From contig SXUP01000042.1 in NCBI GenBank assembly GCA_005790505.1, positions 62,001-126,000 on the forward strand: DNA of 64,000 bases, in the 5' to 3' direction. Of this stretch, positions 1-64,000 are shown in pieces (positions within the stretch are counted from its first letter, which is position 1; the number at the start of each line of letters is the position of its first letter). A program made the translations under genes and the position numbers. The notes beneath the pieces are model-generated. The model had not been told where the DNA came from, made no database searches, and worked only from the letters and a program-made list of their open reading frames with translations. This DNA is from Actinomycetota bacterium. Its GTDB lineage: Bacteria > Actinomycetota > Acidimicrobiia > Acidimicrobiales > Ilumatobacteraceae.

Positions 1-755
1 GTTCCACGTAAAATTCCGGCATACTCAACTTGCTCAAAACATGTTTGTTCGATCACAGCCGTTGGTGGCTCTGTGACGGGTGGATCGCTATAGACGACTT
101 CTGCGGGGGGACTGCTGCCGTAACTTACGACGAGGGGGTACTTGCCCTTGCCACTTGAGCCCGAAAACTCAACCGTGTAAGCAGATGTCCAGTCGTCAAC
201 AATCTTGACGCCGTTCGAGCGGAGATCTCTCCAGTATTGCTCCCAGCCATTAAGGCCAAACTTAGCAATAGTTGCCAACATAAAAGCGAGTCCCGGAGAA
301 CTTGTGACTGGATTTTGAATCACCAACATGTCCTTATATGTCGACAATGCAAGATCATCAAGTGTCGTGGGGGCACTGATACCAGCATCAGTGAAAAAAC
401 TTTTGTCATAGTTCACACACACGGCGGCGGTATCTACTTGTTTGTAGGAGTCAAACAACTTTCCCTCAATTGCACGGGAGATAAATGTGTTGTCAACACC
501 CCACAACACGTCGGCCTCAGGGTTGCCAGCAGTCAGCAGAGCCTTGGAAACGAGGGTGCCTGTGTCTCCGCCAAGGCTGACAACTACGTTGATGCCAGTT
601 TCTTTCGTGAACGACGAAAAAATTTCTGGTTCAGGGGTGAAGGCGTCGTACGCCAGCAACCTGACCGACTTGGGTGATGATGTCGTATCGCCAGAGGAAC
701 AAGCGCTCAACCCGAGTGTTGATACGAGAATTAATGCGATTCCACATTTTTTCAT
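1..755 (-). CDS. thiB: Thiamine ABC transporter substrate-binding lipoprotein (partial)
   Basis: Extracellular thiamine-binding component of a ThiBPQ-type ABC importer. About 251 codons are visible and the 3' end lies beyond the left edge. The N-terminus is a lipoprotein signal with lipobox LSAC. The mature part has the family signature of a periplasmic binding protein type 2 fold, including DVLWGVDNT and, near the edge, CFEQVEYAG, which matches the ThiB C-terminal region. The ATG overlaps the TGA of the thiamine diphosphokinase gene (ATGA), so the two are translated as an operon behind the TPP riboswitch. The permease and ATPase genes would be expected further left. Function is assigned by family recognition plus riboswitch context. 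Confidence 0.88.
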   Translation of the reverse strand, partial: MKKCGIALILVSTLGLSACSSGDTTSSPKSVRLLAYDAFTPEPEIFSSFTKETGINVVVSLGGDTGTLVSKALLTAGNPEADVLWGVDNTFISRAIEGKLFDSYKQVDTAAVCVNYDKSFFTDAGISAPTTLDDLALSTYKDMLVIQNPVTSSPGLAFMLATIAKFGLNGWEQYWRDLRSNGVKIVDDWTSAYTVEFSGSSGKGKYPLVVSYGSSPPAEVVYSDPPVTEPPTAVIEQTCFEQVEYAGILRG

Positions 756-1426
756 AGGTCTCCTAGTGCTTGTGGTTGGACAATTAAGAGTGTTCCGTTG
801 GTGACCGAGGCTTCAACAGGTGATGACGTGACTATGTTGCTTACGCCACGAGATTCATGCTGCGACAATGTGGCGCTATCCAATTGCCACTTGGTGCCGC
901 GTAGTGAGACGCCAGTGGCTGTGCCACTCAGAGCAAATATGCTCAAGAGAGATTCGACAGGTGCGTCAATATAAACGGGTGATCCAGCCCGAACAACGGT
1001 TAATCGTGATACACCAATGTACGCAGTGACATTGCACAAAGAAAGTGATTCTCGCCCCAATGCCTGAATGACTCCGAGTACATGATCAAGCCTGTCACCC
1101 CCGCCCGAGACCACCACGATGTCAGTGCATCCAATACTTTGGGCGTGTGTGAGTGCGAGTTCAGTATCCGTGGCATCTTTATCGGTTGAGAATTCAAGAA
1201 CGGTTGCACCACTTTGTCGCGCCCGAACAAGGTCGGCGGCCAAAATGCTGTCCATATCGCCAATCAATACAGTTGGAGAGAGACCCAATACTTGAGCATT
1301 TCCCCAACCTGAATCAGCTGCCACTATTACTGCATCGACGGGCAGAAATTCAGCAATCTCAGGTCGCGGCTCAGCACCCCCCAAGATGATGACGGCAAAT
1401 TTTTTAGTTGCTTTGGCTGGCGCCAT
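752..1426 (-). CDS. thiN: Thiamine diphosphokinase
   Basis: Cytosolic enzyme that transfers diphosphate from ATP to thiamine to give thiamine diphosphate. The 224-residue length is usual for the family. Visible signatures are AADSG near residue 38, GDMDS near residue 57 and DKDATDTELAL near residue 82, the substrate and Mg-ATP binding blocks of the TPK fold. It is the first gene after a TPP riboswitch and overlaps the thiamine transporter gene downstream, so uptake and activation of thiamine are co-controlled. The ribosome-binding GGAGG lies within the 3' part of the riboswitch, about 10 bases before the ATG, which fits control of translation by ligand. Confidence 0.92.
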   Translation of the reverse strand: MAPAKATKKFAVIILGGAEPRPEIAEFLPVDAVIVAADSGWGNAQVLGLSPTVLIGDMDSILAADLVRARQSGATVLEFSTDKDATDTELALTHAQSIGCTDIVVVSGGGDRLDHVLGVIQALGRESLSLCNVTAYIGVSRLTVVRAGSPVYIDAPVESLLSIFALSGTATGVSLRGTKWQLDSATLSQHESRGVSNIVTSSPVEASVTNGTLLIVQPQALGDL

Positions 1427-1429
1427 TTT

Positions 1430-1522
1430 GTGCTCCCTCCGCTGGAATTACCCAGTTCAGGTCTGCGGGTCGGTGGCGGCAACCACCCTCTCAGCCCGCT
1501 GTACCTGCGAGCTCCCCGTGCG
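1430..1522 (-). promoter_or_regulatory. TPP riboswitch (THI element)
   Basis: Read on the minus strand this leader contains the conserved TPP aptamer blocks in order: CGGGGAGC, GGGCTGAGAGG, a variable hairpin (GGTGG..CCACC), ACCTGAACTGG, GTAATTCCAGCG and GGAGGGA. The last block overlaps the Shine-Dalgarno sequence of the thiamine diphosphokinase gene, whose ATG is only a few bases further on. Ligand-bound folding would therefore be expected to hide the ribosome-binding site. No separate expression platform with a terminator is visible. Confidence 0.95.
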
Positions 1523-1531
1523 TACATCTCT

Positions 1532-1537
1532 ATGTTA
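1532..1537 (-). promoter_or_regulatory. Candidate -10 element of thi operon
   Basis: On the minus strand TAACAT fits the TAnnnT pattern of a -10 hexamer and would place the transcript start about 7 bases later, at the first bases of the TPP riboswitch. No convincing -35 hexamer is seen at the usual distance, so this is a positional inference only. Confidence 0.3.
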
Positions 1538-1666
1538 GTGCGTGCGCGACTTCCAAAGGACATCGACCGATAAATATGTTGGCGCCCAAGTGCCCGATAT
1601 ATGTTCTTACCTTTTCATATCTCTAGGGATAGGTTGTGAGGTGCAAAGCATCAAAAGGGAGTCGTG

Positions 1667-2443
1667 ATGACAGAACTACAAAGCAAGGTGGCCCTAGTCA
1701 CAGGGGGTGGTCGGGGAATAGGAAGAAGCATCTCTTTGTTGTTGGCCCAACATGGCGCCTCAATCGCCGTCAATTATCGTCGCGATAAAGACGCAGCAGA
1801 TGCAACGGTACAAGAAATTCTGGCAGCAGGTGGTGTGGCATCTGCTCATCAGGGCTCTACTGATGACCCAGTGCAAAATACGGCACTTGTTAGTCAGGTG
1901 CTGGATCAATATGGGGGTATTGACATCCTGGTTCTTAATGCGGGCATCGCATCGCGCGGAAAATCAGTCGCTGAAACTGAGGCGGAAGAACTCTGGCGAC
2001 TAGTTGCAACTCACGCGCTTGGGCCACATCAATTGTGCAAGGACGTTTTGCCAAGCATGCGTACACGAGGTCGTGGAGACATTATTTTTATTTCATCCGT
2101 GGCCACGAACTCAATGTCGGCAAATGGGGCTCCCTACAACATGGGCAAAGCGGCTCAAGAGGCATTGGCACTGACGCTGGCCAAAGAAGAGCGTGAACAC
2201 GGTATTCATGTCAACGTCGTGGCACCTGGCTTGGTGGAGACTGACATGGGTCTGCGTCTTGCCCGCGCAATGACGGGTCAACGAGAGATGGAGGACCTAC
2301 GTTCTCTTGATGCGCTGGCTCCATTTGGGAGAGTCTGCCAGCCAGAGGATGTAGCCAATATCGTTTTGTGGTTCTGTTCATCTGAGGCTGGCTATGTGAC
2401 TGGTCAACGCGTAGAGGTGGACGGTGGCGGACCACGCAGGTAG
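1667..2443 (+). CDS. SDR-family oxidoreductase, FabG-like
   Basis: NAD(P)-dependent short-chain dehydrogenase/reductase of 258 residues. The glycine-rich cofactor motif TGGGRGIG is near residue 13, NAG near residue 90, and the catalytic Ser, Tyr and Lys are in SSVATNS and YNMGK. The C-terminus ends in the common VDGGGP segment. I chose ATG 1667 rather than GTG 1664 because AAAAGGGA lies 6 bases upstream. It is transcribed away from the thi operon and is followed 9 bases later by nfuA. The substrate cannot be read from sequence; 3-oxoacyl or 3-hydroxyacyl compounds are typical of this subgroup. Confidence 0.85.
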   Translation: MTELQSKVALVTGGGRGIGRSISLLLAQHGASIAVNYRRDKDAADATVQEILAAGGVASAHQGSTDDPVQNTALVSQVLDQYGGIDILVLNAGIASRGKSVAETEAEELWRLVATHALGPHQLCKDVLPSMRTRGRGDIIFISSVATNSMSANGAPYNMGKAAQEALALTLAKEEREHGIHVNVVAPGLVETDMGLRLARAMTGQREMEDLRSLDALAPFGRVCQPEDVANIVLWFCSSEAGYVTGQRVEVDGGGPRR

Positions 2444-2452
2444 CCTGTCAGT

Positions 2453-3070
2453 GTGAGCCCATTTGCACCAACCGCCCCAGATACTCTTGTTCAAATTACG
2501 CCCGAAGCACTTGAAACATTGCTTAAGTTGCGGGATGAAGAAGACGACAAAGATCGCCTCGGACTGCGGATTGAAGTTCTGGCCGAACCCGGCGAGGAGT
2601 TCAAATATGACCTATCTTTTGATGTCGTAACTCAGGCTGCTTTCACGGATGAAGTACGAACGATTGATGGTCTCAAAATTATTGTTCCTCAATCAAGTAT
2701 GGATCACATTCGTGGTGCGACCCTTGACTTCAGTGAGCGGCAAGGATTACTGATCAGAAATCCCAACAAGCCACCTTCGTTGGTGATTGAGGGTTTGGTC
2801 AGCGATGATGAACTGTCTGCTCAAATTGAGGCGATTATCGGAACCGAAATCAATCCATCGTTGGCAGCGCATGGAGGCTTCGTAACTTTTGCTGGTCACG
2901 ACGGTGAAGGAATTGCATATCTCACGATGGGTGGCGGCTGTCACGGTTGTTCGATGAGCAAAATGACAATGCTGGAGGGCGTGCAGACAACCCTTGTGGA
3001 GCAAATTCCAGAGTTGCTCAAAGTTCGCGATATCACCGATCACAGCACTGGCGAAAATCCGTACGCCTAG
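2453..3070 (+). CDS. nfuA: NfuA-type Fe-S cluster carrier
   Basis: Fe-S scaffold/carrier that delivers 4Fe-4S clusters to target enzymes. Residues about 12-105 resemble a degenerate A-type (IscA/HesB-like) domain without the usual cysteines, and residues about 115-195 form a NifU C-terminal domain with the cluster-binding CHGC motif near residue 164. This two-domain order is that of NfuA. The start is GTG, 9 bases after the stop of the SDR gene, and no strong Shine-Dalgarno is present. The end is convergent with echA19, with 17 bases between stops. It fits the Fe-S theme seen later in the window (SufR, Mrp). Confidence 0.88.
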   Translation: MSPFAPTAPDTLVQITPEALETLLKLRDEEDDKDRLGLRIEVLAEPGEEFKYDLSFDVVTQAAFTDEVRTIDGLKIIVPQSSMDHIRGATLDFSERQGLLIRNPNKPPSLVIEGLVSDDELSAQIEAIIGTEINPSLAAHGGFVTFAGHDGEGIAYLTMGGGCHGCSMSKMTMLEGVQTTLVEQIPELLKVRDITDHSTGENPYA

Positions 3071-3087
3071 TCAGTAGCACTGGCTGG

Positions 3088-3894
3088 TTATTTTTTAGTC
3101 CAGACAGGTGCTCTCTTTTGAGCAAAAGCAAGTGGGCCTTCTTTTGCATCATCCGTGGAAAATATTGGCCAGCCGATTTCAAACTCCCGCTTGAGTCCAT
3201 CTTCTTCTGACATGGACGCAGTTTCTTGAACTGATTTGAGAATCGCTTCGATTGCAAGTGGCCCGTTAGCAGCGATCATTTGGGCAAGTTCAAGTGCCTT
3301 GTTGAGTGCTTGGCCATCTGGCACGACATGTCCGATCAACCCAATGTCTTTTGCTTCTTGAGCGGTGTATCCGCGTGCCGTCAATAACATCTCAAGGGCA
3401 TTTGTGTATCCAATTTGTCTCTGCAAGCGCACTGTCGATCCACCAACTGGAAATAATCCACGCTTGGCCTCAAATACTCCGAACGTGGCGCCCTGGCCGG
3501 CGACGCGAATATGTGTTGCTTGCAAAATTTCTGTGCCACCAGCCACGGCATGTCCTTCGACTGCGGCAATCAACGGTTTGTGCAGTCGATAGTGGCGCAG
3601 CAGACCTTTCCAATGAATATCTGGGTCGTCTGCCCATCTTTGTTTGTAGGCGTTTTCAGATTCTCCTTCGGCTTCATTGGCCCTTGCTTTGAGATCCATC
3701 CCGGTGCAGAAACTTCCGCCCGAGCCAGTGAGCACGGCACACCGCAGATCGTCGTCTTCATTGAGTGACTTCCAAGCGTCAGCCATGCCGACCAACATTG
3801 CCGGACTCAGTGCGTTCTTGGCTTCCGGTCTGTTCATCGTGACAACAAGAACATGACCGTCGCGCTCAACTTTGAGGTGTTCTGTTCCAGACAT
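3088..3894 (-). CDS. echA19: Enoyl-CoA hydratase, EchA19-type (sterol side chain)
   Basis: Crotonase-fold hydratase of 268 residues. The oxyanion-hole segments are CTGMDLKA and VEGHAVAGGTE. Long stretches match what I know of mycobacterial EchA19 (Rv3516): AGGTEILQ, GGSTVRL, GLIGHVVPDGQAL and DDAKEGP near the C-terminus. EchA19 hydrates 3-enoyl-CoA intermediates of the cholesterol side chain. The start MSGTEH is preceded by AGGAAGAG; an upstream in-frame ATG at 3993 would run into the divergent gene. It is divergent from fadD19, the same pairing as Rv3515c/Rv3516. Role by homology; the substrate in this organism is inferred. Confidence 0.88.
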   Translation of the reverse strand: MSGTEHLKVERDGHVLVVTMNRPEAKNALSPAMLVGMADAWKSLNEDDDLRCAVLTGSGGSFCTGMDLKARANEAEGESENAYKQRWADDPDIHWKGLLRHYRLHKPLIAAVEGHAVAGGTEILQATHIRVAGQGATFGVFEAKRGLFPVGGSTVRLQRQIGYTNALEMLLTARGYTAQEAKDIGLIGHVVPDGQALNKALELAQMIAANGPLAIEAILKSVQETASMSEEDGLKREFEIGWPIFSTDDAKEGPLAFAQKRAPVWTKK

Positions 3895-3985
3895 GTTGGT
3901 CTCTTCCTTTGCATGCGACTGAGGCGGGTTGATTTCACTACATTTTAGACAGGGAGCGGCGATTTTTTGTTTAGCCGAGCAGACG

Positions 3986-5584
3986 ATGAGCACAACTATG
4001 ACCTACAACTTGGCGGATCTCTTTGAACAGGCCGTCGACCAGTGGCCCGAAAGATTGTATGTGACTGATGAGCGCTCTCGCCGAACATATGCCGAACTTG
4101 AAACACGTGCAAACAAACTTGCCCACTATCTGGCGTCCCAAGGTGTCGGTGCGGGCGATCATGTGGGCATCTACGCCTACAACTGTGTGGAGTGGGTAGA
4201 AACACTGTGGGCAGTTTTTAAATTACGAGCGGTCTGGATCAATATCAACTATCGGTATGTCACTGATGAACTGGCCTATTTGTTCGCCAATGCTGGTCTG
4301 TCTTTTTTGGTTGTGCAATCAAATTTTGTTGCTCAGGCACAAGAAGTTCAGCCTGATTTACCAATGCTCGTGATGGGCACAGATTATGAAACTGCAATCG
4401 CTGGTCAATCTGCAGAGCGCGATTTTGGTCCACGATCAAATGACGACCAATACATCTTGTTCACAGGTGGCACCACTGGCATGCCAAAGGGTGTTATCTG
4501 GAGACACGAAGACGTGCTGATGGCGTTGGGTGGCGGAATCGATATCCGAACTGGCGAAGTGGTGTCGCATCCAACTGATTTTATTCCAAAAGGAAATACT
4601 GGATTTTCGATGGTGACATATCCATTGCCGCCGTTGATGCATGGTGCGTCACAATGGAGTGTGATGGGGCAGAGTTTTATCGGAAATTCAACTGTTCTTC
4701 GCGAAAAGTTTGATGCTAGAGGTGTTTGGCAGACGGTTGCCGCAGAAAAAGCCAATCTGATCATGCTCACTGGCGATGCAATGGCACGCCCACTACTTGA
4801 CGCATGGAAAGAAATGTCCAACGCGGGTGATGCACCCGATGTGTCGTCGCTATTTGCAATCTCTTCCAGTGCTGTTTTGTTTTCCCAAACTTGCAAAGAC
4901 GAATTTCTTGATAATTTCCCTAATCTGATAATCACGGATGCCATCGGGAGTAGCGAGAGTGGGGCCAACGGCATCACCATGGTGACAAAAGGCGCCAAAA
5001 TGCAGGGTGGTCCAACGGTCACTGCATCAAGGGATGCAGTTGTGCTGGATGACAATTTGCTTCCAATGGTTGCCGGTTCAAACAAAATCGGAAAACTTGC
5101 CCGCTTTGGAAATATCCCGATCGGGTATTTGAATGATCCAGAGAAAACCGCCGCAACCTTTGTCGTTGGCGCGGACGGTGTTCGCTATGTGATTCCAGGA
5201 GACTTCGCCCAACTCGAATCGGACGGAAGTATCACCATGTTGGGTCGTGGTTCTGTGAGCATAAATACAGGTGGTGAAAAAGTATTTCCTGAAGAAGTAG
5301 AAAATTCACTCAAGTCGCATGCGGCAGTTTTTGATGCCGTGGTGGTCGGCATACCCGACGAGCGTTGGGGCGAATTAGTCACGGCCTTGGTGAGAGTGCG
5401 CTCAGGGACGACTTTGTCACTGATTGATTTGCAGGCGCATTGTCGGAAAAATATCGCCGGCTACAAAGTACCGCGAGCATTGGTTTTGGTCTCTGACATC
5501 GTGCGATCTCCGGCTGGCAAGCCTGACTATCGCTGGGCCAAGCAACATGCAATTGAGTCTGTGGCAAACGGTCAATCACAGTGA
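3986..5584 (+). CDS. fadD19: Acyl-CoA synthetase, FadD19-type
   Basis: ATP-dependent CoA ligase of 532 residues that activates steroid side-chain or long-chain carboxylates. The AMP-binding P-loop is FTGGTTGMPKGVIWRHED, followed by TYPLPPLMHGA, LTGDAMARPL, AIGSSE and the C-terminal GRGSVSINTGGEKV and SPAGKPDYRWAK. These match the FadD19 (Rv3515c) family closely, more so than generic FadD. ATG 3986 is chosen as it begins the conserved N-terminus (YNLADLFEQA). It is divergent from echA19 and its stop overlaps the GTG of the AMACR-like gene (GTGA), indicating one transcript. In mycobacteria FadD19 acts early in C24-branched sterol side-chain removal. Confidence 0.85.
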   Translation: MSTTMTYNLADLFEQAVDQWPERLYVTDERSRRTYAELETRANKLAHYLASQGVGAGDHVGIYAYNCVEWVETLWAVFKLRAVWININYRYVTDELAYLFANAGLSFLVVQSNFVAQAQEVQPDLPMLVMGTDYETAIAGQSAERDFGPRSNDDQYILFTGGTTGMPKGVIWRHEDVLMALGGGIDIRTGEVVSHPTDFIPKGNTGFSMVTYPLPPLMHGASQWSVMGQSFIGNSTVLREKFDARGVWQTVAAEKANLIMLTGDAMARPLLDAWKEMSNAGDAPDVSSLFAISSSAVLFSQTCKDEFLDNFPNLIITDAIGSSESGANGITMVTKGAKMQGGPTVTASRDAVVLDDNLLPMVAGSNKIGKLARFGNIPIGYLNDPEKTAATFVVGADGVRYVIPGDFAQLESDGSITMLGRGSVSINTGGEKVFPEEVENSLKSHAAVFDAVVVGIPDERWGELVTALVRVRSGTTLSLIDLQAHCRKNIAGYKVPRALVLVSDIVRSPAGKPDYRWAKQHAIESVANGQSQ

Positions 5585-6687
5585 CAGCGAGTCAAGGGCC
5601 CCTTAGTGGAGTGCGCGTGGTTGAACTCGTTGGCCAGGGTCCAGGTCCGATGGGAGCAACGATCCTGGCAGATCTGGGATGTGATGTTGTTGCCGTTGAT
5701 CGGCCGTCGGTCGCACAAAAAGCAAAGAGAGAGCGACCCTCTATCTCTCCGTTCACAAGGGGAAAGCGAACGATTTCACTTGATCTGAAAAATGTTGATG
5801 ATGTAGCGGTACTCAAAGAATTGATTGAGCATGCAGACGTGTTTGTTGATCCGTTCAGACCAGGAGTATGTGAGCGTCTAGGAATTGGACCAGATGCGTG
5901 TTTAGCCCTCAATCCGAGGCTGATCTTTGCGCGCATGACGGGGTTTGGGCAAGACGGTCCATTTGCCCAAGTTGCTGGTCACGATATTAATTACATCTCA
6001 TTATCGGGTGTGCTTGACATGCTTGGACAATCTGATGGTGTACCACAACCTCCGATCAACTTGCTCGGCGATTTTGCGGGTGGTGGAATGTTGCTTGCAA
6101 TGGGAGTTTCAGCGGCGCTCGTGCATCAACGCACGACTGGTCAGGGACAAGTTATTGACGTCTCGATGGTTGAAGGCGCAGCATTGGTCGGCGGAACATT
6201 TTTCCCGGGAGTAGACACAGGCAACTGGGGACCACGCGGAACAAATCATCTGGATGGGGCAGCACCTTTTTATGGCGTCTTTGAGTGCAGAGACGGAAAA
6301 TATTTTGCAATTGGTGCGATTGAAGATCAATTCTTCGCAGAGCTTATTCATCGTATGCAGTTTGAAGATTTTGGACCACAATGGGATAAGTCCATTTGGC
6401 CAGCGCAGAAAATAAAAATGGCCGAGATGTTTGCAACCCGAACTCGTGACGAGTGGAGCGAGTTACTCGAAGGATTCGAGACTTGCGCTACGCCCGTGTT
6501 GAGTGCCAAAGAAGTTGAGACTCACCGTCATACCAGAGCACGTGGCACAGTCGTGCGCCGCAATGGCGGCTTGCACGCGCAGGCAGCACCACGTTTTTCG
6601 GCAACTCCCACTAATGCTGGCGAGCCTGTGCATCCTGGCTCACATACAGCCCAAGAGGTACTGCAAAGTTGGCAGACGCCAAACTAA
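5581..6687 (+). CDS. CaiB/BaiF family, alpha-methylacyl-CoA racemase-like
   Basis: Family III CoA-transferase fold, 368 residues, of the alpha-methylacyl-CoA racemase (AMACR/Mcr) branch: AGHDINYISLSG carries the racemase active-site His and NLLGDFAGGG the Asp. These enzymes interconvert 2R- and 2S-methyl-branched acyl-CoAs, which is needed before beta-oxidation of sterol side chains. Starts at GTG overlapping the fadD19 stop, so it is translationally coupled to the ligase that would supply its substrate. A CoA-transfer reaction cannot be excluded, but the His-Asp blocks favour racemase. Convergent with the next gene. Confidence 0.82.
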   Translation: MTASQGPLSGVRVVELVGQGPGPMGATILADLGCDVVAVDRPSVAQKAKRERPSISPFTRGKRTISLDLKNVDDVAVLKELIEHADVFVDPFRPGVCERLGIGPDACLALNPRLIFARMTGFGQDGPFAQVAGHDINYISLSGVLDMLGQSDGVPQPPINLLGDFAGGGMLLAMGVSAALVHQRTTGQGQVIDVSMVEGAALVGGTFFPGVDTGNWGPRGTNHLDGAAPFYGVFECRDGKYFAIGAIEDQFFAELIHRMQFEDFGPQWDKSIWPAQKIKMAEMFATRTRDEWSELLEGFETCATPVLSAKEVETHRHTRARGTVVRRNGGLHAQAAPRFSATPTNAGEPVHPGSHTAQEVLQSWQTPN

Positions 6688-6691
6688 ATAT

Positions 6692-7396
6692 CTATGGTGC
6701 AGAGTTGCCCAAGGGGCTTTGTGCACTCGCCGCAAGTAACTTGGCGCGCCAATCGATCACAATCTCGTTTGTTCTGGTTAACCACTTGCGTACTTTTTGG
6801 TCGGTGTTGCGTCTGTTTTCCCAATCTGCCCAATGTTGCCATGTCGGAACCACCCACAACACGATTGCCTCAGAGTCGTTGACGAGGGCGTGGCGGTATG
6901 CACCGACAAGTTGCCAGCCGTAAGAAGCAGCAATTTCAGTTTGTTGATCGTCAATCATTGCCAAATATTGTGTTGCGGTGCCGGGTTTGAGTTGAACAAT
7001 TTCGTGGTAATAGCACTCACCTGTGATCCTGCTTGAATGGAGTTGCTCTGCTCTTGGCGTTTGAGCTGAGGCCAGCATGAGTCTGTCGTATCCACCACTG
7101 CGGTATTTGAGAGCCTCTGTCCACCATGGGACCAAATTTTTATCTTGATGAACTGCATTGGTGAATTCGTGCTTAAAATTTCGTGCGACTCCATCCCAAC
7201 CATCCAGAAACTCCCAAAGATTGATACTTTCTGGCCAGCGTTCAGTCGTTCCCACAGTGGAGAAATTGCCGACCATCTGAAGTCTGCGCTCTTTAATAGC
7301 GGTAGGAATGTATGCACACATGTGCTCGTTGTAGGCCGCACGGCCTTGTCCAATAATGTCAATTGTCTCGTGTAAATAAACACAGTCATTGGTCAT
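6692..7396 (-). CDS. Uncharacterised NIPSNAP-like protein
   Basis: I do not recognise a characterised family with certainty. The 234-residue protein appears to be two tandem ferredoxin-like (dimeric alpha-beta barrel) repeats: an N-terminal half starting VYLHETIDI and a second half starting CYYHEIVQL, each followed by an extended helix-strand pattern; the second half has WVVPTWQHWADWE, as in NIPSNAP-type proteins. No signal peptide or membrane segment. The first four bases overlap the upstream NTF2-like gene (ATGA), so the two are co-translated and probably act in one pathway. It ends convergently 4 bases from the AMACR-like gene. Confidence 0.65.
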   Translation of the reverse strand: MTNDCVYLHETIDIIGQGRAAYNEHMCAYIPTAIKERRLQMVGNFSTVGTTERWPESINLWEFLDGWDGVARNFKHEFTNAVHQDKNLVPWWTEALKYRSGGYDRLMLASAQTPRAEQLHSSRITGECYYHEIVQLKPGTATQYLAMIDDQQTEIAASYGWQLVGAYRHALVNDSEAIVLWVVPTWQHWADWENRRNTDQKVRKWLTRTNEIVIDWRAKLLAASAQSPLGNSAP

Positions 7397-8109
7397 CGTT
7401 GCACATCCTTGATCGTAAAATTCTCTCTCGGATTAGTAAAGTTGTCTTGAAATACCACAACACCCGTGTTGTCCACATGCATGACAGTGCCATAAGAGCG
7501 CTCTGCCGTGTCATAGATCAATGATGCCCGCGCGCCATTGATAATTTTTTGTCGGAGCGTCGCATTGGGGGGAACGATTGAAGCGATGGCGGCATTGATT
7601 TGATTAGCCGTGGGAATATTTTGGGGTAGTGACGGATGTGTGAATTGGGGTGCCCGAAGACTGCGATCTTGGGGTGTCTGGGCATTTCCGCCCGCGTTGA
7701 ACCAACTCATGACGACTGATTCGCTGCTGCTTGGATCATAAACATCCTCCTCTTTGCACCATTTTCCATTGCCTGCATACGTCAGCAAAGAAAAGTTAGG
7801 GAAGTCAAAGCGAACAGAGCCTCCAGCAGGATCTGGCAAGTGGTTCCAGATCCAAAAAGCAATTTGGTTGTCAAGGATGTCGTACCACTCGATTGAAAAA
7901 GTCATTGCCGGTACCATCTGCATTTGTGGAACAATCCAGTTCTGTATTTGTTCCGCCCCGACGAATACACCAAGGCAGTGTTCGGTGTACAACGCGTCTT
8001 CGGTGAATATTGCCGACCATGCGGGCCAATCATGACCGTATGCGCCAACACGCAAGAAATCATGAAACGCACGCTCTACTTCGTCACGCGTAAATGGTGC
8101 TAGCGACAT
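7393..8109 (-). CDS. NTF2/SnoaL-like protein with C-terminal extension
   Basis: Residues 1-140 look like an NTF2/SnoaL-type cone fold, with the usual opening pattern (FHDFLRVGAYGHDWPAWSAIF then EDALYTEH) and aromatic-rich strands (WNHLPDP). About 100 further residues of unknown fold follow. Members of this superfamily act as small dehydratases, isomerases or binding proteins on hydrophobic ring compounds. Overlaps the SDR gene upstream by 10 bases and the NIPSNAP-like gene downstream by 4 bases, forming a tight three-gene minus-strand unit. The reaction is unknown. Confidence 0.68.
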   Translation of the reverse strand: MSLAPFTRDEVERAFHDFLRVGAYGHDWPAWSAIFTEDALYTEHCLGVFVGAEQIQNWIVPQMQMVPAMTFSIEWYDILDNQIAFWIWNHLPDPAGGSVRFDFPNFSLLTYAGNGKWCKEEDVYDPSSSESVVMSWFNAGGNAQTPQDRSLRAPQFTHPSLPQNIPTANQINAAIASIVPPNATLRQKIINGARASLIYDTAERSYGTVMHVDNTGVVVFQDNFTNPRENFTIKDVQR

Positions 8110-8858
8110 ACTGTTGCGCCATCAACAAGCATCGAATCACCACTTACAAAACTGGCACGATCACTGCATAGCCACACTGCTGCCTGAGCGATTTCTTCGG
8201 GCAGTCCGAGTGAACCACGACCCACTGACTTTGCGATCATCTTGCCAATTTCAGGATTAGAGTCGGTGAATTTTTGAATCATCGGCGTATTAGTGGTGCC
8301 CGGCAAAACAGCGTTTACTCGGATATTGCTTTTTGCGAACTCAAGTGCCGCAGTTTTTGTCAGACCAACAACACCATGCTTGGCGGCTACATAGTGTGGT
8401 AGACCGGCAAACCCCACGACACCCGCTCCACTAGATGTGTTTACAATCGCACCACCGCCAGATGCAAGCATCGCCGGTATCTCGTGTTTCATCGACAGAA
8501 AAACGCTCGTGAGATTTATTGCGATCATCTGGTTCCAATCATCAAGTGACAGGTCAGTAAATGCCGTCATGTTGCCGCTGATACCAGCATTGTTATGGGC
8601 ACAATCAAGACGCCCAAAATGTTCGACAGTCGCGGCAACCATGGCGATAACTTGCTGCTCATCCGTTACGTCTGCTTGCACGCTGATAGCCCTACCGCCA
8701 AGATCGACAATGGCTTTGGCCACCTGTGCCGCGGCATCACCATCTAGGTCTGCCACAACTACAGATGCCCCCTCTGCGGCAAAGAGGCGTGCACTGTGCT
8801 CTCCGATTCCCCTGCCCGCGCCGGTCACGAGAGCAACTTTTTGATCAACTAATCCCAT
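8100..8858 (-). CDS. SDR-family dehydrogenase
   Basis: Short-chain dehydrogenase, 252 residues from the chosen start MGLVDQ. Cofactor motif TGAGRGIG near residue 13, NNAG near residue 90, catalytic Ser in NTSSGAG and YVAAK. The VVVADLDGD segment after strand 2 suggests NAD(H) preference (acidic residue). An in-frame ATG at 8900 would overlap the divergent EthD gene and lacks the family N-terminus. First gene of the SDR-NTF2-NIPSNAP unit. Its substrate is not evident; hydroxy/keto steroids or 3-hydroxyacyl-CoA are reasonable from context. Confidence 0.82.
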   Translation of the reverse strand: MGLVDQKVALVTGAGRGIGEHSARLFAAEGASVVVADLDGDAAAQVAKAIVDLGGRAISVQADVTDEQQVIAMVAATVEHFGRLDCAHNNAGISGNMTAFTDLSLDDWNQMIAINLTSVFLSMKHEIPAMLASGGGAIVNTSSGAGVVGFAGLPHYVAAKHGVVGLTKTAALEFAKSNIRVNAVLPGTTNTPMIQKFTDSNPEIGKMIAKSVGRGSLGLPEEIAQAAVWLCSDRASFVSGDSMLVDGATVCR

Positions 8859-8900
8859 TTCGTTTACCGTAGTCAATCCGCCATGGGGTACCGTGCGCAT

Positions 8901-9245
8901 ATGGTGAAACTAATTTCTTTACTTAAGCGCAAACCAGGAACCACGCACGAGGAGTTCCTGGCATATTGGAAAAACATTCACGGACCGCTGATTGTGGGTT
9001 CTTCTGCGGCTCAATATGTCAGCCGTTATGAACAGCACCCGACGGCATGGCCGGCACCAGGCAGCAAGCTTCCAGAACCAGAGTATGACGGGGTGACGAT
9101 TCAATGGTTTGAGTCAACTGAGGCTTTTTTTGCGCACATGGGTGAGTCCGATTTTGGGGACATGATTGCTGATACAAAAAAGTTTCTCGATACCTCCAAC
9201 ATTGTTTGGACGTTGACTGACGACCCCAACGTTGTGATTGGTTAG
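8901..9245 (+). CDS. EthD-domain small protein
   Basis: A 114-residue single-domain protein of the EthD family: MVKLISLLKRKPG, then EEFLAYWKNIHGPL, is the characteristic beginning, with the pair of strands and the conserved HGP. EthD proteins are dimeric alpha-beta barrels found beside monooxygenase and degradation genes, often without known catalysis. ATG 8901 begins the domain directly. Divergent from the SDR unit with only 42 bases between starts; followed two bases later by the ThDP-like gene, hence probably co-transcribed. Confidence 0.82.
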   Translation: MVKLISLLKRKPGTTHEEFLAYWKNIHGPLIVGSSAAQYVSRYEQHPTAWPAPGSKLPEPEYDGVTIQWFESTEAFFAHMGESDFGDMIADTKKFLDTSNIVWTLTDDPNVVIG

Positions 9246-9247
9246 CA

Positions 9248-10111
9248 GTGGGACTCGGCACCGTCATTGTCGCTGGTGGTGGTGTTGTACGCGACGGAGT
9301 CGTGCATGAACTTCGTGAACTTGTTGACAGAACTCAAGCAGGAGTTTTCAACTCATGGGCTGCAAAGGGACTATTTCAGTGGGACAACCCTGCACACCTC
9401 GGAACGATTGGCCTTCAGAGAGATGATCTTGTCTTGGCACAACTGAATCAAGCCGATGAGGTCTTGATGCTCGGAATTGATGAGGCAGAAATACCGCGCG
9501 CATCATTGTCAGTACTCAACATCGGCTGGCGCAATGTCTCTACAAGTGAAATATCTTCCCTACAGATCAATATTCGTGATTCCTTTGTTGCACGGCCGGC
9601 ACTCTACGGTGCAATAGCAGCGGTGTGCGGGCCAATGTACACGCAAGACACGATGCCAATGAATCCCGCTCGCGCAGCGGCTGACCTTGCTGCTCACATG
9701 CCCGAAAATGCTTTTGTTGTAGCCGACGCCAATATATGTGGATTCTGGTTGGGACGAACATTTCCGACCCGTCAACTTGGCAGTGTGCTGTTGCCGACAA
9801 CACCAATCCCTGGATTTGCAGCAACTGCGGCCATGACAGCGGCACGAGTTGGACAAACCGCAATTATCGTTACTGACGGCATTGATGAAGTAACAGAATC
9901 AGTTTTAGAGCGTGCCCGAAGTATTAATGCATCTTTTGTGGTCGAAATCTGGTCACAGGATGCGCAACCACTATCTAGTCAAGATCGGATTATGCGATTA
10001 CAGACCGCCATACAGAATGGAGGTGTTGCAAGCCTTGAACTAGGTGTGGATTTTGCGCGCCGTAAAGATTTAGAAGAAGTCGCTGGCCCAATTTGTGTTT
10101 GGGGTCTGTAG
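9248..10111 (+). CDS. ThDP-enzyme-like protein lacking the PYR domain
   Basis: The 287 residues align in layout with only the middle and C-terminal parts of acetolactate-synthase-like ThDP enzymes. Residues 1-100 resemble the central domain (VIVAGGGVVRDG, FNSWAAKGLFQWDNPAH). Residues about 115-250 resemble the pyrophosphate-binding domain (FVVADANICGFWLGR, then TPIPGFAATAAMTAA). The N-terminal pyrimidine-binding domain of about 170 residues, with its catalytic Glu, is absent, and the expected GDG..NN cofactor motif reads TDG with no following Asn pair. It therefore probably does not bind ThDP as usual. GTG start two bases after the EthD stop. Role unknown. Confidence 0.68.
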   Translation: MGLGTVIVAGGGVVRDGVVHELRELVDRTQAGVFNSWAAKGLFQWDNPAHLGTIGLQRDDLVLAQLNQADEVLMLGIDEAEIPRASLSVLNIGWRNVSTSEISSLQINIRDSFVARPALYGAIAAVCGPMYTQDTMPMNPARAAADLAAHMPENAFVVADANICGFWLGRTFPTRQLGSVLLPTTPIPGFAATAAMTAARVGQTAIIVTDGIDEVTESVLERARSINASFVVEIWSQDAQPLSSQDRIMRLQTAIQNGGVASLELGVDFARRKDLEEVAGPICVWGL

Positions 10112-10118
10112 CGACGTG

Positions 10119-10760
10119 TCACGCAAGGGCGGCAACGATTTGAGCAACTGTTGCTTGTAGTGCAATTGCAGCCAATGTGTTACGTAAAACATTTTGAGCA
10201 TATTCAAGAGGGAAGCCCGCGACTGCGTCGGTGGCAATCACGACCGTGTATCCAAGGTTGACAGCCTCAATCGTCAGCCCGACAACACCTAAATTCAAAG
10301 AGACTCCAGAGACAATCAAAGTATCGATGCCTCGGTCACGCAGTCGAGCGTCAAGGTCTGTTCCACTAAATGGGCTCACCCCGTGGTGTCGTTCGCAGAT
10401 AAGGTCTGATGGTGCCTGATGCAATTGGGGCAAAAGAGCGACAGCCTCCGTAGATTGCAATAAATAATTTGGGTCTTTGCGGGCTGCAGCCATCAGTGGT
10501 AAATCCATCCGAGTTCCGACCCGATCGGCGCGCAGGGTAAAAATGCAATGCATCACCGTGTAGTGATGAAGTCGTGCGGCATCAAGCAAAATGCCTGTCT
10601 GGTCGGCGACACCAAGAGCAACCGCATCTTGGAGCGCTACAAATGCGGCAAGATCTCCGCAAATACCCCGTTGCATCTCCATTGTGACTACGGCAGAAGT
10701 CAAAGGGTTGAATCGACCACTCATGTCCATAGCCACACGGTAGTTGCTCACGGTTCCCAT
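10119..10760 (-). CDS. Isochorismatase-fold protein with altered active site
   Basis: Cysteine-hydrolase/isochorismatase fold of about 213 residues. Aligning by pattern, the three catalytic positions of nicotinamidase-like enzymes are all substituted: the Asp of VxDMQ is Glu (TMEMQRG), the Lys before the YSxF block is His (ERHHGVSPFSGTDL), and the nucleophilic Cys of the GVSTNVCV block is Gly (SGVSLNLGVVGLT). A Gly at the Cys position also occurs in EntB/PhzD-type isochorismatases. The start is uncertain: ATG 10760 or ATG 10730, neither with a clear Shine-Dalgarno. Divergent from the gene at 10825 and convergent with the ThDP-like gene. Confidence 0.72.
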   Translation of the reverse strand: MGTVSNYRVAMDMSGRFNPLTSAVVTMEMQRGICGDLAAFVALQDAVALGVADQTGILLDAARLHHYTVMHCIFTLRADRVGTRMDLPLMAAARKDPNYLLQSTEAVALLPQLHQAPSDLICERHHGVSPFSGTDLDARLRDRGIDTLIVSGVSLNLGVVGLTIEAVNLGYTVVIATDAVAGFPLEYAQNVLRNTLAAIALQATVAQIVAALA

Positions 10761-10824
10761 AGAAACTTTGAAGCTTTTTCTTGCTACCGTTTCGGTCGAG
10801 GATATTTCATAATCGGGAGAAGAG

Positions 10825-11616
10825 ATGACCAGTAAACCCATTGAATTAGGAACTCTATTGTTCACGATGGTTGAGCCTCGCAAGGGTCACGAGGTTGAAT
10901 ACAACAGGTGGTACGAGACGGATCACTTTTATGGTGGATGTCTTGTGGGTGCGAATACATTTGCAGGGGACCGATTCGTAGCGACTCGAGAATTAAAAAA
11001 GTTGCGGTATCCAGCAGTGACGCCGATGACCCCAGACCCCCAGACTGGTTCATATTTGGCGATTTATTGGGTCTTAAAAGGGTTTCATGATGAGTGGAAC
11101 CGTTGGAGTGTTGACACCGTCAAGAATCTGCATGCAACAGGACGCATGTTTACCGAACGAGACCATATTCATACACTGCTCTACAACAATGAATGGTCAA
11201 TTCAAAATGGTGAGCGCAATACTCCTGTAGAGCAAGCCCTTGACAGAAACTTTGCTGGAATAATCGTCAATGTTGGTGAAGTCGCCCCCAACAAGTCCCA
11301 TGCTGATATCGAGGCCTGGACTCGCGAGGTGTGGGCTCCTCGAGCAATGAGCAAGAAGTGGGGCCCACAATTGATTCTTAACGCAACACCACTTCCGTTA
11401 CTTGACGACGCGCCACCAGACGTGCCACGCACGGCAAACGCCGATCGCCGATTTTTGCAGATTCATTTTGTGGATCGTGATCCAGCGAAGGGTTGGGAGA
11501 AGGGATACGCAAACTTCGGTCAAGCACTAAATGACAGTGGTGTTGCTACACATCTTTGGACCGCCCCGTTTGTTCAAACTGTTTTTGGAACTGACAAATA
11601 CACGGATCAATTGTGA
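10825..11616 (+). CDS. Uncharacterised protein, probable tandem alpha-beta barrel
   Basis: 263 residues, no signal peptide or membrane segment. I do not recognise a named family. Two halves begin with similar strand patterns (ELGTLLFTMVEP and RNFAGIIVNVGEV) and end with short aromatic motifs, consistent with duplicated ferredoxin-like (EthD/NIPSNAP-type) domains; the first half has YNRWYETDHFYGG, reminiscent of the conserved Tyr-His region of such folds. Its TGA overlaps the GTG of the epimerase-like gene. First of a three-gene plus-strand unit ending with the LLM oxidoreductase. Confidence 0.65.
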   Translation: MTSKPIELGTLLFTMVEPRKGHEVEYNRWYETDHFYGGCLVGANTFAGDRFVATRELKKLRYPAVTPMTPDPQTGSYLAIYWVLKGFHDEWNRWSVDTVKNLHATGRMFTERDHIHTLLYNNEWSIQNGERNTPVEQALDRNFAGIIVNVGEVAPNKSHADIEAWTREVWAPRAMSKKWGPQLILNATPLPLLDDAPPDVPRTANADRRFLQIHFVDRDPAKGWEKGYANFGQALNDSGVATHLWTAPFVQTVFGTDKYTDQL

Positions 11617-12566
11617 CATCAGTGTCCGATGACTTGGGTCAATTTAGTGGCAAGCGCGTGCTTGTCACCGGTGTTACCGGTTGGGTTGCGGGACCAATCG
11701 CCGAATCACTCGCCCGTGCCGGAGCAGAAGTTTTTGGAGCGGCACGCTTTGGCAAACCTGAACAGCGTGAACCATTTGTCGCCAAGGGTGTGAATTGCGT
11801 GTCAATTGACCTTGAAAAAGGACTACTTGAGGAAGTTCCGTCTGATCTTGATTTTGTTTTGCATTTCGCAGTTGCAAAGAGCAGCGATTTTGATCAGGCA
11901 TTTGCGGCCAACGCAGACGGCAGTGCAATGTTGATGGAAACAGTGGTGGCAAAGAGCAACAACTTGTTGGCTTTTTTGCATTGCTCGTCAACTGCCGTGT
12001 ACGCACCACATAATCATGACCCACGAGCGGAAACTGATTTGCTGGGCGACAGCCATCGTCCGATGCCCGGAATGCCGACTTACAGTATTTCTAAAATCGC
12101 TGGTGAGGTGCTGGTGCGGTATACCGCCAAACGCCTGGGAGTGCCAACGGTTGTTGCCCGACTCAATGTTCCCTATGGCGATACCTATGGATGGATGTTG
12201 TTTCATCTAATGATGATGGAGCGTGACATGGCTGTGCCAGTACACATCAATCAGCCGACAAGTTATACACCGATCCACGCAGACGACATCACGCGCAGTC
12301 TTCCATACTTGCTGTCGGTTGCGTCTTCCCCAGCAACCATTATCAATTGGGGTGGAGATCAGATTGTAAGTATCGAGGACTGGTGTCAGGAAATGGGTCG
12401 CCTCACCGGACTGACGCCGAAGTTTGAACCAACTACGGCAACAATTGCGGCGATAATCCCTGATCTCACAAAATTGCATGCCACTGGGTTTAATTCATCA
12501 GTTGATTGGCATGATGGTATCCGTCGCCTGATTGCGGCGAACAGACCAGACTTGCTGAAAGGCTGA
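11613..12566 (+). CDS. NAD(P)-dependent epimerase/dehydratase family protein
   Basis: Extended SDR of 317 residues. The Rossmann motif reads VTGVTGWVAGPIA near residue 19; catalytic residues are visible as CSSTAVY and YSISK near residue 155. The C-terminal third has WGGD and a substrate-binding region typical of NAD-epimerases and 3-beta-HSD-like enzymes. GTG start overlapping the previous stop (GTGA) and one base before the LLM gene, so all three are coupled. In this context it may act on a hydroxylated ring or side chain rather than a nucleotide sugar; that is inference. Confidence 0.8.
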   Translation: MTSVSDDLGQFSGKRVLVTGVTGWVAGPIAESLARAGAEVFGAARFGKPEQREPFVAKGVNCVSIDLEKGLLEEVPSDLDFVLHFAVAKSSDFDQAFAANADGSAMLMETVVAKSNNLLAFLHCSSTAVYAPHNHDPRAETDLLGDSHRPMPGMPTYSISKIAGEVLVRYTAKRLGVPTVVARLNVPYGDTYGWMLFHLMMMERDMAVPVHINQPTSYTPIHADDITRSLPYLLSVASSPATIINWGGDQIVSIEDWCQEMGRLTGLTPKFEPTTATIAAIIPDLTKLHATGFNSSVDWHDGIRRLIAANRPDLLKG

Positions 12567-12567
12567 A

Positions 12568-13398
12568 ATGAAACTTGGGCTTACGATCTTTGCCACTGAC
12601 CAATCAGTCGCACTTACAGACTTGGCGATTGAGGCAGAAAATCGTGGGTATCACAGTTTGTATTTGCCAGAGCACACGCATATTCCCTCCAGTCGTGCCA
12701 CGCCAGCGCCAACGGGTGGACCAGAATTGCCAAACGAGTATTTGCGAACCCTTGACCCAATGGTGTCGCTTGGTGGGTGTGCCGCAGTGACAAAAAGTTT
12801 GTTGTTGGGTAGTGGCGTCTCATTGGTCGCACAACACGATCCAGTGAGTTACGCCAAGGAGTGGGCCACACTCGATTATGTAAGTAATGGTCGAGCCGTG
12901 ATGGGCGTAGGTTTTGGTTGGAACAGAGAAGAAATGGGTCATCACGGAGTCGAGTATTCCACTCGCCGAGACAAAGTTCGGGAGTATGTACTCACGATGC
13001 AGGCATTATGGTCCCAAGAAGAGGCGTCATTTAAAGGTGACTACATTTCGCTGGACCCAAGTTGGGCGTGGCCAAAACCAAAACAGCAACCTCGTATTCG
13101 CACGCTCGTCGGAGGTGCTGGGGGTCCAAAAATATTTGCTCACATCAGTGAGTGGGCAGATGGCTGGTTTCCAATTGGTGGATCTGGGGTGCGTGAGGCA
13201 TTACCAGCCCTCACTGAGGCCTGGAAAAAAGCGGGTCGGAGTGGCTCGCCAGATGTCGTGCCGTTCGGAACGTTGCCTTCGGTTGAAAAATTGGCGTACT
13301 ACGAAGAAATCGGTTGTACCGAAGTAGTACTTCGCCTGCCTACGGCAGAGCGCGACGAAGTGTTTCGCATTCTTGATAAATACGACGTTTTCTTGTAA
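12568..13398 (+). CDS. LLM-class (F420-dependent type) oxidoreductase
   Basis: Luciferase-like TIM-barrel oxidoreductase of 276 residues. Signatures are YLPEHTHIP near residue 33, LGSGVSLVAQHDP, GVGFGWNREEM and WADGWFPIGG, as in the actinobacterial subfamily usually annotated F420-dependent. The cofactor is inferred: F420 is common in actinobacteria, but FMN members exist. ATG lies one base after the stop of the epimerase-like gene. Convergent with the APH-like gene, 6 bases between stops. A hydride-transfer step on a CoA ester or ring ketone is plausible; the substrate is unknown. Confidence 0.85.
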   Translation: MKLGLTIFATDQSVALTDLAIEAENRGYHSLYLPEHTHIPSSRATPAPTGGPELPNEYLRTLDPMVSLGGCAAVTKSLLLGSGVSLVAQHDPVSYAKEWATLDYVSNGRAVMGVGFGWNREEMGHHGVEYSTRRDKVREYVLTMQALWSQEEASFKGDYISLDPSWAWPKPKQQPRIRTLVGGAGGPKIFAHISEWADGWFPIGGSGVREALPALTEAWKKAGRSGSPDVVPFGTLPSVEKLAYYEEIGCTEVVLRLPTAERDEVFRILDKYDVFL

Positions 13399-13404
13399 CC
13401 AGTT

Positions 13405-14472
13405 TTATTCCTGAGAAATCATCTGAACCAAGAGGTCTTTGTGCATGATGAGATCTTCGGGATTATCTGGCTGAACTGCCTCACCATAAGCAATTTGCCT
13501 TCCTGAGGTTCGAATCGAGATGGCAGCAAATCTTGTTGCACCATAAACCTCGTACCAATGCAAATCGCCAACATCAAAACCTCCGGCAGACACATAGTCG
13601 GCAAGCACATCAGCAGGCAACATGAAATCAGGAAAGCCAGTCATTCCATAGTTGACTGCAAGATTCTGAAAGAAGCGATGCATGAAAGACATCCAACCAA
13701 CATCAACTCCGGCTGGGGCGAGGTTGACCATTTCCCAGTCGAGTACGGCGACTGGTTGGGTGCGGTCATAAAGAATATTGCCAATTCTGGCGTCGCCCCA
13801 TGACAAGACGGTTGGTCCATGATCGGTTGGCATATTCGCAACAAGCCAGTCGAAGGCGGCTTCAATAGTGGCGTAAGAGATTCCGTTGCGTGCCCAGTCA
13901 TAGTAAGAGCGTTGCTCTTGCAATAAACGTTGCAGTGGGTTGTTGCTGTGTGGTGCGGCGAATGTGGTGTCTGCCCCGTCAAGAGACATAGCGTGCAATT
14001 GGGCAAGTATGTTCACCGAGTTGCGTTGGAGTTCGCGCAATTCTGTTGCTGAAAAATCATCCAACACGCTTCCGCCAAATGTGTACGGCATCATGTCTGG
14101 TGGTGCCACGCCGGCAACCCGATCCATCACAAAAAATGGATCACCGAGAAGGTCTTCAGATCCTTCAACGAAGCGGATATTTGGAACAGGTACCGCCGAG
14201 CGAGATGCAACAAGCTGGATTGCCTTGACTTGTGCGTCAAGGTCATAGACCGGAAACACGGGCCAGTCCTCCATACTTGGGCGAATACGTGCAACCATTT
14301 GCTCATCGAGACCATCGTGATGCAATGTAAATAAAATTGTTTCGCTGCTCATTCCGGTGCCAGTTGGAATACCAACATCACTGATCGAACACTGATGTTC
14401 AAATTTGTCGGTGAACCATGCCTCAAGTGAACGAGCGATGTCTTGAGGATTTCGTTTCGAAGGTAATGGCAT
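13405..14472 (-). CDS. APH-family phosphotransferase
   Basis: Protein-kinase-like fold of the aminoglycoside phosphotransferase/choline kinase superfamily, 355 residues. The catalytic loop reads SWGDARIGN (Asp and Asn retained, the usual His replaced) and the metal-binding block is AVLDWE. This subgroup resembles the kinase domain of ACAD10-type proteins and occurs with acyl-CoA dehydrogenases, suggesting phosphorylation of a hydroxyacyl intermediate rather than antibiotic resistance. ATG 14472 lies one base after the stop of the NTF2-like gene; the longer frame to 14523 would overlap that gene. The substrate is inferred. Confidence 0.8.
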   Translation of the reverse strand: MPLPSKRNPQDIARSLEAWFTDKFEHQCSISDVGIPTGTGMSSETILFTLHHDGLDEQMVARIRPSMEDWPVFPVYDLDAQVKAIQLVASRSAVPVPNIRFVEGSEDLLGDPFFVMDRVAGVAPPDMMPYTFGGSVLDDFSATELRELQRNSVNILAQLHAMSLDGADTTFAAPHSNNPLQRLLQEQRSYYDWARNGISYATIEAAFDWLVANMPTDHGPTVLSWGDARIGNILYDRTQPVAVLDWEMVNLAPAGVDVGWMSFMHRFFQNLAVNYGMTGFPDFMLPADVLADYVSAGGFDVGDLHWYEVYGATRFAAISIRTSGRQIAYGEAVQPDNPEDLIMHKDLLVQMISQE

Positions 14473-14473
14473 G

Positions 14474-14881
14474 TCAGCGTACGTACAGAATATTTTCGAA
14501 TCTGTCAGCGATGCGCCAACCATCCTTGGTGCGCACGACTTTGTCTTGGTACCAGCCGTTGGCTTCCATATAGGTTGGTGTCTCGCCCGGAATACGCATC
14601 ACCATTTTGTACATCGAACGAACAGATGCCGAATCATTGTCGGTAAAAGTGACTATCGCATTGCTGGCTTGGCTCGAGGTCACGTCAAACATGCCAAATG
14701 TATTTTGTAACCATTCAGCGGCCTGCGCTGGTGTGCCGGCGATACCACCTGCAGTTGTGTAGTCGGCGTGGGCGTCGGGGGCAAAAGTTGCCAACCATGC
14801 ATCCCAGTCGCCATCAAGCATTGCAAACGAATAAGCGTTGAGTAACTCAACGATAAGTGCGCGGTCTTCTGTCTGTGTCAT
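14474..14881 (-). CDS. SnoaL/NTF2-like protein
   Basis: A 135-residue single NTF2-like domain: an N-terminal helix pair (LIVELLNAYSFAMLDGDWDAWLATFAPDA region) followed by strands with TTAGGIAGTPA and a C-terminal DGWRIADRF, typical of the SnoaL_4 group that includes bile-acid and ring dehydratases. The start MTQTED is preceded by GAGGAAC at good spacing; the frame extends four codons upstream to 14893 without a site. One base separates it from the APH-like kinase gene. Catalysis cannot be deduced from sequence alone. Confidence 0.82.
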   Translation of the reverse strand: MTQTEDRALIVELLNAYSFAMLDGDWDAWLATFAPDAHADYTTAGGIAGTPAQAAEWLQNTFGMFDVTSSQASNAIVTFTDNDSASVRSMYKMVMRIPGETPTYMEANGWYQDKVVRTKDGWRIADRFENILYVR

Positions 14882-14917
14882 CTTGTTCCTCAATCAAAGT
14901 GTCAAACTAAAATCTAC

Positions 14918-16108
14918 TCAGCCCAACTGACTTCCAAGAATCGAGATGAAAGACACCATTTCACCCGGATATCCACCCAGATTATGCGTCAAAGCCAAAG
15001 TGCGATCCGTTCTGATTTGTCTGTCTGCACCAGCTTCACCGCGCAACTGCAGCCAAGCCTCAAACATCATGCGCAAACCAGACGCTCCAACTGGATGACC
15101 AAAAGACTTGAGACCACCATCTGGGTTGACAGGAAGTTGGCCATGGAGATCGAATCGACCATCCAAGATGTCTCGCCATGCCGTTCCACGTTCGCTGAAC
15201 AACAAATCTTCCATGAGTACTAATTCTGTGATCGTGAAGCAATCGTGCACTTCTGCAAGGGCTATTTGCTTGCTGGGGTTCGTTATTCCGGCCTGCTCGT
15301 AAGCGTCGACGGCACAAGCTGCAATTTCTGGAAATGTGGTGTAGTCATAGGCGGGGTCGGTAAGACCAGAACCGTTGCCTGCCACAAACGAGAGGGCCTT
15401 GATAAACAAAGGCTTGTCCGTGTATTTATGCGCATCTTGGGCACGACAGACGATTGCCGCGGCCGCACCATCAGCAACACCAGCACAATCGAATAGTCCA
15501 AGGTCTCCAGCCATCTTTGGGGAGTTTTTAATTGTCTCCATTGAGACCTCTTTGCGAAACTGTGCCCGCGAATTGCGCGCCCCGTTGTAATGGTTTTTCC
15601 ACGCAACACGGGCAACGGCTTCACGAAGTTCATTCGGGTCAACTCCAAATTTTTTGCCGTATGCGGGTGTCACCATCGAAAACATTGCCGCTGCGGTGAG
15701 CGTTCGTCCGGTCCCGTCATTCGGGGGAGGTGTGGCATTGAGTCCCTGGAAACCACTGTCTTTGGTTTTTTCAACTCCGAGAGCCATTGCGATGTCGTAT
15801 GCACCACTTGCTACGGCATATGCGGCTTGGCGCAGCGCTTCACTGCCGGTAGCGCAATAGTTTTCAACACGAGTAACTGGTTTATTTTGCAACTGCAGCG
15901 GGCGTGCAAGCGTGATGCCACTCATTCCGCCTTGTGCAGTACCAAGCCAATAAGCGTCAACAGCATCTTTACCAATGCCTACTGATGAGTAACACTCGTT
16001 CGCAGCATTGACGATCAAATCGTCAAGACCAAGATTCCAGTGTTCAACAAAATTCGTGCAACCCATGCCGATAATGGCGATTTGATCTTTGATTCCGTGT
16101 GATGCCAT
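14918..16108 (-). CDS. Thiolase, archaeal/SCPx type
   Basis: Thiolase-fold enzyme of 396 residues. The nucleophilic Cys is in ENYCATGSEA, the second block is VHDCFTITE, and the His block is GHPVGASG. The terminal CxG motif of classical thiolases is absent (NLGGYPG), as in SCPx- and archaeal acetoacetyl-CoA thiolases. It would cleave or form a 3-oxoacyl-CoA. ATG 16108 has GGAG 7 bases upstream; longer frames overlap the neighbour. It lies 25 bases downstream of the HMG-CoA-synthase-like/DUF35 gene, the same partners as the archaeal thiolase-HMGCS-DUF35 complex. Confidence 0.85.
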   Translation of the reverse strand: MASHGIKDQIAIIGMGCTNFVEHWNLGLDDLIVNAANECYSSVGIGKDAVDAYWLGTAQGGMSGITLARPLQLQNKPVTRVENYCATGSEALRQAAYAVASGAYDIAMALGVEKTKDSGFQGLNATPPPNDGTGRTLTAAAMFSMVTPAYGKKFGVDPNELREAVARVAWKNHYNGARNSRAQFRKEVSMETIKNSPKMAGDLGLFDCAGVADGAAAAIVCRAQDAHKYTDKPLFIKALSFVAGNGSGLTDPAYDYTTFPEIAACAVDAYEQAGITNPSKQIALAEVHDCFTITELVLMEDLLFSERGTAWRDILDGRFDLHGQLPVNPDGGLKSFGHPVGASGLRMMFEAWLQLRGEAGADRQIRTDRTLALTHNLGGYPGEMVSFISILGSQLG

Positions 16109-16133
16109 GAGTGATCTCCAGTTATGTGACGCC

Positions 16134-17534
16134 CTATGGCGTGCGAACCAATGTTGCTTTCCAGAAGTAGTTAGGGATGTCATCCGTGATGGAAAGACGA
16201 CGGAAGGTCATTCGCACGCGAGCACCGATTGAAATCTCATCAGCATCAATGTCACACAGCTCGACCGGGAAACGTCCACCACCATCAAAGTCGACAACGG
16301 CAAACACGATGGGTGGGCTCGGTGAATAAGCAAGTCGGTCAATTGTGAATGTGGCAATTGTTCCAAGGACGTCAGCCATTGGGGCATCTTTCATATTGTC
16401 AGTGCGTTGTCCGTCAGCAGAAACACGTAGTGGCGGCAAATGCACTGCACCTGTGGTGGTGTCTCGGGATCCGACAAATCCGTATTTCCAGTTTTCGTTA
16501 CGAGCGGAGGCGGTGGCAGACACACGTTGGGGTTCGGGGCGACGAGGTGGTTCAATTGCCAACATTGTTCGCCAGCTCAAGAATCGCCCATACGAAATAG
16601 GTGCACCGCAGGCCAGTTGTTGGGCAACAGTGGTGTCGGGTTGAACTAGTGGCAAATGTTTTGTCGTACGAAAGAGCATCACGTCAGCGCCGTCCGTGAG
16701 AGATACCAATGCCACAATTTGATCTGGCTCAGATTGTTCGAGGAGCAGTGCCAATAACACCCCCGGCTGAGCAGCTCCATTGATGCCCACGACTGCCGAC
16801 AAGTTGTCAAGAACCCTTGCGACCCCTAATTTGGCCGCCACTGCTGAAGAGATGCGAGCGCTTGGTGACGAGACTGCAACCATTGCAATGTCAGACGCTT
16901 GGATGCCGGCGTCTTGAAGTGCTTTTTTCCAGGCGCTTTGTGCAAGTGGCGCATAGGTGACTTCACTAAATTTTTCATCCCAGGTTTTAGTGCGTTGACT
17001 TCCTGGAGCCCGCCAGCGGTCAATGAATTCTTCCGTTGCGCTAGTTGCGCCGATGAACTCGGCAGCAAGTGGAGCATCGGTTTCATCACAGATCACGAAA
17101 GCCGCGGCCGCATCACCACTATTTGCTTCCTCAGAACTTCCAGCAAGACCAGAGCGAATGTCAGCGCTTGCAACGATGTTGACTCCTGATGATCGCACTG
17201 CAAGGATAAGGCCTCCCATCGCACTGCGAACACTGCTACCAAGATCAATGCACAGTGCTGAGTCATCGAGACGCAAGGCCGCGTGCACAATCGTGGCATT
17301 CGTTTTATCTGTGTAGGTGGGGCTCACGGTTGCAAACATCAGTTGAGTCGGCATCACAGATGTCCGACGCAGAGCGATGCGACCAGCCTCAACAGCCATG
17401 GTGGTGGTGTCTTCATCAAATGAGGCAACGGTGCGTGTTCCTTTGCCTCCGCCTTGTCCGACAAACAAGGCAATCTGGGTTTTGTCTAAACGACGGTACG
17501 GCAAGTACGCGCCCCATGAAGAAATTCCTCGCAC
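16134..17534 (-). CDS. HMG-CoA-synthase-like protein fused to DUF35 OB domain
   Basis: 466 residues. Positions 1-320 have the duplicated thiolase/KAS III fold of HMG-CoA synthases (ISSWGAYLPYRRL at the start, NSGDAAAAFVI, IVALVSLTDGADVMLF). Positions about 330-466 look like a DUF35 OB-fold (VLGTIATFTIDR, DADEISIGARVRMTFRR). The segment where the nucleophilic Cys is expected reads DLGSSVRSAM, and the catalytic His region reads SSPSARI, so both appear lost; the zinc-ribbon cysteines usual before DUF35 are also missing. GTG start. Probably a scaffold or acyl-CoA-binding partner of the adjacent thiolase; this is inference. Confidence 0.75.
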   Translation of the reverse strand: MRGISSWGAYLPYRRLDKTQIALFVGQGGGKGTRTVASFDEDTTTMAVEAGRIALRRTSVMPTQLMFATVSPTYTDKTNATIVHAALRLDDSALCIDLGSSVRSAMGGLILAVRSSGVNIVASADIRSGLAGSSEEANSGDAAAAFVICDETDAPLAAEFIGATSATEEFIDRWRAPGSQRTKTWDEKFSEVTYAPLAQSAWKKALQDAGIQASDIAMVAVSSPSARISSAVAAKLGVARVLDNLSAVVGINGAAQPGVLLALLLEQSEPDQIVALVSLTDGADVMLFRTTKHLPLVQPDTTVAQQLACGAPISYGRFLSWRTMLAIEPPRRPEPQRVSATASARNENWKYGFVGSRDTTTGAVHLPPLRVSADGQRTDNMKDAPMADVLGTIATFTIDRLAYSPSPPIVFAVVDFDGGGRFPVELCDIDADEISIGARVRMTFRRLSITDDIPNYFWKATLVRTP

Positions 17535-17603
17535 CCCGTAATCCTACGATGTCATTACTGTCTGCCCACTTGCTAGGGGGTGGTGGTGGGTTACGGTTTA
17601 CAC

Positions 17604-18851
17604 ATGCAGTTGGGAGACATTGGCAATGCCGAAGCCGGCGCTCAGGGCAAACCCCTTGATGGAGTTCGCATTCTTGCCTTGGAGCAGATGCAGGCTCTTC
17701 CTTACGCCACTCAGTTATTGGCGCGTCTGGGAGCCGATGTCATCAAAGTAGAGCATCCAAGCGGTGGTGACTTGGCGCGCGGTTCGCTGCCAGCGATGGT
17801 GCAATCAGATGGCGGCAAGGCAGGTGCGACATTTCTGCGGAATAATTTGAATAAGCGCTCAATCACGGTTGATCTGAAAAATCCAGCAGGACGGGAACTG
17901 ATTTTGCAACTCGCCCCGAAGTTTGACATCGTGGCAGAAAACTTCAAAGGTGGCGCTCTAGGACGAATGGGGCTGGGTTACGACAACATTCGTGCGGTGC
18001 ACCCAGCGGTGGTTTATTTATCGATCTCTGGATTTGGAAACACCGTTGAGTCACCGTATCGGGCGTGGCCTGCGTATGCCGCGGTTGCAGAGGCGATGAG
18101 CGGTGTCTATGAATGGAAGCGTCAACTAGACCAACCCCCATCTGTAAGCCCGGTCGGGGCGCTCGGCGACATTGGTACGGCGTTATTTGGGGTGATTGGT
18201 GTGCTCGCTGCATTGCGCCACCGCGACAACACCGGTCTCGGTCAGTATGTAGATATTTCGATGTTGGATTCAATGGTGTCATTTGCTGATGTCGTCGTGA
18301 ACTGGTGGTCAATGGGTGAGCGCCCAGAACCTGGCGCTGGTCTCAAAATGATTTTGGATGGATTTTTGGCGAGTGACGGTTGGTTCATCGTGCAGTGCGG
18401 ACGAGAACATGAGTTTGAAAAGTTCGTGACTGTAATCGGCGCGGCACAATTGGCGACAGATAGTCGGTTTGCGACACGCGAGGGCTGGCGCAAGCATATT
18501 GATGTCATAAGACAAGCGGTGTCGGTGTGGGCAGTAGACAAGACCTCAGTTCAAGCGTGTCACCTACTCAGCAATGCAGGCGTAGCCGCAGGTCCGGTGC
18601 TGAGCGCACAACAAGTCATGGAGGACCCGCACATTGACGCCCGAAATATGTTGGTTCGTATTCCGCGCACAGATGGTGTCGCAGAGCCAGTTGTCGTGCC
18701 CGGAAATCCCGTCAAAATGACTGGCATGGCCGATGGTCCCGACACTATGCCTCCGGATTTGGGTCAACATACCGACAGTGTTTTGATAAGTGAACTGGGA
18801 CTAAATGTTGATGAAATAGAACGATTGCGCAGTATGGGAGCAATTGGCTGA
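17604..18851 (+). CDS. CaiB/BaiF family CoA-transferase
   Basis: Family III CoA-transferase, 415 residues from ATG 17604. Typical blocks: GADVIKVEHPSGGD, TVDLKNPAGRE, FDIVAENFKGG, LSISGFG, and ALGDIGTALFG carrying the catalytic Asp. It would move CoA between acyl groups, e.g. from a dicarboxylyl-CoA to a steroid acid. An upstream GTG at 17580 is possible but precedes the family N-terminus. It is convergent with the MFS gene, 9 bases between stops, and is transcribed away from the thiolase/HMGCS-like pair. Donor and acceptor are unknown. Confidence 0.85.
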   Translation: MQLGDIGNAEAGAQGKPLDGVRILALEQMQALPYATQLLARLGADVIKVEHPSGGDLARGSLPAMVQSDGGKAGATFLRNNLNKRSITVDLKNPAGRELILQLAPKFDIVAENFKGGALGRMGLGYDNIRAVHPAVVYLSISGFGNTVESPYRAWPAYAAVAEAMSGVYEWKRQLDQPPSVSPVGALGDIGTALFGVIGVLAALRHRDNTGLGQYVDISMLDSMVSFADVVVNWWSMGERPEPGAGLKMILDGFLASDGWFIVQCGREHEFEKFVTVIGAAQLATDSRFATREGWRKHIDVIRQAVSVWAVDKTSVQACHLLSNAGVAAGPVLSAQQVMEDPHIDARNMLVRIPRTDGVAEPVVVPGNPVKMTGMADGPDTMPPDLGQHTDSVLISELGLNVDEIERLRSMGAIG

Positions 18852-18860
18852 AGCAGTTGT

Positions 18861-20144
18861 TTAGGAATCTAGCGAAGAAATATTGAGTTGGTCTAGAAGA
18901 CGTGTGCTGCGAAAAAAGAAAATAATGGAGAGATAAATGCAGGCATCAACGGCGATAACTGCTCGAACATTGAAAATATCCCCAAAAAATCCAATCGTGA
19001 AAGCGCCTATTGGAATGCCACCCATGACCCCAAGTAGGTAAAAACTCATTGCTCGTCCACGCATGTGGTCGGGAACAAGTCCTTGAATCAATGTGTTGAG
19101 TGCCACGGCCATCGTGAGATGAGCCATGCCACTGATGAAGTAGCCAAGTAGTCCGACCCAATAGATGCTGCTTACGGCAATCAGCGCCGTAGAAACGCAG
19201 TACAGCATCAAACTTGTAGTTACTGTTTGAGAACGTTTGTACTTTCCTGCGCTTTTGGCGGCGAAGATACTGGCCAACGTAGAACCAACGCCAAGAGCAG
19301 TCATCAGCCCGGCATTATCAGTGCTCGGGCGATCAAACACTCGGGCGGCGACAGCGGCAGCAACAAATTGGAGTGACTGTCCAAAGGCACTGCTGATGAA
19401 AGCCAAGATGATCGCCATTCGTAACGGCAAATGTCGCCACATGAAGGAAGCACCATCAAGCATCGCTTGTTTGACCGTCAGATCACGAGATGCCGTTGAA
19501 CCGACTCGTGTTTTTATAACTAGTAGTACGCCAATAACCAAAATATAGGTAGAAGCGTTGCACAAGATTGCTGCCCCCGTGCCAAAAGTTCCAATGACTA
19601 TTCCGGCAAGTCCCGGACCAATCATTCTGGCCAAAGTAAATTGAACCGAGTTAAGGCGCACGGCGCTGAGCATGTCTTCTTTGGGAACTAGCGATGGCAC
19701 AAAAGCCTGCCAAGAAGAAGCACCGTATCCAGTAGCAATGCCACCAATAAAGCCGATGCCGACAATGCGCCATGGCGTGAGTTGGTCAACTGAGTACAAA
19801 GAAAACAACGAAAAACTGGCGCTCATTTGAACCGACTGGGTAATCAGTAGCAGTTTTTTGCGCGAGAATCGGTCGGCAATCACTCCGGCATGGGGTGTAA
19901 GGAGAACCGCCGGCAAAGCTCCAGCAAGTGAAGAAAAACCCAACCAAGTGGCTTTCCCCGTCAAATCAAATAATAGGGCCGGAACTGCAACCATCTGCAT
20001 CCAGGACGCCCCATTAGAGATTGCAGCCGCAATGAAAAACCAGCGAAAAGACCGATGGCGAAAAACACTTGTTGATGTTTTGACTCCAGGGTGCGCTGCT
20101 AAATCTTGCGCCTCTAACTCGCCATCAAGGTCGTCGATACTCAC
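18861..20144 (-). CDS. MFS transporter, EntS-like (MFS_3)
   Basis: Integral membrane protein of 427 residues with about 12 hydrophobic segments and the loop 2-3 motif GVIADRFSRKK. Best fit is the MFS_3/transmembrane-effector group containing EntS-type exporters. GTG start overlaps the stop of the preceding SDR (GTGA), so it is the last gene of the echA20-ipdABC-MaoC-SDR unit. Such coupling suggests movement of a steroid-derived acid or a pathway intermediate, but direction and substrate are not shown by sequence. Confidence 0.85.
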   Translation of the reverse strand: MSIDDLDGELEAQDLAAHPGVKTSTSVFRHRSFRWFFIAAAISNGASWMQMVAVPALLFDLTGKATWLGFSSLAGALPAVLLTPHAGVIADRFSRKKLLLITQSVQMSASFSLFSLYSVDQLTPWRIVGIGFIGGIATGYGASSWQAFVPSLVPKEDMLSAVRLNSVQFTLARMIGPGLAGIVIGTFGTGAAILCNASTYILVIGVLLVIKTRVGSTASRDLTVKQAMLDGASFMWRHLPLRMAIILAFISSAFGQSLQFVAAAVAARVFDRPSTDNAGLMTALGVGSTLASIFAAKSAGKYKRSQTVTTSLMLYCVSTALIAVSSIYWVGLLGYFISGMAHLTMAVALNTLIQGLVPDHMRGRAMSFYLLGVMGGIPIGAFTIGFFGDIFNVRAVIAVDACIYLSIIFFFRSTRLLDQLNISSLDS

Positions 20145-20932
20145 AGGTCAGCAAAAGGCATATCAAGATTGGGAACCTGTAGCCCACCGTCGACAGCAAG
20201 AATTTGCCCCGTTACATAACTAGAAGCTGGTGAAGCCAAGTACAAAACAGCGGCTGCGATGTCGTTGGGTTGGCCGATGCGGCGCATCGGAGTGCCGCGC
20301 TCAAGAGCATTACGAATGTCGTCATTGGTCATCACGACTGCCAATGCATCGGTAAGTATTGCTCCCGGTGCGACGGCATTTACTCGAATACGCGGATTAA
20401 GTTCTGCTGCAAGAAGTCGAACGGAGTGGTCAACCGCAGCCTTTACAGATCCGTAAACCGCATATCCACGCCCGACTACATGCCCAACAGCTGACGAGAT
20501 CAGAATTATGCTTCCGCCATCGTTGGTCAACATGTGAGGCACTGCGACTCGCGCCAATCTAAGACCAGTTGTCACATTGCGCTCCCATGCGTCGGAGAGA
20601 ATCGCATCAGTTGCACGTAAGAATTGTCCAGGCATTGCTCCACCAACAACATTGACAACAATGTCAAGGCGACCCATCTCGGTAGCAGCCTGATTTACTG
20701 CTGCTGTCACAGCACCCGTATCCATTGCATCACACTGAATTGCGAGTGCCCGACAACCACGAGCACGAATCTGCTCGGCAACATTGTCAATTTGGTCTTG
20801 TGAACGCGCCAACACAACAACATCTGCACCCGCATCAGCTAGGGCAAGCGCACTTGCTGCACCAATGCCACGACCAGCACCATTGAGCAAAGCAACTTTT
20901 CCATCAAGGCGAAATTGATCAAGAACACTCAT
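20141..20932 (-). CDS. SDR-family dehydrogenase of the ipd operon
   Basis: Short-chain dehydrogenase of 263 residues: GAGRGIG near residue 18, the usual NNAG replaced by NVVGG, catalytic ISSAVGH and YGSVK, C-terminus VDGGLQVPNLD. Lies between the MaoC hydratase gene and the MFS gene in the HIP-degradation operon, so oxidation of a 3-hydroxyacyl-CoA or ring alcohol is the likely job. Mycobacterial HIP clusters carry several SDRs here (Rv3548c, Rv3549c, Rv3559c); I cannot say which is the true counterpart. Confidence 0.83.
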   Translation of the reverse strand: MSVLDQFRLDGKVALLNGAGRGIGAASALALADAGADVVVLARSQDQIDNVAEQIRARGCRALAIQCDAMDTGAVTAAVNQAATEMGRLDIVVNVVGGAMPGQFLRATDAILSDAWERNVTTGLRLARVAVPHMLTNDGGSIILISSAVGHVVGRGYAVYGSVKAAVDHSVRLLAAELNPRIRVNAVAPGAILTDALAVVMTNDDIRNALERGTPMRRIGQPNDIAAAVLYLASPASSYVTGQILAVDGGLQVPNLDMPFADL

Positions 20933-20947
20933 TTTTTTACGCTTTCT

Positions 20948-21406
20948 TTAAATCATCCAGCGTGATAGCGAATCAATCACGCAGTTTGGTTTTGTGCCGC
21001 CTTCTGTTTCAACAGTGATTCGAATTGTCGTTTGAATCCCATTTTTTATATCCGTGACCTCAATCAGTTCTGCGCCTGCACGAATTCGAGAGCCGACCAC
21101 GACCGGTGCGGGGAATCTCACCAGGTCAGCCCCGTAGTTGATCCCCATTGAGACATCTAGCACTTCAATAATTTGGGGCAAAAACATGTTGGAGAGCGAC
21201 AATGTCAGATAGCCATGAGCGATTGGTGCGCCAAATGGACCGTTCCTTGCCCTATCGACGTCTACGTGGATCCACTGGTGGTCACCAGTGGCATCTGCAA
21301 AGACATCAACTCTGTCCTGTGTGATTTCAAGCCAGTCGCTGTAGCCAAGATGAGTACCCAGTGCGACGCGCACTGCATCAATCCCGCGCAGTGTGGTTAC
21401 AGCCAT
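20948..21406 (-). CDS. MaoC-like (R)-specific enoyl-CoA hydratase
   Basis: Single hot-dog domain of 152 residues with the hydratase-2 motif: FADATGDHQWIHVD, then GPFGAPIAHGYLTLSL. Expected to hydrate a trans-2-enoyl-CoA to the (R)-3-hydroxyacyl-CoA. ATG 21406 is two bases downstream of the ipdC stop; the longer frame to 21475 lies inside ipdC and is rejected. Position between ipdC and an SDR suggests a hydration-oxidation pair in ring-D/side-chain beta-oxidation. Confidence 0.88.
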   Translation of the reverse strand: MAVTTLRGIDAVRVALGTHLGYSDWLEITQDRVDVFADATGDHQWIHVDVDRARNGPFGAPIAHGYLTLSLSNMFLPQIIEVLDVSMGINYGADLVRFPAPVVVGSRIRAGAELIEVTDIKNGIQTTIRITVETEGGTKPNCVIDSLSRWMI

Positions 21407-21408
21407 TA

Positions 21409-22473
21409 CTAGGCACCAAGGTTCTTGAGAGTCGTCTCGGCTTCGTCCATGATGCGACCAATAAGTTCGGCGCATGTTGGTAAGTCGGTGATTAACCCAA
21501 CAACTTGCCCACTCGCCATCACTCCAGATTCAATTTTGCCGTCCACAAGTGAGGCTTTGAGCAACATTGGGGTATTGGCGGCCATCAGCATTTGCGTGTA
21601 AGTGAGATCCATTGATTTACGCATTGCCAGACCCTCGCGCAGCATGTCGGTGAGTTTTGCGCCGGTCAACTTGCAGAATTTCAGGGCGTTAATTGCTGCG
21701 CGTGGCAGAGCAATTAGGCGACCCCCTGTGCTTTCAAGATGATCCACAAGTTCAGTCCGCAAAACTCGATGAGGCACACCGTCAACTTCCGTGGTGACGA
21801 CCGTTCCTTGCACATTTTTGGTCAGGTAATACTGCTTCACGGAGTCTGGAACAGTGGAGTCACTTGTGAGCAGAAATCTGGTACCCATTGCAACGGCATC
21901 TGCCCCGTAAGCAAGTGCGGCAACCAGTCCTTGACCACTAAAAAATCCACCAGCAGCAATTACTGGAACGCGACCTGCCACGGCGTCTACAACATCAGGC
22001 AACAAAATTGATGTCGGCACAGAACCAGTGTGTCCTCCGCCCTCTCCACCCTGCACAAGAACAGCATCGACACCCCAGTCCAAAACTTTTTCAGCATGTC
22101 GTCGTGCCCCAATTGATGGAATCACCAATACACCTGCATTGTGCAGTCGCTCAATCAACCTTTCTTGTGGCGCTTGGGCAAATGATGCAACTCGGATTTG
22201 TTGCTCAATTAAGAAATCAATGCGTTCGTCAATGTCTACAGAATCAGCACGCATATTGACACCAAAGGGCTTCGTTGTGCGTTGCTTTACTTGCTCGACT
22301 GCATGACGCAGTTCGTCCATGTCCATCGTGGCACTCGCCAGTATTCCGAGTGCACCCGCATTTGCAGTTGCCGAAACTAAGCGAGCACCAGCGACCCAGC
22401 CCATTCCGGTCTGCACGATTGGGACGTCAACGCCGACGAGGTCACAAAACTTTGTCTGCAAGGAGGGATGCAT
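21409..22473 (-). CDS. ipdC: IpdC-type flavin oxidoreductase of HIP degradation
   Basis: Nitronate-monooxygenase-like TIM-barrel flavoenzyme of 354 residues. The match to mycobacterial IpdC (Rv3553) is extensive: VQTGMGWVAGARLVSATANAG at the start, FGVNMRAD, VQGGEGGGHTGSVPT, AAGGFF, MGTRFLLTSDSTVPD, PHRVLRTELV and LMAANTPMLLKA. IpdC is required in opening the last steroid ring, acting on a CoA-ester intermediate, not on nitroalkanes. It follows ipdB with a 2-base gap, in the same gene order as Rv3551-Rv3553. Confidence 0.93.
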   Translation of the reverse strand: MHPSLQTKFCDLVGVDVPIVQTGMGWVAGARLVSATANAGALGILASATMDMDELRHAVEQVKQRTTKPFGVNMRADSVDIDERIDFLIEQQIRVASFAQAPQERLIERLHNAGVLVIPSIGARRHAEKVLDWGVDAVLVQGGEGGGHTGSVPTSILLPDVVDAVAGRVPVIAAGGFFSGQGLVAALAYGADAVAMGTRFLLTSDSTVPDSVKQYYLTKNVQGTVVTTEVDGVPHRVLRTELVDHLESTGGRLIALPRAAINALKFCKLTGAKLTDMLREGLAMRKSMDLTYTQMLMAANTPMLLKASLVDGKIESGVMASGQVVGLITDLPTCAELIGRIMDEAETTLKNLGA

Positions 22474-22475
22474 GG

Positions 22476-23228
22476 CTACGCCACCTCACGATGTCTGAGG
22501 CCGCGCGGGTCTAAACGATTTAGAGCAGCAAGCTCTTGTTCTGTTGGCGCGCGGGAGGTCGGCACATCGGGGGCAATTTCAAGGGTGAAACCAGTATTGG
22601 CGATGACTTCTTCGACTGCAACACCTGGATGAACACTCCGCAGCCGCATCGTATGTGTTGGTGTCTCAAAGTCAAAAACTGCCAAGTTGGTAATCACTCG
22701 TGGAAGGCGATGATGTCGTTTCACGATTTCACCCAATTTCGATGCACGGTCGTATCCCAGGCCACTCACCATGTCTACTTCTTCGACAAATACTTTGCTG
22801 GATTGTTTAGGGATAAAAAAACTCGTAGCGTGACTAATTGTATTTCCGGGTCCGCCCCGAACTCCAAGAAGTTGCGCCTTTGGTTGTTTCCATGGGCCAA
22901 TATTGGCGATGTTGGTATTGCCGAAGCGATCTATTTGGCTTGCTCCCATCATGACGTGGCGACGGCCACTCCAGACAGTGTCAAACACGCTGCGAAATGG
23001 AATCCAGCCTTCAATTAATTTGTCAGAACTCCCAAGTGGCAGATCGTTGCCGACAAAAAATGCCTCTCCATCGCTTACAAGTAAATCTGGTTCAAAGGTT
23101 GCCCTTGCCAGTCGGGCACCAAGCATTGGGACTGTACCCATTCCGCTGGCAAACAGTTCTCCGTCACCACGAAAAGACTCAGCGGCAGCAACTACAACAA
23201 TGTCGGCCAGCGTGATGTCGGCGCTCAT
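22476..23228 (-). CDS. ipdB: COCHEA-CoA hydrolase beta subunit IpdB
   Basis: CoA-transferase-like subunit of 250 residues. IpdAB has the family I CoA-transferase fold but hydrolyses the carbon-carbon bond of the last steroid ring of COCHEA-CoA. Segments shared with Rv3552 include GARLARATFEPD, IEGWIPF, GRRHVMMGA, QIDRFGNTNI, GVRGGPGNTI, VDMVSGLGYD and the C-terminal LRHREVA. The ATG at 23228 overlaps the ipdA TGA (ATGA); a longer frame to 23249 is within ipdA. Confidence 0.93.
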   Translation of the reverse strand: MSADITLADIVVVAAAESFRGDGELFASGMGTVPMLGARLARATFEPDLLVSDGEAFFVGNDLPLGSSDKLIEGWIPFRSVFDTVWSGRRHVMMGASQIDRFGNTNIANIGPWKQPKAQLLGVRGGPGNTISHATSFFIPKQSSKVFVEEVDMVSGLGYDRASKLGEIVKRHHRLPRVITNLAVFDFETPTHTMRLRSVHPGVAVEEVIANTGFTLEIAPDVPTSRAPTEQELAALNRLDPRGLRHREVA

Positions 23229-24103
23229 GACGCGTTCTCCTTGTGCCACTGCACAACTGCTTGTTGATAGTCGGCCTCGGTACCACGAAGAAAGCGGTCT
23301 TCAAAAGCGGCCCACTCTGCAGCATTTCCCGCTGCCTTGACATATGCCGACTGAAACTTTTCGTCACGTTCGTAGTCGGGGGTGCAGAGGGTGAAATGTG
23401 CACCATTTGGTGACTCAATCACACCGTCAACCATTGAGCGATTGATTCGCAAGGAGTGAAAGGAAGACTCCTGCAACATTTGCTCTGTACTTGAAATCTT
23501 TTCACAACTTAAAAATCGCAGTCCTGGCTCACAGGCACCCAAAAACATGTCATCAAAATATAAATCAGGGCCTAAAAACTGGGCGTTGCCATGAATGTCG
23601 CTTCGATTGAGATGAACAAAGACAGCATCGAGGCGAATTGCAGGCACCGCAAGAAGTTGTTCCGCATCGGCGTAAGGGGACGTCACCATTTTTAATGCTG
23701 GATTCACATCGACAACCCCACTGCCAAGGCCAGCACGAGTTGGTAAAAAAGGAAGCCTGAGTGAGCCGGCATACAAAGCCCACTGCAGCATGCCCTCATC
23801 GTATTCAATACATTCTGCCAACGTTGCGTTTTGACGCGCGCTGCGGAAGTGTGGTTCTAATGCGATTGAGTCAAGCGAAACAAAACCGTATATCAGTTTT
23901 CTTATTTTTCCGGCTGCGCAGAGCAAGCCGACATCGGGGCCCCCGTATGACACGACTGTGAGATCTTTAATATCAGTGCGCAATAACGCCCGCACTAATG
24001 ACATTGGCTTGCGACGTGAGCCCCATCCGCCGATGCCAAGCGTCATTCCATTTTCAATCAAAGCAACAGCATCGTCAGCAGTTGTTCTTTTATCTCTGGC
24101 CAT
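23225..24103 (-). CDS. ipdA: COCHEA-CoA hydrolase alpha subunit IpdA
   Basis: 292-residue alpha subunit of the IpdAB heterotetramer that opens the final steroid ring. It matches Rv3551 over its length: GGWGSRRKPMSLVRA, VVSYGGPDVGLLCAAGK, GFVSLDS, LPFLPTRAGLGS, RLDAVFVHLN, HGNAQF, YFDDMFL, NRSMVDGVIESPNGAHFT and GTEADYQ. The usual CoA-transferase Glu nucleophile block is replaced as in other IpdA proteins. Starts 19 bases after the echA20 stop and overlaps ipdB. Confidence 0.94.
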   Translation of the reverse strand: MARDKRTTADDAVALIENGMTLGIGGWGSRRKPMSLVRALLRTDIKDLTVVSYGGPDVGLLCAAGKIRKLIYGFVSLDSIALEPHFRSARQNATLAECIEYDEGMLQWALYAGSLRLPFLPTRAGLGSGVVDVNPALKMVTSPYADAEQLLAVPAIRLDAVFVHLNRSDIHGNAQFLGPDLYFDDMFLGACEPGLRFLSCEKISSTEQMLQESSFHSLRINRSMVDGVIESPNGAHFTLCTPDYERDEKFQSAYVKAAGNAAEWAAFEDRFLRGTEADYQQAVVQWHKENAS

Positions 24104-24122
24104 TTATTTCAATCTTCCATAG

Positions 24123-24884
24123 TTACTTATCAGTGTCGGCATTGCGCTTGTCAACAAACGCCCCACGCAGTTCATCGCTGACACCAGATAAGTTCAATTC
24201 AAATGTAAAACCCTGCTCAAATCGGTAGCTGCGCTTTACATCCCACAAATCAATGCCGTTGAGGCTTTCTTTGGCGGCGCGTATAACAGTGGGGGACTTG
24301 GCTGCGATGCTGGTGGCGATTTTTATTGCTTCGGCGCGCAAATCTGCCCGAGGAACAACAGCCAACACGCTTCCAAAATGATGCAACTCTTGAGCCGTTG
24401 CTGTCGCTGCCGTATAGACCATCGCACGCATTTTGTGCTGCGGAACAAGACGTGACAGGTGAGTCGCTGCTCCTAATGCGCCGCGGTCAACTTCAGGTAA
24501 TCCAAAATAAGCATCATCGCTGGCAATAATGATGTCCGAGTTGCCTACAAGTCCAATGCCTCCCCCAACACAAAAGCCCTGAACCGCAGAGATAACGGGA
24601 ACAGGACAGTCGTACACTGCCGAAAAAGCTGCATAGCATCCTTTGTTCGCTCCGATAAGAGCGTCAAAGCCTGGAGTGTTTTGCATCTCTTTAATATCAA
24701 CTCCGGCGTTAAAACCTTTTCCTTCGGCACGCAACACCACCACCCGCACCGCTGGATTTTTGCCCAGCGCAGAAACCGTGTCGGCAACCTCAAACCATTG
24801 TGCAACCGTGAGAGCATTGACGGGAGGACAATCCATAACGACCTCGGCAATTCCGTTGGTCTGGATTGTGCTTGTAATTCCCAT
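24123..24884 (-). CDS. echA20: EchA20-type crotonase (steroid ring D hydrolase)
   Basis: Crotonase-fold protein, 253 residues, matching mycobacterial EchA20 (Rv3550): DCPPVNAL, VVLRAEGKGFNAGVDIKEMQ, AVQGFCVGGGIGLVGNSD, LPEVDRGALGAATHLSRLVPQH and EQGFTFELNL. EchA20 hydrolyses a ring of the (HIEC)-CoA intermediate, just before IpdAB. First gene of the leftward operon. There is no Shine-Dalgarno before the ATG, and a candidate promoter (24892-24920) would start transcription at about the ATG, so the mRNA may be leaderless. A 19-bp palindrome lies 20 bases upstream. Confidence 0.93.
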   Translation of the reverse strand: MGITSTIQTNGIAEVVMDCPPVNALTVAQWFEVADTVSALGKNPAVRVVVLRAEGKGFNAGVDIKEMQNTPGFDALIGANKGCYAAFSAVYDCPVPVISAVQGFCVGGGIGLVGNSDIIIASDDAYFGLPEVDRGALGAATHLSRLVPQHKMRAMVYTAATATAQELHHFGSVLAVVPRADLRAEAIKIATSIAAKSPTVIRAAKESLNGIDLWDVKRSYRFEQGFTFELNLSGVSDELRGAFVDKRNADTDK

Positions 24885-24891
24885 GTAATAG

Positions 24892-24920
24892 AGGTTAGTG
24901 GGTTTCTGACGATTCGTCAG
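24892..24920 (-). promoter_or_regulatory. Candidate promoter of echA20-ipdABC operon
   Basis: On the minus strand CTGACG (24920-24915) is followed after 17 bases by TAACCT (24897-24892). Transcription would start near 24885, next to the echA20 ATG at 24884, giving a leaderless mRNA in line with the missing Shine-Dalgarno. The -35 hexamer lies within the palindrome at 24904-24922, a position suited to repression. Confidence 0.45.
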
Positions 24921-24922
24921 AA
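24904..24922. promoter_or_regulatory. Palindromic operator candidate, site A
   Basis: TTCTGACGATTCGTCAGAA is a perfect 9-bp inverted repeat around one central base. It lies between the divergent echA20 (start 24884) and SDR (start 24965) genes and covers the candidate -35 of echA20. A closely related copy (site B) occurs at 30981-30999 in the other divergent promoter region of the cluster. It resembles neither the KstR nor the KstR2 consensus that I know. A TetR-family binding site is the simplest reading. Confidence 0.7.
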
Positions 24923-24964
24923 GCGAGCAATTACAGGGGCACTAGAGTCATGGAGGTGATAGCA

Positions 24965-25708
24965 ATGGATTTCTCGGGCAAGGTTGTACTCGTAACTGGC
25001 GGAACGACTGGTGTCGGTCGTGGCATCGCGCAGTGCTTCGAGGCTGCGGGGGCCACGATTATCGTGTGCGCGCGCAATGCCGTTGATGATCTACCCGCGG
25101 GCTGGTCCTTCGTATCAGTTGATCTGCGCGATGGTGATGCGGCTTGGAAGATGATTGATGATGTTGTTGGGAAGCATGGTTCTATTGATGTTTTAATCAA
25201 TAACGCGGGTGGTTCTCCGCCTGCTGAGACAACTTCTTCATCACCACGCTTTACAGAACGCATCGTTGCTTTAAATTTGTTGTCAAGTATTTACACCGCG
25301 CAACGGGCGAATCATCACATGCAACAAGGCAATGGTGGCTCGATCGTCAATATTGGAAGTGTTGTTGCGTTGCGCCCAGCTCCAACAGTTGCCGCCTATG
25401 GTGCGGCAAAGGCTGGACTGCTCAACTTCACGACAACAGCGGGTCAAGAGTGGGCACCAAAAGTGCGTGTGAACTGTGTAACTGCTGGGGCGGTGCGCAC
25501 AGAAAATGCAGAAATGCACTACGGAGACGCTGACGGAATTGCCCGTGTAGAAGCCACGATTCCGATGCAACGAATGGCACTACCTGCTGACATCGGCAGT
25601 GCGTGTGTGTTCTTATCCAGTTCAAATGCCACCTACATAACTGGGGCAAACATTGTGCTGCATGGTGGTGGTGACAGGCCACCATTTCTTGACGCCGCCA
25701 AGAAGTAA
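24965..25708 (+). CDS. SDR-family oxidoreductase
   Basis: Short-chain dehydrogenase of 247 residues: TGGTTGVGRGIA near residue 10, NNAGG near residue 78, catalytic IGSVVAL and YGAAK, C-terminus LHGGGDRPPFL. ATG 24965 is preceded by GGAGGTGAT at 8 bases; the ATG at 24950 lies before this site and is unlikely. Divergent from echA20 across site A, and 17 bases upstream of the BaiB-like ligase gene, so it probably belongs to the same regulon. Likely a hydroxyacyl-CoA or hydroxysteroid dehydrogenase. Confidence 0.83.
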   Translation: MDFSGKVVLVTGGTTGVGRGIAQCFEAAGATIIVCARNAVDDLPAGWSFVSVDLRDGDAAWKMIDDVVGKHGSIDVLINNAGGSPPAETTSSSPRFTERIVALNLLSSIYTAQRANHHMQQGNGGSIVNIGSVVALRPAPTVAAYGAAKAGLLNFTTTAGQEWAPKVRVNCVTAGAVRTENAEMHYGDADGIARVEATIPMQRMALPADIGSACVFLSSSNATYITGANIVLHGGGDRPPFLDAAKK

Positions 25709-25725
25709 AACACTAGGATTTCAAG

Positions 25726-27180
25726 ATGGCAATCGTTTCTCTTGGTCGTGCGCTCACAAATGTCGCTAGAGCCGATCCTGATCGTGCTGCGGTCACTTGC
25801 GATGGCATCACCACTACGCGCGCTGAACTTGAGGCACTAAGCAATCAGATAGCAAGAGCTTTTAGTTCTCTCGGCGTCAAGCAAGGTGATTTCGTTACGA
25901 TTGGGTTGCCTAACTCTGCCAAGTTTTATGCAGTGACATTTGCATTATGGAAATTAGGCGCGGTGCCACAGCCTGTGTCACCGCGTTTACCCATAAGAGA
26001 GCGACAGGGGATCGTCGAACTAGCGAACTCGCCAATAGTCGTAGGAGCTGATTTTGACGCCCATCCAGGACGTGTGTGCTTGTCGATGGACTGGATGCCA
26101 GATAGTTCGTTGTCAACCGAACCCCTTGACGACTGCATTGCACCTGCATGGAAAGCCCCAACATCTGGTGGAAGCACAGGGCGCCCAAAACTAATTGTGG
26201 CAAGCGATCCAGGAGTACTTGATGACGAGGCAGACCCAGGGCAAGGTGTGCAACGCAATGGCACGATGATGGTTCCTGGTCCGCTCTATCACAATGCGCC
26301 GTTTGCATATTCAAGTCGCGCCATAGCGAATGGCAATCACATTGTGACGATGGCAAAGTTCGATGCCGAGCAGACTCTTGCAGGCGTGCAAGAACATCAG
26401 TGCGACTGGATGCTTTTGGTTCCAACGATGATGCTGCGAATGTGGAGACTCAGTGATCGCGAGCGCTACAACGTGTCATCTCTCCGAGTTGTCTGGCATA
26501 TGGCTGCGCCGTGCCCGCCATGGCTAAAAGAGTCTTTTATCAACTGGCTTGGTGGCGAAAAATTGTTTGAGTTGTACGCCGGAACAGAAGCACAAGCAGT
26601 AACAGTTATTCGTGGCGATGAGTGGCTGTCACGTCGTGGTTCGGTCGGTAGGTGCATCATGGGCGAAATGAAAGTATTGGATGAAAACAATAATCTTTTA
26701 CCATTTGGAGAAATTGGTGAAATTTACATGCGTGCGCCCGCAGGGAGGCAGACCTATCGATATGTAGGTGCTCAAGCCAAGATAACGACGGATGGCTGGG
26801 AGTCACTTGGCGATATGGGTTGGATGGACGCTGATGGTTATGTGTACCTATCAGATCGTCTCACCGACATGATTTTGGCAGGTGGTGCAAATATTTATCC
26901 TGCTGAAATTGAGGCCGCGATTGACGAGTATCCATCGGTGCGCTCGTCGGCAGCGATTGGATTGCCAGACGAAGATTTGGGAGCTTGCGTACACGCCATC
27001 GTGCAACTAACCCCCGACACGGAGATTGACATGGATCATTTTCGTGCATTCCTCGGAGAACGCCTTGTCCGTTACAAGGTGCCAAGAACTTTTGAGTTCG
27101 TAGATGAACCCTTGCGTGATGATGCCGGAAAAGTTCGGCGTAGTCAGTTGCGCGCCGATCGTGTATCAGCCGAATCTTGA
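25726..27180 (+). CDS. BaiB-like acyl/bile-acid CoA ligase
   Basis: AMP-forming CoA ligase of 484 residues. The P-loop is TSGGSTGRPK; further blocks are VPGPLYHNAPF, LVPTMMLRMW, YAGTEAQ, LGDMGWMDADGYVYLSDR and GGANIYPAEIE. The pattern, especially GTEAQAVTVIRGDEW, resembles BaiB-type bile-acid CoA ligases rather than FadD3, whose homologue is not seen in the window. It could activate the HIP-type propanoate or a C5/C8 steroid side chain. The C-terminal catalytic Lys region is GKVRRSQL. Follows the SDR by 17 bases. Confidence 0.82.
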   Translation: MAIVSLGRALTNVARADPDRAAVTCDGITTTRAELEALSNQIARAFSSLGVKQGDFVTIGLPNSAKFYAVTFALWKLGAVPQPVSPRLPIRERQGIVELANSPIVVGADFDAHPGRVCLSMDWMPDSSLSTEPLDDCIAPAWKAPTSGGSTGRPKLIVASDPGVLDDEADPGQGVQRNGTMMVPGPLYHNAPFAYSSRAIANGNHIVTMAKFDAEQTLAGVQEHQCDWMLLVPTMMLRMWRLSDRERYNVSSLRVVWHMAAPCPPWLKESFINWLGGEKLFELYAGTEAQAVTVIRGDEWLSRRGSVGRCIMGEMKVLDENNNLLPFGEIGEIYMRAPAGRQTYRYVGAQAKITTDGWESLGDMGWMDADGYVYLSDRLTDMILAGGANIYPAEIEAAIDEYPSVRSSAAIGLPDEDLGACVHAIVQLTPDTEIDMDHFRAFLGERLVRYKVPRTFEFVDEPLRDDAGKVRRSQLRADRVSAES

Positions 27181-27199
27181 AAAACTATAGGGAGTTGTG

Positions 27200-28045
27200 A
27201 TGATGAAGGTGCAAGAAATCTGGTTGTATCCGGTGAAATCGATGATGGGGCAGACCGTCCAGAATTGCATACTCACCGAAACGGGCATTTCTGGCGATCG
27301 CATCTGGGCAGCACGCGATCAAGAGCGCGGCGGGATACGTGGTGCCAAAAAAATTGGTGGATTGATGGGCTTGGCTGCGCGCCATCTTGATCAGGCAACA
27401 GGTCTTGTTGAGATCACTTTGCCGGATGGCTCTATCGTGCGAACTGATGAGCAAAGTGTTCATCAAGTTGTGAGCACGGCAATTGAACATCCAGTTGTCT
27501 TAGAAAAATTAAGGGCTGCCCAAGACCTGGAGCACTTTCGCCGTGGAGCGCCAGACAGCACTGATGTGATGCAGGAGTTGCGTGCGGTATTTGGACGCAC
27601 TGAAGACGAGCCACTGCCAGATTTTTCGATTTTTCCGCCAAGTATCATGGAATTTGAATCTCCACCAGGTTCGTACTACGACGTCTGGCCATTGATGGTG
27701 ATGACGACGTCTGCCTTGCGCTCGCTAGCGATGTCTGTTCCAAGTTCCAACATGGATGTCAGGCGGTTTCGGCCCAGTCTGGTGATTGACTCGGGTGAAC
27801 TTGATGGTCATCCAGAATTTTCATGGAAAGGCAGACGTGCTCAAATCGGAACTGCCCAAATTGAGTTTCTTTCTGCCTGCCCGCGATGCGTCATGGTGAC
27901 CCGCGCCGTTACTCCTCAAATTCCTGTTGACCGAGAAGTACTGCGACACATCGTTCGCGATCTGGATCAAAATGTGGGTATCTATGCTCGCATCACCACG
28001 CCAGGATCATTTAATGTCGGCGACGAAATGTCGTTTATCCCCTGA
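27200..28045 (+). CDS. MOSC-domain protein
   Basis: 281 residues with an N-terminal MOSC beta-barrel (VQEIWLYPVKSMMGQ, ISGDRIWAARDQ) and a C-terminal MOSC domain whose conserved Cys lies in LSACPRCVMVTRA. MOSC proteins carry molybdenum cofactor sulfur or act as Mo-dependent reductases (mARC, YcbX). In-frame starts are GTG 27197, ATG 27200 and ATG 27203; GGAG at 27191 fits either ATG. It is immediately downstream of the CoA ligase and convergent with ipdF with no gap. Its role in a steroid cluster is unclear. Confidence 0.85.
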   Translation: MMKVQEIWLYPVKSMMGQTVQNCILTETGISGDRIWAARDQERGGIRGAKKIGGLMGLAARHLDQATGLVEITLPDGSIVRTDEQSVHQVVSTAIEHPVVLEKLRAAQDLEHFRRGAPDSTDVMQELRAVFGRTEDEPLPDFSIFPPSIMEFESPPGSYYDVWPLMVMTTSALRSLAMSVPSSNMDVRRFRPSLVIDSGELDGHPEFSWKGRRAQIGTAQIEFLSACPRCVMVTRAVTPQIPVDREVLRHIVRDLDQNVGIYARITTPGSFNVGDEMSFIP

Positions 28046-28807
28046 TTAGGCGTGTTGACTGCTGACTGAAACAACTTCGCCAGTCATGTAACTGGAGTAA
28101 TCGCTCGCCAAAAAGACAATGACATTGGCGATTTCCCATGGTTCTGCTGGTCGTCCGAATGCTTCGCGTTGAGACAACTCATCAAGCAACTTGTCACTCG
28201 TAACTTTTGCCAAGAAGGCATGCATTGCAATTGATGGGGCAACAGCATTAACTCGTACCCCATGGGCGGCGGCTTCCATTGCGGTCGCGCGGGTCAGTGC
28301 CATGACGCCGGCTTTTGCCGCGGCGTAGTGAGCCTGTTCTGCTTGTGCGCGCCATCCCAGAACTGACGCATTGTTAACGATGACTCCAGAGCCACGGGGA
28401 TACATGTGATTGAGTGCCGCTCTGGTCATGCGAAAAGTTCCAGTGAGTGTGACATCCAGGACAACTGACCATTGCTCGTCAGTCATCTCGTGCACTTGAG
28501 CGCTCCCACCAAGACCTGCGTTGTTCACCAATATGTCGATGCCACCAAGGTGACCTGCTGCGTCGCGCACGAGTCGCTGCACATCGTCTTCATTGGTTAC
28601 ATCGCAAGCAATTGCGTGTACCCCAAGTTCCGCAGCAGTTTGGGCGAGTCGACGTTCGTGTTTGTCGCTAATTACAACACGAGCACCTTCTTCTACGCAC
28701 TTGCGTGCGGTAGCTGCTCCGATACCAGTGCCAGCAGCAGCCGTGATCAGTACTCCTTTACCCGCAAGTAATCCGTGTCCCGGCACGTAGGTTGGTGGTG
28801 TTGTCAT
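28046..28807 (-). CDS. ipdF: IpdF-type hydroxyacyl-CoA dehydrogenase (SDR)
   Basis: Short-chain dehydrogenase of 253 residues with the diagnostic cofactor loop ITAAAGTGIGAATAR and other segments matching IpdF (Rv3559c): VVISDKHERRL, NNAGLGG, NNASVLGWRAQAEQ, HYAAAKAGVMALTR, AFGRPAEPWE, FLASDYSSYMTGEV and SVSSQH. IpdF oxidises the 5-hydroxy group of a HIP-CoA intermediate. The ATG overlaps the fadE30 stop by 4 bases. The fadE30-ipdF adjacency is the same as Rv3560c-Rv3559c. Confidence 0.93.
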   Translation of the reverse strand: MTTPPTYVPGHGLLAGKGVLITAAAGTGIGAATARKCVEEGARVVISDKHERRLAQTAAELGVHAIACDVTNEDDVQRLVRDAAGHLGGIDILVNNAGLGGSAQVHEMTDEQWSVVLDVTLTGTFRMTRAALNHMYPRGSGVIVNNASVLGWRAQAEQAHYAAAKAGVMALTRATAMEAAAHGVRVNAVAPSIAMHAFLAKVTSDKLLDELSQREAFGRPAEPWEIANVIVFLASDYSSYMTGEVVSVSSQHA

Positions 28808-29973
28808 GTTGGCTCCTTTGGCAGACCAAGAACACGTTCACCCAAAATATTACGTTGGATTTCGTTCGACCCACCGTAGATGGTGTCAGACCTCGTGAAC
28901 AGAAATAGTTTTTGCTCAAGTGAGTACTGGTGGTCGGGCATAATTGTGCTGTGCGCCCCGATGACGTCCATTGCGAGTTCGCCAAGATCACGGTGCCATG
29001 TTCCCCAGAATAATTTGGAGATGCTTGCTTCTGGGCCCGGTACTCCTCCCGACATCGAACGAAGCGCATTCCACTTCATGAGTTGCATCCCGATGAAGGA
29101 TTGCACGACTCGTTGACGCACAACAGCGTCGTTGAGTGCACCATTTGCGCGAGCAACATCAATTAGATTGTTGAGCTCTCGCTCAAAACCAACTTGTTGG
29201 GCAAGCGTGCTAATGCCACGCTCAAGAGCAAGCAGACCCATCGCTACAGACCAACCACTGCCAACTTCGCCCACCACCATATCCAGTTCGGTACGTGCGT
29301 CAGAAAAAAATGTCTCATTGAATTCGCCGCCGCCAGTCATCTGTACGATGGGGCGAACTTCAATACCCGACTGATTCATTGGCACAAGCATGAAGGTCAA
29401 TCCTTGATGTCGCTTTGATCCCTCTTCAGTCCGCACAACTGCAAAGCACCAGTCGCTGACATGGGCGAGTGATGTCCAGACTTTTTGACCATTGATAACC
29501 CACTCATCACCCACTCGGTGCGCCTTGGTTTGCACGTTCGCCAGATCACTTCCAGCGTTTGGCTCGCTATAGCCCTGACACCAGCGCTCATTGCCGTCAA
29601 GAATGCCCGGCAAAAAACGTGCGCATTGAGCAGGTGTTCCGTATTCAATCAGGGATGGTCCAAGCAAGTGTTCTCCCATGTGATTAACACGAGCAGGGGC
29701 TTGGGCAAGAGTGTATTCCTGGGCCCAGATCATTTGTTTGCTGACAGATGCTCCGCGTCCGCCGTGCTCGGTTGGCCAACCCAGGCCGATCCAACCAGCG
29801 TGACCAAGTGTTTTTTCCCAGGCGACACGAATATCAAAACCAATGTCCTCATCGCCAGGACCACCGCGTCCTTTTAGATCAGCAAACTCTCCAACGACAT
29901 TTTCTTTAAGCCAAGCGCGTACGAAATGCCTGAACTCTTCGTCATCGTCGGGAAGCACAGCCACAAATGCCAT
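28804..29973 (-). CDS. fadE30: Acyl-CoA dehydrogenase FadE30
   Basis: 389-residue FAD-dependent acyl-CoA dehydrogenase acting on a HIP-CoA derivative. It closely matches Rv3560c: LKGRGGPGDE, WIGLGWPTEHGGRG, WCQGYSEPNAGSDLA, WVINGQKVWTSLAH, VPMNQSGIEVRPIVQMTG, AEF-equivalent GEFNETFF, LAMDVIGAHS and FTRSDTIYGGSNEIQRNI. ATG 29973 starts 7 bases after the upstream SDR stop; the frame to 30015 would overlap that gene. Followed by ipdF. Confidence 0.92.
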   Translation of the reverse strand: MAFVAVLPDDDEEFRHFVRAWLKENVVGEFADLKGRGGPGDEDIGFDIRVAWEKTLGHAGWIGLGWPTEHGGRGASVSKQMIWAQEYTLAQAPARVNHMGEHLLGPSLIEYGTPAQCARFLPGILDGNERWCQGYSEPNAGSDLANVQTKAHRVGDEWVINGQKVWTSLAHVSDWCFAVVRTEEGSKRHQGLTFMLVPMNQSGIEVRPIVQMTGGGEFNETFFSDARTELDMVVGEVGSGWSVAMGLLALERGISTLAQQVGFERELNNLIDVARANGALNDAVVRQRVVQSFIGMQLMKWNALRSMSGGVPGPEASISKLFWGTWHRDLGELAMDVIGAHSTIMPDHQYSLEQKLFLFTRSDTIYGGSNEIQRNILGERVLGLPKEPT

Positions 29974-29980
29974 AAATTTT

Positions 29981-30892
29981 TTACGCGTTTGGCTTATCTT
30001 TGGCTGCCGCCGCAAGGCGTTGGTCCTCGACGGTTTTCAGGAATGGCAATTCCTCAAAACCAACGACGCTGGCGAGACTGTCTTCAATTTCTTCAGGCGT
30101 CCAACGACCCTCTTTGAACATCGCACGCTGTTCGCGGGGTTGGCTCCACACCGCAATCTTTCCCCCTACCACCGTGTAGACCTGCCCCGTGATGTGTTTC
30201 GCTTTATCACTAAGCAAAAACACCACCATTGGTGAAACATCTTCTGGATCACCAATTTCTTTTAGGGTTGTAGGGACATTCGCCGACATGCGAGTGCGGG
30301 CAACAGGCGCAATTACATTAGAGCGCACTCCATAGCGATTCAGCCCGACTGCTGCTGAATAGTTGAGAGAAACTATGCCACCTTTTGCGGCCGCATAGTT
30401 TGGTTGTGATACCGAGCCGAGTGCCCACACGCCTGATGTGAAACCAATCAGGGATCCACCTCCTTCTTGCTTGCGCATCACTGCCGAAGCGGTTCGGTAC
30501 ATCGTGAATGTTCCTTTGAGATGCACGCGCACAACATCGTCCCACTCGCTTTCTTCCATGTTGAAAAGCATTCGTTCACGCAAAATTCCAGCCACACAAA
30601 CAACGCCATCAATGCGACCACCTGTGTCGAGTGCTGCTTTTACAACCGCTTCAGCACCAGCCATTGTGCTGATATCACTCGCCACAGCCACAGCGCGACC
30701 ACCAAGAGCAATTATTTCGTCAACAACCGATTGAGCAATTTCGCTGCTGGGCTCCGATCCATCCATTGATACACCAAAGTCAGCAACTATGACGATGGCA
30801 CCAGCCTTGGCGCAATCCAGCGCCACGCAACGACCAATTCCACGACCACCACCCGTTACCGCGACAACTTTGTCTTGTAGGTATCCTGACAC
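29981..30892 (-). CDS. SDR, 17-beta-HSD4/MFE-2 type (Rv3548c-like)
   Basis: 303 residues, longer than a plain SDR. N-terminal Rossmann motif TGGGRGIGR, the loop VADFGVSMDG and spacing to ALGGRAVAV follow the multifunctional-enzyme-2 pattern; catalytic FTSGVWA and YAAAK; then a C-terminal tail with GGKIAVWSQP and RWTPEEIEDSL, as in Rv3548c. Such enzymes oxidise 3-hydroxyacyl-CoA. It heads the leftward SDR-fadE30-ipdF unit; site B lies 89 bases upstream of its start. Confidence 0.83.
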   Translation of the reverse strand: MSGYLQDKVVAVTGGGRGIGRCVALDCAKAGAIVIVADFGVSMDGSEPSSEIAQSVVDEIIALGGRAVAVASDISTMAGAEAVVKAALDTGGRIDGVVCVAGILRERMLFNMEESEWDDVVRVHLKGTFTMYRTASAVMRKQEGGGSLIGFTSGVWALGSVSQPNYAAAKGGIVSLNYSAAVGLNRYGVRSNVIAPVARTRMSANVPTTLKEIGDPEDVSPMVVFLLSDKAKHITGQVYTVVGGKIAVWSQPREQRAMFKEGRWTPEEIEDSLASVVGFEELPFLKTVEDQRLAAAAKDKPNA

Positions 30893-30980
30893 GATAACCC
30901 CTTTTGTTTTGAAGGCGAATAAGACTCAACACCCCTCCGCTAACCCGCTATCTTCTGCGCAAAGACAAGCAAAATATGGT

Positions 30981-30999
30981 TTCTGATGAGGCGTCAGAA
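30981..30999. promoter_or_regulatory. Palindromic operator candidate, site B
   Basis: TTCTGATGAGGCGTCAGAA is the second copy of the site A motif: 16 of 19 positions are identical and the outer GT/AC bases extend the inverted repeat to 23 bp. It lies in the 191-base divergent region between the MFE-2-type SDR (start 30892) and the FadE29-like gene (start 31084). The rest of this region holds only the candidate promoter listed below and AT-rich sequence. Confidence 0.65.
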
Positions 31000-31045
31000 A
31001 CTAAAGTACCATAATATTGTTGAGATTCAACAGGTCAATGTCGGG

Positions 31046-31074
31046 TTCGCAAAACTCGTCAATATTCGTATTAT
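31046..31074 (+). promoter_or_regulatory. Candidate promoter of FadE29-like gene
   Basis: TTCGCA, 17 bases, then TATTAT. Transcription would start about 31081, three bases before the ATG, again giving a practically leaderless message; no Shine-Dalgarno precedes this ATG. Confidence 0.4.
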
Positions 31075-31083
31075 GGGGTTCAC

Positions 31084-32268
31084 ATGTATCTCGCAGAGAC
31101 ATCAGAGCAACAAGCAATGCGCAAAGAGTTGCGCGAATATTTCGCGGCGATGCTCACGCCAGAACTAAAAGCCGCCGTGTCCGAAACAGGGGCGAGTCCC
31201 GAACCCTTTCGTGAAGCGATTCGCCAGATGGGCAAAGACGGTTGGCTTGGTCTTGGTTGGCCAAAGGAGTTTGGCGGGCAAGGTCGCCCTGCCACGGATC
31301 AGTTCTTATTGTTTGACGAAGTACAACGTGCTCGCGCGCCGTTCCCGTTTGTCACAGTCAATACAGTAGGGCCAGCCATAATGGCTTACGGTCGCGAGGA
31401 TCAAAAGGCTCAGTTTTTACCGGGGATACTTGCTGGAGAAATCAACTTTGCAATCGGTTATACCGAACCAGAAGCAGGTACTGACCTAGCTAGTCTGCGC
31501 ACGTCGGCTGTGCTAGACGGCGACGAATGGGTAATTAACGGAAACAAAGTTTATACCTCGGGGGCAAATCAGGCTGACTATATTTGGCTGGCTTGTCGAA
31601 CGGATTCCGAAGCCCCCAAGCATAAAGGAATCAGCATTATCATTGTTCCAACATCATCGCCTGGATTTTCATGGACTCCAATTGTGACGGTCGGAGACGT
31701 AATGACGACCGCAACCTACTACAGCGAAGTTCGCGTGCCCAAAAATAATGTTGTGGGTGAAATAAATGGTGGATGGAAACTCATAACGGCGCAACTTAAT
31801 CATGAGCGCGTTGGTCTTGCTGCCTTATCTGGGCTAACCGCGCGACTTGTTGAGGACGTTACCGATTGGGCAAAGGTAACAAAGTCGGGTGGGGCAAATA
31901 ACGAAATGATGATCGACTTACCATGGGTTCAAATAGATATTGCCAAGTCGCATGCTTTGCTAGATGCGACTCGTTTGATGACATGGAAACTTGTAAAGGC
32001 GGTGAGTGACAATACGCTCGGTCCTGCTGAAGCCTCTGTCGTCAAGGTTTTTGGAACTGAAAAAGCTGTCGAGGTTTATCGTATCTTGCAGGGAATTTTG
32101 GGGCCTACTGCCCATCTCAAGGAAGGCTCTAAGGGATCAATGTTGCACGGAGAAGTCGAGCGCGCTGCTCGTGCCGCACAGATTAATACCTTTGGTGGTG
32201 GAGTAAATGAGGTTGGTCGCCAATTAGTCGCAAGTGCTGGACTTGGATTGGTGTTGTCGGCGCGATAA
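31084..32268 (+). CDS. Acyl-CoA dehydrogenase, FadE29/ChsE2-like
   Basis: 394-residue acyl-CoA dehydrogenase. Segments MGKDGWLGLGWPKEFGGQG, FAIGYTEPEAGTDLASLRT, VYTSGANQADYIWLACRTD, HKGISIIIVPT and the ending TFGGGVNEVGRQL resemble FadE29 (ChsE2), one subunit of the alpha2-beta2 ChsE1-ChsE2 enzyme for the C3 steroid side chain. Such dehydrogenases need a partner subunit; none is adjacent. It could instead be the counterpart of another HIP-cluster FadE (FadE31-33). Convergent with the thiolase, 5 bases between stops. Confidence 0.82.
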   Translation: MYLAETSEQQAMRKELREYFAAMLTPELKAAVSETGASPEPFREAIRQMGKDGWLGLGWPKEFGGQGRPATDQFLLFDEVQRARAPFPFVTVNTVGPAIMAYGREDQKAQFLPGILAGEINFAIGYTEPEAGTDLASLRTSAVLDGDEWVINGNKVYTSGANQADYIWLACRTDSEAPKHKGISIIIVPTSSPGFSWTPIVTVGDVMTTATYYSEVRVPKNNVVGEINGGWKLITAQLNHERVGLAALSGLTARLVEDVTDWAKVTKSGGANNEMMIDLPWVQIDIAKSHALLDATRLMTWKLVKAVSDNTLGPAEASVVKVFGTEKAVEVYRILQGILGPTAHLKEGSKGSMLHGEVERAARAAQINTFGGGVNEVGRQLVASAGLGLVLSAR

Positions 32269-32273
32269 TTGGC

Positions 32274-33488
<1,215 letters not shown>

Positions 33489-33494
33489 TCAATT

Positions 33495-33523
33495 CTGACA
33501 AGATTACATTTTTACTGTATTCT
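33495..33523 (+). promoter_or_regulatory. Candidate promoter of export operon
   Basis: CTGACA, 17 bases, TATTCT, about 50 bases before the lipoprotein ATG. The area is clearly AT-richer than the surrounding genes. This lies in the divergent space between fadA6 and the lipoprotein gene. Confidence 0.35.
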
Positions 33524-33573
33524 TATAATTTGACTTACGCTATCAAGATGTTGTGGTCGTATCATGGAGAACT

Positions 33574-34263
33574 ATGAGTGGTCCGCATCGCAGTGCGCTG
33601 AAGGGCAAGCACAGTATGTCTTTTGTAGGGCTTGGGGGTGCCTTGGCTCTCTCTTTACTGGGTTGCGCCGAATCTGGGGCGTCGCAAGCAAAGTTTGTAC
33701 TGCGTGGTGCCGACGAAGTTCAGGTGATGTCCGCAGCCCAAGTGGCAGCACTTCGTCAACCAATTGTCGATCCTGCTGACGCATCGAAGCCAAATGAAGC
33801 AGGGGAGACCAGCAGCGAAACAGTTCCGCTCAATGCTGATAATCGTGCCCCCGAAGTAAAACTTTTCGCGGCCTATCAAAAATTCAATGCCTGCCTAAAA
33901 GCGGACGGTTTCAAGATTGAAGGTAATCTTCAAGATCCCAAAAATCCTGCGTTTCAAAACAAGGAGTATGTGGCCTCGTTAACGAAGTGTGCAGCACGCA
34001 CAGATATTCTAAACGTGGTGCGCGCTACACAAGAAGCGACATCAAAGCTGACGCCGGAAGAAGTAAAGGGCAGAAATGAAATCTTCAAAGCGCTTTCTGA
34101 ATGTCTGAAACAGCGTGGCTGGACGGTTGAACTGTCGGTGAACAGCATCGGACTTCTGCAGCCCCAGCAGTTTCGTGCGGCAGATGGAACTCTCAATGAG
34201 CGAGATCTAGACCAGTGCTTGACGGAAACTGGCGTGAATACAAGTGACCCAGGGGGGCCATAG
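33574..34263 (+). CDS. Secreted lipoprotein with duplicated Cys-pair domain
   Basis: 229 residues with a basic N-terminus, hydrophobic core and lipobox LLGC, so anchored outside the cytoplasmic membrane. Two related units follow: YQKFNACLKADGF..TKCAARTD and FKALSECLKQRGW..LDQCLTETG, each with a pair of cysteines that could form disulfides. Similar short Cys-pair helical lipoproteins accompany MacB-type exporters in actinobacteria. ATG 33574 has GGAG 4 bases upstream. Its TAG shares one base with the GTG of the adaptor gene, so it is coupled to the exporter. Precise function unknown. Confidence 0.75.
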   Translation: MSGPHRSALKGKHSMSFVGLGGALALSLLGCAESGASQAKFVLRGADEVQVMSAAQVAALRQPIVDPADASKPNEAGETSSETVPLNADNRAPEVKLFAAYQKFNACLKADGFKIEGNLQDPKNPAFQNKEYVASLTKCAARTDILNVVRATQEATSKLTPEEVKGRNEIFKALSECLKQRGWTVELSVNSIGLLQPQQFRAADGTLNERDLDQCLTETGVNTSDPGGP

Positions 34264-36446
34264 TGAGTAAGCGCAATATTTTGTCGGCGTTTGCCGTAAT
34301 CGCGTTAGTTGTATCTGCGGTTTTTATCGGCAGATCGTTGGGAGGGACCTCGTCTGGATCTTCAACAGGTTTACTCATTGTCCCTCGCCAGGTTGAGCGT
34401 CGTTCCCTTGAGGATGTATTGACAGTGACGGGGGAAATAAGACGTGATGAAACAAAAAAAATTAATTCACCCGTTGACGGTCAGGTAAGTGATGTCGCCG
34501 TGAGCGATGGTGCAACAGTAAACGCAGGAGACACAATTTTTTCTCTGGATGGGCGCGACTCCGTCGCGGTCAAGGGGAAGTTCGCCTTTTATCGGTCTCT
34601 AGATGTTGGTGATGTGGGTCCAGACGTAAAGCAACTTGAAGATGTTTTGATTTCGGCTGGGACGGGGTTGAAGAAATCAGATCAGCTTTACACAGAAGAA
34701 ACTCGAACTGCTTTGGGCAAATGGCAAGCAATTCACGCTTATCCGGCAGCCGTGGCTTCATCTGAAAAAACAATCACGGTGTCTCTGGGGCAAAATCAAG
34801 CAGGTTATTCAATAGGCAAGTACAACTCCATCGCATATGTCATCAGTCCATCAGCAAAAGCAACTTCAATCGGAACAGGACCAGGATCGGCACGACGCCT
34901 CCCGCGCGTTGCCCCGACGATCTCAATAGCGGTGAATCGTACGAGCGTGCTTGAAGGTGAATCGGTTATTTTTACTGTGACTGCGTCGGCTGCACCGGCG
35001 GCAGATCTGACGATAAATCTAAATGTTGGTGGCTCAAGCACAGGTGGCGTGAGTGCTGTAAAAAATAACGCCGACTATGCCACCGTCAATAACACAGTCG
35101 TGATACCTGCCGGAACAACTACCGCAAGCATTACGAGGCAGATTTTTACCGACTCGGTTATCGAAGACGAAGAAGATCTTCAGATTTCCATTGGGCAACA
35201 GAGTTTTGGTGGCTCTAACGAGGCATATACACTCGGGTCGACCAGTGCTGCCCGCGTTGTGATTCCGGCAAATGGCTCCGACCTTATTCGCACACTTACG
35301 ATTGAAGCGTCTACAGATAAAGTTGCCGAGGGCCGTAGCGTCACGTTCACGGTCAAAACAACCGTGAAGTCGAACCAGACTCTTGATTTCTACGTTGCTA
35401 CTGCGGGTGTTGCCGTGTCTGGAACTGACTACGTAAAAATTAATCAAGATGATTTACAGATCGATGCGAATAATACGACAATGACGTTCAGTATTGATGT
35501 GCGCGCAGATGATGTCGTTGAGACTGATGAAGTGTTCACCGTTTCATTGGTTGCAGATCCCAACTACTCAGCGAGTGCTCAGCCATATATCGTGGGTGCT
35601 CCTGCGTCAGCATCCGTCACGATTGACTCCGAGGACCTTCCTACACTCAGTTTGAACGGTGGGGGAATCGTGAAAAAAGGCACATCTACAAGTTTTGTCA
35701 TTTCCGCGGACGAAGCAGTCTCGGCTGACACCTCTGTGACGTATCAGTTGTCTGGCTCTGGGAAAGCCGGAGACGACTACGGAGTGCTGAGCGGAGTAGC
35801 AGTTTTGAAAAAAGGAAAAACGTCGGTGAAGGTCAGGATTGACACTCTTAATAACGGTGTAATTTTTAAACCCAGCGACATGTTGGTCGCCAATTGGCCA
35901 TCGCGAATCGGCACCCTTAACGTAAAGGCAGGAGAATTTGTTCTTCTCGGCAAGACGCTATTTAATCTAACTGAGCCCGTCTTTACGGTTGTAATGAGCG
36001 TGAGTCCTACAGATCGTGCCAAGTTGTCGTTGGACATGAATGTCAAAGTAAATTTCAACGCAGGTGAAAGCATTCTGGACGGCAAAATAAGTGAGCTTGA
36101 TGCGTCGCCAACAGTTGACGGACAGGGTAACTCTGCCTATGAAGGCAAAGTTTTAGTCAAGTCCGATCTGGAGTCTGTTGATGGGGCATCGGTGTCAATT
36201 GATGTGATTCTGGAGAAAAAAGACAATGTACTTGCTGTGCCAGTCGCAGCGGTTTTACGTGCGTCTGACGCCGACGAAGTCCGAGTCGTAAATGATAAAG
36301 GGACAATTTCACGAGTCAAAGTAAAGATTGGCCTGATTGATGGTGAGTGGGCAGAGATAGTTGAAGGCCTTACTGGCACTGAACTCGTGGTCATTGATGT
36401 TGACCCTGCCGCAGACAAACCCAACACGGTGACTCAAGACTCCTGA
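34263..36446 (+). CDS. Membrane-fusion (MacA-like) adaptor with PG-binding and Calx-beta repeats
   Basis: 727 residues, anchored by one N-terminal membrane segment (8-25). Lipoyl/HlyD-like strand pair about 60-100 (INSPVDGQVSDV), peptidoglycan-binding type 1 domain 108-160 (VGDVGPDVKQLEDVL, TRTALGKWQ), then three Calx-beta-like repeats about 217-335, 344-455 and 460-530 (VLEGESVIFTVT, VAEGRSVTFTVK; acidic DxxxExxE segments), then the returning lipoyl and beta-barrel parts 550-715 (LNVKAGEFVLLGKTLF, VPVAAVLR). Usual adaptors have a coiled-coil hairpin or nothing at the insertion point. Next to ABC ATPase and permease. GTG start. Confidence 0.8.
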   Translation: MSKRNILSAFAVIALVVSAVFIGRSLGGTSSGSSTGLLIVPRQVERRSLEDVLTVTGEIRRDETKKINSPVDGQVSDVAVSDGATVNAGDTIFSLDGRDSVAVKGKFAFYRSLDVGDVGPDVKQLEDVLISAGTGLKKSDQLYTEETRTALGKWQAIHAYPAAVASSEKTITVSLGQNQAGYSIGKYNSIAYVISPSAKATSIGTGPGSARRLPRVAPTISIAVNRTSVLEGESVIFTVTASAAPAADLTINLNVGGSSTGGVSAVKNNADYATVNNTVVIPAGTTTASITRQIFTDSVIEDEEDLQISIGQQSFGGSNEAYTLGSTSAARVVIPANGSDLIRTLTIEASTDKVAEGRSVTFTVKTTVKSNQTLDFYVATAGVAVSGTDYVKINQDDLQIDANNTTMTFSIDVRADDVVETDEVFTVSLVADPNYSASAQPYIVGAPASASVTIDSEDLPTLSLNGGGIVKKGTSTSFVISADEAVSADTSVTYQLSGSGKAGDDYGVLSGVAVLKKGKTSVKVRIDTLNNGVIFKPSDMLVANWPSRIGTLNVKAGEFVLLGKTLFNLTEPVFTVVMSVSPTDRAKLSLDMNVKVNFNAGESILDGKISELDASPTVDGQGNSAYEGKVLVKSDLESVDGASVSIDVILEKKDNVLAVPVAAVLRASDADEVRVVNDKGTISRVKVKIGLIDGEWAEIVEGLTGTELVVIDVDPAADKPNTVTQDS

Positions 36447-36450
36447 CGCC

Positions 36451-37152
36451 ATGACAGCAGAAGCGGTAATGGAACTGGCGAATGTTTCGCGGGTTTACGG
36501 TCAAGGAGAAGCCACAGTTTTTGCGTTGCGTAATGTTTCGTTACGTATCCAATCAGGCGAGTTCGTTTCAATTGTCGGACCATCTGGCTCGGGTAAATCA
36601 ACCATGCTCGGTTTATTGGGTTGTCTTGATGTGCCAACGAGCGGAACAATCACTGTTTGTGGCAGAGAAATAACAGCACTTGGTGATGCCGAACGAACTG
36701 CCGTAAGAGGCAGAACGATCGGGTTTGTTTTTCAGCAGTTCCATCTGATTCCCCATCTTGACGCGGCTGGAAATGTTGAAACGGCTCTGTTGTATCGGGG
36801 ACTCAAGCCAGCAGAACGGCGTGATCGTGCCCTTGCTGCGCTCCAACAAGTTGGACTTCTTCCGCGCGCTGAGCACCGACCAGTTCAATTGTCCGGCGGA
36901 GAACAACAACGAGTGGCGCTCGCTCGCGCCCTCGTCACAGAGCCACGTATCCTGCTCGGCGACGAGCCAACTGGTGCTCTCGACACCAAGAATGCGGCAA
37001 TGGTGATGGAACTTTTCGCCAATCTTCGCTCCCCTGAACGAGCAGTAATCTTGGTGACACACGATCCGGGTGTTGCAGCAGCAGCAGATCGCAAGATCTC
37101 AATGCTTGATGGTGAGATCGTGGCTGACGAGCGCAGGGCAGTTTTGTTGTGA
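36451..37152 (+). CDS. ABC transporter ATPase, MacB/LolD type
   Basis: 233-residue ATP-binding subunit: Walker A GPSGSGKST near residue 44, Q-loop VFQQFHLIPHL, signature LSGGEQQRVALARAL, Walker B ILLGDEPTGALD and the H-loop VTHD. Such ATPases power FtsX-like permeases in lipoprotein release or in export driven by mechanotransmission. Follows the adaptor gene by 4 bases and overlaps the permease gene (GTGA). Confidence 0.92.
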   Translation: MTAEAVMELANVSRVYGQGEATVFALRNVSLRIQSGEFVSIVGPSGSGKSTMLGLLGCLDVPTSGTITVCGREITALGDAERTAVRGRTIGFVFQQFHLIPHLDAAGNVETALLYRGLKPAERRDRALAALQQVGLLPRAEHRPVQLSGGEQQRVALARALVTEPRILLGDEPTGALDTKNAAMVMELFANLRSPERAVILVTHDPGVAAAADRKISMLDGEIVADERRAVLL

Positions 37153-38336
37153 ACACGTTTAAAGATTTATTACGAGTGTCGCTGGGTGGACTTTTGGCAC
37201 GCAAAGTAAGAACCGTCCTGCTACTTCTGGGTCCAATGATTGGAGTCGCGGCAATCATTGCGGCTGTCGGTCTCACCGACAGCGCCAAAGGTGATCTCAA
37301 GCGTAAAGTCACCGAACTCGGAACCAATCTCGTGTTGGTGTCGGCGCAAAGCAGTGTTGGTCGACAGAACCCAACGCTTCCAGCAGATGCAACAGATCGT
37401 GCCAGCAAAGTCATTACGGTGGAAAAAGTCGCTGCGATAACGCAGTTGTCCAACATCGTGGTTACACCGTATGAGCGGGCCAAGTCGCAGTTTGAGACCG
37501 TACCAATCCCGGTCGTGGCGGTGGACAGCGAGTTGCCCAATGTTCTAGAGGTGCCACTAATAAGTGGTCGCTGGATAAACGCCTTTGATGAGTCTGCTAC
37601 GACCAGAGCAGCAGTAATTGGCATTGGGTTGGCGCGTGAATTCAATTACTTGCCAGGAGAAATACGAACCATCGAACTCAACGGAATCAGATATGGCGTA
37701 GTTGGAATACTTGGTGAAGTGGAGCTTGAGCCAGCATTTGACAATGCAGTGTTCGTGGCGTTTCAAGCCGCAGAACAAGACTTTGTTGATAACGACATCT
37801 TGCCGAACAAGGTTTATGTCCGTTGTGAAAATGGCACGGAAACAGAGACTGCCATCGCTTTAAAAACAGCGGTCAATTTAGGTGGGCCGCAAGAGGTTCA
37901 GACTGAGATAAAAGCGGCTGCTCTTGAACTTGCGGCGCAAAGTGATCGTCAACTTCAGCTCATCGTGGTGTCCATGGGCTTGCTGGCGGTGATTGTTGGT
38001 GGACTTGGAATCGCTAATGTAATGTCAATTTCGGTAATTCAACGTTCTGCTGAAATAGGCATTAGGAGAGCATTGGGTCATTCTCGGGCAATTATTGGTG
38101 CACAATTTATGCTCGAGTCCTTGGTAGTTGGTTTTCTAGGTGGGGTGATGGGTGTGCTTCTTGGAGTTGGTGCCATTTTTACAGGAGTGAAAATTTCTGG
38201 ATGGGTGTTTGTGCTGGCCTCGTGGCTTCCACCTGCCGGAATTGTTTTGGCGATGTTGATTTCTGTGTTGGCTGGTGTATATCCATCTGCTCGTGCTGCT
38301 CGACTTGAACCACTTGAAACGCTTCGCCTGGGCTGA
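37149..38336 (+). CDS. ABC transporter permease, FtsX/MacB type
   Basis: 395 residues: one N-terminal membrane segment (about 17-38), a large extracytoplasmic MacB-type domain (40-270), and three C-terminal segments (about 275-300, 320-345, 360-380) with the conserved IQRSAEIGIRRALGHSR loop. GTG start overlapping the ATPase stop. With the lipoprotein and adaptor it forms a complete four-gene export or envelope-signalling unit. The cargo is unknown. Confidence 0.9.
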   Translation: MNTFKDLLRVSLGGLLARKVRTVLLLLGPMIGVAAIIAAVGLTDSAKGDLKRKVTELGTNLVLVSAQSSVGRQNPTLPADATDRASKVITVEKVAAITQLSNIVVTPYERAKSQFETVPIPVVAVDSELPNVLEVPLISGRWINAFDESATTRAAVIGIGLAREFNYLPGEIRTIELNGIRYGVVGILGEVELEPAFDNAVFVAFQAAEQDFVDNDILPNKVYVRCENGTETETAIALKTAVNLGGPQEVQTEIKAAALELAAQSDRQLQLIVVSMGLLAVIVGGLGIANVMSISVIQRSAEIGIRRALGHSRAIIGAQFMLESLVVGFLGGVMGVLLGVGAIFTGVKISGWVFVLASWLPPAGIVLAMLISVLAGVYPSARAARLEPLETLRLG

Positions 38337-38398
38337 AACACTGCAATAACTTTTTTCTGACAGGTAAAATCAAAGATTGGAGTGCCTAGACTTGCCTG

Positions 38399-39739
38399 AT
38401 GGGCACTTTTTTAGGAAATTTTGCTTCGCTGAACACGCATGAATTGCCTCTTTGGTTTGATGGAGCCAAGTTTGGAATATTTGTCCACTGGTACTCATCA
38501 ACCGTTCCTGCATACGCACCTATCACGGATGATCCATTTACTTTGGCGCGAGAAAAAGGTGAGAGAGAAGCATTCGCTGAGAGTCCTTATTCTGAGTGGT
38601 ACTGGAATTCCCTAAATATTGAGGGATCATCAGTTTCAAAACATCACCTTGCAAAGTACGGAGACAAGCCCTACGAAGATTTCGTTCCCGAATGGCTCGA
38701 ACTGACAAAAGGATGGCAACCGGAGCGATGGGCTGAATTATTTTCTGCCTCTGGTGCGATGTATTGCGTGATGGGGACAAAGCATCACGATGGTGTTTTA
38801 CTTTGGCCGAGCGCAACTCCTAATCCCTACAAGGGGTCGGCATGGTCATCATCGCGGGACATTGTTGGGGAGTGTGCTGATGCTGTTCGATCCGAAGGAA
38901 TGCGATTTGGCTTGTATTACTCAGGCGGAATTGACTGGGCATTTCAAGGTCTCGGAATCGACAGTTGGAGAAAGTTATACGAAGCCATCCCACAAGATGA
39001 CGAGTATCACGCCTATGTAGACGCGCACTATCGGGAATTGATAAGTCGCTATAAGCCTGATGTTCTGTGGAATGACATCGGTTATCCAGGCTTTGGCGAA
39101 GGTGCCGCAGAACTAATGGCGCACTTCTATAACACCAACCCAGAGGGAGTCGTGAACGATCGCTTTGACTTTTTAGGTGTGATGGCTGGAAAATCTCATG
39201 CTGATTTCACAACACCTGAATACACAACGAAGCCTCCTCTGGGTACAAAAAAGTTTGAGGTATGTCGTGGAATTGGCACGAGTTTTGGCTACAACGAGTC
39301 TGAGGACGAATCTTCGTACGCATCATCAGCAGAACTCATTCATTTGTTAGTCAATATTGTCGCCGAGGGTGGAAACTTTTTATTGAACGTGGGTCCAATG
39401 GCAACCGGAGAAATCCCTTGGGCCCAGCAAGAGCGGTTGCTGGCGATGGGGCAGTGGCTGTCAGTTAACGGTGAGGCAATCTATTCATCATCAGTGTGTA
39501 GAAGCAATTCGCTGTTGACGTCTGAGGGAATTCCTGTTCGGCTTACTGCCGGCGTTGACGGCGCAATCTATGCAATCGTCTTGGGGCGACCTAGTAGCAA
39601 AGTTGTCCACATTGACGGTCTACCAACAGGCGATACGACGTTGCTTGGTTATGACGGTCGGCTGAATCGAATCGGCGATGACGTCATTTTGCCGTATCGC
39701 CCCGATAACACGCCAGCATTTACGTTACGCGTTGTTTGA
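38399..39739 (+). CDS. Alpha-L-fucosidase (GH29)
   Basis: Glycoside hydrolase family 29, 446 residues. WFDGAKFGIFVHW and KHHDGVLLW are family blocks, and the nucleophile Asp is in PDVLWNDIGYP. No signal peptide, so it appears cytosolic and would act on imported fucosylated oligosaccharides. The C-terminal beta-sandwich (residues about 355-446) is present. Its end overlaps the convergent SGNH gene by 15 bases. No fucose transporter or catabolic genes are adjacent, so the pathway context is missing here. Confidence 0.9.
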   Translation: MGTFLGNFASLNTHELPLWFDGAKFGIFVHWYSSTVPAYAPITDDPFTLAREKGEREAFAESPYSEWYWNSLNIEGSSVSKHHLAKYGDKPYEDFVPEWLELTKGWQPERWAELFSASGAMYCVMGTKHHDGVLLWPSATPNPYKGSAWSSSRDIVGECADAVRSEGMRFGLYYSGGIDWAFQGLGIDSWRKLYEAIPQDDEYHAYVDAHYRELISRYKPDVLWNDIGYPGFGEGAAELMAHFYNTNPEGVVNDRFDFLGVMAGKSHADFTTPEYTTKPPLGTKKFEVCRGIGTSFGYNESEDESSYASSAELIHLLVNIVAEGGNFLLNVGPMATGEIPWAQQERLLAMGQWLSVNGEAIYSSSVCRSNSLLTSEGIPVRLTAGVDGAIYAIVLGRPSSKVVHIDGLPTGDTTLLGYDGRLNRIGDDVILPYRPDNTPAFTLRVV

Positions 39740-40537
39740 TTGACGATTAATTGCCCGCATGACGTCAGCAGCAACGCGTGCTGCACCCGGTATCGGAACT
39801 GGGCACGGAGTTGTCACGCCAGATTTATTGACTGTGTAGGCAACAGGACACAGATGAAGACCGTCAGGAGATCGCACTGCGACCTTGCGCGATTGAGGGC
39901 ATAAATTACCGTCAATTTCTTTTGAGCAGGGCAGAAATCTCTTTGCTCTTCCGGCGGAGTCGTAGAGTGAACGGGCCACACTGACATAGCGATTATTCGT
40001 TCGTTTAGCCAATTGGAAGAGCGATTGGTTCAAAATATCAGTAAATGTTACTGAGCGTGTTTGCTGGCGAATCAATTCTTGCTCAATCGAGCGACCGAAC
40101 CCCGTGAGAATGATTATGGCTTTGGGAAAATAAGTTATCAATCGCTCAATCTGATCAATTGTCACTCTTGTTATTTTTGACGGGCTGGGCAATGAACCGA
40201 ATGCCGTCATGCAGGGAGTCAAATAATTGCCCACAAACATGATGACAATATATTTCGGGGAATACTTTTTAGCATCTGACTTCGCTTGATCAAGCCAATC
40301 ACAGGCGTTGTAACCAAAGAATGCGCGCGTGATGAGTCTTGCCTTTGAAGTTGTCCGCAGATTTTTTTCCAGATAATTGGAAATCTCAACCCCGATGGAG
40401 TCGCCGTAGAGCAAAACGGGGGGTGTTTCTATCGCTGCTTTCAAGTGGGAGGATTTGACTGGTGCAGTGGCACAAAATGTGATGATGCATGCAAACAGGA
40501 TGCTTGCTTTGGCTAATCGCGGGTGCAGGTAGGGCAT
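39725..40537 (-). CDS. Secreted SGNH/GDSL hydrolase
   Basis: 270 residues from ATG 40537, beginning with a signal peptide (hydrophobic ASILFACIITFCATAP). SGNH blocks are LLYGDSIGVE (Ser), FVGNYLTP (Asn) and SPDGLHLC (Asp-His). Likely an esterase/deacetylase acting on cell-surface glycans or lipids, like the SGNH domains of acyltransferase-3 proteins. The frame extends to 40654 within the upstream gene, so the shorter start is used. Several Cys pairs suggest disulfides. It follows gene 40560-41120 by 22 bases on the same strand. Confidence 0.82.
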   Translation of the reverse strand: MPYLHPRLAKASILFACIITFCATAPVKSSHLKAAIETPPVLLYGDSIGVEISNYLEKNLRTTSKARLITRAFFGYNACDWLDQAKSDAKKYSPKYIVIMFVGNYLTPCMTAFGSLPSPSKITRVTIDQIERLITYFPKAIIILTGFGRSIEQELIRQQTRSVTFTDILNQSLFQLAKRTNNRYVSVARSLYDSAGRAKRFLPCSKEIDGNLCPQSRKVAVRSPDGLHLCPVAYTVNKSGVTTPCPVPIPGAARVAADVMRAINRQSNNA

Positions 40538-40559
40538 GTTCTGCTGGTCACAAGAAATG

Positions 40560-41120
40560 CTATCGGCCGCTTTGTTTGAGTTTTGTCGCGCGTTCACGTT
40601 CTTTGCGCTCTTTGCGCACGGCACGCTTGGCTGCCTGAGCATCTTCATCAACAATTCGCACCATTACTGATGTGTTGTTGGAGGCATTGGCAAAGCGCGG
40701 GTCAGTGGCGACTAATTGACGAAAACCAGCAAGTGAGCGTGAGTACTGAACAACCATCAAGCGCACGGCGTCAAGACCAAATTTTTCAACTGCTTCTGGA
40801 AGCACGGCTTGAAGTTGTTCAAGAGTGGGGTCTTCTGATGCATCTCCTAGTTTTTCAATACAGTGTTGAGTGCACGGTTCTCCCAAAATAATGCCAGCAT
40901 CGTGACTTGTTCGACGACGAGCAATTCCGTCGCGAATCGCCCCACCAAGAGTGGCTGGAGAGGCGTATGCCTCTGCAGAGAGTCCAGCGACTTTGGCAAA
41001 TGTGTCTTTGATGTCACCCTCAAGAGCACCGGCGAGAGATGACAATGAGTCATCGGTCAGGGATTCAAGGACCGCGGCGTATTTCAAGCCAATCAGAATT
41101 CTGTCTTTGTCGTCGCTCAT
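40560..41120 (-). CDS. Uncharacterised cytosolic protein with basic C-terminus
   Basis: 186 residues; I do not recognise the family. It is predicted helical, with a four-Cys-free N-terminal region, two cysteines (EPCTQHC) near residue 90 and a Lys/Arg-rich C-terminus (KRAVRKERKERERATK) that could bind nucleic acid. ATG 41120 has a strong GGAGGAAC 7 bases upstream. No membrane segment. Same strand as the SGNH gene. Confidence 0.65.
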   Translation of the reverse strand: MSDDKDRILIGLKYAAVLESLTDDSLSSLAGALEGDIKDTFAKVAGLSAEAYASPATLGGAIRDGIARRRTSHDAGIILGEPCTQHCIEKLGDASEDPTLEQLQAVLPEAVEKFGLDAVRLMVVQYSRSLAGFRQLVATDPRFANASNNTSVMVRIVDEDAQAAKRAVRKERKERERATKLKQSGR

Positions 41121-41181
41121 TTTGTTCCTCCGTGTTACCGCCAAGAGTTTATTGGAGAAAACACGGCATTTGTCGTCTCAA

Positions 41182-42051
41182 TTAAATGGCCAAGGCCTGG
41201 ATCTCTCTAACCTGCACATTTATCGGTACCCCAGTTCGAACATTTGGGAGTGTGCCGGCAAGACCTAAGTTTGATTTCCATTTGATCTTCCATTCAATGG
41301 ACATCCGCGCTTGAAACACTTTGTTGGATTTGCCTGAAGAAGCATGGGAATAGGTGTACATGCAGTCAGACTTTGCAAGATCACCATCACTTTTTTTCCA
41401 GACCTGACCAGGTCCGATGCATGAAACATCGCCCGTTCCCAACTCGCCATCGCCAGGGGAATAAATGACACGAGACGGAGTGGCGGTAGTTTTTACCCAC
41501 AACACTCCTGCTGAAGTCGCAATGGATGCTGTCACGGAAATCGGATGCCACAATACGCGCGACACCCAAAACCATGTCCCGACTTTGACAACTAATTGAC
41601 GCGAAGGTGGCGCCATGCCAAAAAGTGGAATTGGAACATCATCAAAGACTTTGTCTGCGGCAATTTTCGCCATCTGAGAACTGGCTGAATCTCTAATCCA
41701 GTATTCGCTTGATGTTTCTGGTGGACCAATGCAACGGCGTTGATATACCGAGTAAGAGGCGTCTCCGAGTTGACGAATAATTCGAACAGTCCGCCCACTT
41801 ATTTTGTCAATCTCCGTCGAGTAGCGCCATGTGCAGGCTAATTTGTCTTTTGCTGGTTCTCCGTATGTGACGCTGGCGCTGATTCTGGTGCCAAGTACAG
41901 AACCATTCCCGATCGCATTTCCGTTGGTGTCTTTGGCATGAGCGACATTATGTCTTGCGACGCCGGCAATGACGGTGGGTGCCACGGCGATTGTCAGCAC
42001 GCAACACAGGTAGGTGACCACGAGTTTTAGTCGCGATGTTTGATGATGCAC
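41182..42051 (-). CDS. Secreted protein of unknown function
   Basis: 289 residues with a clear signal peptide (about 1-38, ending AHA) and a mature part rich in beta-strand pattern, with five cysteines (ACTW, RRCIG, SCIGP, SDCMY) likely to form disulfides. Resembles the uncharacterised exported proteins common in actinobacteria. Divergent from helD, with 166 bases between starts that hold no recognisable motif beyond a TTGACA at 42160. Function not assigned. Confidence 0.68.
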   Translation of the reverse strand: MHHQTSRLKLVVTYLCCVLTIAVAPTVIAGVARHNVAHAKDTNGNAIGNGSVLGTRISASVTYGEPAKDKLACTWRYSTEIDKISGRTVRIIRQLGDASYSVYQRRCIGPPETSSEYWIRDSASSQMAKIAADKVFDDVPIPLFGMAPPSRQLVVKVGTWFWVSRVLWHPISVTASIATSAGVLWVKTTATPSRVIYSPGDGELGTGDVSCIGPGQVWKKSDGDLAKSDCMYTYSHASSGKSNKVFQARMSIEWKIKWKSNLGLAGTLPNVRTGVPINVQVREIQALAI

Positions 42052-42217
42052 CGCTCCCCCTCATCTTGTGCGATGTTTGATACAACAATGGAATGTGGAT
42101 TCTGAAGCCTTTGTCTGGAAATTGTGGGTCAGGGTGATTTGTGTTCAAAACCGCTAGATTTGACATACCCAGAAATCAGGAGAACACCTCAAAGTGGTCT
42201 CTGGGAATAGGTAAACA

Positions 42218-44338
42218 ATGACGCAACAACATCCCGATTTGGAGGCCGAGCAAGCCTTCATCGACCATGCTTATGAATGTCTTGAGCGCAGCAAGACCGA
42301 TGCTTGGAAGTTGCGAGATATGACCCAACCAGGTCTTGGTGGGACATTTCAGGCGAGATACGAAAGAGATGTCTTTGATGAAGCACTCGTTAATCGTCTC
42401 GTGCAATTAGATCTGCGTGATGCATCTCTGGTTTTTGGTCGGATTGATCGCTTGGCTGAGTCCCCTGCGGCTGTCGAGAGCTTTCATATCGGTCGCTTGG
42501 CAGTTTCGGATGAGAATCGTGAGCCAGTCGTAGTGGATTGGCGTGCGCCGGTCGCCGAACCTTTTTATCGGGCCACTGGTCGCGAGACAATGGGTCTTGC
42601 ACGTCGTCGACATTTCGCCGTCGAGGGTCGTGAGTTGTTGGGAATCGAAGACGAACTATTTGGTGATCTGCATCTAGGAGTTGGGCACGATGAAGGACTA
42701 GGAGGTGAACAAACCCTTGGTGCTGGGCTGAGTGGTTACAGCACATTGTTGTCTGTGTTGCAACGCGGTCGCACAGGGCAACTCGGTGACATTGTTGCCA
42801 CGATTCAGTCTGAACAAGATGAGATAATTCGCTCTTCGCCGTCTGGGGTTCTCATTGTGCAAGGAGGTCCCGGAACAGGAAAGACAGTTGTTGCCCTCCA
42901 TCGGGCTGCATATCTGCTCTATACATATCGTTTCCCCCTTGAAGATCAGGGAGTTCTGGTAATTGGCCCCAATCGAGTGTTCTTGCGCTACATCGAACGT
43001 GTCCTTCCATCACTCGGTGAGGCAGGTGTCGAGCAGGTGGTTTTGGCTGATCTTGTGCGCGGAGTTGACTGGGGAGGTTTTGACACCATGGAAACAGCCC
43101 GAGTCAAGGGTGGCATCACCATGACTCGTGTTGTCAGTAAGGCGGTCTCAGATCGTGAGCGACCACTGCGGGAAGATGTTGTCTTTCCATTTCGCACTGG
43201 CTATGTACGTCTGCGCGCGAGTGAATCAGAGCGCATCGTCAAAAATGCAAAGAGACGATTTGCTCATCACAATGCTGCTCGACGGTGGGTAGAGACAGAA
43301 GTCTGGAACGCGATTATCGCCACATGGCGCACCGAAGTGGAAATAGAAGAAATAAAGGACGCCCTTAGATCAACTCCGGAGTATCGGCAGGCCATTGAGA
43401 GCATGTGGCCAATACTGACACCAGCAGAACTGCTTCACGACCTCTTTGGGAGCAAGGCGCTTTTAAAGTTGGCTGCTCAGAAGTTTTTATCAGAATCAGA
43501 ATATTTAAGTTTGTATCGCCCACGCACGGACGATGTCTCGAGAGTCAAGTGGTCCAATGCTGATGCAGCCTTGCTGGACGAGGCTCGTGCCAGGCTTGGT
43601 GTGCGCGGTGCCAAAAATGGCAAAGTCAACGAAACAGAAGACATTCGCATGTATGGACACATTGTGGTTGACGAGGTTCAAGATCTCACTCCAATGCAAC
43701 TCAACATGGTGGCGAGGCGCTCCTTAAATGGTGCAATGACCGTCGTTGGGGATATTGCCCAGGCCACTGGCCCTTTTGCCCCCTCAAGTTGGGACGATAT
43801 AAAGAAGTTTCTTCCCGACGCTAAGGGCTCGCGTATCGTCGGACTATCAGTGGGGTATCGCATCCCATCACAAATAATGGAACTCGCGGACAAAGTCATG
43901 CATGCTGCAACTCCGGGTCTGAGATCACCACGAAGCGTTCGGGATGGTGACGAGGTTCCGATGTTTGTGCGAGCAGAGACAAGACAGGATGTGATTGGTG
44001 TTGCTGTCGAGCAAACGAAGTTACTGGCGGGGCGACTTGGAGGCGGAAGTACTGGAGTTGTCTGCCCCGACTCAATGGTGGATGAAATTTCTGCAGCACT
44101 GCAATTGCTCGGGGTAGAACACGGACGCGCTAGTTCTGCTGCGCTCGGCAAAGTCATTACTGTCGTACCCGTCAGTTTGGTGAAAGGTCTTGAATTAGAC
44201 GGTGTCGTGGTTGTAGAACCTGCTGCCATCGTTGATGACGAACTCCACGGTTTAAGAGCTCTCTATGTCGCCTTGACACGATCAACTCGGAGTCTTGTAA
44301 TTGTCCACCATCAAGCCCTGCCCGAGGCAATGCTCTAA
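42218..44338 (+). CDS. helD: HelD-like RNA polymerase-associated ATPase
   Basis: Superfamily 1 UvrD-like ATPase, 706 residues. The N-terminal region is coiled-coil-like (residues 1-60) then HIGRLAVSDE, VVDWRAPVAEPFYRAT typical of HelD. Walker A GGPGTGKT near residue 215, Walker B VVDEVQDLTPMQ, GDIAQATG, VGYRIPSQI, and the C-terminal LVKGLELDGVVVV and ALYVALTRS. HelD removes stalled RNA polymerase from DNA in Gram-positive bacteria. It ends convergently, overlapping the small lipoprotein gene by 4 bases. Confidence 0.85.
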   Translation: MTQQHPDLEAEQAFIDHAYECLERSKTDAWKLRDMTQPGLGGTFQARYERDVFDEALVNRLVQLDLRDASLVFGRIDRLAESPAAVESFHIGRLAVSDENREPVVVDWRAPVAEPFYRATGRETMGLARRRHFAVEGRELLGIEDELFGDLHLGVGHDEGLGGEQTLGAGLSGYSTLLSVLQRGRTGQLGDIVATIQSEQDEIIRSSPSGVLIVQGGPGTGKTVVALHRAAYLLYTYRFPLEDQGVLVIGPNRVFLRYIERVLPSLGEAGVEQVVLADLVRGVDWGGFDTMETARVKGGITMTRVVSKAVSDRERPLREDVVFPFRTGYVRLRASESERIVKNAKRRFAHHNAARRWVETEVWNAIIATWRTEVEIEEIKDALRSTPEYRQAIESMWPILTPAELLHDLFGSKALLKLAAQKFLSESEYLSLYRPRTDDVSRVKWSNADAALLDEARARLGVRGAKNGKVNETEDIRMYGHIVVDEVQDLTPMQLNMVARRSLNGAMTVVGDIAQATGPFAPSSWDDIKKFLPDAKGSRIVGLSVGYRIPSQIMELADKVMHAATPGLRSPRSVRDGDEVPMFVRAETRQDVIGVAVEQTKLLAGRLGGGSTGVVCPDSMVDEISAALQLLGVEHGRASSAALGKVITVVPVSLVKGLELDGVVVVEPAAIVDDELHGLRALYVALTRSTRSLVIVHHQALPEAML

Positions 44339-44766
44339 TTTAAGTCGTCAATCGCGGCAACAATCAGCGGTAAATATCGGAGCGCCTTATCGGCATCAGC
44401 AGGTCGTTTGCGTTCGACGGCCGAGGTAATTAAACCGACCATCCGTTCGATGTCGCTGAAAATATCAAGACTTGAATCTTTTATCTGGGGCTTGAGTACC
44501 TCCCAGTTTGCCAGAACATCATTAAGCCTCAATTTTGCCGTTTTTGTATCCCCACTGGCGATTGCATCTCCAAGCCCATTTGTCGCTTCAAGAATATTAG
44601 TGAGCAGTTCTTCTGCTGTGCCGATAGGCAAAGTAGTGGTTACATTAATTTTGACAGGTGCTGTTGTATCAGCGGAGCCGACAATCGTGGTTGAACAACC
44701 CGCTAGCACCAGAAGAGCAACAATGGAACAAGATTCGGCGATTTTTTTCTTTGTGCTCAGGCGCAC
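44335..44766 (-). CDS. Small lipoprotein beside DtxR-family regulator
   Basis: 143 residues with signal peptide and lipobox LAGC, then a mostly helical mature domain (LTNILEATNGLGDAI..). GTG start with AAGGAG 5 bases upstream, 9 bases after the DtxR-family gene, so co-transcribed. The helical domain vaguely resembles imelysin/EfeO-type modules, but I see no metal-binding motif and make no assignment. A link to metal uptake or sensing is inferred only from the neighbour. Confidence 0.7.
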   Translation of the reverse strand: MRLSTKKKIAESCSIVALLVLAGCSTTIVGSADTTAPVKINVTTTLPIGTAEELLTNILEATNGLGDAIASGDTKTAKLRLNDVLANWEVLKPQIKDSSLDIFSDIERMVGLITSAVERKRPADADKALRYLPLIVAAIDDLN

Positions 44767-44775
44767 GTCGTCTCC

Positions 44776-45441
44776 TTAGGCAGTTGTAACTAAAATTCGT
44801 GCGCTGGTGAAAGACGCCACCTTCACTGCTTTGCCTTCCATCTCTACTGTAACTACTCCAGTTTTTTGAGAAGCAGTCACAACGCCAGAGCTGCCCGGAA
44901 TTAGTTTTGTTTTTTCCAAAAAATCCAATACGCCGCTGGCAAATTCAAGTTCTTCTGGAATTCGGCTTACGGTAAATGCATGGCCGACTTCAACATCGGA
45001 AAGACGGATTGCAGTTGGAGCGGTGTAATCACTCCCAGGAATTGGATTCCCGTGTGGACATGTTGTGGGTCCACCAAGTACCCGTGCAATAGCGCCTTCT
45101 ACTTCTCCAGACATGACGTGCTCCCACTTACCGGCCTCACGATGTGCGTGGGCCCACGACAACCCGAGTATGTCGGTAAGAAAACGTTCGGCAAGTCGGT
45201 GTCGCCGAACAACACTTTGAGCCAGTTTTTCACCCTTGGGGGTCAAACGGATTTTTTGGTCGCGGAGTGAAATTAACTTCTCCGTTTCGAGGCGATGAAT
45301 CATCTCTGAAACAGATGGACGAGAAACAAGGAGTCGATCAGCGATGCGAGCTTGGATTACATCGACGTCGTCTTCGCGCAATTCATAGATGCATACACAG
45401 TATTCCTCAAAGGCAGGATGATGTTCCCCTTGAATTGGCAT
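44776..45441 (-). CDS. DtxR/IdeR-family metal-dependent regulator
   Basis: 221 residues: an N-terminal winged helix (residues 5-70; ISDRLLVSRPSVSEMIHRLE region), a metal-binding dimerisation domain (WEHVMSGEVEGAI; CPHGNPIPG) and a C-terminal SH3/FeoA-like domain (about 145-221). The layout is that of Fe2+- or Mn2+-responsive repressors (IdeR, MntR); I cannot tell which metal. Starts 52 bases after the TetR gene on the same strand. Confidence 0.88.
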   Translation of the reverse strand: MPIQGEHHPAFEEYCVCIYELREDDVDVIQARIADRLLVSRPSVSEMIHRLETEKLISLRDQKIRLTPKGEKLAQSVVRRHRLAERFLTDILGLSWAHAHREAGKWEHVMSGEVEGAIARVLGGPTTCPHGNPIPGSDYTAPTAIRLSDVEVGHAFTVSRIPEELEFASGVLDFLEKTKLIPGSSGVVTASQKTGVVTVEMEGKAVKVASFTSARILVTTA

Positions 45442-45493
45442 GCCCCAACCCTACCCGAGTACGCAATTTGGTTCACCTCGTGCCAACTGGTTG

Positions 45494-46084
45494 TCAGTCG
45501 TGATGATGCCCCAAAGACCGCAGACCTGCCCACGCAAGCCCTGCGAGTTGCGTGCCAAGTTTTTCCGGATCGATTTGTGTACCTTGGGCAATCAGGTGAC
45601 GGCTTACTGCCTCTGCCATTCCGACTAGTCCAAATGCCATTGTTCGACGTTCTGCCTCAGAAAGATTGACGATAATTAAGGGTGCAATTGCATCAGCAGC
45701 TTGTCGCTCGATATGGCGAATTGCATCGGCGAACTCGGCATCATTTCTTGCGCTACCTGTAAAGAGCAGTATGAACGCTTCGCGATTATCAACGACCCAA
45801 TCAAAGTAAGTCACCATCCCACGCTCTGTTTGCAAACGACCATCAGAAATTTCATTTGTTGCCCGTCGTATTTGAGTTATCAGGTCATGACCTAACGCTT
45901 CAAGCAATTCTAAATACAGGGCACGTTTGCCTATAAAATGTTGATAGAGGACTGGCTTGGTAACTCCGACCGACTCGGCAATTTGTGACATTGAGGTCTC
46001 GTGAAATCCAGTGCGAGAAAACTCTGTCAGAGCAACCGCCATGATTTGGTCACGACGCTCAATCGCATCAACTCTAAGGGTCAT
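45494..46084 (-). CDS. TetR-family transcriptional regulator
   Basis: 196 residues. The N-terminal helix-turn-helix is visible as FSRTGFHETSMSQIAESVGVTKPVLYQHF, followed by a ligand-binding helical domain. ATG 46084 overlaps the stop of the membrane-protein gene (ATGA); the longer frame to 46258 is inside that gene. Its target is unknown. It is the only TetR-family gene in the window, so it is a candidate, though a distant one, for the palindromic sites at 24.9 and 31.0 kb. Confidence 0.9.
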   Translation of the reverse strand: MTLRVDAIERRDQIMAVALTEFSRTGFHETSMSQIAESVGVTKPVLYQHFIGKRALYLELLEALGHDLITQIRRATNEISDGRLQTERGMVTYFDWVVDNREAFILLFTGSARNDAEFADAIRHIERQAADAIAPLIIVNLSEAERRTMAFGLVGMAEAVSRHLIAQGTQIDPEKLGTQLAGLAWAGLRSLGHHHD

Positions 46085-46365
46085 GGTCGACCCATCTCGC
46101 GGTCTTCGCGAATGGCGGCCTTCACTGCATAGCCAAGAATGATTGAAGGGGCGAGCAAGATGCCGCCAATCACCAATGTCACGGTAATTACAGAGACAAT
46201 CGGACCAGAAAAGCCCATCACGAATGCCATTACAAACGTGCTGACACTTACAGCCCACAGCAGGTACCCGATGCGATTCGCCAGCAACGCATATTTGGCG
46301 ATTATTTTGCGTCGCGTCAAAACCATGTCGTCATCAGCCGAGCGACCTACTGAAGGAGATTCCAT
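46081..46365 (-). CDS. Small two-helix membrane protein
   Basis: 94 residues from ATG 46365 (an in-frame start at 46404 is possible). Two hydrophobic segments (LLANRIGYLLWAVSVSTF region and ISVITVTLVIGGILLAP region) separated by a short loop; acidic-basic C-terminus IREDREMGR. No family recognised. Overlaps the TetR gene, so probably its regulatory partner or target. Divergent from ccmA. Confidence 0.68.
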   Translation of the reverse strand: MESPSVGRSADDDMVLTRRKIIAKYALLANRIGYLLWAVSVSTFVMAFVMGFSGPIVSVITVTLVIGGILLAPSIILGYAVKAAIREDREMGRP

Positions 46366-46468
46366 AACGACGAAGATTACGGCTTTTGGAGTGACTTCAT
46401 GCACTTAGGGAGCATTTTTTGGTGCGTGATTGGTGTCATTGGCAGGGGGTCAGTAGCGTGAAAGGGGC

Positions 46469-47116
46469 ATGGAAACAGTTGTCGAGCTAAGGGGAGTGGT
46501 GGCGGTTCTAAGTAGTTTTCCAGCGCTTGCCGGAATTGATCTTGCAGTGCACCGCGGGGAAATTGTCTTGCTACACGGACCAAACGGTGCGGGGAAAACT
46601 TCCGTGTTGCGCGTCTGTGCTGGACTTCTACCGATTGAGCGCGGTGAGGGCTCAGTTATGGGCGTTAATTTGCGAACACAACGCGAGAGTGTGCGCGAGC
46701 GAGTGGGACTACTCGGCCACTCAAATGGTTTGTATCTAGAACTGACAGTGGCACAAAATGTCGCTTTTTGGGCGTCTGCTGTTGGTGCGAGTGCTCAAGA
46801 AGTCGCGCTTGCCATGCAACAAATGAAAATTGATGGTCGACTCACTAATGTAAAGGCTTCACAGTTGTCTGCTGGTCAACGCAGGCGCTGTGCGCTCGCA
46901 TCTTTGATGGTTCGACGCGCGTCTCTTTGGCTCCTTGATGAACCTCATGCTGGACTTGATCAAGAGGGACGAGATGAGTTGGACGCGATACTTCGCACGG
47001 CTGTAATGAGTGGAGCAACCGTCATCTTGGCTTCCCATGAAACGCAAAGATCCAGGTCTCTGGCGACACGGGTCATCACAGTTGATGGTGGTCTTATTTC
47101 CGGAAGTGAATCATGA
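46469..47116 (+). CDS. ccmA: Haem exporter ATPase CcmA
   Basis: ATPase of the CcmABCD haem-handling complex, 215 residues. Walker A GPNGAGKTS, ABC signature LSAGQRRRCALAS (the Q-R-R variant usual in CcmA), Walker B LWLLDEPHAGLD. First gene of the ccm operon; the sequence AAAGGGG immediately precedes the ATG. Overlaps ccmB (ATGA). Confidence 0.92.
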   Translation: METVVELRGVVAVLSSFPALAGIDLAVHRGEIVLLHGPNGAGKTSVLRVCAGLLPIERGEGSVMGVNLRTQRESVRERVGLLGHSNGLYLELTVAQNVAFWASAVGASAQEVALAMQQMKIDGRLTNVKASQLSAGQRRRCALASLMVRRASLWLLDEPHAGLDQEGRDELDAILRTAVMSGATVILASHETQRSRSLATRVITVDGGLISGSES

Positions 47117-47811
47117 CAACGCGCCTGCAAACCGTGCGACGTGTTTCCTGGGCTGTTGTTTGCAAAGACTTGCGCATTGAGTGGAACAGTAAAGTCCTGC
47201 TCAATCAAGTTGCACCCTTTTCACTGGTCGTCATGATTATGTTTGCATTTGCTCTGGACAATGAGGGCATTTTGCAACGTGTGGCCCCGGGTCTGTTGTG
47301 GCTTGCGACACTGTTTTCAATGTTGATCATTGTGCAGAGGTCTTTTGCGGTTGAGACTGCAGACGGTGCCCTAGATGCATTACGAGTAGCAGGTACTGAA
47401 CCGCTTGGAATTTTTATCGGTAAATCACTGGCACTAATGGTTCAGCTTTTTGCACTTGAATTAATGTTGCTGGCAGTTGCGCTAGTTTTATACACTGTTG
47501 AACCAACAGCCACGGGGTACGCAGAGACTTTTGCCACAATGGTTGTAGCCACTGTCGGCTTGGGTTTCGTCGGTACACTTTACGGCGGTCTTGGTGCTGG
47601 CGCACGGGGGCGCGAAACGCTGCTTCCGCTTTTATTGTTGCCAGCAGTGGCACCAGTTTTGATTGGCGCAACTCGGGCAACCGAAGCGGCGTTCGAAAGT
47701 GGTGGAGCACAATCTTCCCAAGGTTGGCCGTGGATTGGTTTATTGGCCGTGTTTGCAGGTGTTTTTGGAGCGGTTGGTGCGTTGGCTTTTGGGCCGATGA
47801 TTGAGGAGTAA
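47113..47811 (+). CDS. ccmB: Haem exporter permease CcmB
   Basis: 232 residues, about six hydrophobic segments, with the CcmB pattern KDLRIEWNSKVLLNQVAPFSLV at the start and GREtLLPLLLLPAVAP-type segment near residue 160. Works with CcmA and CcmC to load haem onto CcmE. Overlaps ccmA by 4 bases; 5 bases before ccmC. Confidence 0.9.
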   Translation: MTTRLQTVRRVSWAVVCKDLRIEWNSKVLLNQVAPFSLVVMIMFAFALDNEGILQRVAPGLLWLATLFSMLIIVQRSFAVETADGALDALRVAGTEPLGIFIGKSLALMVQLFALELMLLAVALVLYTVEPTATGYAETFATMVVATVGLGFVGTLYGGLGAGARGRETLLPLLLLPAVAPVLIGATRATEAAFESGGAQSSQGWPWIGLLAVFAGVFGAVGALAFGPMIEE

Positions 47812-47816
47812 CAAAG

Positions 47817-48575
47817 ATGACAACATTCCAAACCGCATTCGAAGCCAAATCAAAGACCACAGGAACCGCCGCATCTAAAAAACTCGGTGCAGCAACGATC
47901 GTGGCGGTTATATTTCTAGTGCTGAGCGGTTTAATTTTTTCGGCAGAAGATGTGGTGCAGGGGAGCACAGTACGCATCATGTACGTTCACGTTCCATCTA
48001 TTTGGGTGGCGTATTTGGCCTTTGCGCTGACGGCAATATTTTCGGGAGTGTATTTGAGCAACCGGTCACGCTCTTTAATTTGGGATCGCCTTGCTGGTGC
48101 GTCTGCTGAGATTGGTGTTTTATTTGTCGCAGTTTCACTCGTGACTGGCAGTTTGTGGGGGCGTCTGACCTGGGGAACATTTTGGGTCTGGGATGCGCGC
48201 CTAACAAGCACGGCATTTTTATTTATTACTTACATTGGTTATCTTGCAGTTCGTCGTTTGGGTGGGACGTTCCGCCAAAGAGCGAGACGATCTTCAGTAA
48301 TGGCACTCCTTTCCGTTTTGGAGATTCCACTGGTTCATTTCAGCGTCAACTTGTGGCGAACGCTCCACCAGAAAGCTTCAGTTGCGGATCCAAATGCCAA
48401 GGTAAGCCTGGACGGCTTGATGCTTTTCACTCTGTTTTGGGGGCTCATATCTTTCACCATGCTGTTTGCTTGGTTGCTCGTTCATCGTCAACGGTTGATG
48501 GCCCTAGAGGATGCAGTGCAAGACAGGGGCCTTGACCGTGCAATCCAACAGCGACGCACAGAGGCAGGGCTCTGA
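47817..48575 (+). CDS. ccmC: Haem transfer protein CcmC
   Basis: 252 residues, six membrane segments, with the haem-handling WWD domain GTFWVWDARLTS and the flanking His residues (VHVPSIWV; VHFSVNLW). CcmC attaches haem to CcmE outside the membrane. ATG follows GAGGAG closely. Its N-terminal extension of about 30 residues before the first segment is longer than in proteobacteria. Stops one base before ccmD. Confidence 0.93.
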   Translation: MTTFQTAFEAKSKTTGTAASKKLGAATIVAVIFLVLSGLIFSAEDVVQGSTVRIMYVHVPSIWVAYLAFALTAIFSGVYLSNRSRSLIWDRLAGASAEIGVLFVAVSLVTGSLWGRLTWGTFWVWDARLTSTAFLFITYIGYLAVRRLGGTFRQRARRSSVMALLSVLEIPLVHFSVNLWRTLHQKASVADPNAKVSLDGLMLFTLFWGLISFTMLFAWLLVHRQRLMALEDAVQDRGLDRAIQQRRTEAGL

Positions 48576-48576
48576 C

Positions 48577-48711
48577 ATGGATCACGCTTCGTTCATCATT
48601 GCAAGTTATGCGTTGACTTTCGTCTCGATTGCTGGATATGCCCTTTACATAGTGCGTCGGGCCCGCCGACTTGGTGCCCTTACGTCAGATGATGACAAGC
48701 CATGGATCTAA
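48577..48711 (+). CDS. ccmD: Haem exporter subunit CcmD
   Basis: Small protein of 44 residues with one membrane segment (FIIASYALTFVSIAGYALY) followed by the basic IVRRARRLG, as in CcmD, which stabilises CcmC-CcmE interaction. ATG 48577 is one base after the ccmC stop; longer in-frame starts lie within ccmC. Overlaps ccmE by 10 bases. Confidence 0.85.
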   Translation: MDHASFIIASYALTFVSIAGYALYIVRRARRLGALTSDDDKPWI

Positions 48712-49190
48712 CTCCACGACCTATCGCCGCTCCAGAATCGCGGGCACAGCGCCAGCGACGCCGTTGGATACCAGTTGCCATTGTTGCTCTGGCGCTTGCT
48801 GCTGGTGGAATAGTCGTCACACAATTTTTGACGAGCGCGATTGATTATTACTGCAATGTTGACGAAGTGGGTCTACGTGAGGGATGTGTCGGCCAACGCA
48901 GAATTCGAGTTCAGGGTAATGTGTTGGAAAATTCACTGCAGCAGGTTGATGGTGTCACTCTGTTTGCGCTGTCCTTTAATGACAAGACACTTCAGGTCCG
49001 CTATCAGGGAGACCCAGGCGGAGTTTTTCAGGAATGTATTCCCGTGGTTGCTCACGGTCGAATTATAAATGGGATTTTTGACAGTGACAGAATAGAAGTC
49101 AAGCACACGAATCAATACGTTGAGAAAAATAAGTCAAGATTCGACGAAGCTACAAATGAGACAGCAGCGTGTTCGCAATCGCCGGAGTGA
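48702..49190 (+). CDS. ccmE: Haem chaperone CcmE
   Basis: 162 residues, membrane anchor about 22-43, then the OB-fold haem-carrier domain. The covalent haem-binding motif HxxxY is intact (VKHTNQYVEK near residue 136), not the CxxxY variant of archaea. An extra Cys pair (YYCNVDEVGLREGC) precedes the beta-barrel and could form a disulfide; it is not found in proteobacterial CcmE. Overlaps ccmD and ccmF. Confidence 0.9.
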   Translation: MDLTPRPIAAPESRAQRQRRRWIPVAIVALALAAGGIVVTQFLTSAIDYYCNVDEVGLREGCVGQRRIRVQGNVLENSLQQVDGVTLFALSFNDKTLQVRYQGDPGGVFQECIPVVAHGRIINGIFDSDRIEVKHTNQYVEKNKSRFDEATNETAACSQSPE

Positions 49191-51136
49191 GCGGGTCTCT
49201 GGGTCAGGCAGCTTTGCTGGTTGGTCTAGTCGGTGCCGTATTTGGAATGTTCGCCAGTGTCGTGGGTACGCGTCAAAATGACGAAAAGGTTTTGCGCCTG
49301 GTGCCTCGGTTTGCAACCCTTTGCGTCGTTGCCACAATAAGTGCATTCGCCTGCATGGAATACGCCATGATTACACGCGATTTTTCTTTGGCGTATGTTC
49401 AAAAAGTTGGCTCAAGGAGTACTCCGGCGCTGTACAACTTCACTGCGGTGTGGAGTGCGCTGGAGGGCTCGATTCTGATGTGGATGCTAATTTTGGCAGC
49501 CTTCACCGTAACTATTGCCTGGAAATATAAAGACAAACTGACTGACCCTCTCGTTGCGTGGGCAATGGCAACAATGTTTTTTGTCTCCACTTTCTTTTTT
49601 ATCCTCACGCTTGGACCTGCAAATCCTTTTAGCAAGGGAGCAGCGGGAGTCTTGGATGGTCCGGGTCCAAATCCACTTTTGCAAAATCATATTTTAGTCG
49701 TTTTTCATCCACCGATTTTGTACTTGGGTTATGTCGGCATGACCATCCCTTTTGCTTTCGCGATCGGCGCTTTGATCACTGGTCGATTAGGAGAAGGTTG
49801 GTTGTTAGAGACTCGTCGATGGGCATTATTTTCATGGGGTTTCTTGACCTTTGGCATCATTCTTGGCGGTTGGTGGAGTTACGAAGTTTTGGGCTGGAGC
49901 GGAGTTTGGGCGTGGGATCCAGTTGAGAACGCCTCCTTTATTCCGTGGTTGACCGGCACTGCCTATATCCATTCCGTGCTGGTGCAGGAACGGCGTGGAA
50001 TGCTGCGCGTCTGGAACTTGTCGTTACTTATTGCCACGTTTAGTTTGACAATTCTGGGAACATTTCTGACGCGCTCAGGCGTTCTGAATAGTGTGCACGC
50101 TTTTAGCGAGAGCGATATCGGGCCTTATCTCCTGACATTTTTTGGAGTGGTCGTCATCGTGTCTGTCGGACTTATTGGTTGGCGAGGTGAAAAACTCCGA
50201 TCCCCCGGAACGATTGACTCACCAATCTCGCGCGAAGGTGCTTTTTTAGCCAACAATGTTTTGTTTGGTATTTTTGCTTTTGTCGTGTTGCTCGGAACAG
50301 TTTTCCCGTTGATTGTCGAAGCACTTCAGAATCGACAGTTGATCGTTGGTGAACCATTTTTTGATCAGTTGGCAACGCCAATCGGAATTACGCTGTTGGT
50401 TTTGATGTGCATCGCTCCCGTACTGCCGTGGCGCAAGGCATCTGGTGAACTCTTGCGCCACCGCTTATTTTGGCCAGCGTGGGCTGGTCTTGGAGCTCTG
50501 ATTTTGAGTCTTTTCGTTGGTGCAGTTGGCCTTGCTCCTCTGCTTACATTTTCGCTCGGTGGATTCGCTGCTGGCGCTGCGCTGCGACAACTCGCATTGG
50601 CTACGCGGCGTCAAGGTTTTCGTGGTCTCGTTGGTCGGGCCAATGGCGGAATGGTGGTGCACATCGGGGTCATTGTTATCGCTGTTGCGTTGGCTGCATC
50701 CAATTCGTATACGCGAAGCCAAGAACTGACTTTGAACCTTGGTAGTCCTGCTCAATACGGAGGTCACAGTTTTGAATTTGTGCGCTTTGTCGAGGAAAAA
50801 GATGACCGTCGAATCTCTGTAAAAGCAGAAATTCTCGTGGACGGGAGCGGAACGTACGCACCAGCAATTCAAAAGTTTACAAATATCGGTCAAAATATTG
50901 GAACACCTTCTGTGAAGTCAATGTTTACAAAAGACATTTATCTCACCTTGCAGCCACCAGTGAAAGTGTCTACCGACCAAGTAAAGATAAAAGTTTTTAT
51001 TAAGCCTCTCATGATGTGGATGTGGATCGGTGGTGGTCTGATGGCCGTCGGAACGCTGCTCTCGGCTTTTCCAGGTTCTCGTCGCAGACCCACCGACCCT
51101 GTTTCTGCTCCCGTTGCCCAAGAAGTATCAGCATGA
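49169..51136 (+). CDS. ccmF: Cytochrome c haem lyase subunit CcmF
   Basis: 655 residues, many membrane segments, with the WWD domain GVWAWDPVENASFIPWL and LTRSGVLNSVHAF, the hallmark of CcmF, which joins haem from CcmE to apocytochrome c. A large extracytoplasmic C-terminal part precedes the last segment (about 605-630). GTG start within ccmE (22-base overlap); its stop overlaps the ccmG ATG. Confidence 0.94.
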   Translation: MFAIAGVSGSLGQAALLVGLVGAVFGMFASVVGTRQNDEKVLRLVPRFATLCVVATISAFACMEYAMITRDFSLAYVQKVGSRSTPALYNFTAVWSALEGSILMWMLILAAFTVTIAWKYKDKLTDPLVAWAMATMFFVSTFFFILTLGPANPFSKGAAGVLDGPGPNPLLQNHILVVFHPPILYLGYVGMTIPFAFAIGALITGRLGEGWLLETRRWALFSWGFLTFGIILGGWWSYEVLGWSGVWAWDPVENASFIPWLTGTAYIHSVLVQERRGMLRVWNLSLLIATFSLTILGTFLTRSGVLNSVHAFSESDIGPYLLTFFGVVVIVSVGLIGWRGEKLRSPGTIDSPISREGAFLANNVLFGIFAFVVLLGTVFPLIVEALQNRQLIVGEPFFDQLATPIGITLLVLMCIAPVLPWRKASGELLRHRLFWPAWAGLGALILSLFVGAVGLAPLLTFSLGGFAAGAALRQLALATRRQGFRGLVGRANGGMVVHIGVIVIAVALAASNSYTRSQELTLNLGSPAQYGGHSFEFVRFVEEKDDRRISVKAEILVDGSGTYAPAIQKFTNIGQNIGTPSVKSMFTKDIYLTLQPPVKVSTDQVKIKVFIKPLMMWMWIGGGLMAVGTLLSAFPGSRRRPTDPVSAPVAQEVSA

Positions 51137-51705
51137 CGCAATCGAGTCCTGCACGCCGCACAGTTCCAATCGTGTCTGGCGTAATTGGGCTGATTGTCGT
51201 CGCATTTCTTGTAGTTTTGGCGGGGGCGTCACCAAGTGATGGCGTTACTGCGTCGTCACCTTTACTTGGTCGCGCAGCGCCTGTTGTGCGGTCTGAGACT
51301 CTTGACGGGGCTACATTTGAAATTGCTCGTCGTCGTGGAAGCTGGGTGATGCTGAACTTTTTCAACTCCACTTGTGTTCCGTGCATTCAGGAGCACGGAG
51401 TAATAAAAGACTTTGTTGAGTCACAATCTGCAAAATCCGATGCAGTGGAATTTTTTACAATAATCAATGATGACAATGATGCTGCTGTAAAAGATTTTTT
51501 TCGCACCAACGGAGGTAACTGGCCACAAGTCAAAGATGGCGATGGTGCGATTGCCGTGGCGTTTGGTGTCGCCAAGGTTCCTGAGACTTGGATCATTGAT
51601 CCCAACGGATTTGTGAGGATGCGTGTAGTCGGCGCAGTGAAGAAAGGCTTTCTAGAGGCTCGTATGACAGAGCTATACGGACAATCTGAAGGATCACAGC
51701 AATGA
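51133..51705 (+). CDS. ccmG: Thiol-disulfide oxidoreductase CcmG/DsbE-like
   Basis: 190 residues, one N-terminal membrane anchor (about 12-32), then a TlpA-type thioredoxin fold with active site STCVPCIQE and the cis-Pro region VPETWIID. Reduces apocytochrome c Cys residues outside the membrane. ATG 51133 overlaps the ccmF stop (ATGA); the longer frame to 51016 is inside ccmF. Confidence 0.88.
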   Translation: MTQSSPARRTVPIVSGVIGLIVVAFLVVLAGASPSDGVTASSPLLGRAAPVVRSETLDGATFEIARRRGSWVMLNFFNSTCVPCIQEHGVIKDFVESQSAKSDAVEFFTIINDDNDAAVKDFFRTNGGNWPQVKDGDGAIAVAFGVAKVPETWIIDPNGFVRMRVVGAVKKGFLEARMTELYGQSEGSQQ

Positions 51706-52202
51706 CATCAATGTTTTATCAGAAACTCAAGTCGTGGCCAGTGTGGATGTTCATGGGTTTTCTGGCGGTTGCTCTATTGGCGGTCGGGGCTGGTCGGCAA
51801 TCTGGGCCACTCACTCAAGAAGACCGTATTGACAACATCAATCAGCGGCTTGCATGTCCAACTTGTGATGGTGAAAGTGTCTACGTATCTCAAGCGCCAG
51901 CTGCTCAAAACATTCGCAATGAAGTCGCTCGCCAAGTGGCAAGTGGTCAACGCACAGACGATGAAGTCGTGGCTTATGTCGAAAATAGTTTTGGTGGACA
52001 AGTGCTTCTGGTGCCCCGAGCAACAGGTTTGGATATCCTTGTCTGGGTTCTTCCAATTGCGGCGTTGGTTTGTTGCACTGCCGGATTAGCGCTCACGTTT
52101 CGGCGCTGGAAGCGCGAGCAGGGCGGGCAAGCAACAGATGCTGACCGAATTCTTGTGGCACAATTGTTAGAACTTGACACTCATAATACGGACACCTTGT
52201 GA
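51702..52202 (+). CDS. ccmH: Cytochrome c maturation protein CcmH
   Basis: 166 residues with one N-terminal and one C-terminal membrane segment. The redox motif is LACPTCDG (RCxxC-like) followed by the three-helix bundle region (AAQNIRNEVARQVASGQ, YVENSFG). It passes electrons to or holds apocytochrome thiols. Overlaps ccmG and ccmI by 4 bases each. Confidence 0.9.
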   Translation: MTSMFYQKLKSWPVWMFMGFLAVALLAVGAGRQSGPLTQEDRIDNINQRLACPTCDGESVYVSQAPAAQNIRNEVARQVASGQRTDDEVVAYVENSFGGQVLLVPRATGLDILVWVLPIAALVCCTAGLALTFRRWKREQGGQATDADRILVAQLLELDTHNTDTL

Positions 52203-52942
52203 AGCCAGACAGTCAGGCCCAAGACCAGGCAAGGCGTGAAGAGCAGGCATTTTTGTTGCAGTCGCTTCGGGATCTTGAGCGTGAGTATCTTGCAGGCGAC
52301 ATCGACGAAATTGACTATCAGACATTAAAATCTGGCTACATTTCTCGTGCCGCCGAAACCACTCGCGCTATAGAAAATACAGTTGATAAAATTCGAAAAG
52401 AATCCCCCCGTCGGATGCTTCGTTCAATTGTTACTGTTTCGTTGATTCTCGTGATTGCGCTGGGCGCAGGTTACTTGGTCGCCAAACAATCAGGCCAACG
52501 CTTGCCGGGTCAAAATATTACGGGGGGAACTCCCGAGAGCAGGTCTGCCATCCTTTCTCAAGCACGCGCCGTGAATCTGAGTGACCCAGTGCAAGCGATT
52601 CAGTTGTACTCAGGTGTGCTCAAAATTGAGCCAGACAATGTTGAGGCGTTGACCTATCGATCATGGCTGTTGGCTTTGGCCGCAAATAGTGCGTCAAGCA
52701 ACGTGCGCGACACAGCAATGGCAACCGCGGTGCAAGATTTAGTAACGGCAACAAGAATTGACCCCTCGTATCCTGATGCGTGGTGTTTTCTAGGGATTGT
52801 TGAATTTCGTTTTCTTGATAATGCCACGGTGGCTCAACCATCCCTCGAGAAATGCCAGGCCCAAAATCCACCACGAGAGGTTGCATCATATGTTGATGCC
52901 ATTGTGCGACAGGTCAACGACGCAGTATCTGAAAAAAAATAA
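52199..52942 (+). CDS. ccmI: CcmI-like apocytochrome chaperone
   Basis: 247 residues. The N-terminal part has the CcmI pattern LRDLEREYLAGDIDEIDY before a membrane segment (about 77-98), and the C-terminal part has TPR-like repeats (AIQLYSGVLKIEPDNVEALTYRSWLL, ATRIDPSYPDAW). CcmI binds apocytochrome C-termini. Only one membrane segment is seen, against two in proteobacterial CcmI. GTG start coupled to ccmH; last gene of the operon. Confidence 0.82.
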   Translation: MKPDSQAQDQARREEQAFLLQSLRDLEREYLAGDIDEIDYQTLKSGYISRAAETTRAIENTVDKIRKESPRRMLRSIVTVSLILVIALGAGYLVAKQSGQRLPGQNITGGTPESRSAILSQARAVNLSDPVQAIQLYSGVLKIEPDNVEALTYRSWLLALAANSASSNVRDTAMATAVQDLVTATRIDPSYPDAWCFLGIVEFRFLDNATVAQPSLEKCQAQNPPREVASYVDAIVRQVNDAVSEKK

Positions 52943-53413
52943 TTACGAGGTGAGTACTTTTGGTGGGGATAAGCACTCAGCACTTACAAACTGCGATCTG
53001 TCCCTGTGCAGGATGTAAATTCCTGCTTTGCGTGAGTCAGTAGGTGTTGTCATTTTCAGTCCGCGCCGAATCAGTGCCTGCACTGCATTGGGGATGACAT
53101 CACCATGGCTACATAAAACGGAGTTCTCCTCGACGGCGTTAAGCAGGGCGATGGTTTCTTCGAAGTTCGCTCCCTCGGCGAGTTGGCTGACAATGTTTAC
53201 TGTTAGTCCACAATGCTTCGCAATGGGTTCGACAGTCTGAATGCAGCGCAGGAACGGACTGGAATAAATAGCCGGTGGCAGATGTTTTGACAGTGTTTCT
53301 ACCAGTAGTTGGGATTGCTCAAGCCCCGCACTTGTAAGGGGTCGATCGAAGTCTTCTCCGTCCCATCTCGAGCGACTTCCTGCTTTGGCATGACGAATAA
53401 GGAAAACGGGCAC
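52943..53413 (-). CDS. SixA-like histidine phosphatase
   Basis: 156-residue phosphoglycerate-mutase-fold phosphatase. The active-site motif is LIRHAKAG, with a second Arg in SSPFLRCIQT and the catalytic His in CSHGDVIP. SixA proteins remove phosphate from phosphohistidine or small molecules (including Nudix partners). Convergent with ccmI with no gap; divergent from the sulfite-oxidase-like gene. Confidence 0.87.
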   Translation of the reverse strand: MPVFLIRHAKAGSRSRWDGEDFDRPLTSAGLEQSQLLVETLSKHLPPAIYSSPFLRCIQTVEPIAKHCGLTVNIVSQLAEGANFEETIALLNAVEENSVLCSHGDVIPNAVQALIRRGLKMTTPTDSRKAGIYILHRDRSQFVSAECLSPPKVLTS

Positions 53414-53471
53414 GGTTCAAACCGTAGCAACAGAGTTAGTCAAAGTCATAAAAATAGGGCAGACTCAGGGT

Positions 53472-54083
53472 GTGGGATTTTTCGATCGAAATCGTCAAGA
53501 TGTTGAATCTAAGGGGTTTGATCCCGCACGCTTGCCGCCTGGCCAGTATCTGACCGATAGGTTTCCGGTCTTACATGTTGGCGATGTTCCGACATACGCC
53601 GAGGGGGAGTGGAATCTTTCAATTTCAGGCCTCGTTGATAACCCATACACGCTCACCTTTGAACAATTGACTGCGCTACCTGCGCACACCATTACAACAG
53701 ACATTCATTGCGTCACGAAGTGGTCAAAGTTCGACACGGGCTGGACAGGGGTTCGCGTTCGGGACTTGCTGCAAAACGCAGGAGTGTCAAGCGAGGCGAC
53801 TCATTTTATGGGACACGCAGAGTACGGCTATACGGCCAACTTGCCTTTACAAGATGTTATGGGTGATAACGCACTTGTTGTCTATGCCTTTGAAGGTGAA
53901 CCAATCGAGCCAATCCATGGTGGTCCCGTCAGACTTTTGGTTCCGCATTTGTATTTTTGGAAATCACCAAAATGGCTGAGGGGACTAGAACTAATTGCGA
54001 ATGACAAACCTGGCTTCTGGGAGCGCAACGGATACCACATGTACGGCGATCCATTTCTAGAGCAACGTTTTTGGGGTGACTAG
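53472..54083 (+). CDS. Sulfite-oxidase-like molybdopterin oxidoreductase
   Basis: 203 residues, a single oxidoreductase molybdopterin-binding domain. The molybdenum-ligand Cys is in DIHCVTKWS; other blocks are WNLSISGLVDNP, TGVRVRDLL, GPVRLLVPHLYFWKSPKW. No signal peptide or Tat motif, so cytosolic, unlike MsrP. GTG start. The C-terminal dimerisation domain of true sulfite oxidases is absent. Substrate unknown; convergent with the SufR-like gene. Confidence 0.87.
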   Translation: MGFFDRNRQDVESKGFDPARLPPGQYLTDRFPVLHVGDVPTYAEGEWNLSISGLVDNPYTLTFEQLTALPAHTITTDIHCVTKWSKFDTGWTGVRVRDLLQNAGVSSEATHFMGHAEYGYTANLPLQDVMGDNALVVYAFEGEPIEPIHGGPVRLLVPHLYFWKSPKWLRGLELIANDKPGFWERNGYHMYGDPFLEQRFWGD

Positions 54084-54097
54084 AGAAAAGTTTTTCG

Positions 54098-54829
54098 CTA
54101 GACGGTCGTGGTGCAAAATGTGTCACCCTGAGGCAATGAGCCAACTGTTGACGGATCAGTGTCGCCATACAGTGCGCTGAGCATGCCTTTGACCATGCCG
54201 CGATCAACAGCACAGACCACCGGATTTTCAATCGCCACATCCCCAAACGGACAATGGCTTGTCACGATTCGAAGTTGGTTGTTTCGATTATCTGCGTGTG
54301 CTGCGAAGCCGTGTGCAGTAAGCGCATCAGCAACTGCTTGCATTGCGGAACGCAAAGATTTTTGACCTGCAGCAAAATCATGGCCGGCTAATCCCGCAGC
54401 CATCGCCTTTCCGTATTCTTGGCCGACTTCTTCGGCGATTGTTTGAGCGATGCCAGTCGGAAGCGCAGCGAGTGCTTTCCCAAGAAGCGACAACACCAAG
54501 TCGTCGCTCCGCACTGGAAAGTCCAAAACATCTCCAGCAGAAGCTGCTCGGTAGCGCTTAGACGGGCGCCCTGCCCCCCCGTTTTCGGCGCGTTCAACAG
54601 CAATGTCTAAGTATCCACCTGCTGACAATTTGTCCAGATGGTGGCGCGCCACATTGGGATGCAGATCAAACTTTTCTGCCACCTGAGAGGCGGTGGAACC
54701 GTTAAGTGCTTCGCGCACGAATAAGTAGACAGCGCGACGCGTTGGGTCACCAAAAGCAGAGGTAATCGCCGAGACCGTGGCATTAAAAGACCTCGGAGTC
54801 TTAACAGGGGTGGTCGTTGCTTCGGTCAC
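54098..54829 (-). CDS. sufR: SufR-like Fe-S-binding transcription repressor
   Basis: 243 residues with an N-terminal winged helix-turn-helix (FGDPTRRAVYLFV, SQVAEKFDLHPNVARHHLDKL) and a C-terminal cysteine set (SHCPFG..NPVVCAVD, C-x12-C, and a Cys six residues from the end) as in SufR, which represses suf genes when it carries a 4Fe-4S cluster. It is divergent from mrp, 73 bases apart, so mrp may be its target. Not adjacent to suf genes in this window. The symbol is by family resemblance. Confidence 0.78.
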   Translation of the reverse strand: MTEATTTPVKTPRSFNATVSAITSAFGDPTRRAVYLFVREALNGSTASQVAEKFDLHPNVARHHLDKLSAGGYLDIAVERAENGGAGRPSKRYRAASAGDVLDFPVRSDDLVLSLLGKALAALPTGIAQTIAEEVGQEYGKAMAAGLAGHDFAAGQKSLRSAMQAVADALTAHGFAAHADNRNNQLRIVTSHCPFGDVAIENPVVCAVDRGMVKGMLSALYGDTDPSTVGSLPQGDTFCTTTV

Positions 54830-54902
54830 GCCGTTATTGTACCTATAGCGGTCATGCTAAATGCTTGTCGCTAACCCCCAAATCCCCCCATCTGGAGACC
54901 CC

Positions 54903-56045
54903 ATGAGCACGACAACCGCCGAACAAGTGATTGAAGCACTTCGACCAGTCGAAGACCCTGAACTGCATCGGTCCATCGTCGATCTCGGAATGGTTCGCGA
55001 TGTGGTGGTTGATGGGTCAACTGTGACGCTCACAGTAGTGCTGACTATTCCTGGGTGTCCATTGCGCAATGAAATCCAGAGCCGAGTTGATGGCGCAATA
55101 TTGCCACTCGCAGGGATCAGTTCTGTCAATCTCAATTTTGGTGTGATGACTGATGCAGAGCGAGAAAATGTTCGTCGCATGGTGCACGGAGATGCTGCTG
55201 CGTCAGCCGGAACGAATCCCAAGCAAGGTCATTCCGAGGGTAGAACGATTCCCTTTGCTCAACTCGGGAGCAAGACGCGCCCGATTTTGATTGCTTCCGG
55301 TAAAGGCGGTGTCGGAAAAAGTAGTGTCACAACCAATCTTGCAGTTGCGCTAGCCGCGCGTGGACATAGTGTCGGAGTCGTTGACGCAGACATCTATGGT
55401 TTTTCGATTCCGCGAATGCTCGGAACAGATCGTGATCCTGTAGCAATTGATCAAATGTTATTGCCACCAGAAGCCTGGGGTGTGCGTTGTATCAGTATTG
55501 GATATTTTGTTCCCGAAGGGCAAGCAGTTATTTGGCGGGGACCGATGCTGCACAAAGCGTTAGAACAATTTCTGACTGACGTGTTTTGGGACGAACCCGA
55601 CTACCTGCTCATTGACATGCCGCCAGGCACCGGCGACATTGCGCTTAGTCTTAGTCAATATCTGCCACGAGCGGAAGTTTTCATCGTCACGACTCCCCAA
55701 GAGGCTGCTCAAAAAGTGGCGCGAATGTCAGCACTGATGGCACAAAAAGTGAACCTACCGGTGAAGGGAATAATTGAGAATATGTCATGGTTTACCGGTG
55801 ATGACGGCAAAAGATATGAACTTTTCGGATCGGGCGGGGGCCAGGCTCTTGCTGATGAGTTGGGCGTTCCGCTGTTGGCGCAGATTCCATTTGTGGCGCA
55901 GTTGCGTGAAGGTGGAGACAACGGTCGCCCGATTGCAGCCGTGGCCCCTGAGTCCCCCGTAGGGGCTGCTTTTTTTGCTCTTGCGGAGCGCGTCGAAGAA
56001 TTAAGGCCAAAGAAATTGTTTAGCAAGAGTCTTAAACTGGTCTGA
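54903..56045 (+). CDS. mrp: Mrp/NBP35 P-loop ATPase, Fe-S carrier family
   Basis: 380 residues: N-terminal DUF59/MIP18 domain (about 5-85; VEDPELHRSIVDLGMV), then the ATPase with deviant Walker A SGKGGVGKSS near residue 137 and VDADIYGFSIPRML. The position that carries the CxxC cluster-binding pair in ApbC/Mrp of E. coli reads WFTGDDGKRYELFG, so both cysteines are missing. ATG 54903 follows GGAG. It may be an ATPase without intrinsic cluster binding, or use a partner. Confidence 0.88.
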   Translation: MSTTTAEQVIEALRPVEDPELHRSIVDLGMVRDVVVDGSTVTLTVVLTIPGCPLRNEIQSRVDGAILPLAGISSVNLNFGVMTDAERENVRRMVHGDAAASAGTNPKQGHSEGRTIPFAQLGSKTRPILIASGKGGVGKSSVTTNLAVALAARGHSVGVVDADIYGFSIPRMLGTDRDPVAIDQMLLPPEAWGVRCISIGYFVPEGQAVIWRGPMLHKALEQFLTDVFWDEPDYLLIDMPPGTGDIALSLSQYLPRAEVFIVTTPQEAAQKVARMSALMAQKVNLPVKGIIENMSWFTGDDGKRYELFGSGGGQALADELGVPLLAQIPFVAQLREGGDNGRPIAAVAPESPVGAAFFALAERVEELRPKKLFSKSLKLV

Positions 56046-56085
56046 CGGCTACGGTCAGTAACCAAAGTTCAACAGGAGGAAAAAC

Positions 56086-56322
56086 GTGGACGTACGTATT
56101 GGAGTTACACAGGCAACGCGAGAGATCTCAATTGAACTTGAAGACGATGCAGCAACACGCAAAAAAGTAAAGACCGCGGTTGAGGCTGCTCTTTCTGGTG
56201 CCTCTGACACATTGTGGATTACGGATAAACGAGGCCGCGATATCGGCATTACTGCAGCCAAAATTGCCTATGTAGAAATCGGCTCTGCTGATGCCGACAG
56301 GCGTATCGGCTTTGGGGGCTGA
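56086..56322 (+). CDS. DUF3107 family protein
   Basis: Small cytosolic protein of 78 residues of the actinobacterial DUF3107 family (start VDVRIGVTQATREISIEL, ending YVEIGSADADRRIGFG). GTG start with a very strong AGGAGG 8 bases upstream, suggesting high expression. Function unknown. Its restriction to actinobacteria supports the taxonomic reading. Confidence 0.88.
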   Translation: MDVRIGVTQATREISIELEDDAATRKKVKTAVEAALSGASDTLWITDKRGRDIGITAAKIAYVEIGSADADRRIGFGG

Positions 56323-56389
56323 TTCAATAATTGACCCATTGCCCTAGCCTTCGTTAGTCCATAGGGCAGACTTCTCCTGAGGACTTCTG

Positions 56390-57892
56390 ATGGCAACAAT
56401 CGCTGAACTGGCAAAACTACACACCGAGTTCTCCAGAGAGCAGGTCGCTCATTTGCAAGCGCTTGCCGGAGAATGGGGCATGTTGGCAGACTTGTGCTTT
56501 GCCGACATGTTGTTGTACGTGCCAACTACTGATGAGACGTGGCTGGTGATCGCTCAAGTGCGAGCCGCCACCGGGCAAACACTTTATTTGGTCGACTGGG
56601 TTGGGGCCTCTGCCAATTACTCGGAGCGTCCACTTTTGGCACAGGCATTTCAATCGGGCGAAATCATCGAAGGAGAAATTGCAGTTGAAGGCATGTCTGA
56701 CACGTGCCGGATGATGGCCATCCCAGTGCGCTATGACGGCGCAACAATCGCTGTGCTGACTCGCGAATGGAACACACAAAGCAGTCGTCAGCCAGGTGAG
56801 TTGGAACGCACATATCTGGAAATATTCCAGCGTTTTGCCCACATGATTATGCTCGGTGAATTTCCGTTTGAAGGTCGTGTGGCTGATGGCAGCGTGGCAC
56901 CACGGGTAGGGGACGGCGCGGTCGTTCTTGATGCCGAAACGCGAGTTCGGTATGCGTCACCAAACGCAACATCTGCTCTTCATCGCGTCGGCATCAGCGC
57001 CAATGCAGTTGGTCAGACGCTTGCGGAGTTGGGCATGATTGATAGTCCAGTGCGACAGGCTTTCGAGCGCCAGGAGCCCGTTGTAGAGGAGTTCGAGCAA
57101 ACTTCTGATGTGACACTGCTTACTCGATGTATTCCCATTCTCGACAGGGTTGATGGCGTGCCCGTGGTGACTGGAGCCGTAATGCTGTTGCGCGATGTGA
57201 CAGAGTTGCGTCGTCGTGATCGATTGTTGTTGTCAAAAGATGCGACAATTCGTGAAATTCATCATAGAGTCAAAAACAATCTGCAAACTATTTCGGCGTT
57301 GCTCCGATTACAGGGGAGGCGATTGGAGTCAGATGAAGCAAAAGCTGCAGTCGCCGAATCAGTGCGTCGCATTCGGACAATTGCGTTGGTTCATGAAACT
57401 TTGTCACGAGAGCCAGGTGACGATGTAGCTTTTATCGAAATCGTCCGACCACTTGTGCGTCTCGTTGAAGAAGGTTTACAGTCACCAGATCGCCCCGTAA
57501 GGTTTGTTGTCCACGGTGACGGGGGTCGCTTGCCTGCAAATGTTGCAACGCCGTTATCAGTGGTGTTGACAGAATTGCTTCAAAATGCGATTGATCACGG
57601 CTTTCCCGAAGGAGAAGGTGGTGGCACAGTTGCGGTGCAACTTGAATCTGACAATGAATATCTCAACATCACGGTTGTTGACGACGGCCGGGGAATCGAC
57701 CCTGACTTTGACCTTTCCACTGCGACGGGGCTCGGGCTATCCATTGTTAGAACTCTCGTGACCACAGAATTGGCAGGAACCATCGATATGCGAGTGCCTA
57801 CGGCGCAAGAACTAGAAACAGTCGAACTTTTATTGCGCCCTGGCTACACCGGAACCGTAATTGAACTTCGGGTCCCATTAATTGGGGAGTAG
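56390..57892 (+). CDS. pdtaS: PdtaS-type sensor histidine kinase
   Basis: 500 residues: N-terminal PdtaS-type GAF domain (1-150), PAS-like domain (about 165-270), HisKA_2 dimerisation helix with the phosphoacceptor region REIHHRVKNNLQT near 288-300, and HATPase (385-495; LTELLQNAIDHGF, DDGRGID, GLGLSIV). No membrane segment, hence a cytosolic sensor. In mycobacteria PdtaS signals to the RNA-binding antiterminator PdtaR, which is not in this window. Convergent with whiB. Confidence 0.9.
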   Translation: MATIAELAKLHTEFSREQVAHLQALAGEWGMLADLCFADMLLYVPTTDETWLVIAQVRAATGQTLYLVDWVGASANYSERPLLAQAFQSGEIIEGEIAVEGMSDTCRMMAIPVRYDGATIAVLTREWNTQSSRQPGELERTYLEIFQRFAHMIMLGEFPFEGRVADGSVAPRVGDGAVVLDAETRVRYASPNATSALHRVGISANAVGQTLAELGMIDSPVRQAFERQEPVVEEFEQTSDVTLLTRCIPILDRVDGVPVVTGAVMLLRDVTELRRRDRLLLSKDATIREIHHRVKNNLQTISALLRLQGRRLESDEAKAAVAESVRRIRTIALVHETLSREPGDDVAFIEIVRPLVRLVEEGLQSPDRPVRFVVHGDGGRLPANVATPLSVVLTELLQNAIDHGFPEGEGGGTVAVQLESDNEYLNITVVDDGRGIDPDFDLSTATGLGLSIVRTLVTTELAGTIDMRVPTAQELETVELLLRPGYTGTVIELRVPLIGE

Positions 57893-57896
57893 GGCT

Positions 57897-58196
57897 TCAG
57901 CCAGCGCGAGAGATACGCCGTTGGGAGGCAATATCGCGTCGAAGTTGTCGACGTTCTTCTTCGGAAGTTCCACCCCAGATGCCGGTGTCTTGATTTGTTT
58001 CAATTGCAAATTCAAGACAATCAACTGAAACTGGACACTCACTACAAACGCTCTTGGCTCGAGAAATTTGTAGCAGCGCTTGTCCTGTAGTGCCGATGGG
58101 AAAAAATAATTCAGGATCTGTATCTCTGCATATCGCACCGTCACGCCATGTGTAATCGGCACTTCCAAGAGCGAGGCTAGACGCGAGGATTGACAC
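57897..58196 (-). CDS. whiB1: WhiB1-type Fe-S regulator
   Basis: 99 residues from GTG 58196, chosen because AAGGAA lies 6 bases upstream; the frame is open to 58316 but the extension has no WhiB features. The 4Fe-4S ligands are AICRDTD, SVCSECP and DCLEFA; the turn is GIWGGTSEEERRQL, followed by a basic tail (RRDIASQRRISR). WhiB proteins bind the primary sigma factor and respond to NO/O2. Actinobacteria-specific. A 5-bp hairpin (58247-58260) lies in its upstream region. Confidence 0.88.
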   Translation of the reverse strand: MSILASSLALGSADYTWRDGAICRDTDPELFFPIGTTGQALLQISRAKSVCSECPVSVDCLEFAIETNQDTGIWGGTSEEERRQLRRDIASQRRISRAG

Positions 58197-58396
58197 GTCG
58201 GGTTCCTTTGCTGGGTTAAGGATGCAATGCATCGGTGGATAAGTCGCGTGGTTCCCCACGAGTGCAAACGCTATGGGGAAACCAGCGGTATCGCAAGGGG
58301 GAGGGCATAGTTCCATGCGTGTATTTTATTTTTATTTTGACCGCTTTTGCTTAAAGACTGATAGGGGCGCAGCGTTCGTGTGCTAACACTTCGGGC

Positions 58397-59116
58397 GTGC
58401 CACAATCCCCATTGAGCCTCAAACACACGCAGGTTATTGCTCACCGTGGGGCATCTCGGGCTGAACTCGAAAACACACTCGCTGCCTTTGAGAAAGCAGT
58501 AAGCATGGGCGCACATGCAGTTGAACTTGATGTTCGTTTGTCGCTAGATGGAGTCATGGTGGTGCACCACGATGCCAAAATCAAGGACGGTCGGGCCATT
58601 TGCCAGATTGAAGCACGAGAGTTACCTGCGCATATTCCAACACTGGAGCAAGCCTTAGAGGTTTGTGTGGGGTTGTGGGTCAATATTGAAATCAAAAATG
58701 ACCCGAATGAACCAGACTTTGACCCGACGGACAAGCTGGCTGTCTCGGTCGCTGACTTACTGAGAAGGCGTGCTTGGTGCAACCGATGCTTGATCTCCTG
58801 CTTTCGGCGGGAGACCGTTGACGCGATGCATGCACTTTTGCCTGAGGTTGGCACGGCTTGGCTAACCACGGGCGTGCGCGATGTCGACATTGCCGACGTT
58901 GCAGTCGGATTACGCGACTCTGGTCATGTCGCTTTGCATCCGTGGGTCAATCTGTTGACTGAGCATGTAGTTGAGGTTTGTCATGACAATGGTATTGAGG
59001 TCAACACTTGGACATGTGACGATGCCGAGAGGATGCGTCAAATAATTTCATGGGGAGTCGACGGGATCTGCACGAATGTGCCAGACATTGCTCTGGCTGT
59101 CTTGGCCGAGCCGTAA
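58397..59116 (+). CDS. Glycerophosphodiester phosphodiesterase
   Basis: 239-residue TIM-barrel GDPD enzyme that releases glycerol-3-phosphate from glycerophosphodiesters. Motifs are AHRGASRAELENTLAAF, the acidic pair ELDVRLSLDG and the catalytic VVHHDAK; the C-terminus has VNTWTCDD. No signal peptide, so cytosolic (UgpQ-like). GTG start. Divergent from whiB; about 200 bases lie between the starts. Confidence 0.9.
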   Translation: MPQSPLSLKHTQVIAHRGASRAELENTLAAFEKAVSMGAHAVELDVRLSLDGVMVVHHDAKIKDGRAICQIEARELPAHIPTLEQALEVCVGLWVNIEIKNDPNEPDFDPTDKLAVSVADLLRRRAWCNRCLISCFRRETVDAMHALLPEVGTAWLTTGVRDVDIADVAVGLRDSGHVALHPWVNLLTEHVVEVCHDNGIEVNTWTCDDAERMRQIISWGVDGICTNVPDIALAVLAEP

Positions 59117-59170
59117 AAGTCCCAACCAGAAAGCTCCTTGGACAAGCAACCTGATGCTTTGTTCAAAAAC

Positions 59171-60013
59171 TCAAACGCAAAGATTGGTGATACTGCAGAC
59201 GCCTTCAATTGTTGAAATGAGTATGTCTCCGGTGCCCAAGAATTGTGGAGGCTTGCGAGCCACCCCAACGCCGCTTGGCGTTCCGGTATAAATCACATCT
59301 CCAGGAAAAAGTTCGACGATGCTTGACAAGTAGGAGATGAGGTAGTCAACCGGAAAAATAAGGTCATCGGTGAGGGAGTTCTGAACTTCTTGGCCGTTAA
59401 GCAGACATGTCAAGCGCAATGCATCACGATTTGAAAGATTTGCTGAGTCTGTTATCCATGGTCCAAATGGCGCGTATCCCTGGCGGCTTTTACCGAGATT
59501 GAATTGCGGTGGTTGTGTCGCATTTTGAAGCGCGCGATCAGAAATATCTTGGCCAACACAGACTCCTGCCACATGTTCCCAGGCAGACGCAATGTCGATA
59601 TCTCGACCTCCCGTTGCGATAACCACCACAAGTTCTGCTTCCCAGTCAACAGTGGTTTGAGAAATCTGAATGTCTCCGAATGGAGAGTTGATTGCGGACA
59701 CGAATTTAGTGAAAGTAAGTGGTGATGGCGGGATGGTTGCGCCAGTTTCCATGGCGTGGGCGCGGTAATTGAGACCGATTCCAAAGAGTTGTTTTGGACG
59801 TGGCGAGGGCGCGTCGAGTGAAGTTGGGTCAAGTGGCTCACCAGCCTCAGTGATGGAGTTGGCAAATTCACGAAGTTCTGCCCAGCGGGCAAATGCTTGC
59901 ATTGGGTCGCTCGTGAAAAGACCGTTGCTCACCTGTTCTAGGTCGACGCAATGAGTGCCTTTACCAACTACCAATTGAGCGCGGCCCTGATATGTTGCAA
60001 ATCGTAAAACCAA
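59171..60013 (-). CDS. Fumarylacetoacetate hydrolase family protein
   Basis: 280 residues of the FAH superfamily: GIGLNYRAHAMETG, FTKFVSAINSPFG, the metal-binding Glu-Glu in VDWEAELVVVI, and YTGTPSGVG near the end. Members hydrolyse or decarboxylate 2-hydroxy-dienoates or oxopentenoates from ring cleavage. The start appears to be TTG at 60013 with GGGGGT upstream. Divergent from the alpha/beta hydrolase gene. Substrate uncertain. Confidence 0.88.
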   Translation of the reverse strand: MVLRFATYQGRAQLVVGKGTHCVDLEQVSNGLFTSDPMQAFARWAELREFANSITEAGEPLDPTSLDAPSPRPKQLFGIGLNYRAHAMETGATIPPSPLTFTKFVSAINSPFGDIQISQTTVDWEAELVVVIATGGRDIDIASAWEHVAGVCVGQDISDRALQNATQPPQFNLGKSRQGYAPFGPWITDSANLSNRDALRLTCLLNGQEVQNSLTDDLIFPVDYLISYLSSIVELFPGDVIYTGTPSGVGVARKPPQFLGTGDILISTIEGVCSITNLCV

Positions 60014-60084
60014 GGCGTACCCCCAGTACCTTTAAACGCCACCAAAGCCTATATGTTTCTTCCTATGTTATCTTAGGAGACGTA

Positions 60085-61641
60085 GTGAAAGTAGATGGGG
60101 GCGAATTTATGAAAAAGTTCGGAATCGGTGTACTCGTGGTGTCTCTCGTGTTAATCGGATTAGTATTCGCTCTGAGATCATCTGAAACGCCGTTCGATGC
60201 GGCACTGACTGCACCATTGATAAAAAATGTTGGTGAAACCACCGTCAGAGGACCAATAGAAAATACCGCAACGAACAAAACAAGGGTTGGCACTTTTGAT
60301 TTTGAGGGCAAGCATTTCAATTATGCTCAGAGCGAGTTTTTCATAAGCGGCACGGCGCAGGCATTCACTTCTTCGGTGCCGTTGACTGATGATGGACTAT
60401 GGACCGTCACTCCTGCAGCGACCGCAGACTATAAAACCCGCATTGTCGTTCGGCGACCCGTAGATCCAGCAAAATTCAATGGAACCGTAATGGTGGAGTG
60501 GATGAACGTCACGGCCGGCTTTGATACTCCACCTGTATGGAGCTTTGGCGCGACAGAAATGCAGCGCAGTGGAGCCATTTGGGTTGGAGTATCGGCTCAA
60601 AAAGTTGGCATAGATGGCGGGGGGAACGCGCTCGGCGCAGCGCTGTCGCTGAAAAAAGCAAATCCGACTCGATACAACGAGTTAGTACATCCAGGGGACA
60701 ACTTTAGTTATGACATCTTCAGTCAAGTTGGAGGAACCATCTGGCGAAACCCAGCAAAATTATTTGGTGAACTAGTACCGATTCAAGTTGTGGCATTGGG
60801 CGAATCTCAATCAGCATTTCGTCTAGCTACATACATCAACGCTCTTGCCCCCCTGCAAGATGTATACAGCGGATATTTTGTTCACAGTCGTGGCTCGCGT
60901 GGTGCCGCGCTGTCAGTGCCTCCCTTGGCAGATGTTGCTGGACCATTGGCGTTGCGCAGTCGTACTGACATTAAGCGACCTGTTCTCGTGTTTTCATCGG
61001 AGTCGGATGTTATCGGCGTCAATCTTGGGTATCGTCGCGCATACCAGCAAGACTCTAAGTGGTTCAGAAGTTGGGAAGTAGCGGGCACTGCGCACGGTGA
61101 TGCTTATTCACTCGGAATAGGAGATCTCGATGACGGCAAAGGCTCTGGAGATACATCTTTGTTCAAGGCGATGATTAATCCACCGAGTTCAATTTATTTT
61201 GGTGCAGTGAAATGTGACTTCCCTATTAACGCTGGGTCTCACACCTATGTGTTGCGTTCAGCGCTGTCAGCACTCGACTCATGGGTGCGTAGTGGTGTCG
61301 CACCGAAATCAATGCCTCTATTGGAGGCCAACGACGACAATTTGTCATATCAACGTGATTCGAATGGAAATGCAAAGGGCGGCATCCGCACGCCGCATGT
61401 AGACGTGCCGATTGCAACTTTGTCAGCCCAAGGACAGCCCACCGAAGGTCGCTCGTTCTGCGGGCTCTTTGGAGTCACCACCGTCTTTGGGCCCGAACAG
61501 TTAAGTGCTCTGTATGCGAGCAAAGATGCGTTCATTGAAAAGTGGGTTGCGGCGACAAACAAAGCTGTTGAAGCAGGGGCAATACTTGAGGTTGATGCGG
61601 TGCGCATCCGAGAACAAGCAAAGTACTACCCAGGAAAATGA
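60085..61641 (+). CDS. Membrane-anchored/secreted alpha/beta hydrolase
   Basis: 518 residues from GTG 60085, chosen because of AGGAGA 4 bases upstream; ATG 60109 is the alternative. Hydrophobic N-terminal segment (about 12-30) acts as signal or anchor. The mature part has the nucleophile elbow VALGESQSAFRLATY, an Asp in FSSESDVIG and a His in EVAGTAHGD, typical of the alpha/beta hydrolase domain family found with steroid and terpenoid degraders. Substrate unknown. Its stop overlaps the NTF2-like gene (ATGA). Confidence 0.82.
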   Translation: MKVDGGEFMKKFGIGVLVVSLVLIGLVFALRSSETPFDAALTAPLIKNVGETTVRGPIENTATNKTRVGTFDFEGKHFNYAQSEFFISGTAQAFTSSVPLTDDGLWTVTPAATADYKTRIVVRRPVDPAKFNGTVMVEWMNVTAGFDTPPVWSFGATEMQRSGAIWVGVSAQKVGIDGGGNALGAALSLKKANPTRYNELVHPGDNFSYDIFSQVGGTIWRNPAKLFGELVPIQVVALGESQSAFRLATYINALAPLQDVYSGYFVHSRGSRGAALSVPPLADVAGPLALRSRTDIKRPVLVFSSESDVIGVNLGYRRAYQQDSKWFRSWEVAGTAHGDAYSLGIGDLDDGKGSGDTSLFKAMINPPSSIYFGAVKCDFPINAGSHTYVLRSALSALDSWVRSGVAPKSMPLLEANDDNLSYQRDSNGNAKGGIRTPHVDVPIATLSAQGQPTEGRSFCGLFGVTTVFGPEQLSALYASKDAFIEKWVAATNKAVEAGAILEVDAVRIREQAKYYPGK

Positions 61642-62081
61642 CAGATGCGAGAGAAGCAATCGAGAGGCTTCTTTTCGCTTATTGTGATGGCATCGATCGT
61701 GGAAACTTGGCTGCAACAGCCGAGTTATTTGGAATTGATGGTCTCTACGGACAAATAGATGGCCCCGCAGCCTGCGGAGCCGCGCAAGTGCTCGCGGCAA
61801 TGCAACGCAGTGTTCGCATGTACGACGGCGTTCCGCGAACACGCCATATTGTCACCAATATTGTGATTGATATCAATGACGATCAAATATCTGCGCAATC
61901 TCGTTCTTATGTGCAGGTACTACATCAAGCACCAGGGGGAGAACTTGGTCCGATAGCAGTTGGAACTTATATTGATCGGGTGCATTTGTCGGGCGGATCT
62001 TGGAAATTTGCGGAGCGACGCATGATGCTTGAGCTTATTGGTGATATGGGTACACACCTTTTGTTTAATCCCTTCGTATAA
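61638..62081 (+). CDS. SnoaL/NTF2-like protein
   Basis: 147 residues, single NTF2-like domain: AIERLLFAYCDGIDRGNLAATAELF start, a middle strand TRHIVTNIVIDIND and a C-terminal SWKFAERRM. Coupled to the alpha/beta hydrolase gene by overlap. Third such fold in the window, often associated with aromatic or steroid catabolism. Catalytic role unproven. Confidence 0.83.
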   Translation: MTDAREAIERLLFAYCDGIDRGNLAATAELFGIDGLYGQIDGPAACGAAQVLAAMQRSVRMYDGVPRTRHIVTNIVIDINDDQISAQSRSYVQVLHQAPGGELGPIAVGTYIDRVHLSGGSWKFAERRMMLELIGDMGTHLLFNPFV

Positions 62082-62084
62082 CCA

Positions 62085-64000
62085 ATGAAGGCAGTCTCTG
62101 GTAATCGGCCCCCAAGGGTGGTGATCCTGAGTGTCATCATTGCGGCATTTGTGACCCTTGCGTCACAAGTGCTTGTTACGCGCCTTTTATCGGCGCTTAT
62201 TTTTTATCACTTTAGTTTTTTGGCAATCAGTTTGGCCTTGCTCGGAACCGGAGCAGGGGGTTTGTACACTGCGCTCATCACGCCTACCTCGGATGATGAG
62301 GGAACAATTAGTCAACTCCGAGTATGGATGATGCGTTTTTCCATCTCACTCGTGTTGCTTCCGGTCGTCGCAGTGCGGCTCAATCTTGAATATTCCACTT
62401 TGACACTGCGTTTTGTTGTTTCACTCCTGATTTTGTGTGGATTTATTGCTATCCCATCATTTGCTGGGGGTGTTGTAATCGCAATCGCACTTCGCACTTA
62501 TACCCAAGCCATTGGTCGCTTGTATTTTTTTGATCTCGTTGCCGCTGCGCTTGGTGCTGTGGCTGTAGTGCCGGCAATGTGGTTGCTGGAACCCCCTATT
62601 TTGCTCTTGGCGCTCGGCACTGTAGTCGCTGTTGTGGCGATTTTTTTGTCAAGTGGTTCTCGTGCGAGATGGCGAAGTGTTTTCTTGGCCCTCATGACAT
62701 CGGTGCTGCTGTTGGTGTCTTTTCCGTCAAAACTTGTTGAAGCCCCATTGACCGGACTCAGCGAGGTTGATTCAATTCGAGTTGATGACTGGACTCCATT
62801 GTCGCGAACCATCGGACTCGTACCTCGCAGCGGAGAAGGTTTAGGAGTTGTTCTTTACGACAGGGTCACTGCCCCAATTATTGCCTATACCCGAGGTGAT
62901 CCATCGCCAGGCTGGGAAGAATTAAAACTTGGCCCGCAGACGATTGCAACTGCGATTGTGCCGACAGGGCCAGCTCTGATTATCGGTGGTGGTGGTGGAC
63001 GCGATATTCATAATTTGAGATCTGCAGGAGTATCTGAACTTGACGTAATTGAACTTAACGAGGGTGTGCGCAAAGTCGTTGACGAAAAACTTGCCAAATT
63101 CACAGGCTCTCCGTATTCGCTCCCTGGAGTGCACACGGTTATCGGAGATGGCCGATCAGTTTTGTCTCGTCGTCCAGCGAAATACTCACAAATTCAGATT
63201 AGTTTTACTGATTCTTTGAGTGCCGGTGGCGCGTCGGCATTTGCCTTGTCGGAAAATAATCTGTACACGGTGGAGGCATTCAAGGAGTATCTCTCTAAAT
63301 TGCAGCCAGGCGGAGTGTTAGCAGTGACGAGATTGCGTCGTCTCGTAGGTGATGAATCGCTGCGAACCACGATTATCGCGCTCAAAGCGGTAGAGGAACT
63401 CGGGGCGCAAAATCCCGCATCTCAAGTAGTGGTGGTCATGGGAACCGATTTCTTTGACTCCCAGTTTGGAACTGTGATGGTGAAGTCCACGCCGTTCACT
63501 GATCAGGAATTGGAAATCATTACAAGGCTCGCTGATGAGCGTGGTAATGGTGTTGCTTTTGCAAGTGGCAGCCCCTCAATGTATGAGTGGGCCGAATTAA
63601 GCGCAGCAGAGTCGCCAGAGATTTTTTGTCGTGCTTATAGGTTGAACGTCTGTCCAACAACAGACGACAAGCCCTTCTTTTTCAACATGAAAAAGTTTGC
63701 TGATATTGGGCAAAAGACGGCAGGGTATTCTTTCTCGGTAGATCCGGTGTTGATTCTGTTTTTGACGTTTGCAATATTGCTGCTGCTGTCAGTCTTGGGC
63801 TATTTTATCCCACTTCGCCGAATCCCTAAAAATAAAAAGCCACCTCGCTTGGTGCTCATCTACTTTGTCTCGATCGGGCTTGGTTATCTGATAGTGGAGT
63901 CAGTCATGATTCAACGATTGGTGCTGTTGCTGGGTTACCCCACCTACAGTCTCTCGATAGTGCTGTCATCGCTGTTGGCTTGGACTGGCATCGGTGCTTG
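62085..64000 (+). CDS. Membrane protein with spermidine-synthase-like domain (partial)
   Basis: Open to the right edge; 638 codons are visible. N-terminal block of about six hydrophobic segments (residues 10-210; FYHFSFLAISLALLGTGAGG), then a cytosolic Rossmann methyltransferase-like domain with the spermidine-synthase motif LIIGGGGGRDIHNL and DVIELN (about 303-325), then GDGRSVL, and further membrane segments from about 550. This MFS/spermidine-synthase-like fusion is widespread but uncharacterised; a polyamine product is not established. ATG 62085 is three bases after the NTF2-like stop. Confidence 0.8.
   Translation, partial: MKAVSGNRPPRVVILSVIIAAFVTLASQVLVTRLLSALIFYHFSFLAISLALLGTGAGGLYTALITPTSDDEGTISQLRVWMMRFSISLVLLPVVAVRLNLEYSTLTLRFVVSLLILCGFIAIPSFAGGVVIAIALRTYTQAIGRLYFFDLVAAALGAVAVVPAMWLLEPPILLLALGTVVAVVAIFLSSGSRARWRSVFLALMTSVLLLVSFPSKLVEAPLTGLSEVDSIRVDDWTPLSRTIGLVPRSGEGLGVVLYDRVTAPIIAYTRGDPSPGWEELKLGPQTIATAIVPTGPALIIGGGGGRDIHNLRSAGVSELDVIELNEGVRKVVDEKLAKFTGSPYSLPGVHTVIGDGRSVLSRRPAKYSQIQISFTDSLSAGGASAFALSENNLYTVEAFKEYLSKLQPGGVLAVTRLRRLVGDESLRTTIIALKAVEELGAQNPASQVVVVMGTDFFDSQFGTVMVKSTPFTDQELEIITRLADERGNGVAFASGSPSMYEWAELSAAESPEIFCRAYRLNVCPTTDDKPFFFNMKKFADIGQKTAGYSFSVDPVLILFLTFAILLLLSVLGYFIPLRRIPKNKKPPRLVLIYFVSIGLGYLIVESVMIQRLVLLLGYPTYSLSIVLSSLLAWTGIGA

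Follow-up and report, generated by a model that had tools for sequence, protein, structure and literature searches.

A MacA-like adaptor with a peptidoglycan-binding domain and Calx-beta repeats in a four-gene MacB-type operon of Acidimicrobiia

Introduction

The closest described systems are the MacB-type pumps of bacteria that have no outer membrane. YknXYZ of Bacillus and Spr0693-0694-0695 of Streptococcus pneumoniae each combine a lipoyl/barrel/membrane-proximal adaptor with a separate ATPase and a MacB-type permease, as does the system described here. YknX is reported to bind peptidoglycan (review PMC5985334), the Spr0693 assembly extends to about 154 A, which is close to the inner wall space (PMC5768738), and the adaptors of Gram-positive MacB-type pumps may take substrate through the space that separates the membrane from the wall (PMC5985334, PMC5768738). 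How adaptors function in bacteria that lack an outer membrane is a question still open in the field (PMC5985334). Two other groups of adaptors are relevant. BesA from Borrelia burgdorferi has no alpha-hairpin but a nine-residue loop at the hairpin site, and it serves an RND pump with a TolC-type exit duct (PMC3807786); the hairpin is therefore not universal among adaptors. The actinobacterial "peptidoglycan-binding" adaptors (PG_binding_1 + HlyD) carry a PG-binding domain within the lipoyl domain and have an adjoining ABC ATPase gene.

In this paper, an operon in a 64,000-nucleotide stretch of actinobacterial DNA (the window) is described whose adaptor differs from all of these. Spr0693 keeps the alpha-hairpin tube, whereas the window adaptor has a PG-binding domain and Calx-beta repeats instead, and a conserved lipoprotein gene sets the window system apart from YknXYZ and Spr0693-0694-0695. 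The actinobacterial PG-binding adaptors share the insertion site but are without Calx-beta, and the lipoprotein family was not detected in the short flanks searched around them. Adaptors with a PG-binding domain occur commonly among Actinobacteria, and BesA (PMC3807786) is a known adaptor that lacks the hairpin; the Calx-beta insert, the variable repeat number and the lipoprotein partner appear to be undescribed. No description of Calx-beta adaptors was found in the literature searched, in which subscription journals were thinly covered. We favor, with some confidence, the reading that in this monoderm actinobacterium the operon encodes an ABC exporter of the MacB type with four parts, in which the adaptor hairpin has been replaced by a wall-docking PG-binding and Calx-beta module and the lipoprotein is a fourth subunit.

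The operon and its genomic setting

The operon consists of the following genes:
33553..34263, + strand, lipoprotein gene, first gene of the operon
34263..36446, + strand, adaptor ORF, GTG start, 727 aa
36451..37152, + strand, ABC ATPase of the MacB/LolD type (Pfam ABC_tran)
37149..38336, + strand, permease with a MacB_PCD and an FtsX domain (Pfam MacB_PCD and FtsX)

The adaptor ORF is real and is part of a tight operon in which the stop codon of the lipoprotein gene and the start of the adaptor overlap. The order lipoprotein, adaptor, ABC ATPase and MacB/FtsX permease is conserved in nearly all complete loci. The top NCBIfam match of the ATPase is MacB, with a score below the NCBIfam cut-off, and the permease scores highest with MacB and contains the MacB core domain. 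Because some members of the MacB/FtsX superfamily, to which the permease is assigned, are not exporters (PMC5985334), we considered an FtsEX-like mechanism in which movements of the ABC pair are passed through the adaptor to the wall or to the lipoprotein and no substrate is exported. Such mechanotransmission would suit an adaptor that binds the wall and has a lipoprotein as its partner. Export is the better fit to the MacB core domain and top MacB score of the permease and to the adaptor, which has the complete lipoyl-barrel structure typical of exporters, and no wall hydrolase was recognized among the conserved operon genes; we regard mechanotransmission as unlikely.

The host genome (2.0 Mb, 66 contigs) is 97% complete and gave no match to PF02321, the family of TolC-type outer membrane factors, for which control genomes did match. 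In this respect the system differs from the tripartite MacAB-TolC pump. Among named genomes, the closest are those of actinobacterial acIV and Ilumatobacteraceae, and several of these are freshwater by title. The neighboring genes do not indicate a cargo. The flanking ORFs at 32274-33446 and 38399-39739, judged from their sequences to be thiolase-like and alpha-L-fucosidase-like, are present in near relatives and absent in distant ones, and so they offer no clue to what is transported.

The lipoprotein partner

The conserved upstream lipoprotein gene was overlooked in the preliminary description of this DNA and is the clearest addition to it. The probable start of the gene is at 33616, and the lipobox cysteine (Cys 38) is encoded at about 33664-33666. 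Cysteines 114, 146, 184 and 222 are invariant (each in 48/48 sequences) and the lipobox cysteine is present in 46/48. With an iterated profile, the lipoprotein was found beside the adaptor in all loci searched except L149, and both lipoprotein and operon are also kept in the Calx-free sister loci described below. In the phylum sample of 296 genomes, strong lipoprotein matches were confined to the three genomes that encode a Calx-bearing adaptor. The protein has no Pfam family match. Comparison with PDB sequences gave nothing convincing (best E 0.02, in the N-terminal signal and linker region), and no Foldseek match was obtained at E 0.001, the best alignment having Z 5.4 over 60 residues, which is not proof of a new fold. 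As a conserved and uncharacterized partner, the lipoprotein is of interest in its own right. Five loci (L046, L047, L048, L049 and L050) have a tandem pair of four-cysteine lipoprotein genes upstream of the adaptor.

Domain structure of the adaptor

The domain order was obtained from HMMs of the family alignment. From the N-terminus, a membrane helix (aa 10-21) is followed by these segments:
34392..34562, + strand, first lipoyl half, aa 44-100 (Pfam Biotin_lipoyl_2 at 66-96; family HMM)
34572..34757, + strand, PG_binding_1-like domain, aa 104-165 (PF01471 in homologues; 5nm7 PGBD, E 0.012)
34758..34910, + strand, conserved two-strand segment of about 50 residues and flexible linker, aa 166-216 (family HMM 'Post')
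34914..35273, + strand, Calx-beta repeat 1, aa 218-337, acidic residues E231, D271, D297, E301
35283..35633, + strand, Calx-beta repeat 2, aa 341-457, acidic residues E356, D389, D416, E420, with D458 just past the repeat
35634..35885, + strand, Calx-beta repeat 3, aa 458-541, partial, weak Pfam-level match
35886..36410, + strand, second lipoyl half, beta-barrel and membrane-proximal domain, aa 542-716 (HlyD_3, RND_mfp, MacA/BesA fold)

The adaptor has the features of the MacA type, namely a split lipoyl domain, a beta-barrel and a membrane-proximal domain, alongside genes for a MacB-type ATPase and permease. Pfam matches to Biotin_lipoyl_2 (66-96, 35.6 bits, cut-off 29.8) and HlyD_3 (542-635, 45.6 bits, cut-off 22.2) exceed their cut-offs, and RND_mfp matches at 548-712. 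The AlphaFold model has a mean pLDDT of 73.5, falling below 50 in the linker region 198-218, and a pTM of 0.35, and so single domains of the model can be used and their arrangement cannot. With VIA-align, residues 35-713 of this model aligned discontinuously to BesA (Z 15.8, the top fold match) and to MacA (Z 15.3). PF01471 matches 42/45 homologues at E 0.01 or better, and the window copy scores 16.3 bits (E 0.011) against a cut-off of 23. The Calx-beta family (PF03160) matches in two stretches with 51.9 bits (cut-off 27), the best being 350-455. The three repeats are 26-29% identical to one another, and the final strand of repeat 3 continues into the adaptor core. Repeat 2 (residues 341-458), the sole repeat searched singly, matched the first calcium-binding domain (CBD1) of CALX and NCX1 with Z 13.0-13.6 and rmsd 2.6-3.4.

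The hairpin site

The alpha-helical hairpin that normally lies between the lipoyl halves is absent, and the PG-binding domain and the Calx-beta repeats occupy its site. A profile built from seven Calx-free actinobacterial PG-binding adaptors was compared with MacA; the first lipoyl half aligned before the hairpin, the second half aligned after it, and the middle matched PG-binding structures. The Calx-free sisters L057 (346 aa) and L058 (350 aa) differ from the Calx-bearing adaptors by the absence of the repeats only. In these sisters the second lipoyl half follows the PG-binding domain after 2-3 residues, and the motif PxDxxxxxWPAR is found in them as well as in the Calx-bearing adaptors. From this junction and the common motif, the simplest reading of the sequences is that the repeats were inserted at the point where the PG-binding domain meets the second lipoyl half.

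These results bear out most of the preliminary description, which had proposed a lipoyl/beta-barrel MacA-like adaptor split at the Gram-negative hairpin site by a PG-binding module and three Calx-beta-like repeats, in a cell without a TolC partner. The Pfam scores and the MacA/BesA fold agree with the adaptor assignment, the discontinuous alignments and the Calx-free profile place the insert, and the repeats and the PG-binding module stand with the third repeat partial and the window copy of PF01471 below threshold. Its suggestion that the adaptor may brace the exporter against the wall is plausible, and its remark on a domain order not seen described agrees with the literature searched. It had named an architecture both common and already characterized as a refutation; the composite is common in Acidimicrobiia, and no characterization was found.

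Large bacterial surface proteins often contain Calx-beta repeats, long Calx-bearing ORFs without an adaptor exist in the class, and the number and make-up of the repeats in the adaptor vary, all of which would agree with repeats that decorate the cell surface, as adhesive or exchangeable elements, and take no part in the exporter itself. We consider this improbable, and the least probable of the alternatives weighed here, since the insertion always falls at precisely the same place within the lipoyl domain of a single operon-bound adaptor and the window genome has Calx-beta in this adaptor alone.

Calx-beta repeats and the calcium positions

The adaptor repeats resemble the Na/Ca exchanger CBD1 in the fold of repeat 2 and in their acidic positions, and differ in being extracytoplasmic, in being inserted in an adaptor and in having a less complete ligand set. 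By position, E356, D389, D416, E420 and D458 of repeat 2 are equivalent to NCX1 E385, D421, D447, E451 and D500; the equivalents of NCX1 D446, D498 and D499 are not kept. Each of the five repeat 2 residues is found in 19/19 relatives, as are E231, D297 and E301 of repeat 1. Repeat 3 has K472 and N531 in the window genus at positions where E and D, respectively, are each found in 16/19 relatives; this loss is confined to the three proteins of the window genus among the 19.

Across the 40 full proteins, a complete E/D/D/E site is present at least once in 31 and at least twice in 30, and therefore calcium binding by the repeats is likely in most lineages. The other nine proteins, which form one clade (support 1.0), lack any complete site and still have 4-5 repeats. 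To judge from these sequences, the repeats also have a role that is independent of calcium binding.

The preliminary description had raised the possibility of calcium sensing and had named generic Ig-like repeats without acidic calcium sites as a refutation; acidic sites are kept in repeats 1 and 2 and lost from repeat 3 in the window genus. In a sensing mechanism, calcium would shift the angle of the Calx-beta repeats as in NCX1 and so switch the exporter on or off. The E/D/D/E equivalents of the CBD1 ligands in repeats 1 and 2, nearly all of them invariant in 19 relatives, and the 31 proteins with a complete site would suit a gate of this kind. It is weakened as a general function by the loss of the repeat 3 site and above all by the nine-protein clade, which retains the architecture without complete sites. 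Calcium also changes less sharply outside the cell than in the cytosol, where the NCX domains work. We judge a calcium-sensing gate to have a low probability.

Distribution and phylogeny

The composite adaptor was found in 28/345 genomes of the class Acidimicrobiia, as judged from match ranges and domain parses. In the order sample, 34/298 genomes matched; two of these matches are Calx-free and another two are either partial or have the PG-binding part only, so that about 30 composites remain. A phylum-wide sample of 396 genomes yielded three composites, all from Acidimicrobiia, and its other matches had one element only, either an adaptor that lacks Calx-beta or a Calx-beta protein that is no adaptor. 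A scan of 84,980 species for close relatives returned nine actinobacterial matches and one partial gammaproteobacterial adaptor, and a plasmid scan returned two partial matches. Since the same domain order recurs across many genera and families, a chance fusion or an assembly artefact was ruled out.

In a tree of the common core, the Calx-bearing adaptors form a single clade (support 0.97), which is sister to L057/L058 under midpoint rooting, with a low support of 0.42 for the joining branch. Most adaptors have 3 repeats and the others have 4, 5 or 6. Together with the Calx-free sisters, this amounts to a natural series of 0, 3, 4, 5 and 6 repeats at one site of the same operon, with calcium sites kept or lost, and it makes what wall binding, spacing and calcium each contribute separable by experiment.

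Proposed arrangement of the exporter

In the four-part exporter that we favor, the lipoyl and barrel domains of the adaptor would form a ring on the permease, by analogy with MacA and Spr0693, and the PG-binding domains would dock this ring to the wall. The Calx-beta arrays may then lengthen the exit that leads from the membrane to the wall, or enclose it like a cage, and calcium in the retained sites would stiffen them. The lipoprotein would accept, deliver or regulate cargo as the fourth subunit. The PG-binding and Calx-beta module is probably mainly structural, with stiffening by calcium, and an adaptor of this kind probably serves to match the pump to the cell wall.

The lipoyl domain is joined directly by the PG-binding domain on one side and by the last repeat on the other, and the array would therefore be tethered at both ends, which favors an arch or a folded loop over a free rod with a wall-binding tip. 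We infer the arch from chain topology and rough lengths; assuming 4.5 nm per repeat and 0.36 nm per residue, the rough estimates of reach also allow a straight 3-repeat array. A length ruler with a compensating linker was rejected, as the linker before the array and the array length gave rho 0.19 and p 0.24 (40 related, non-independent sequences). More tentatively, and with rather less confidence than in the exporter itself, the operon may represent an adaptor class, so far found only in Acidimicrobiia, in which the helical exit tube gives way to a Calx-beta arch that is docked to the wall, stiffened by calcium and variable in its number of repeats, and in which a lipoprotein of a new family is obligate. 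If true, a wall-docked Calx-beta arch would be a way of fitting an ABC exporter to the wall in a cell without an outer membrane.

Variants of the adaptor

Several adaptors depart from the common form. A second PG_binding_1-like motif lies ahead of the first Calx-beta repeat in L044:3126-6503 (E 4e-4) and L045:3031-6432 (E 3e-3), in each case when searched alone and below the Pfam cut-off. The L135 adaptor (G731) is split into two overlapping ORFs of 266 and 687 aa by a frameshift or an assembly error. In L046-L050 (e.g. L046:2888-5950), the first Calx-beta repeat is separated from those that follow by a charged, repetitive and helix-like stretch of 160-320 aa which, by eye, looks like a coiled coil.
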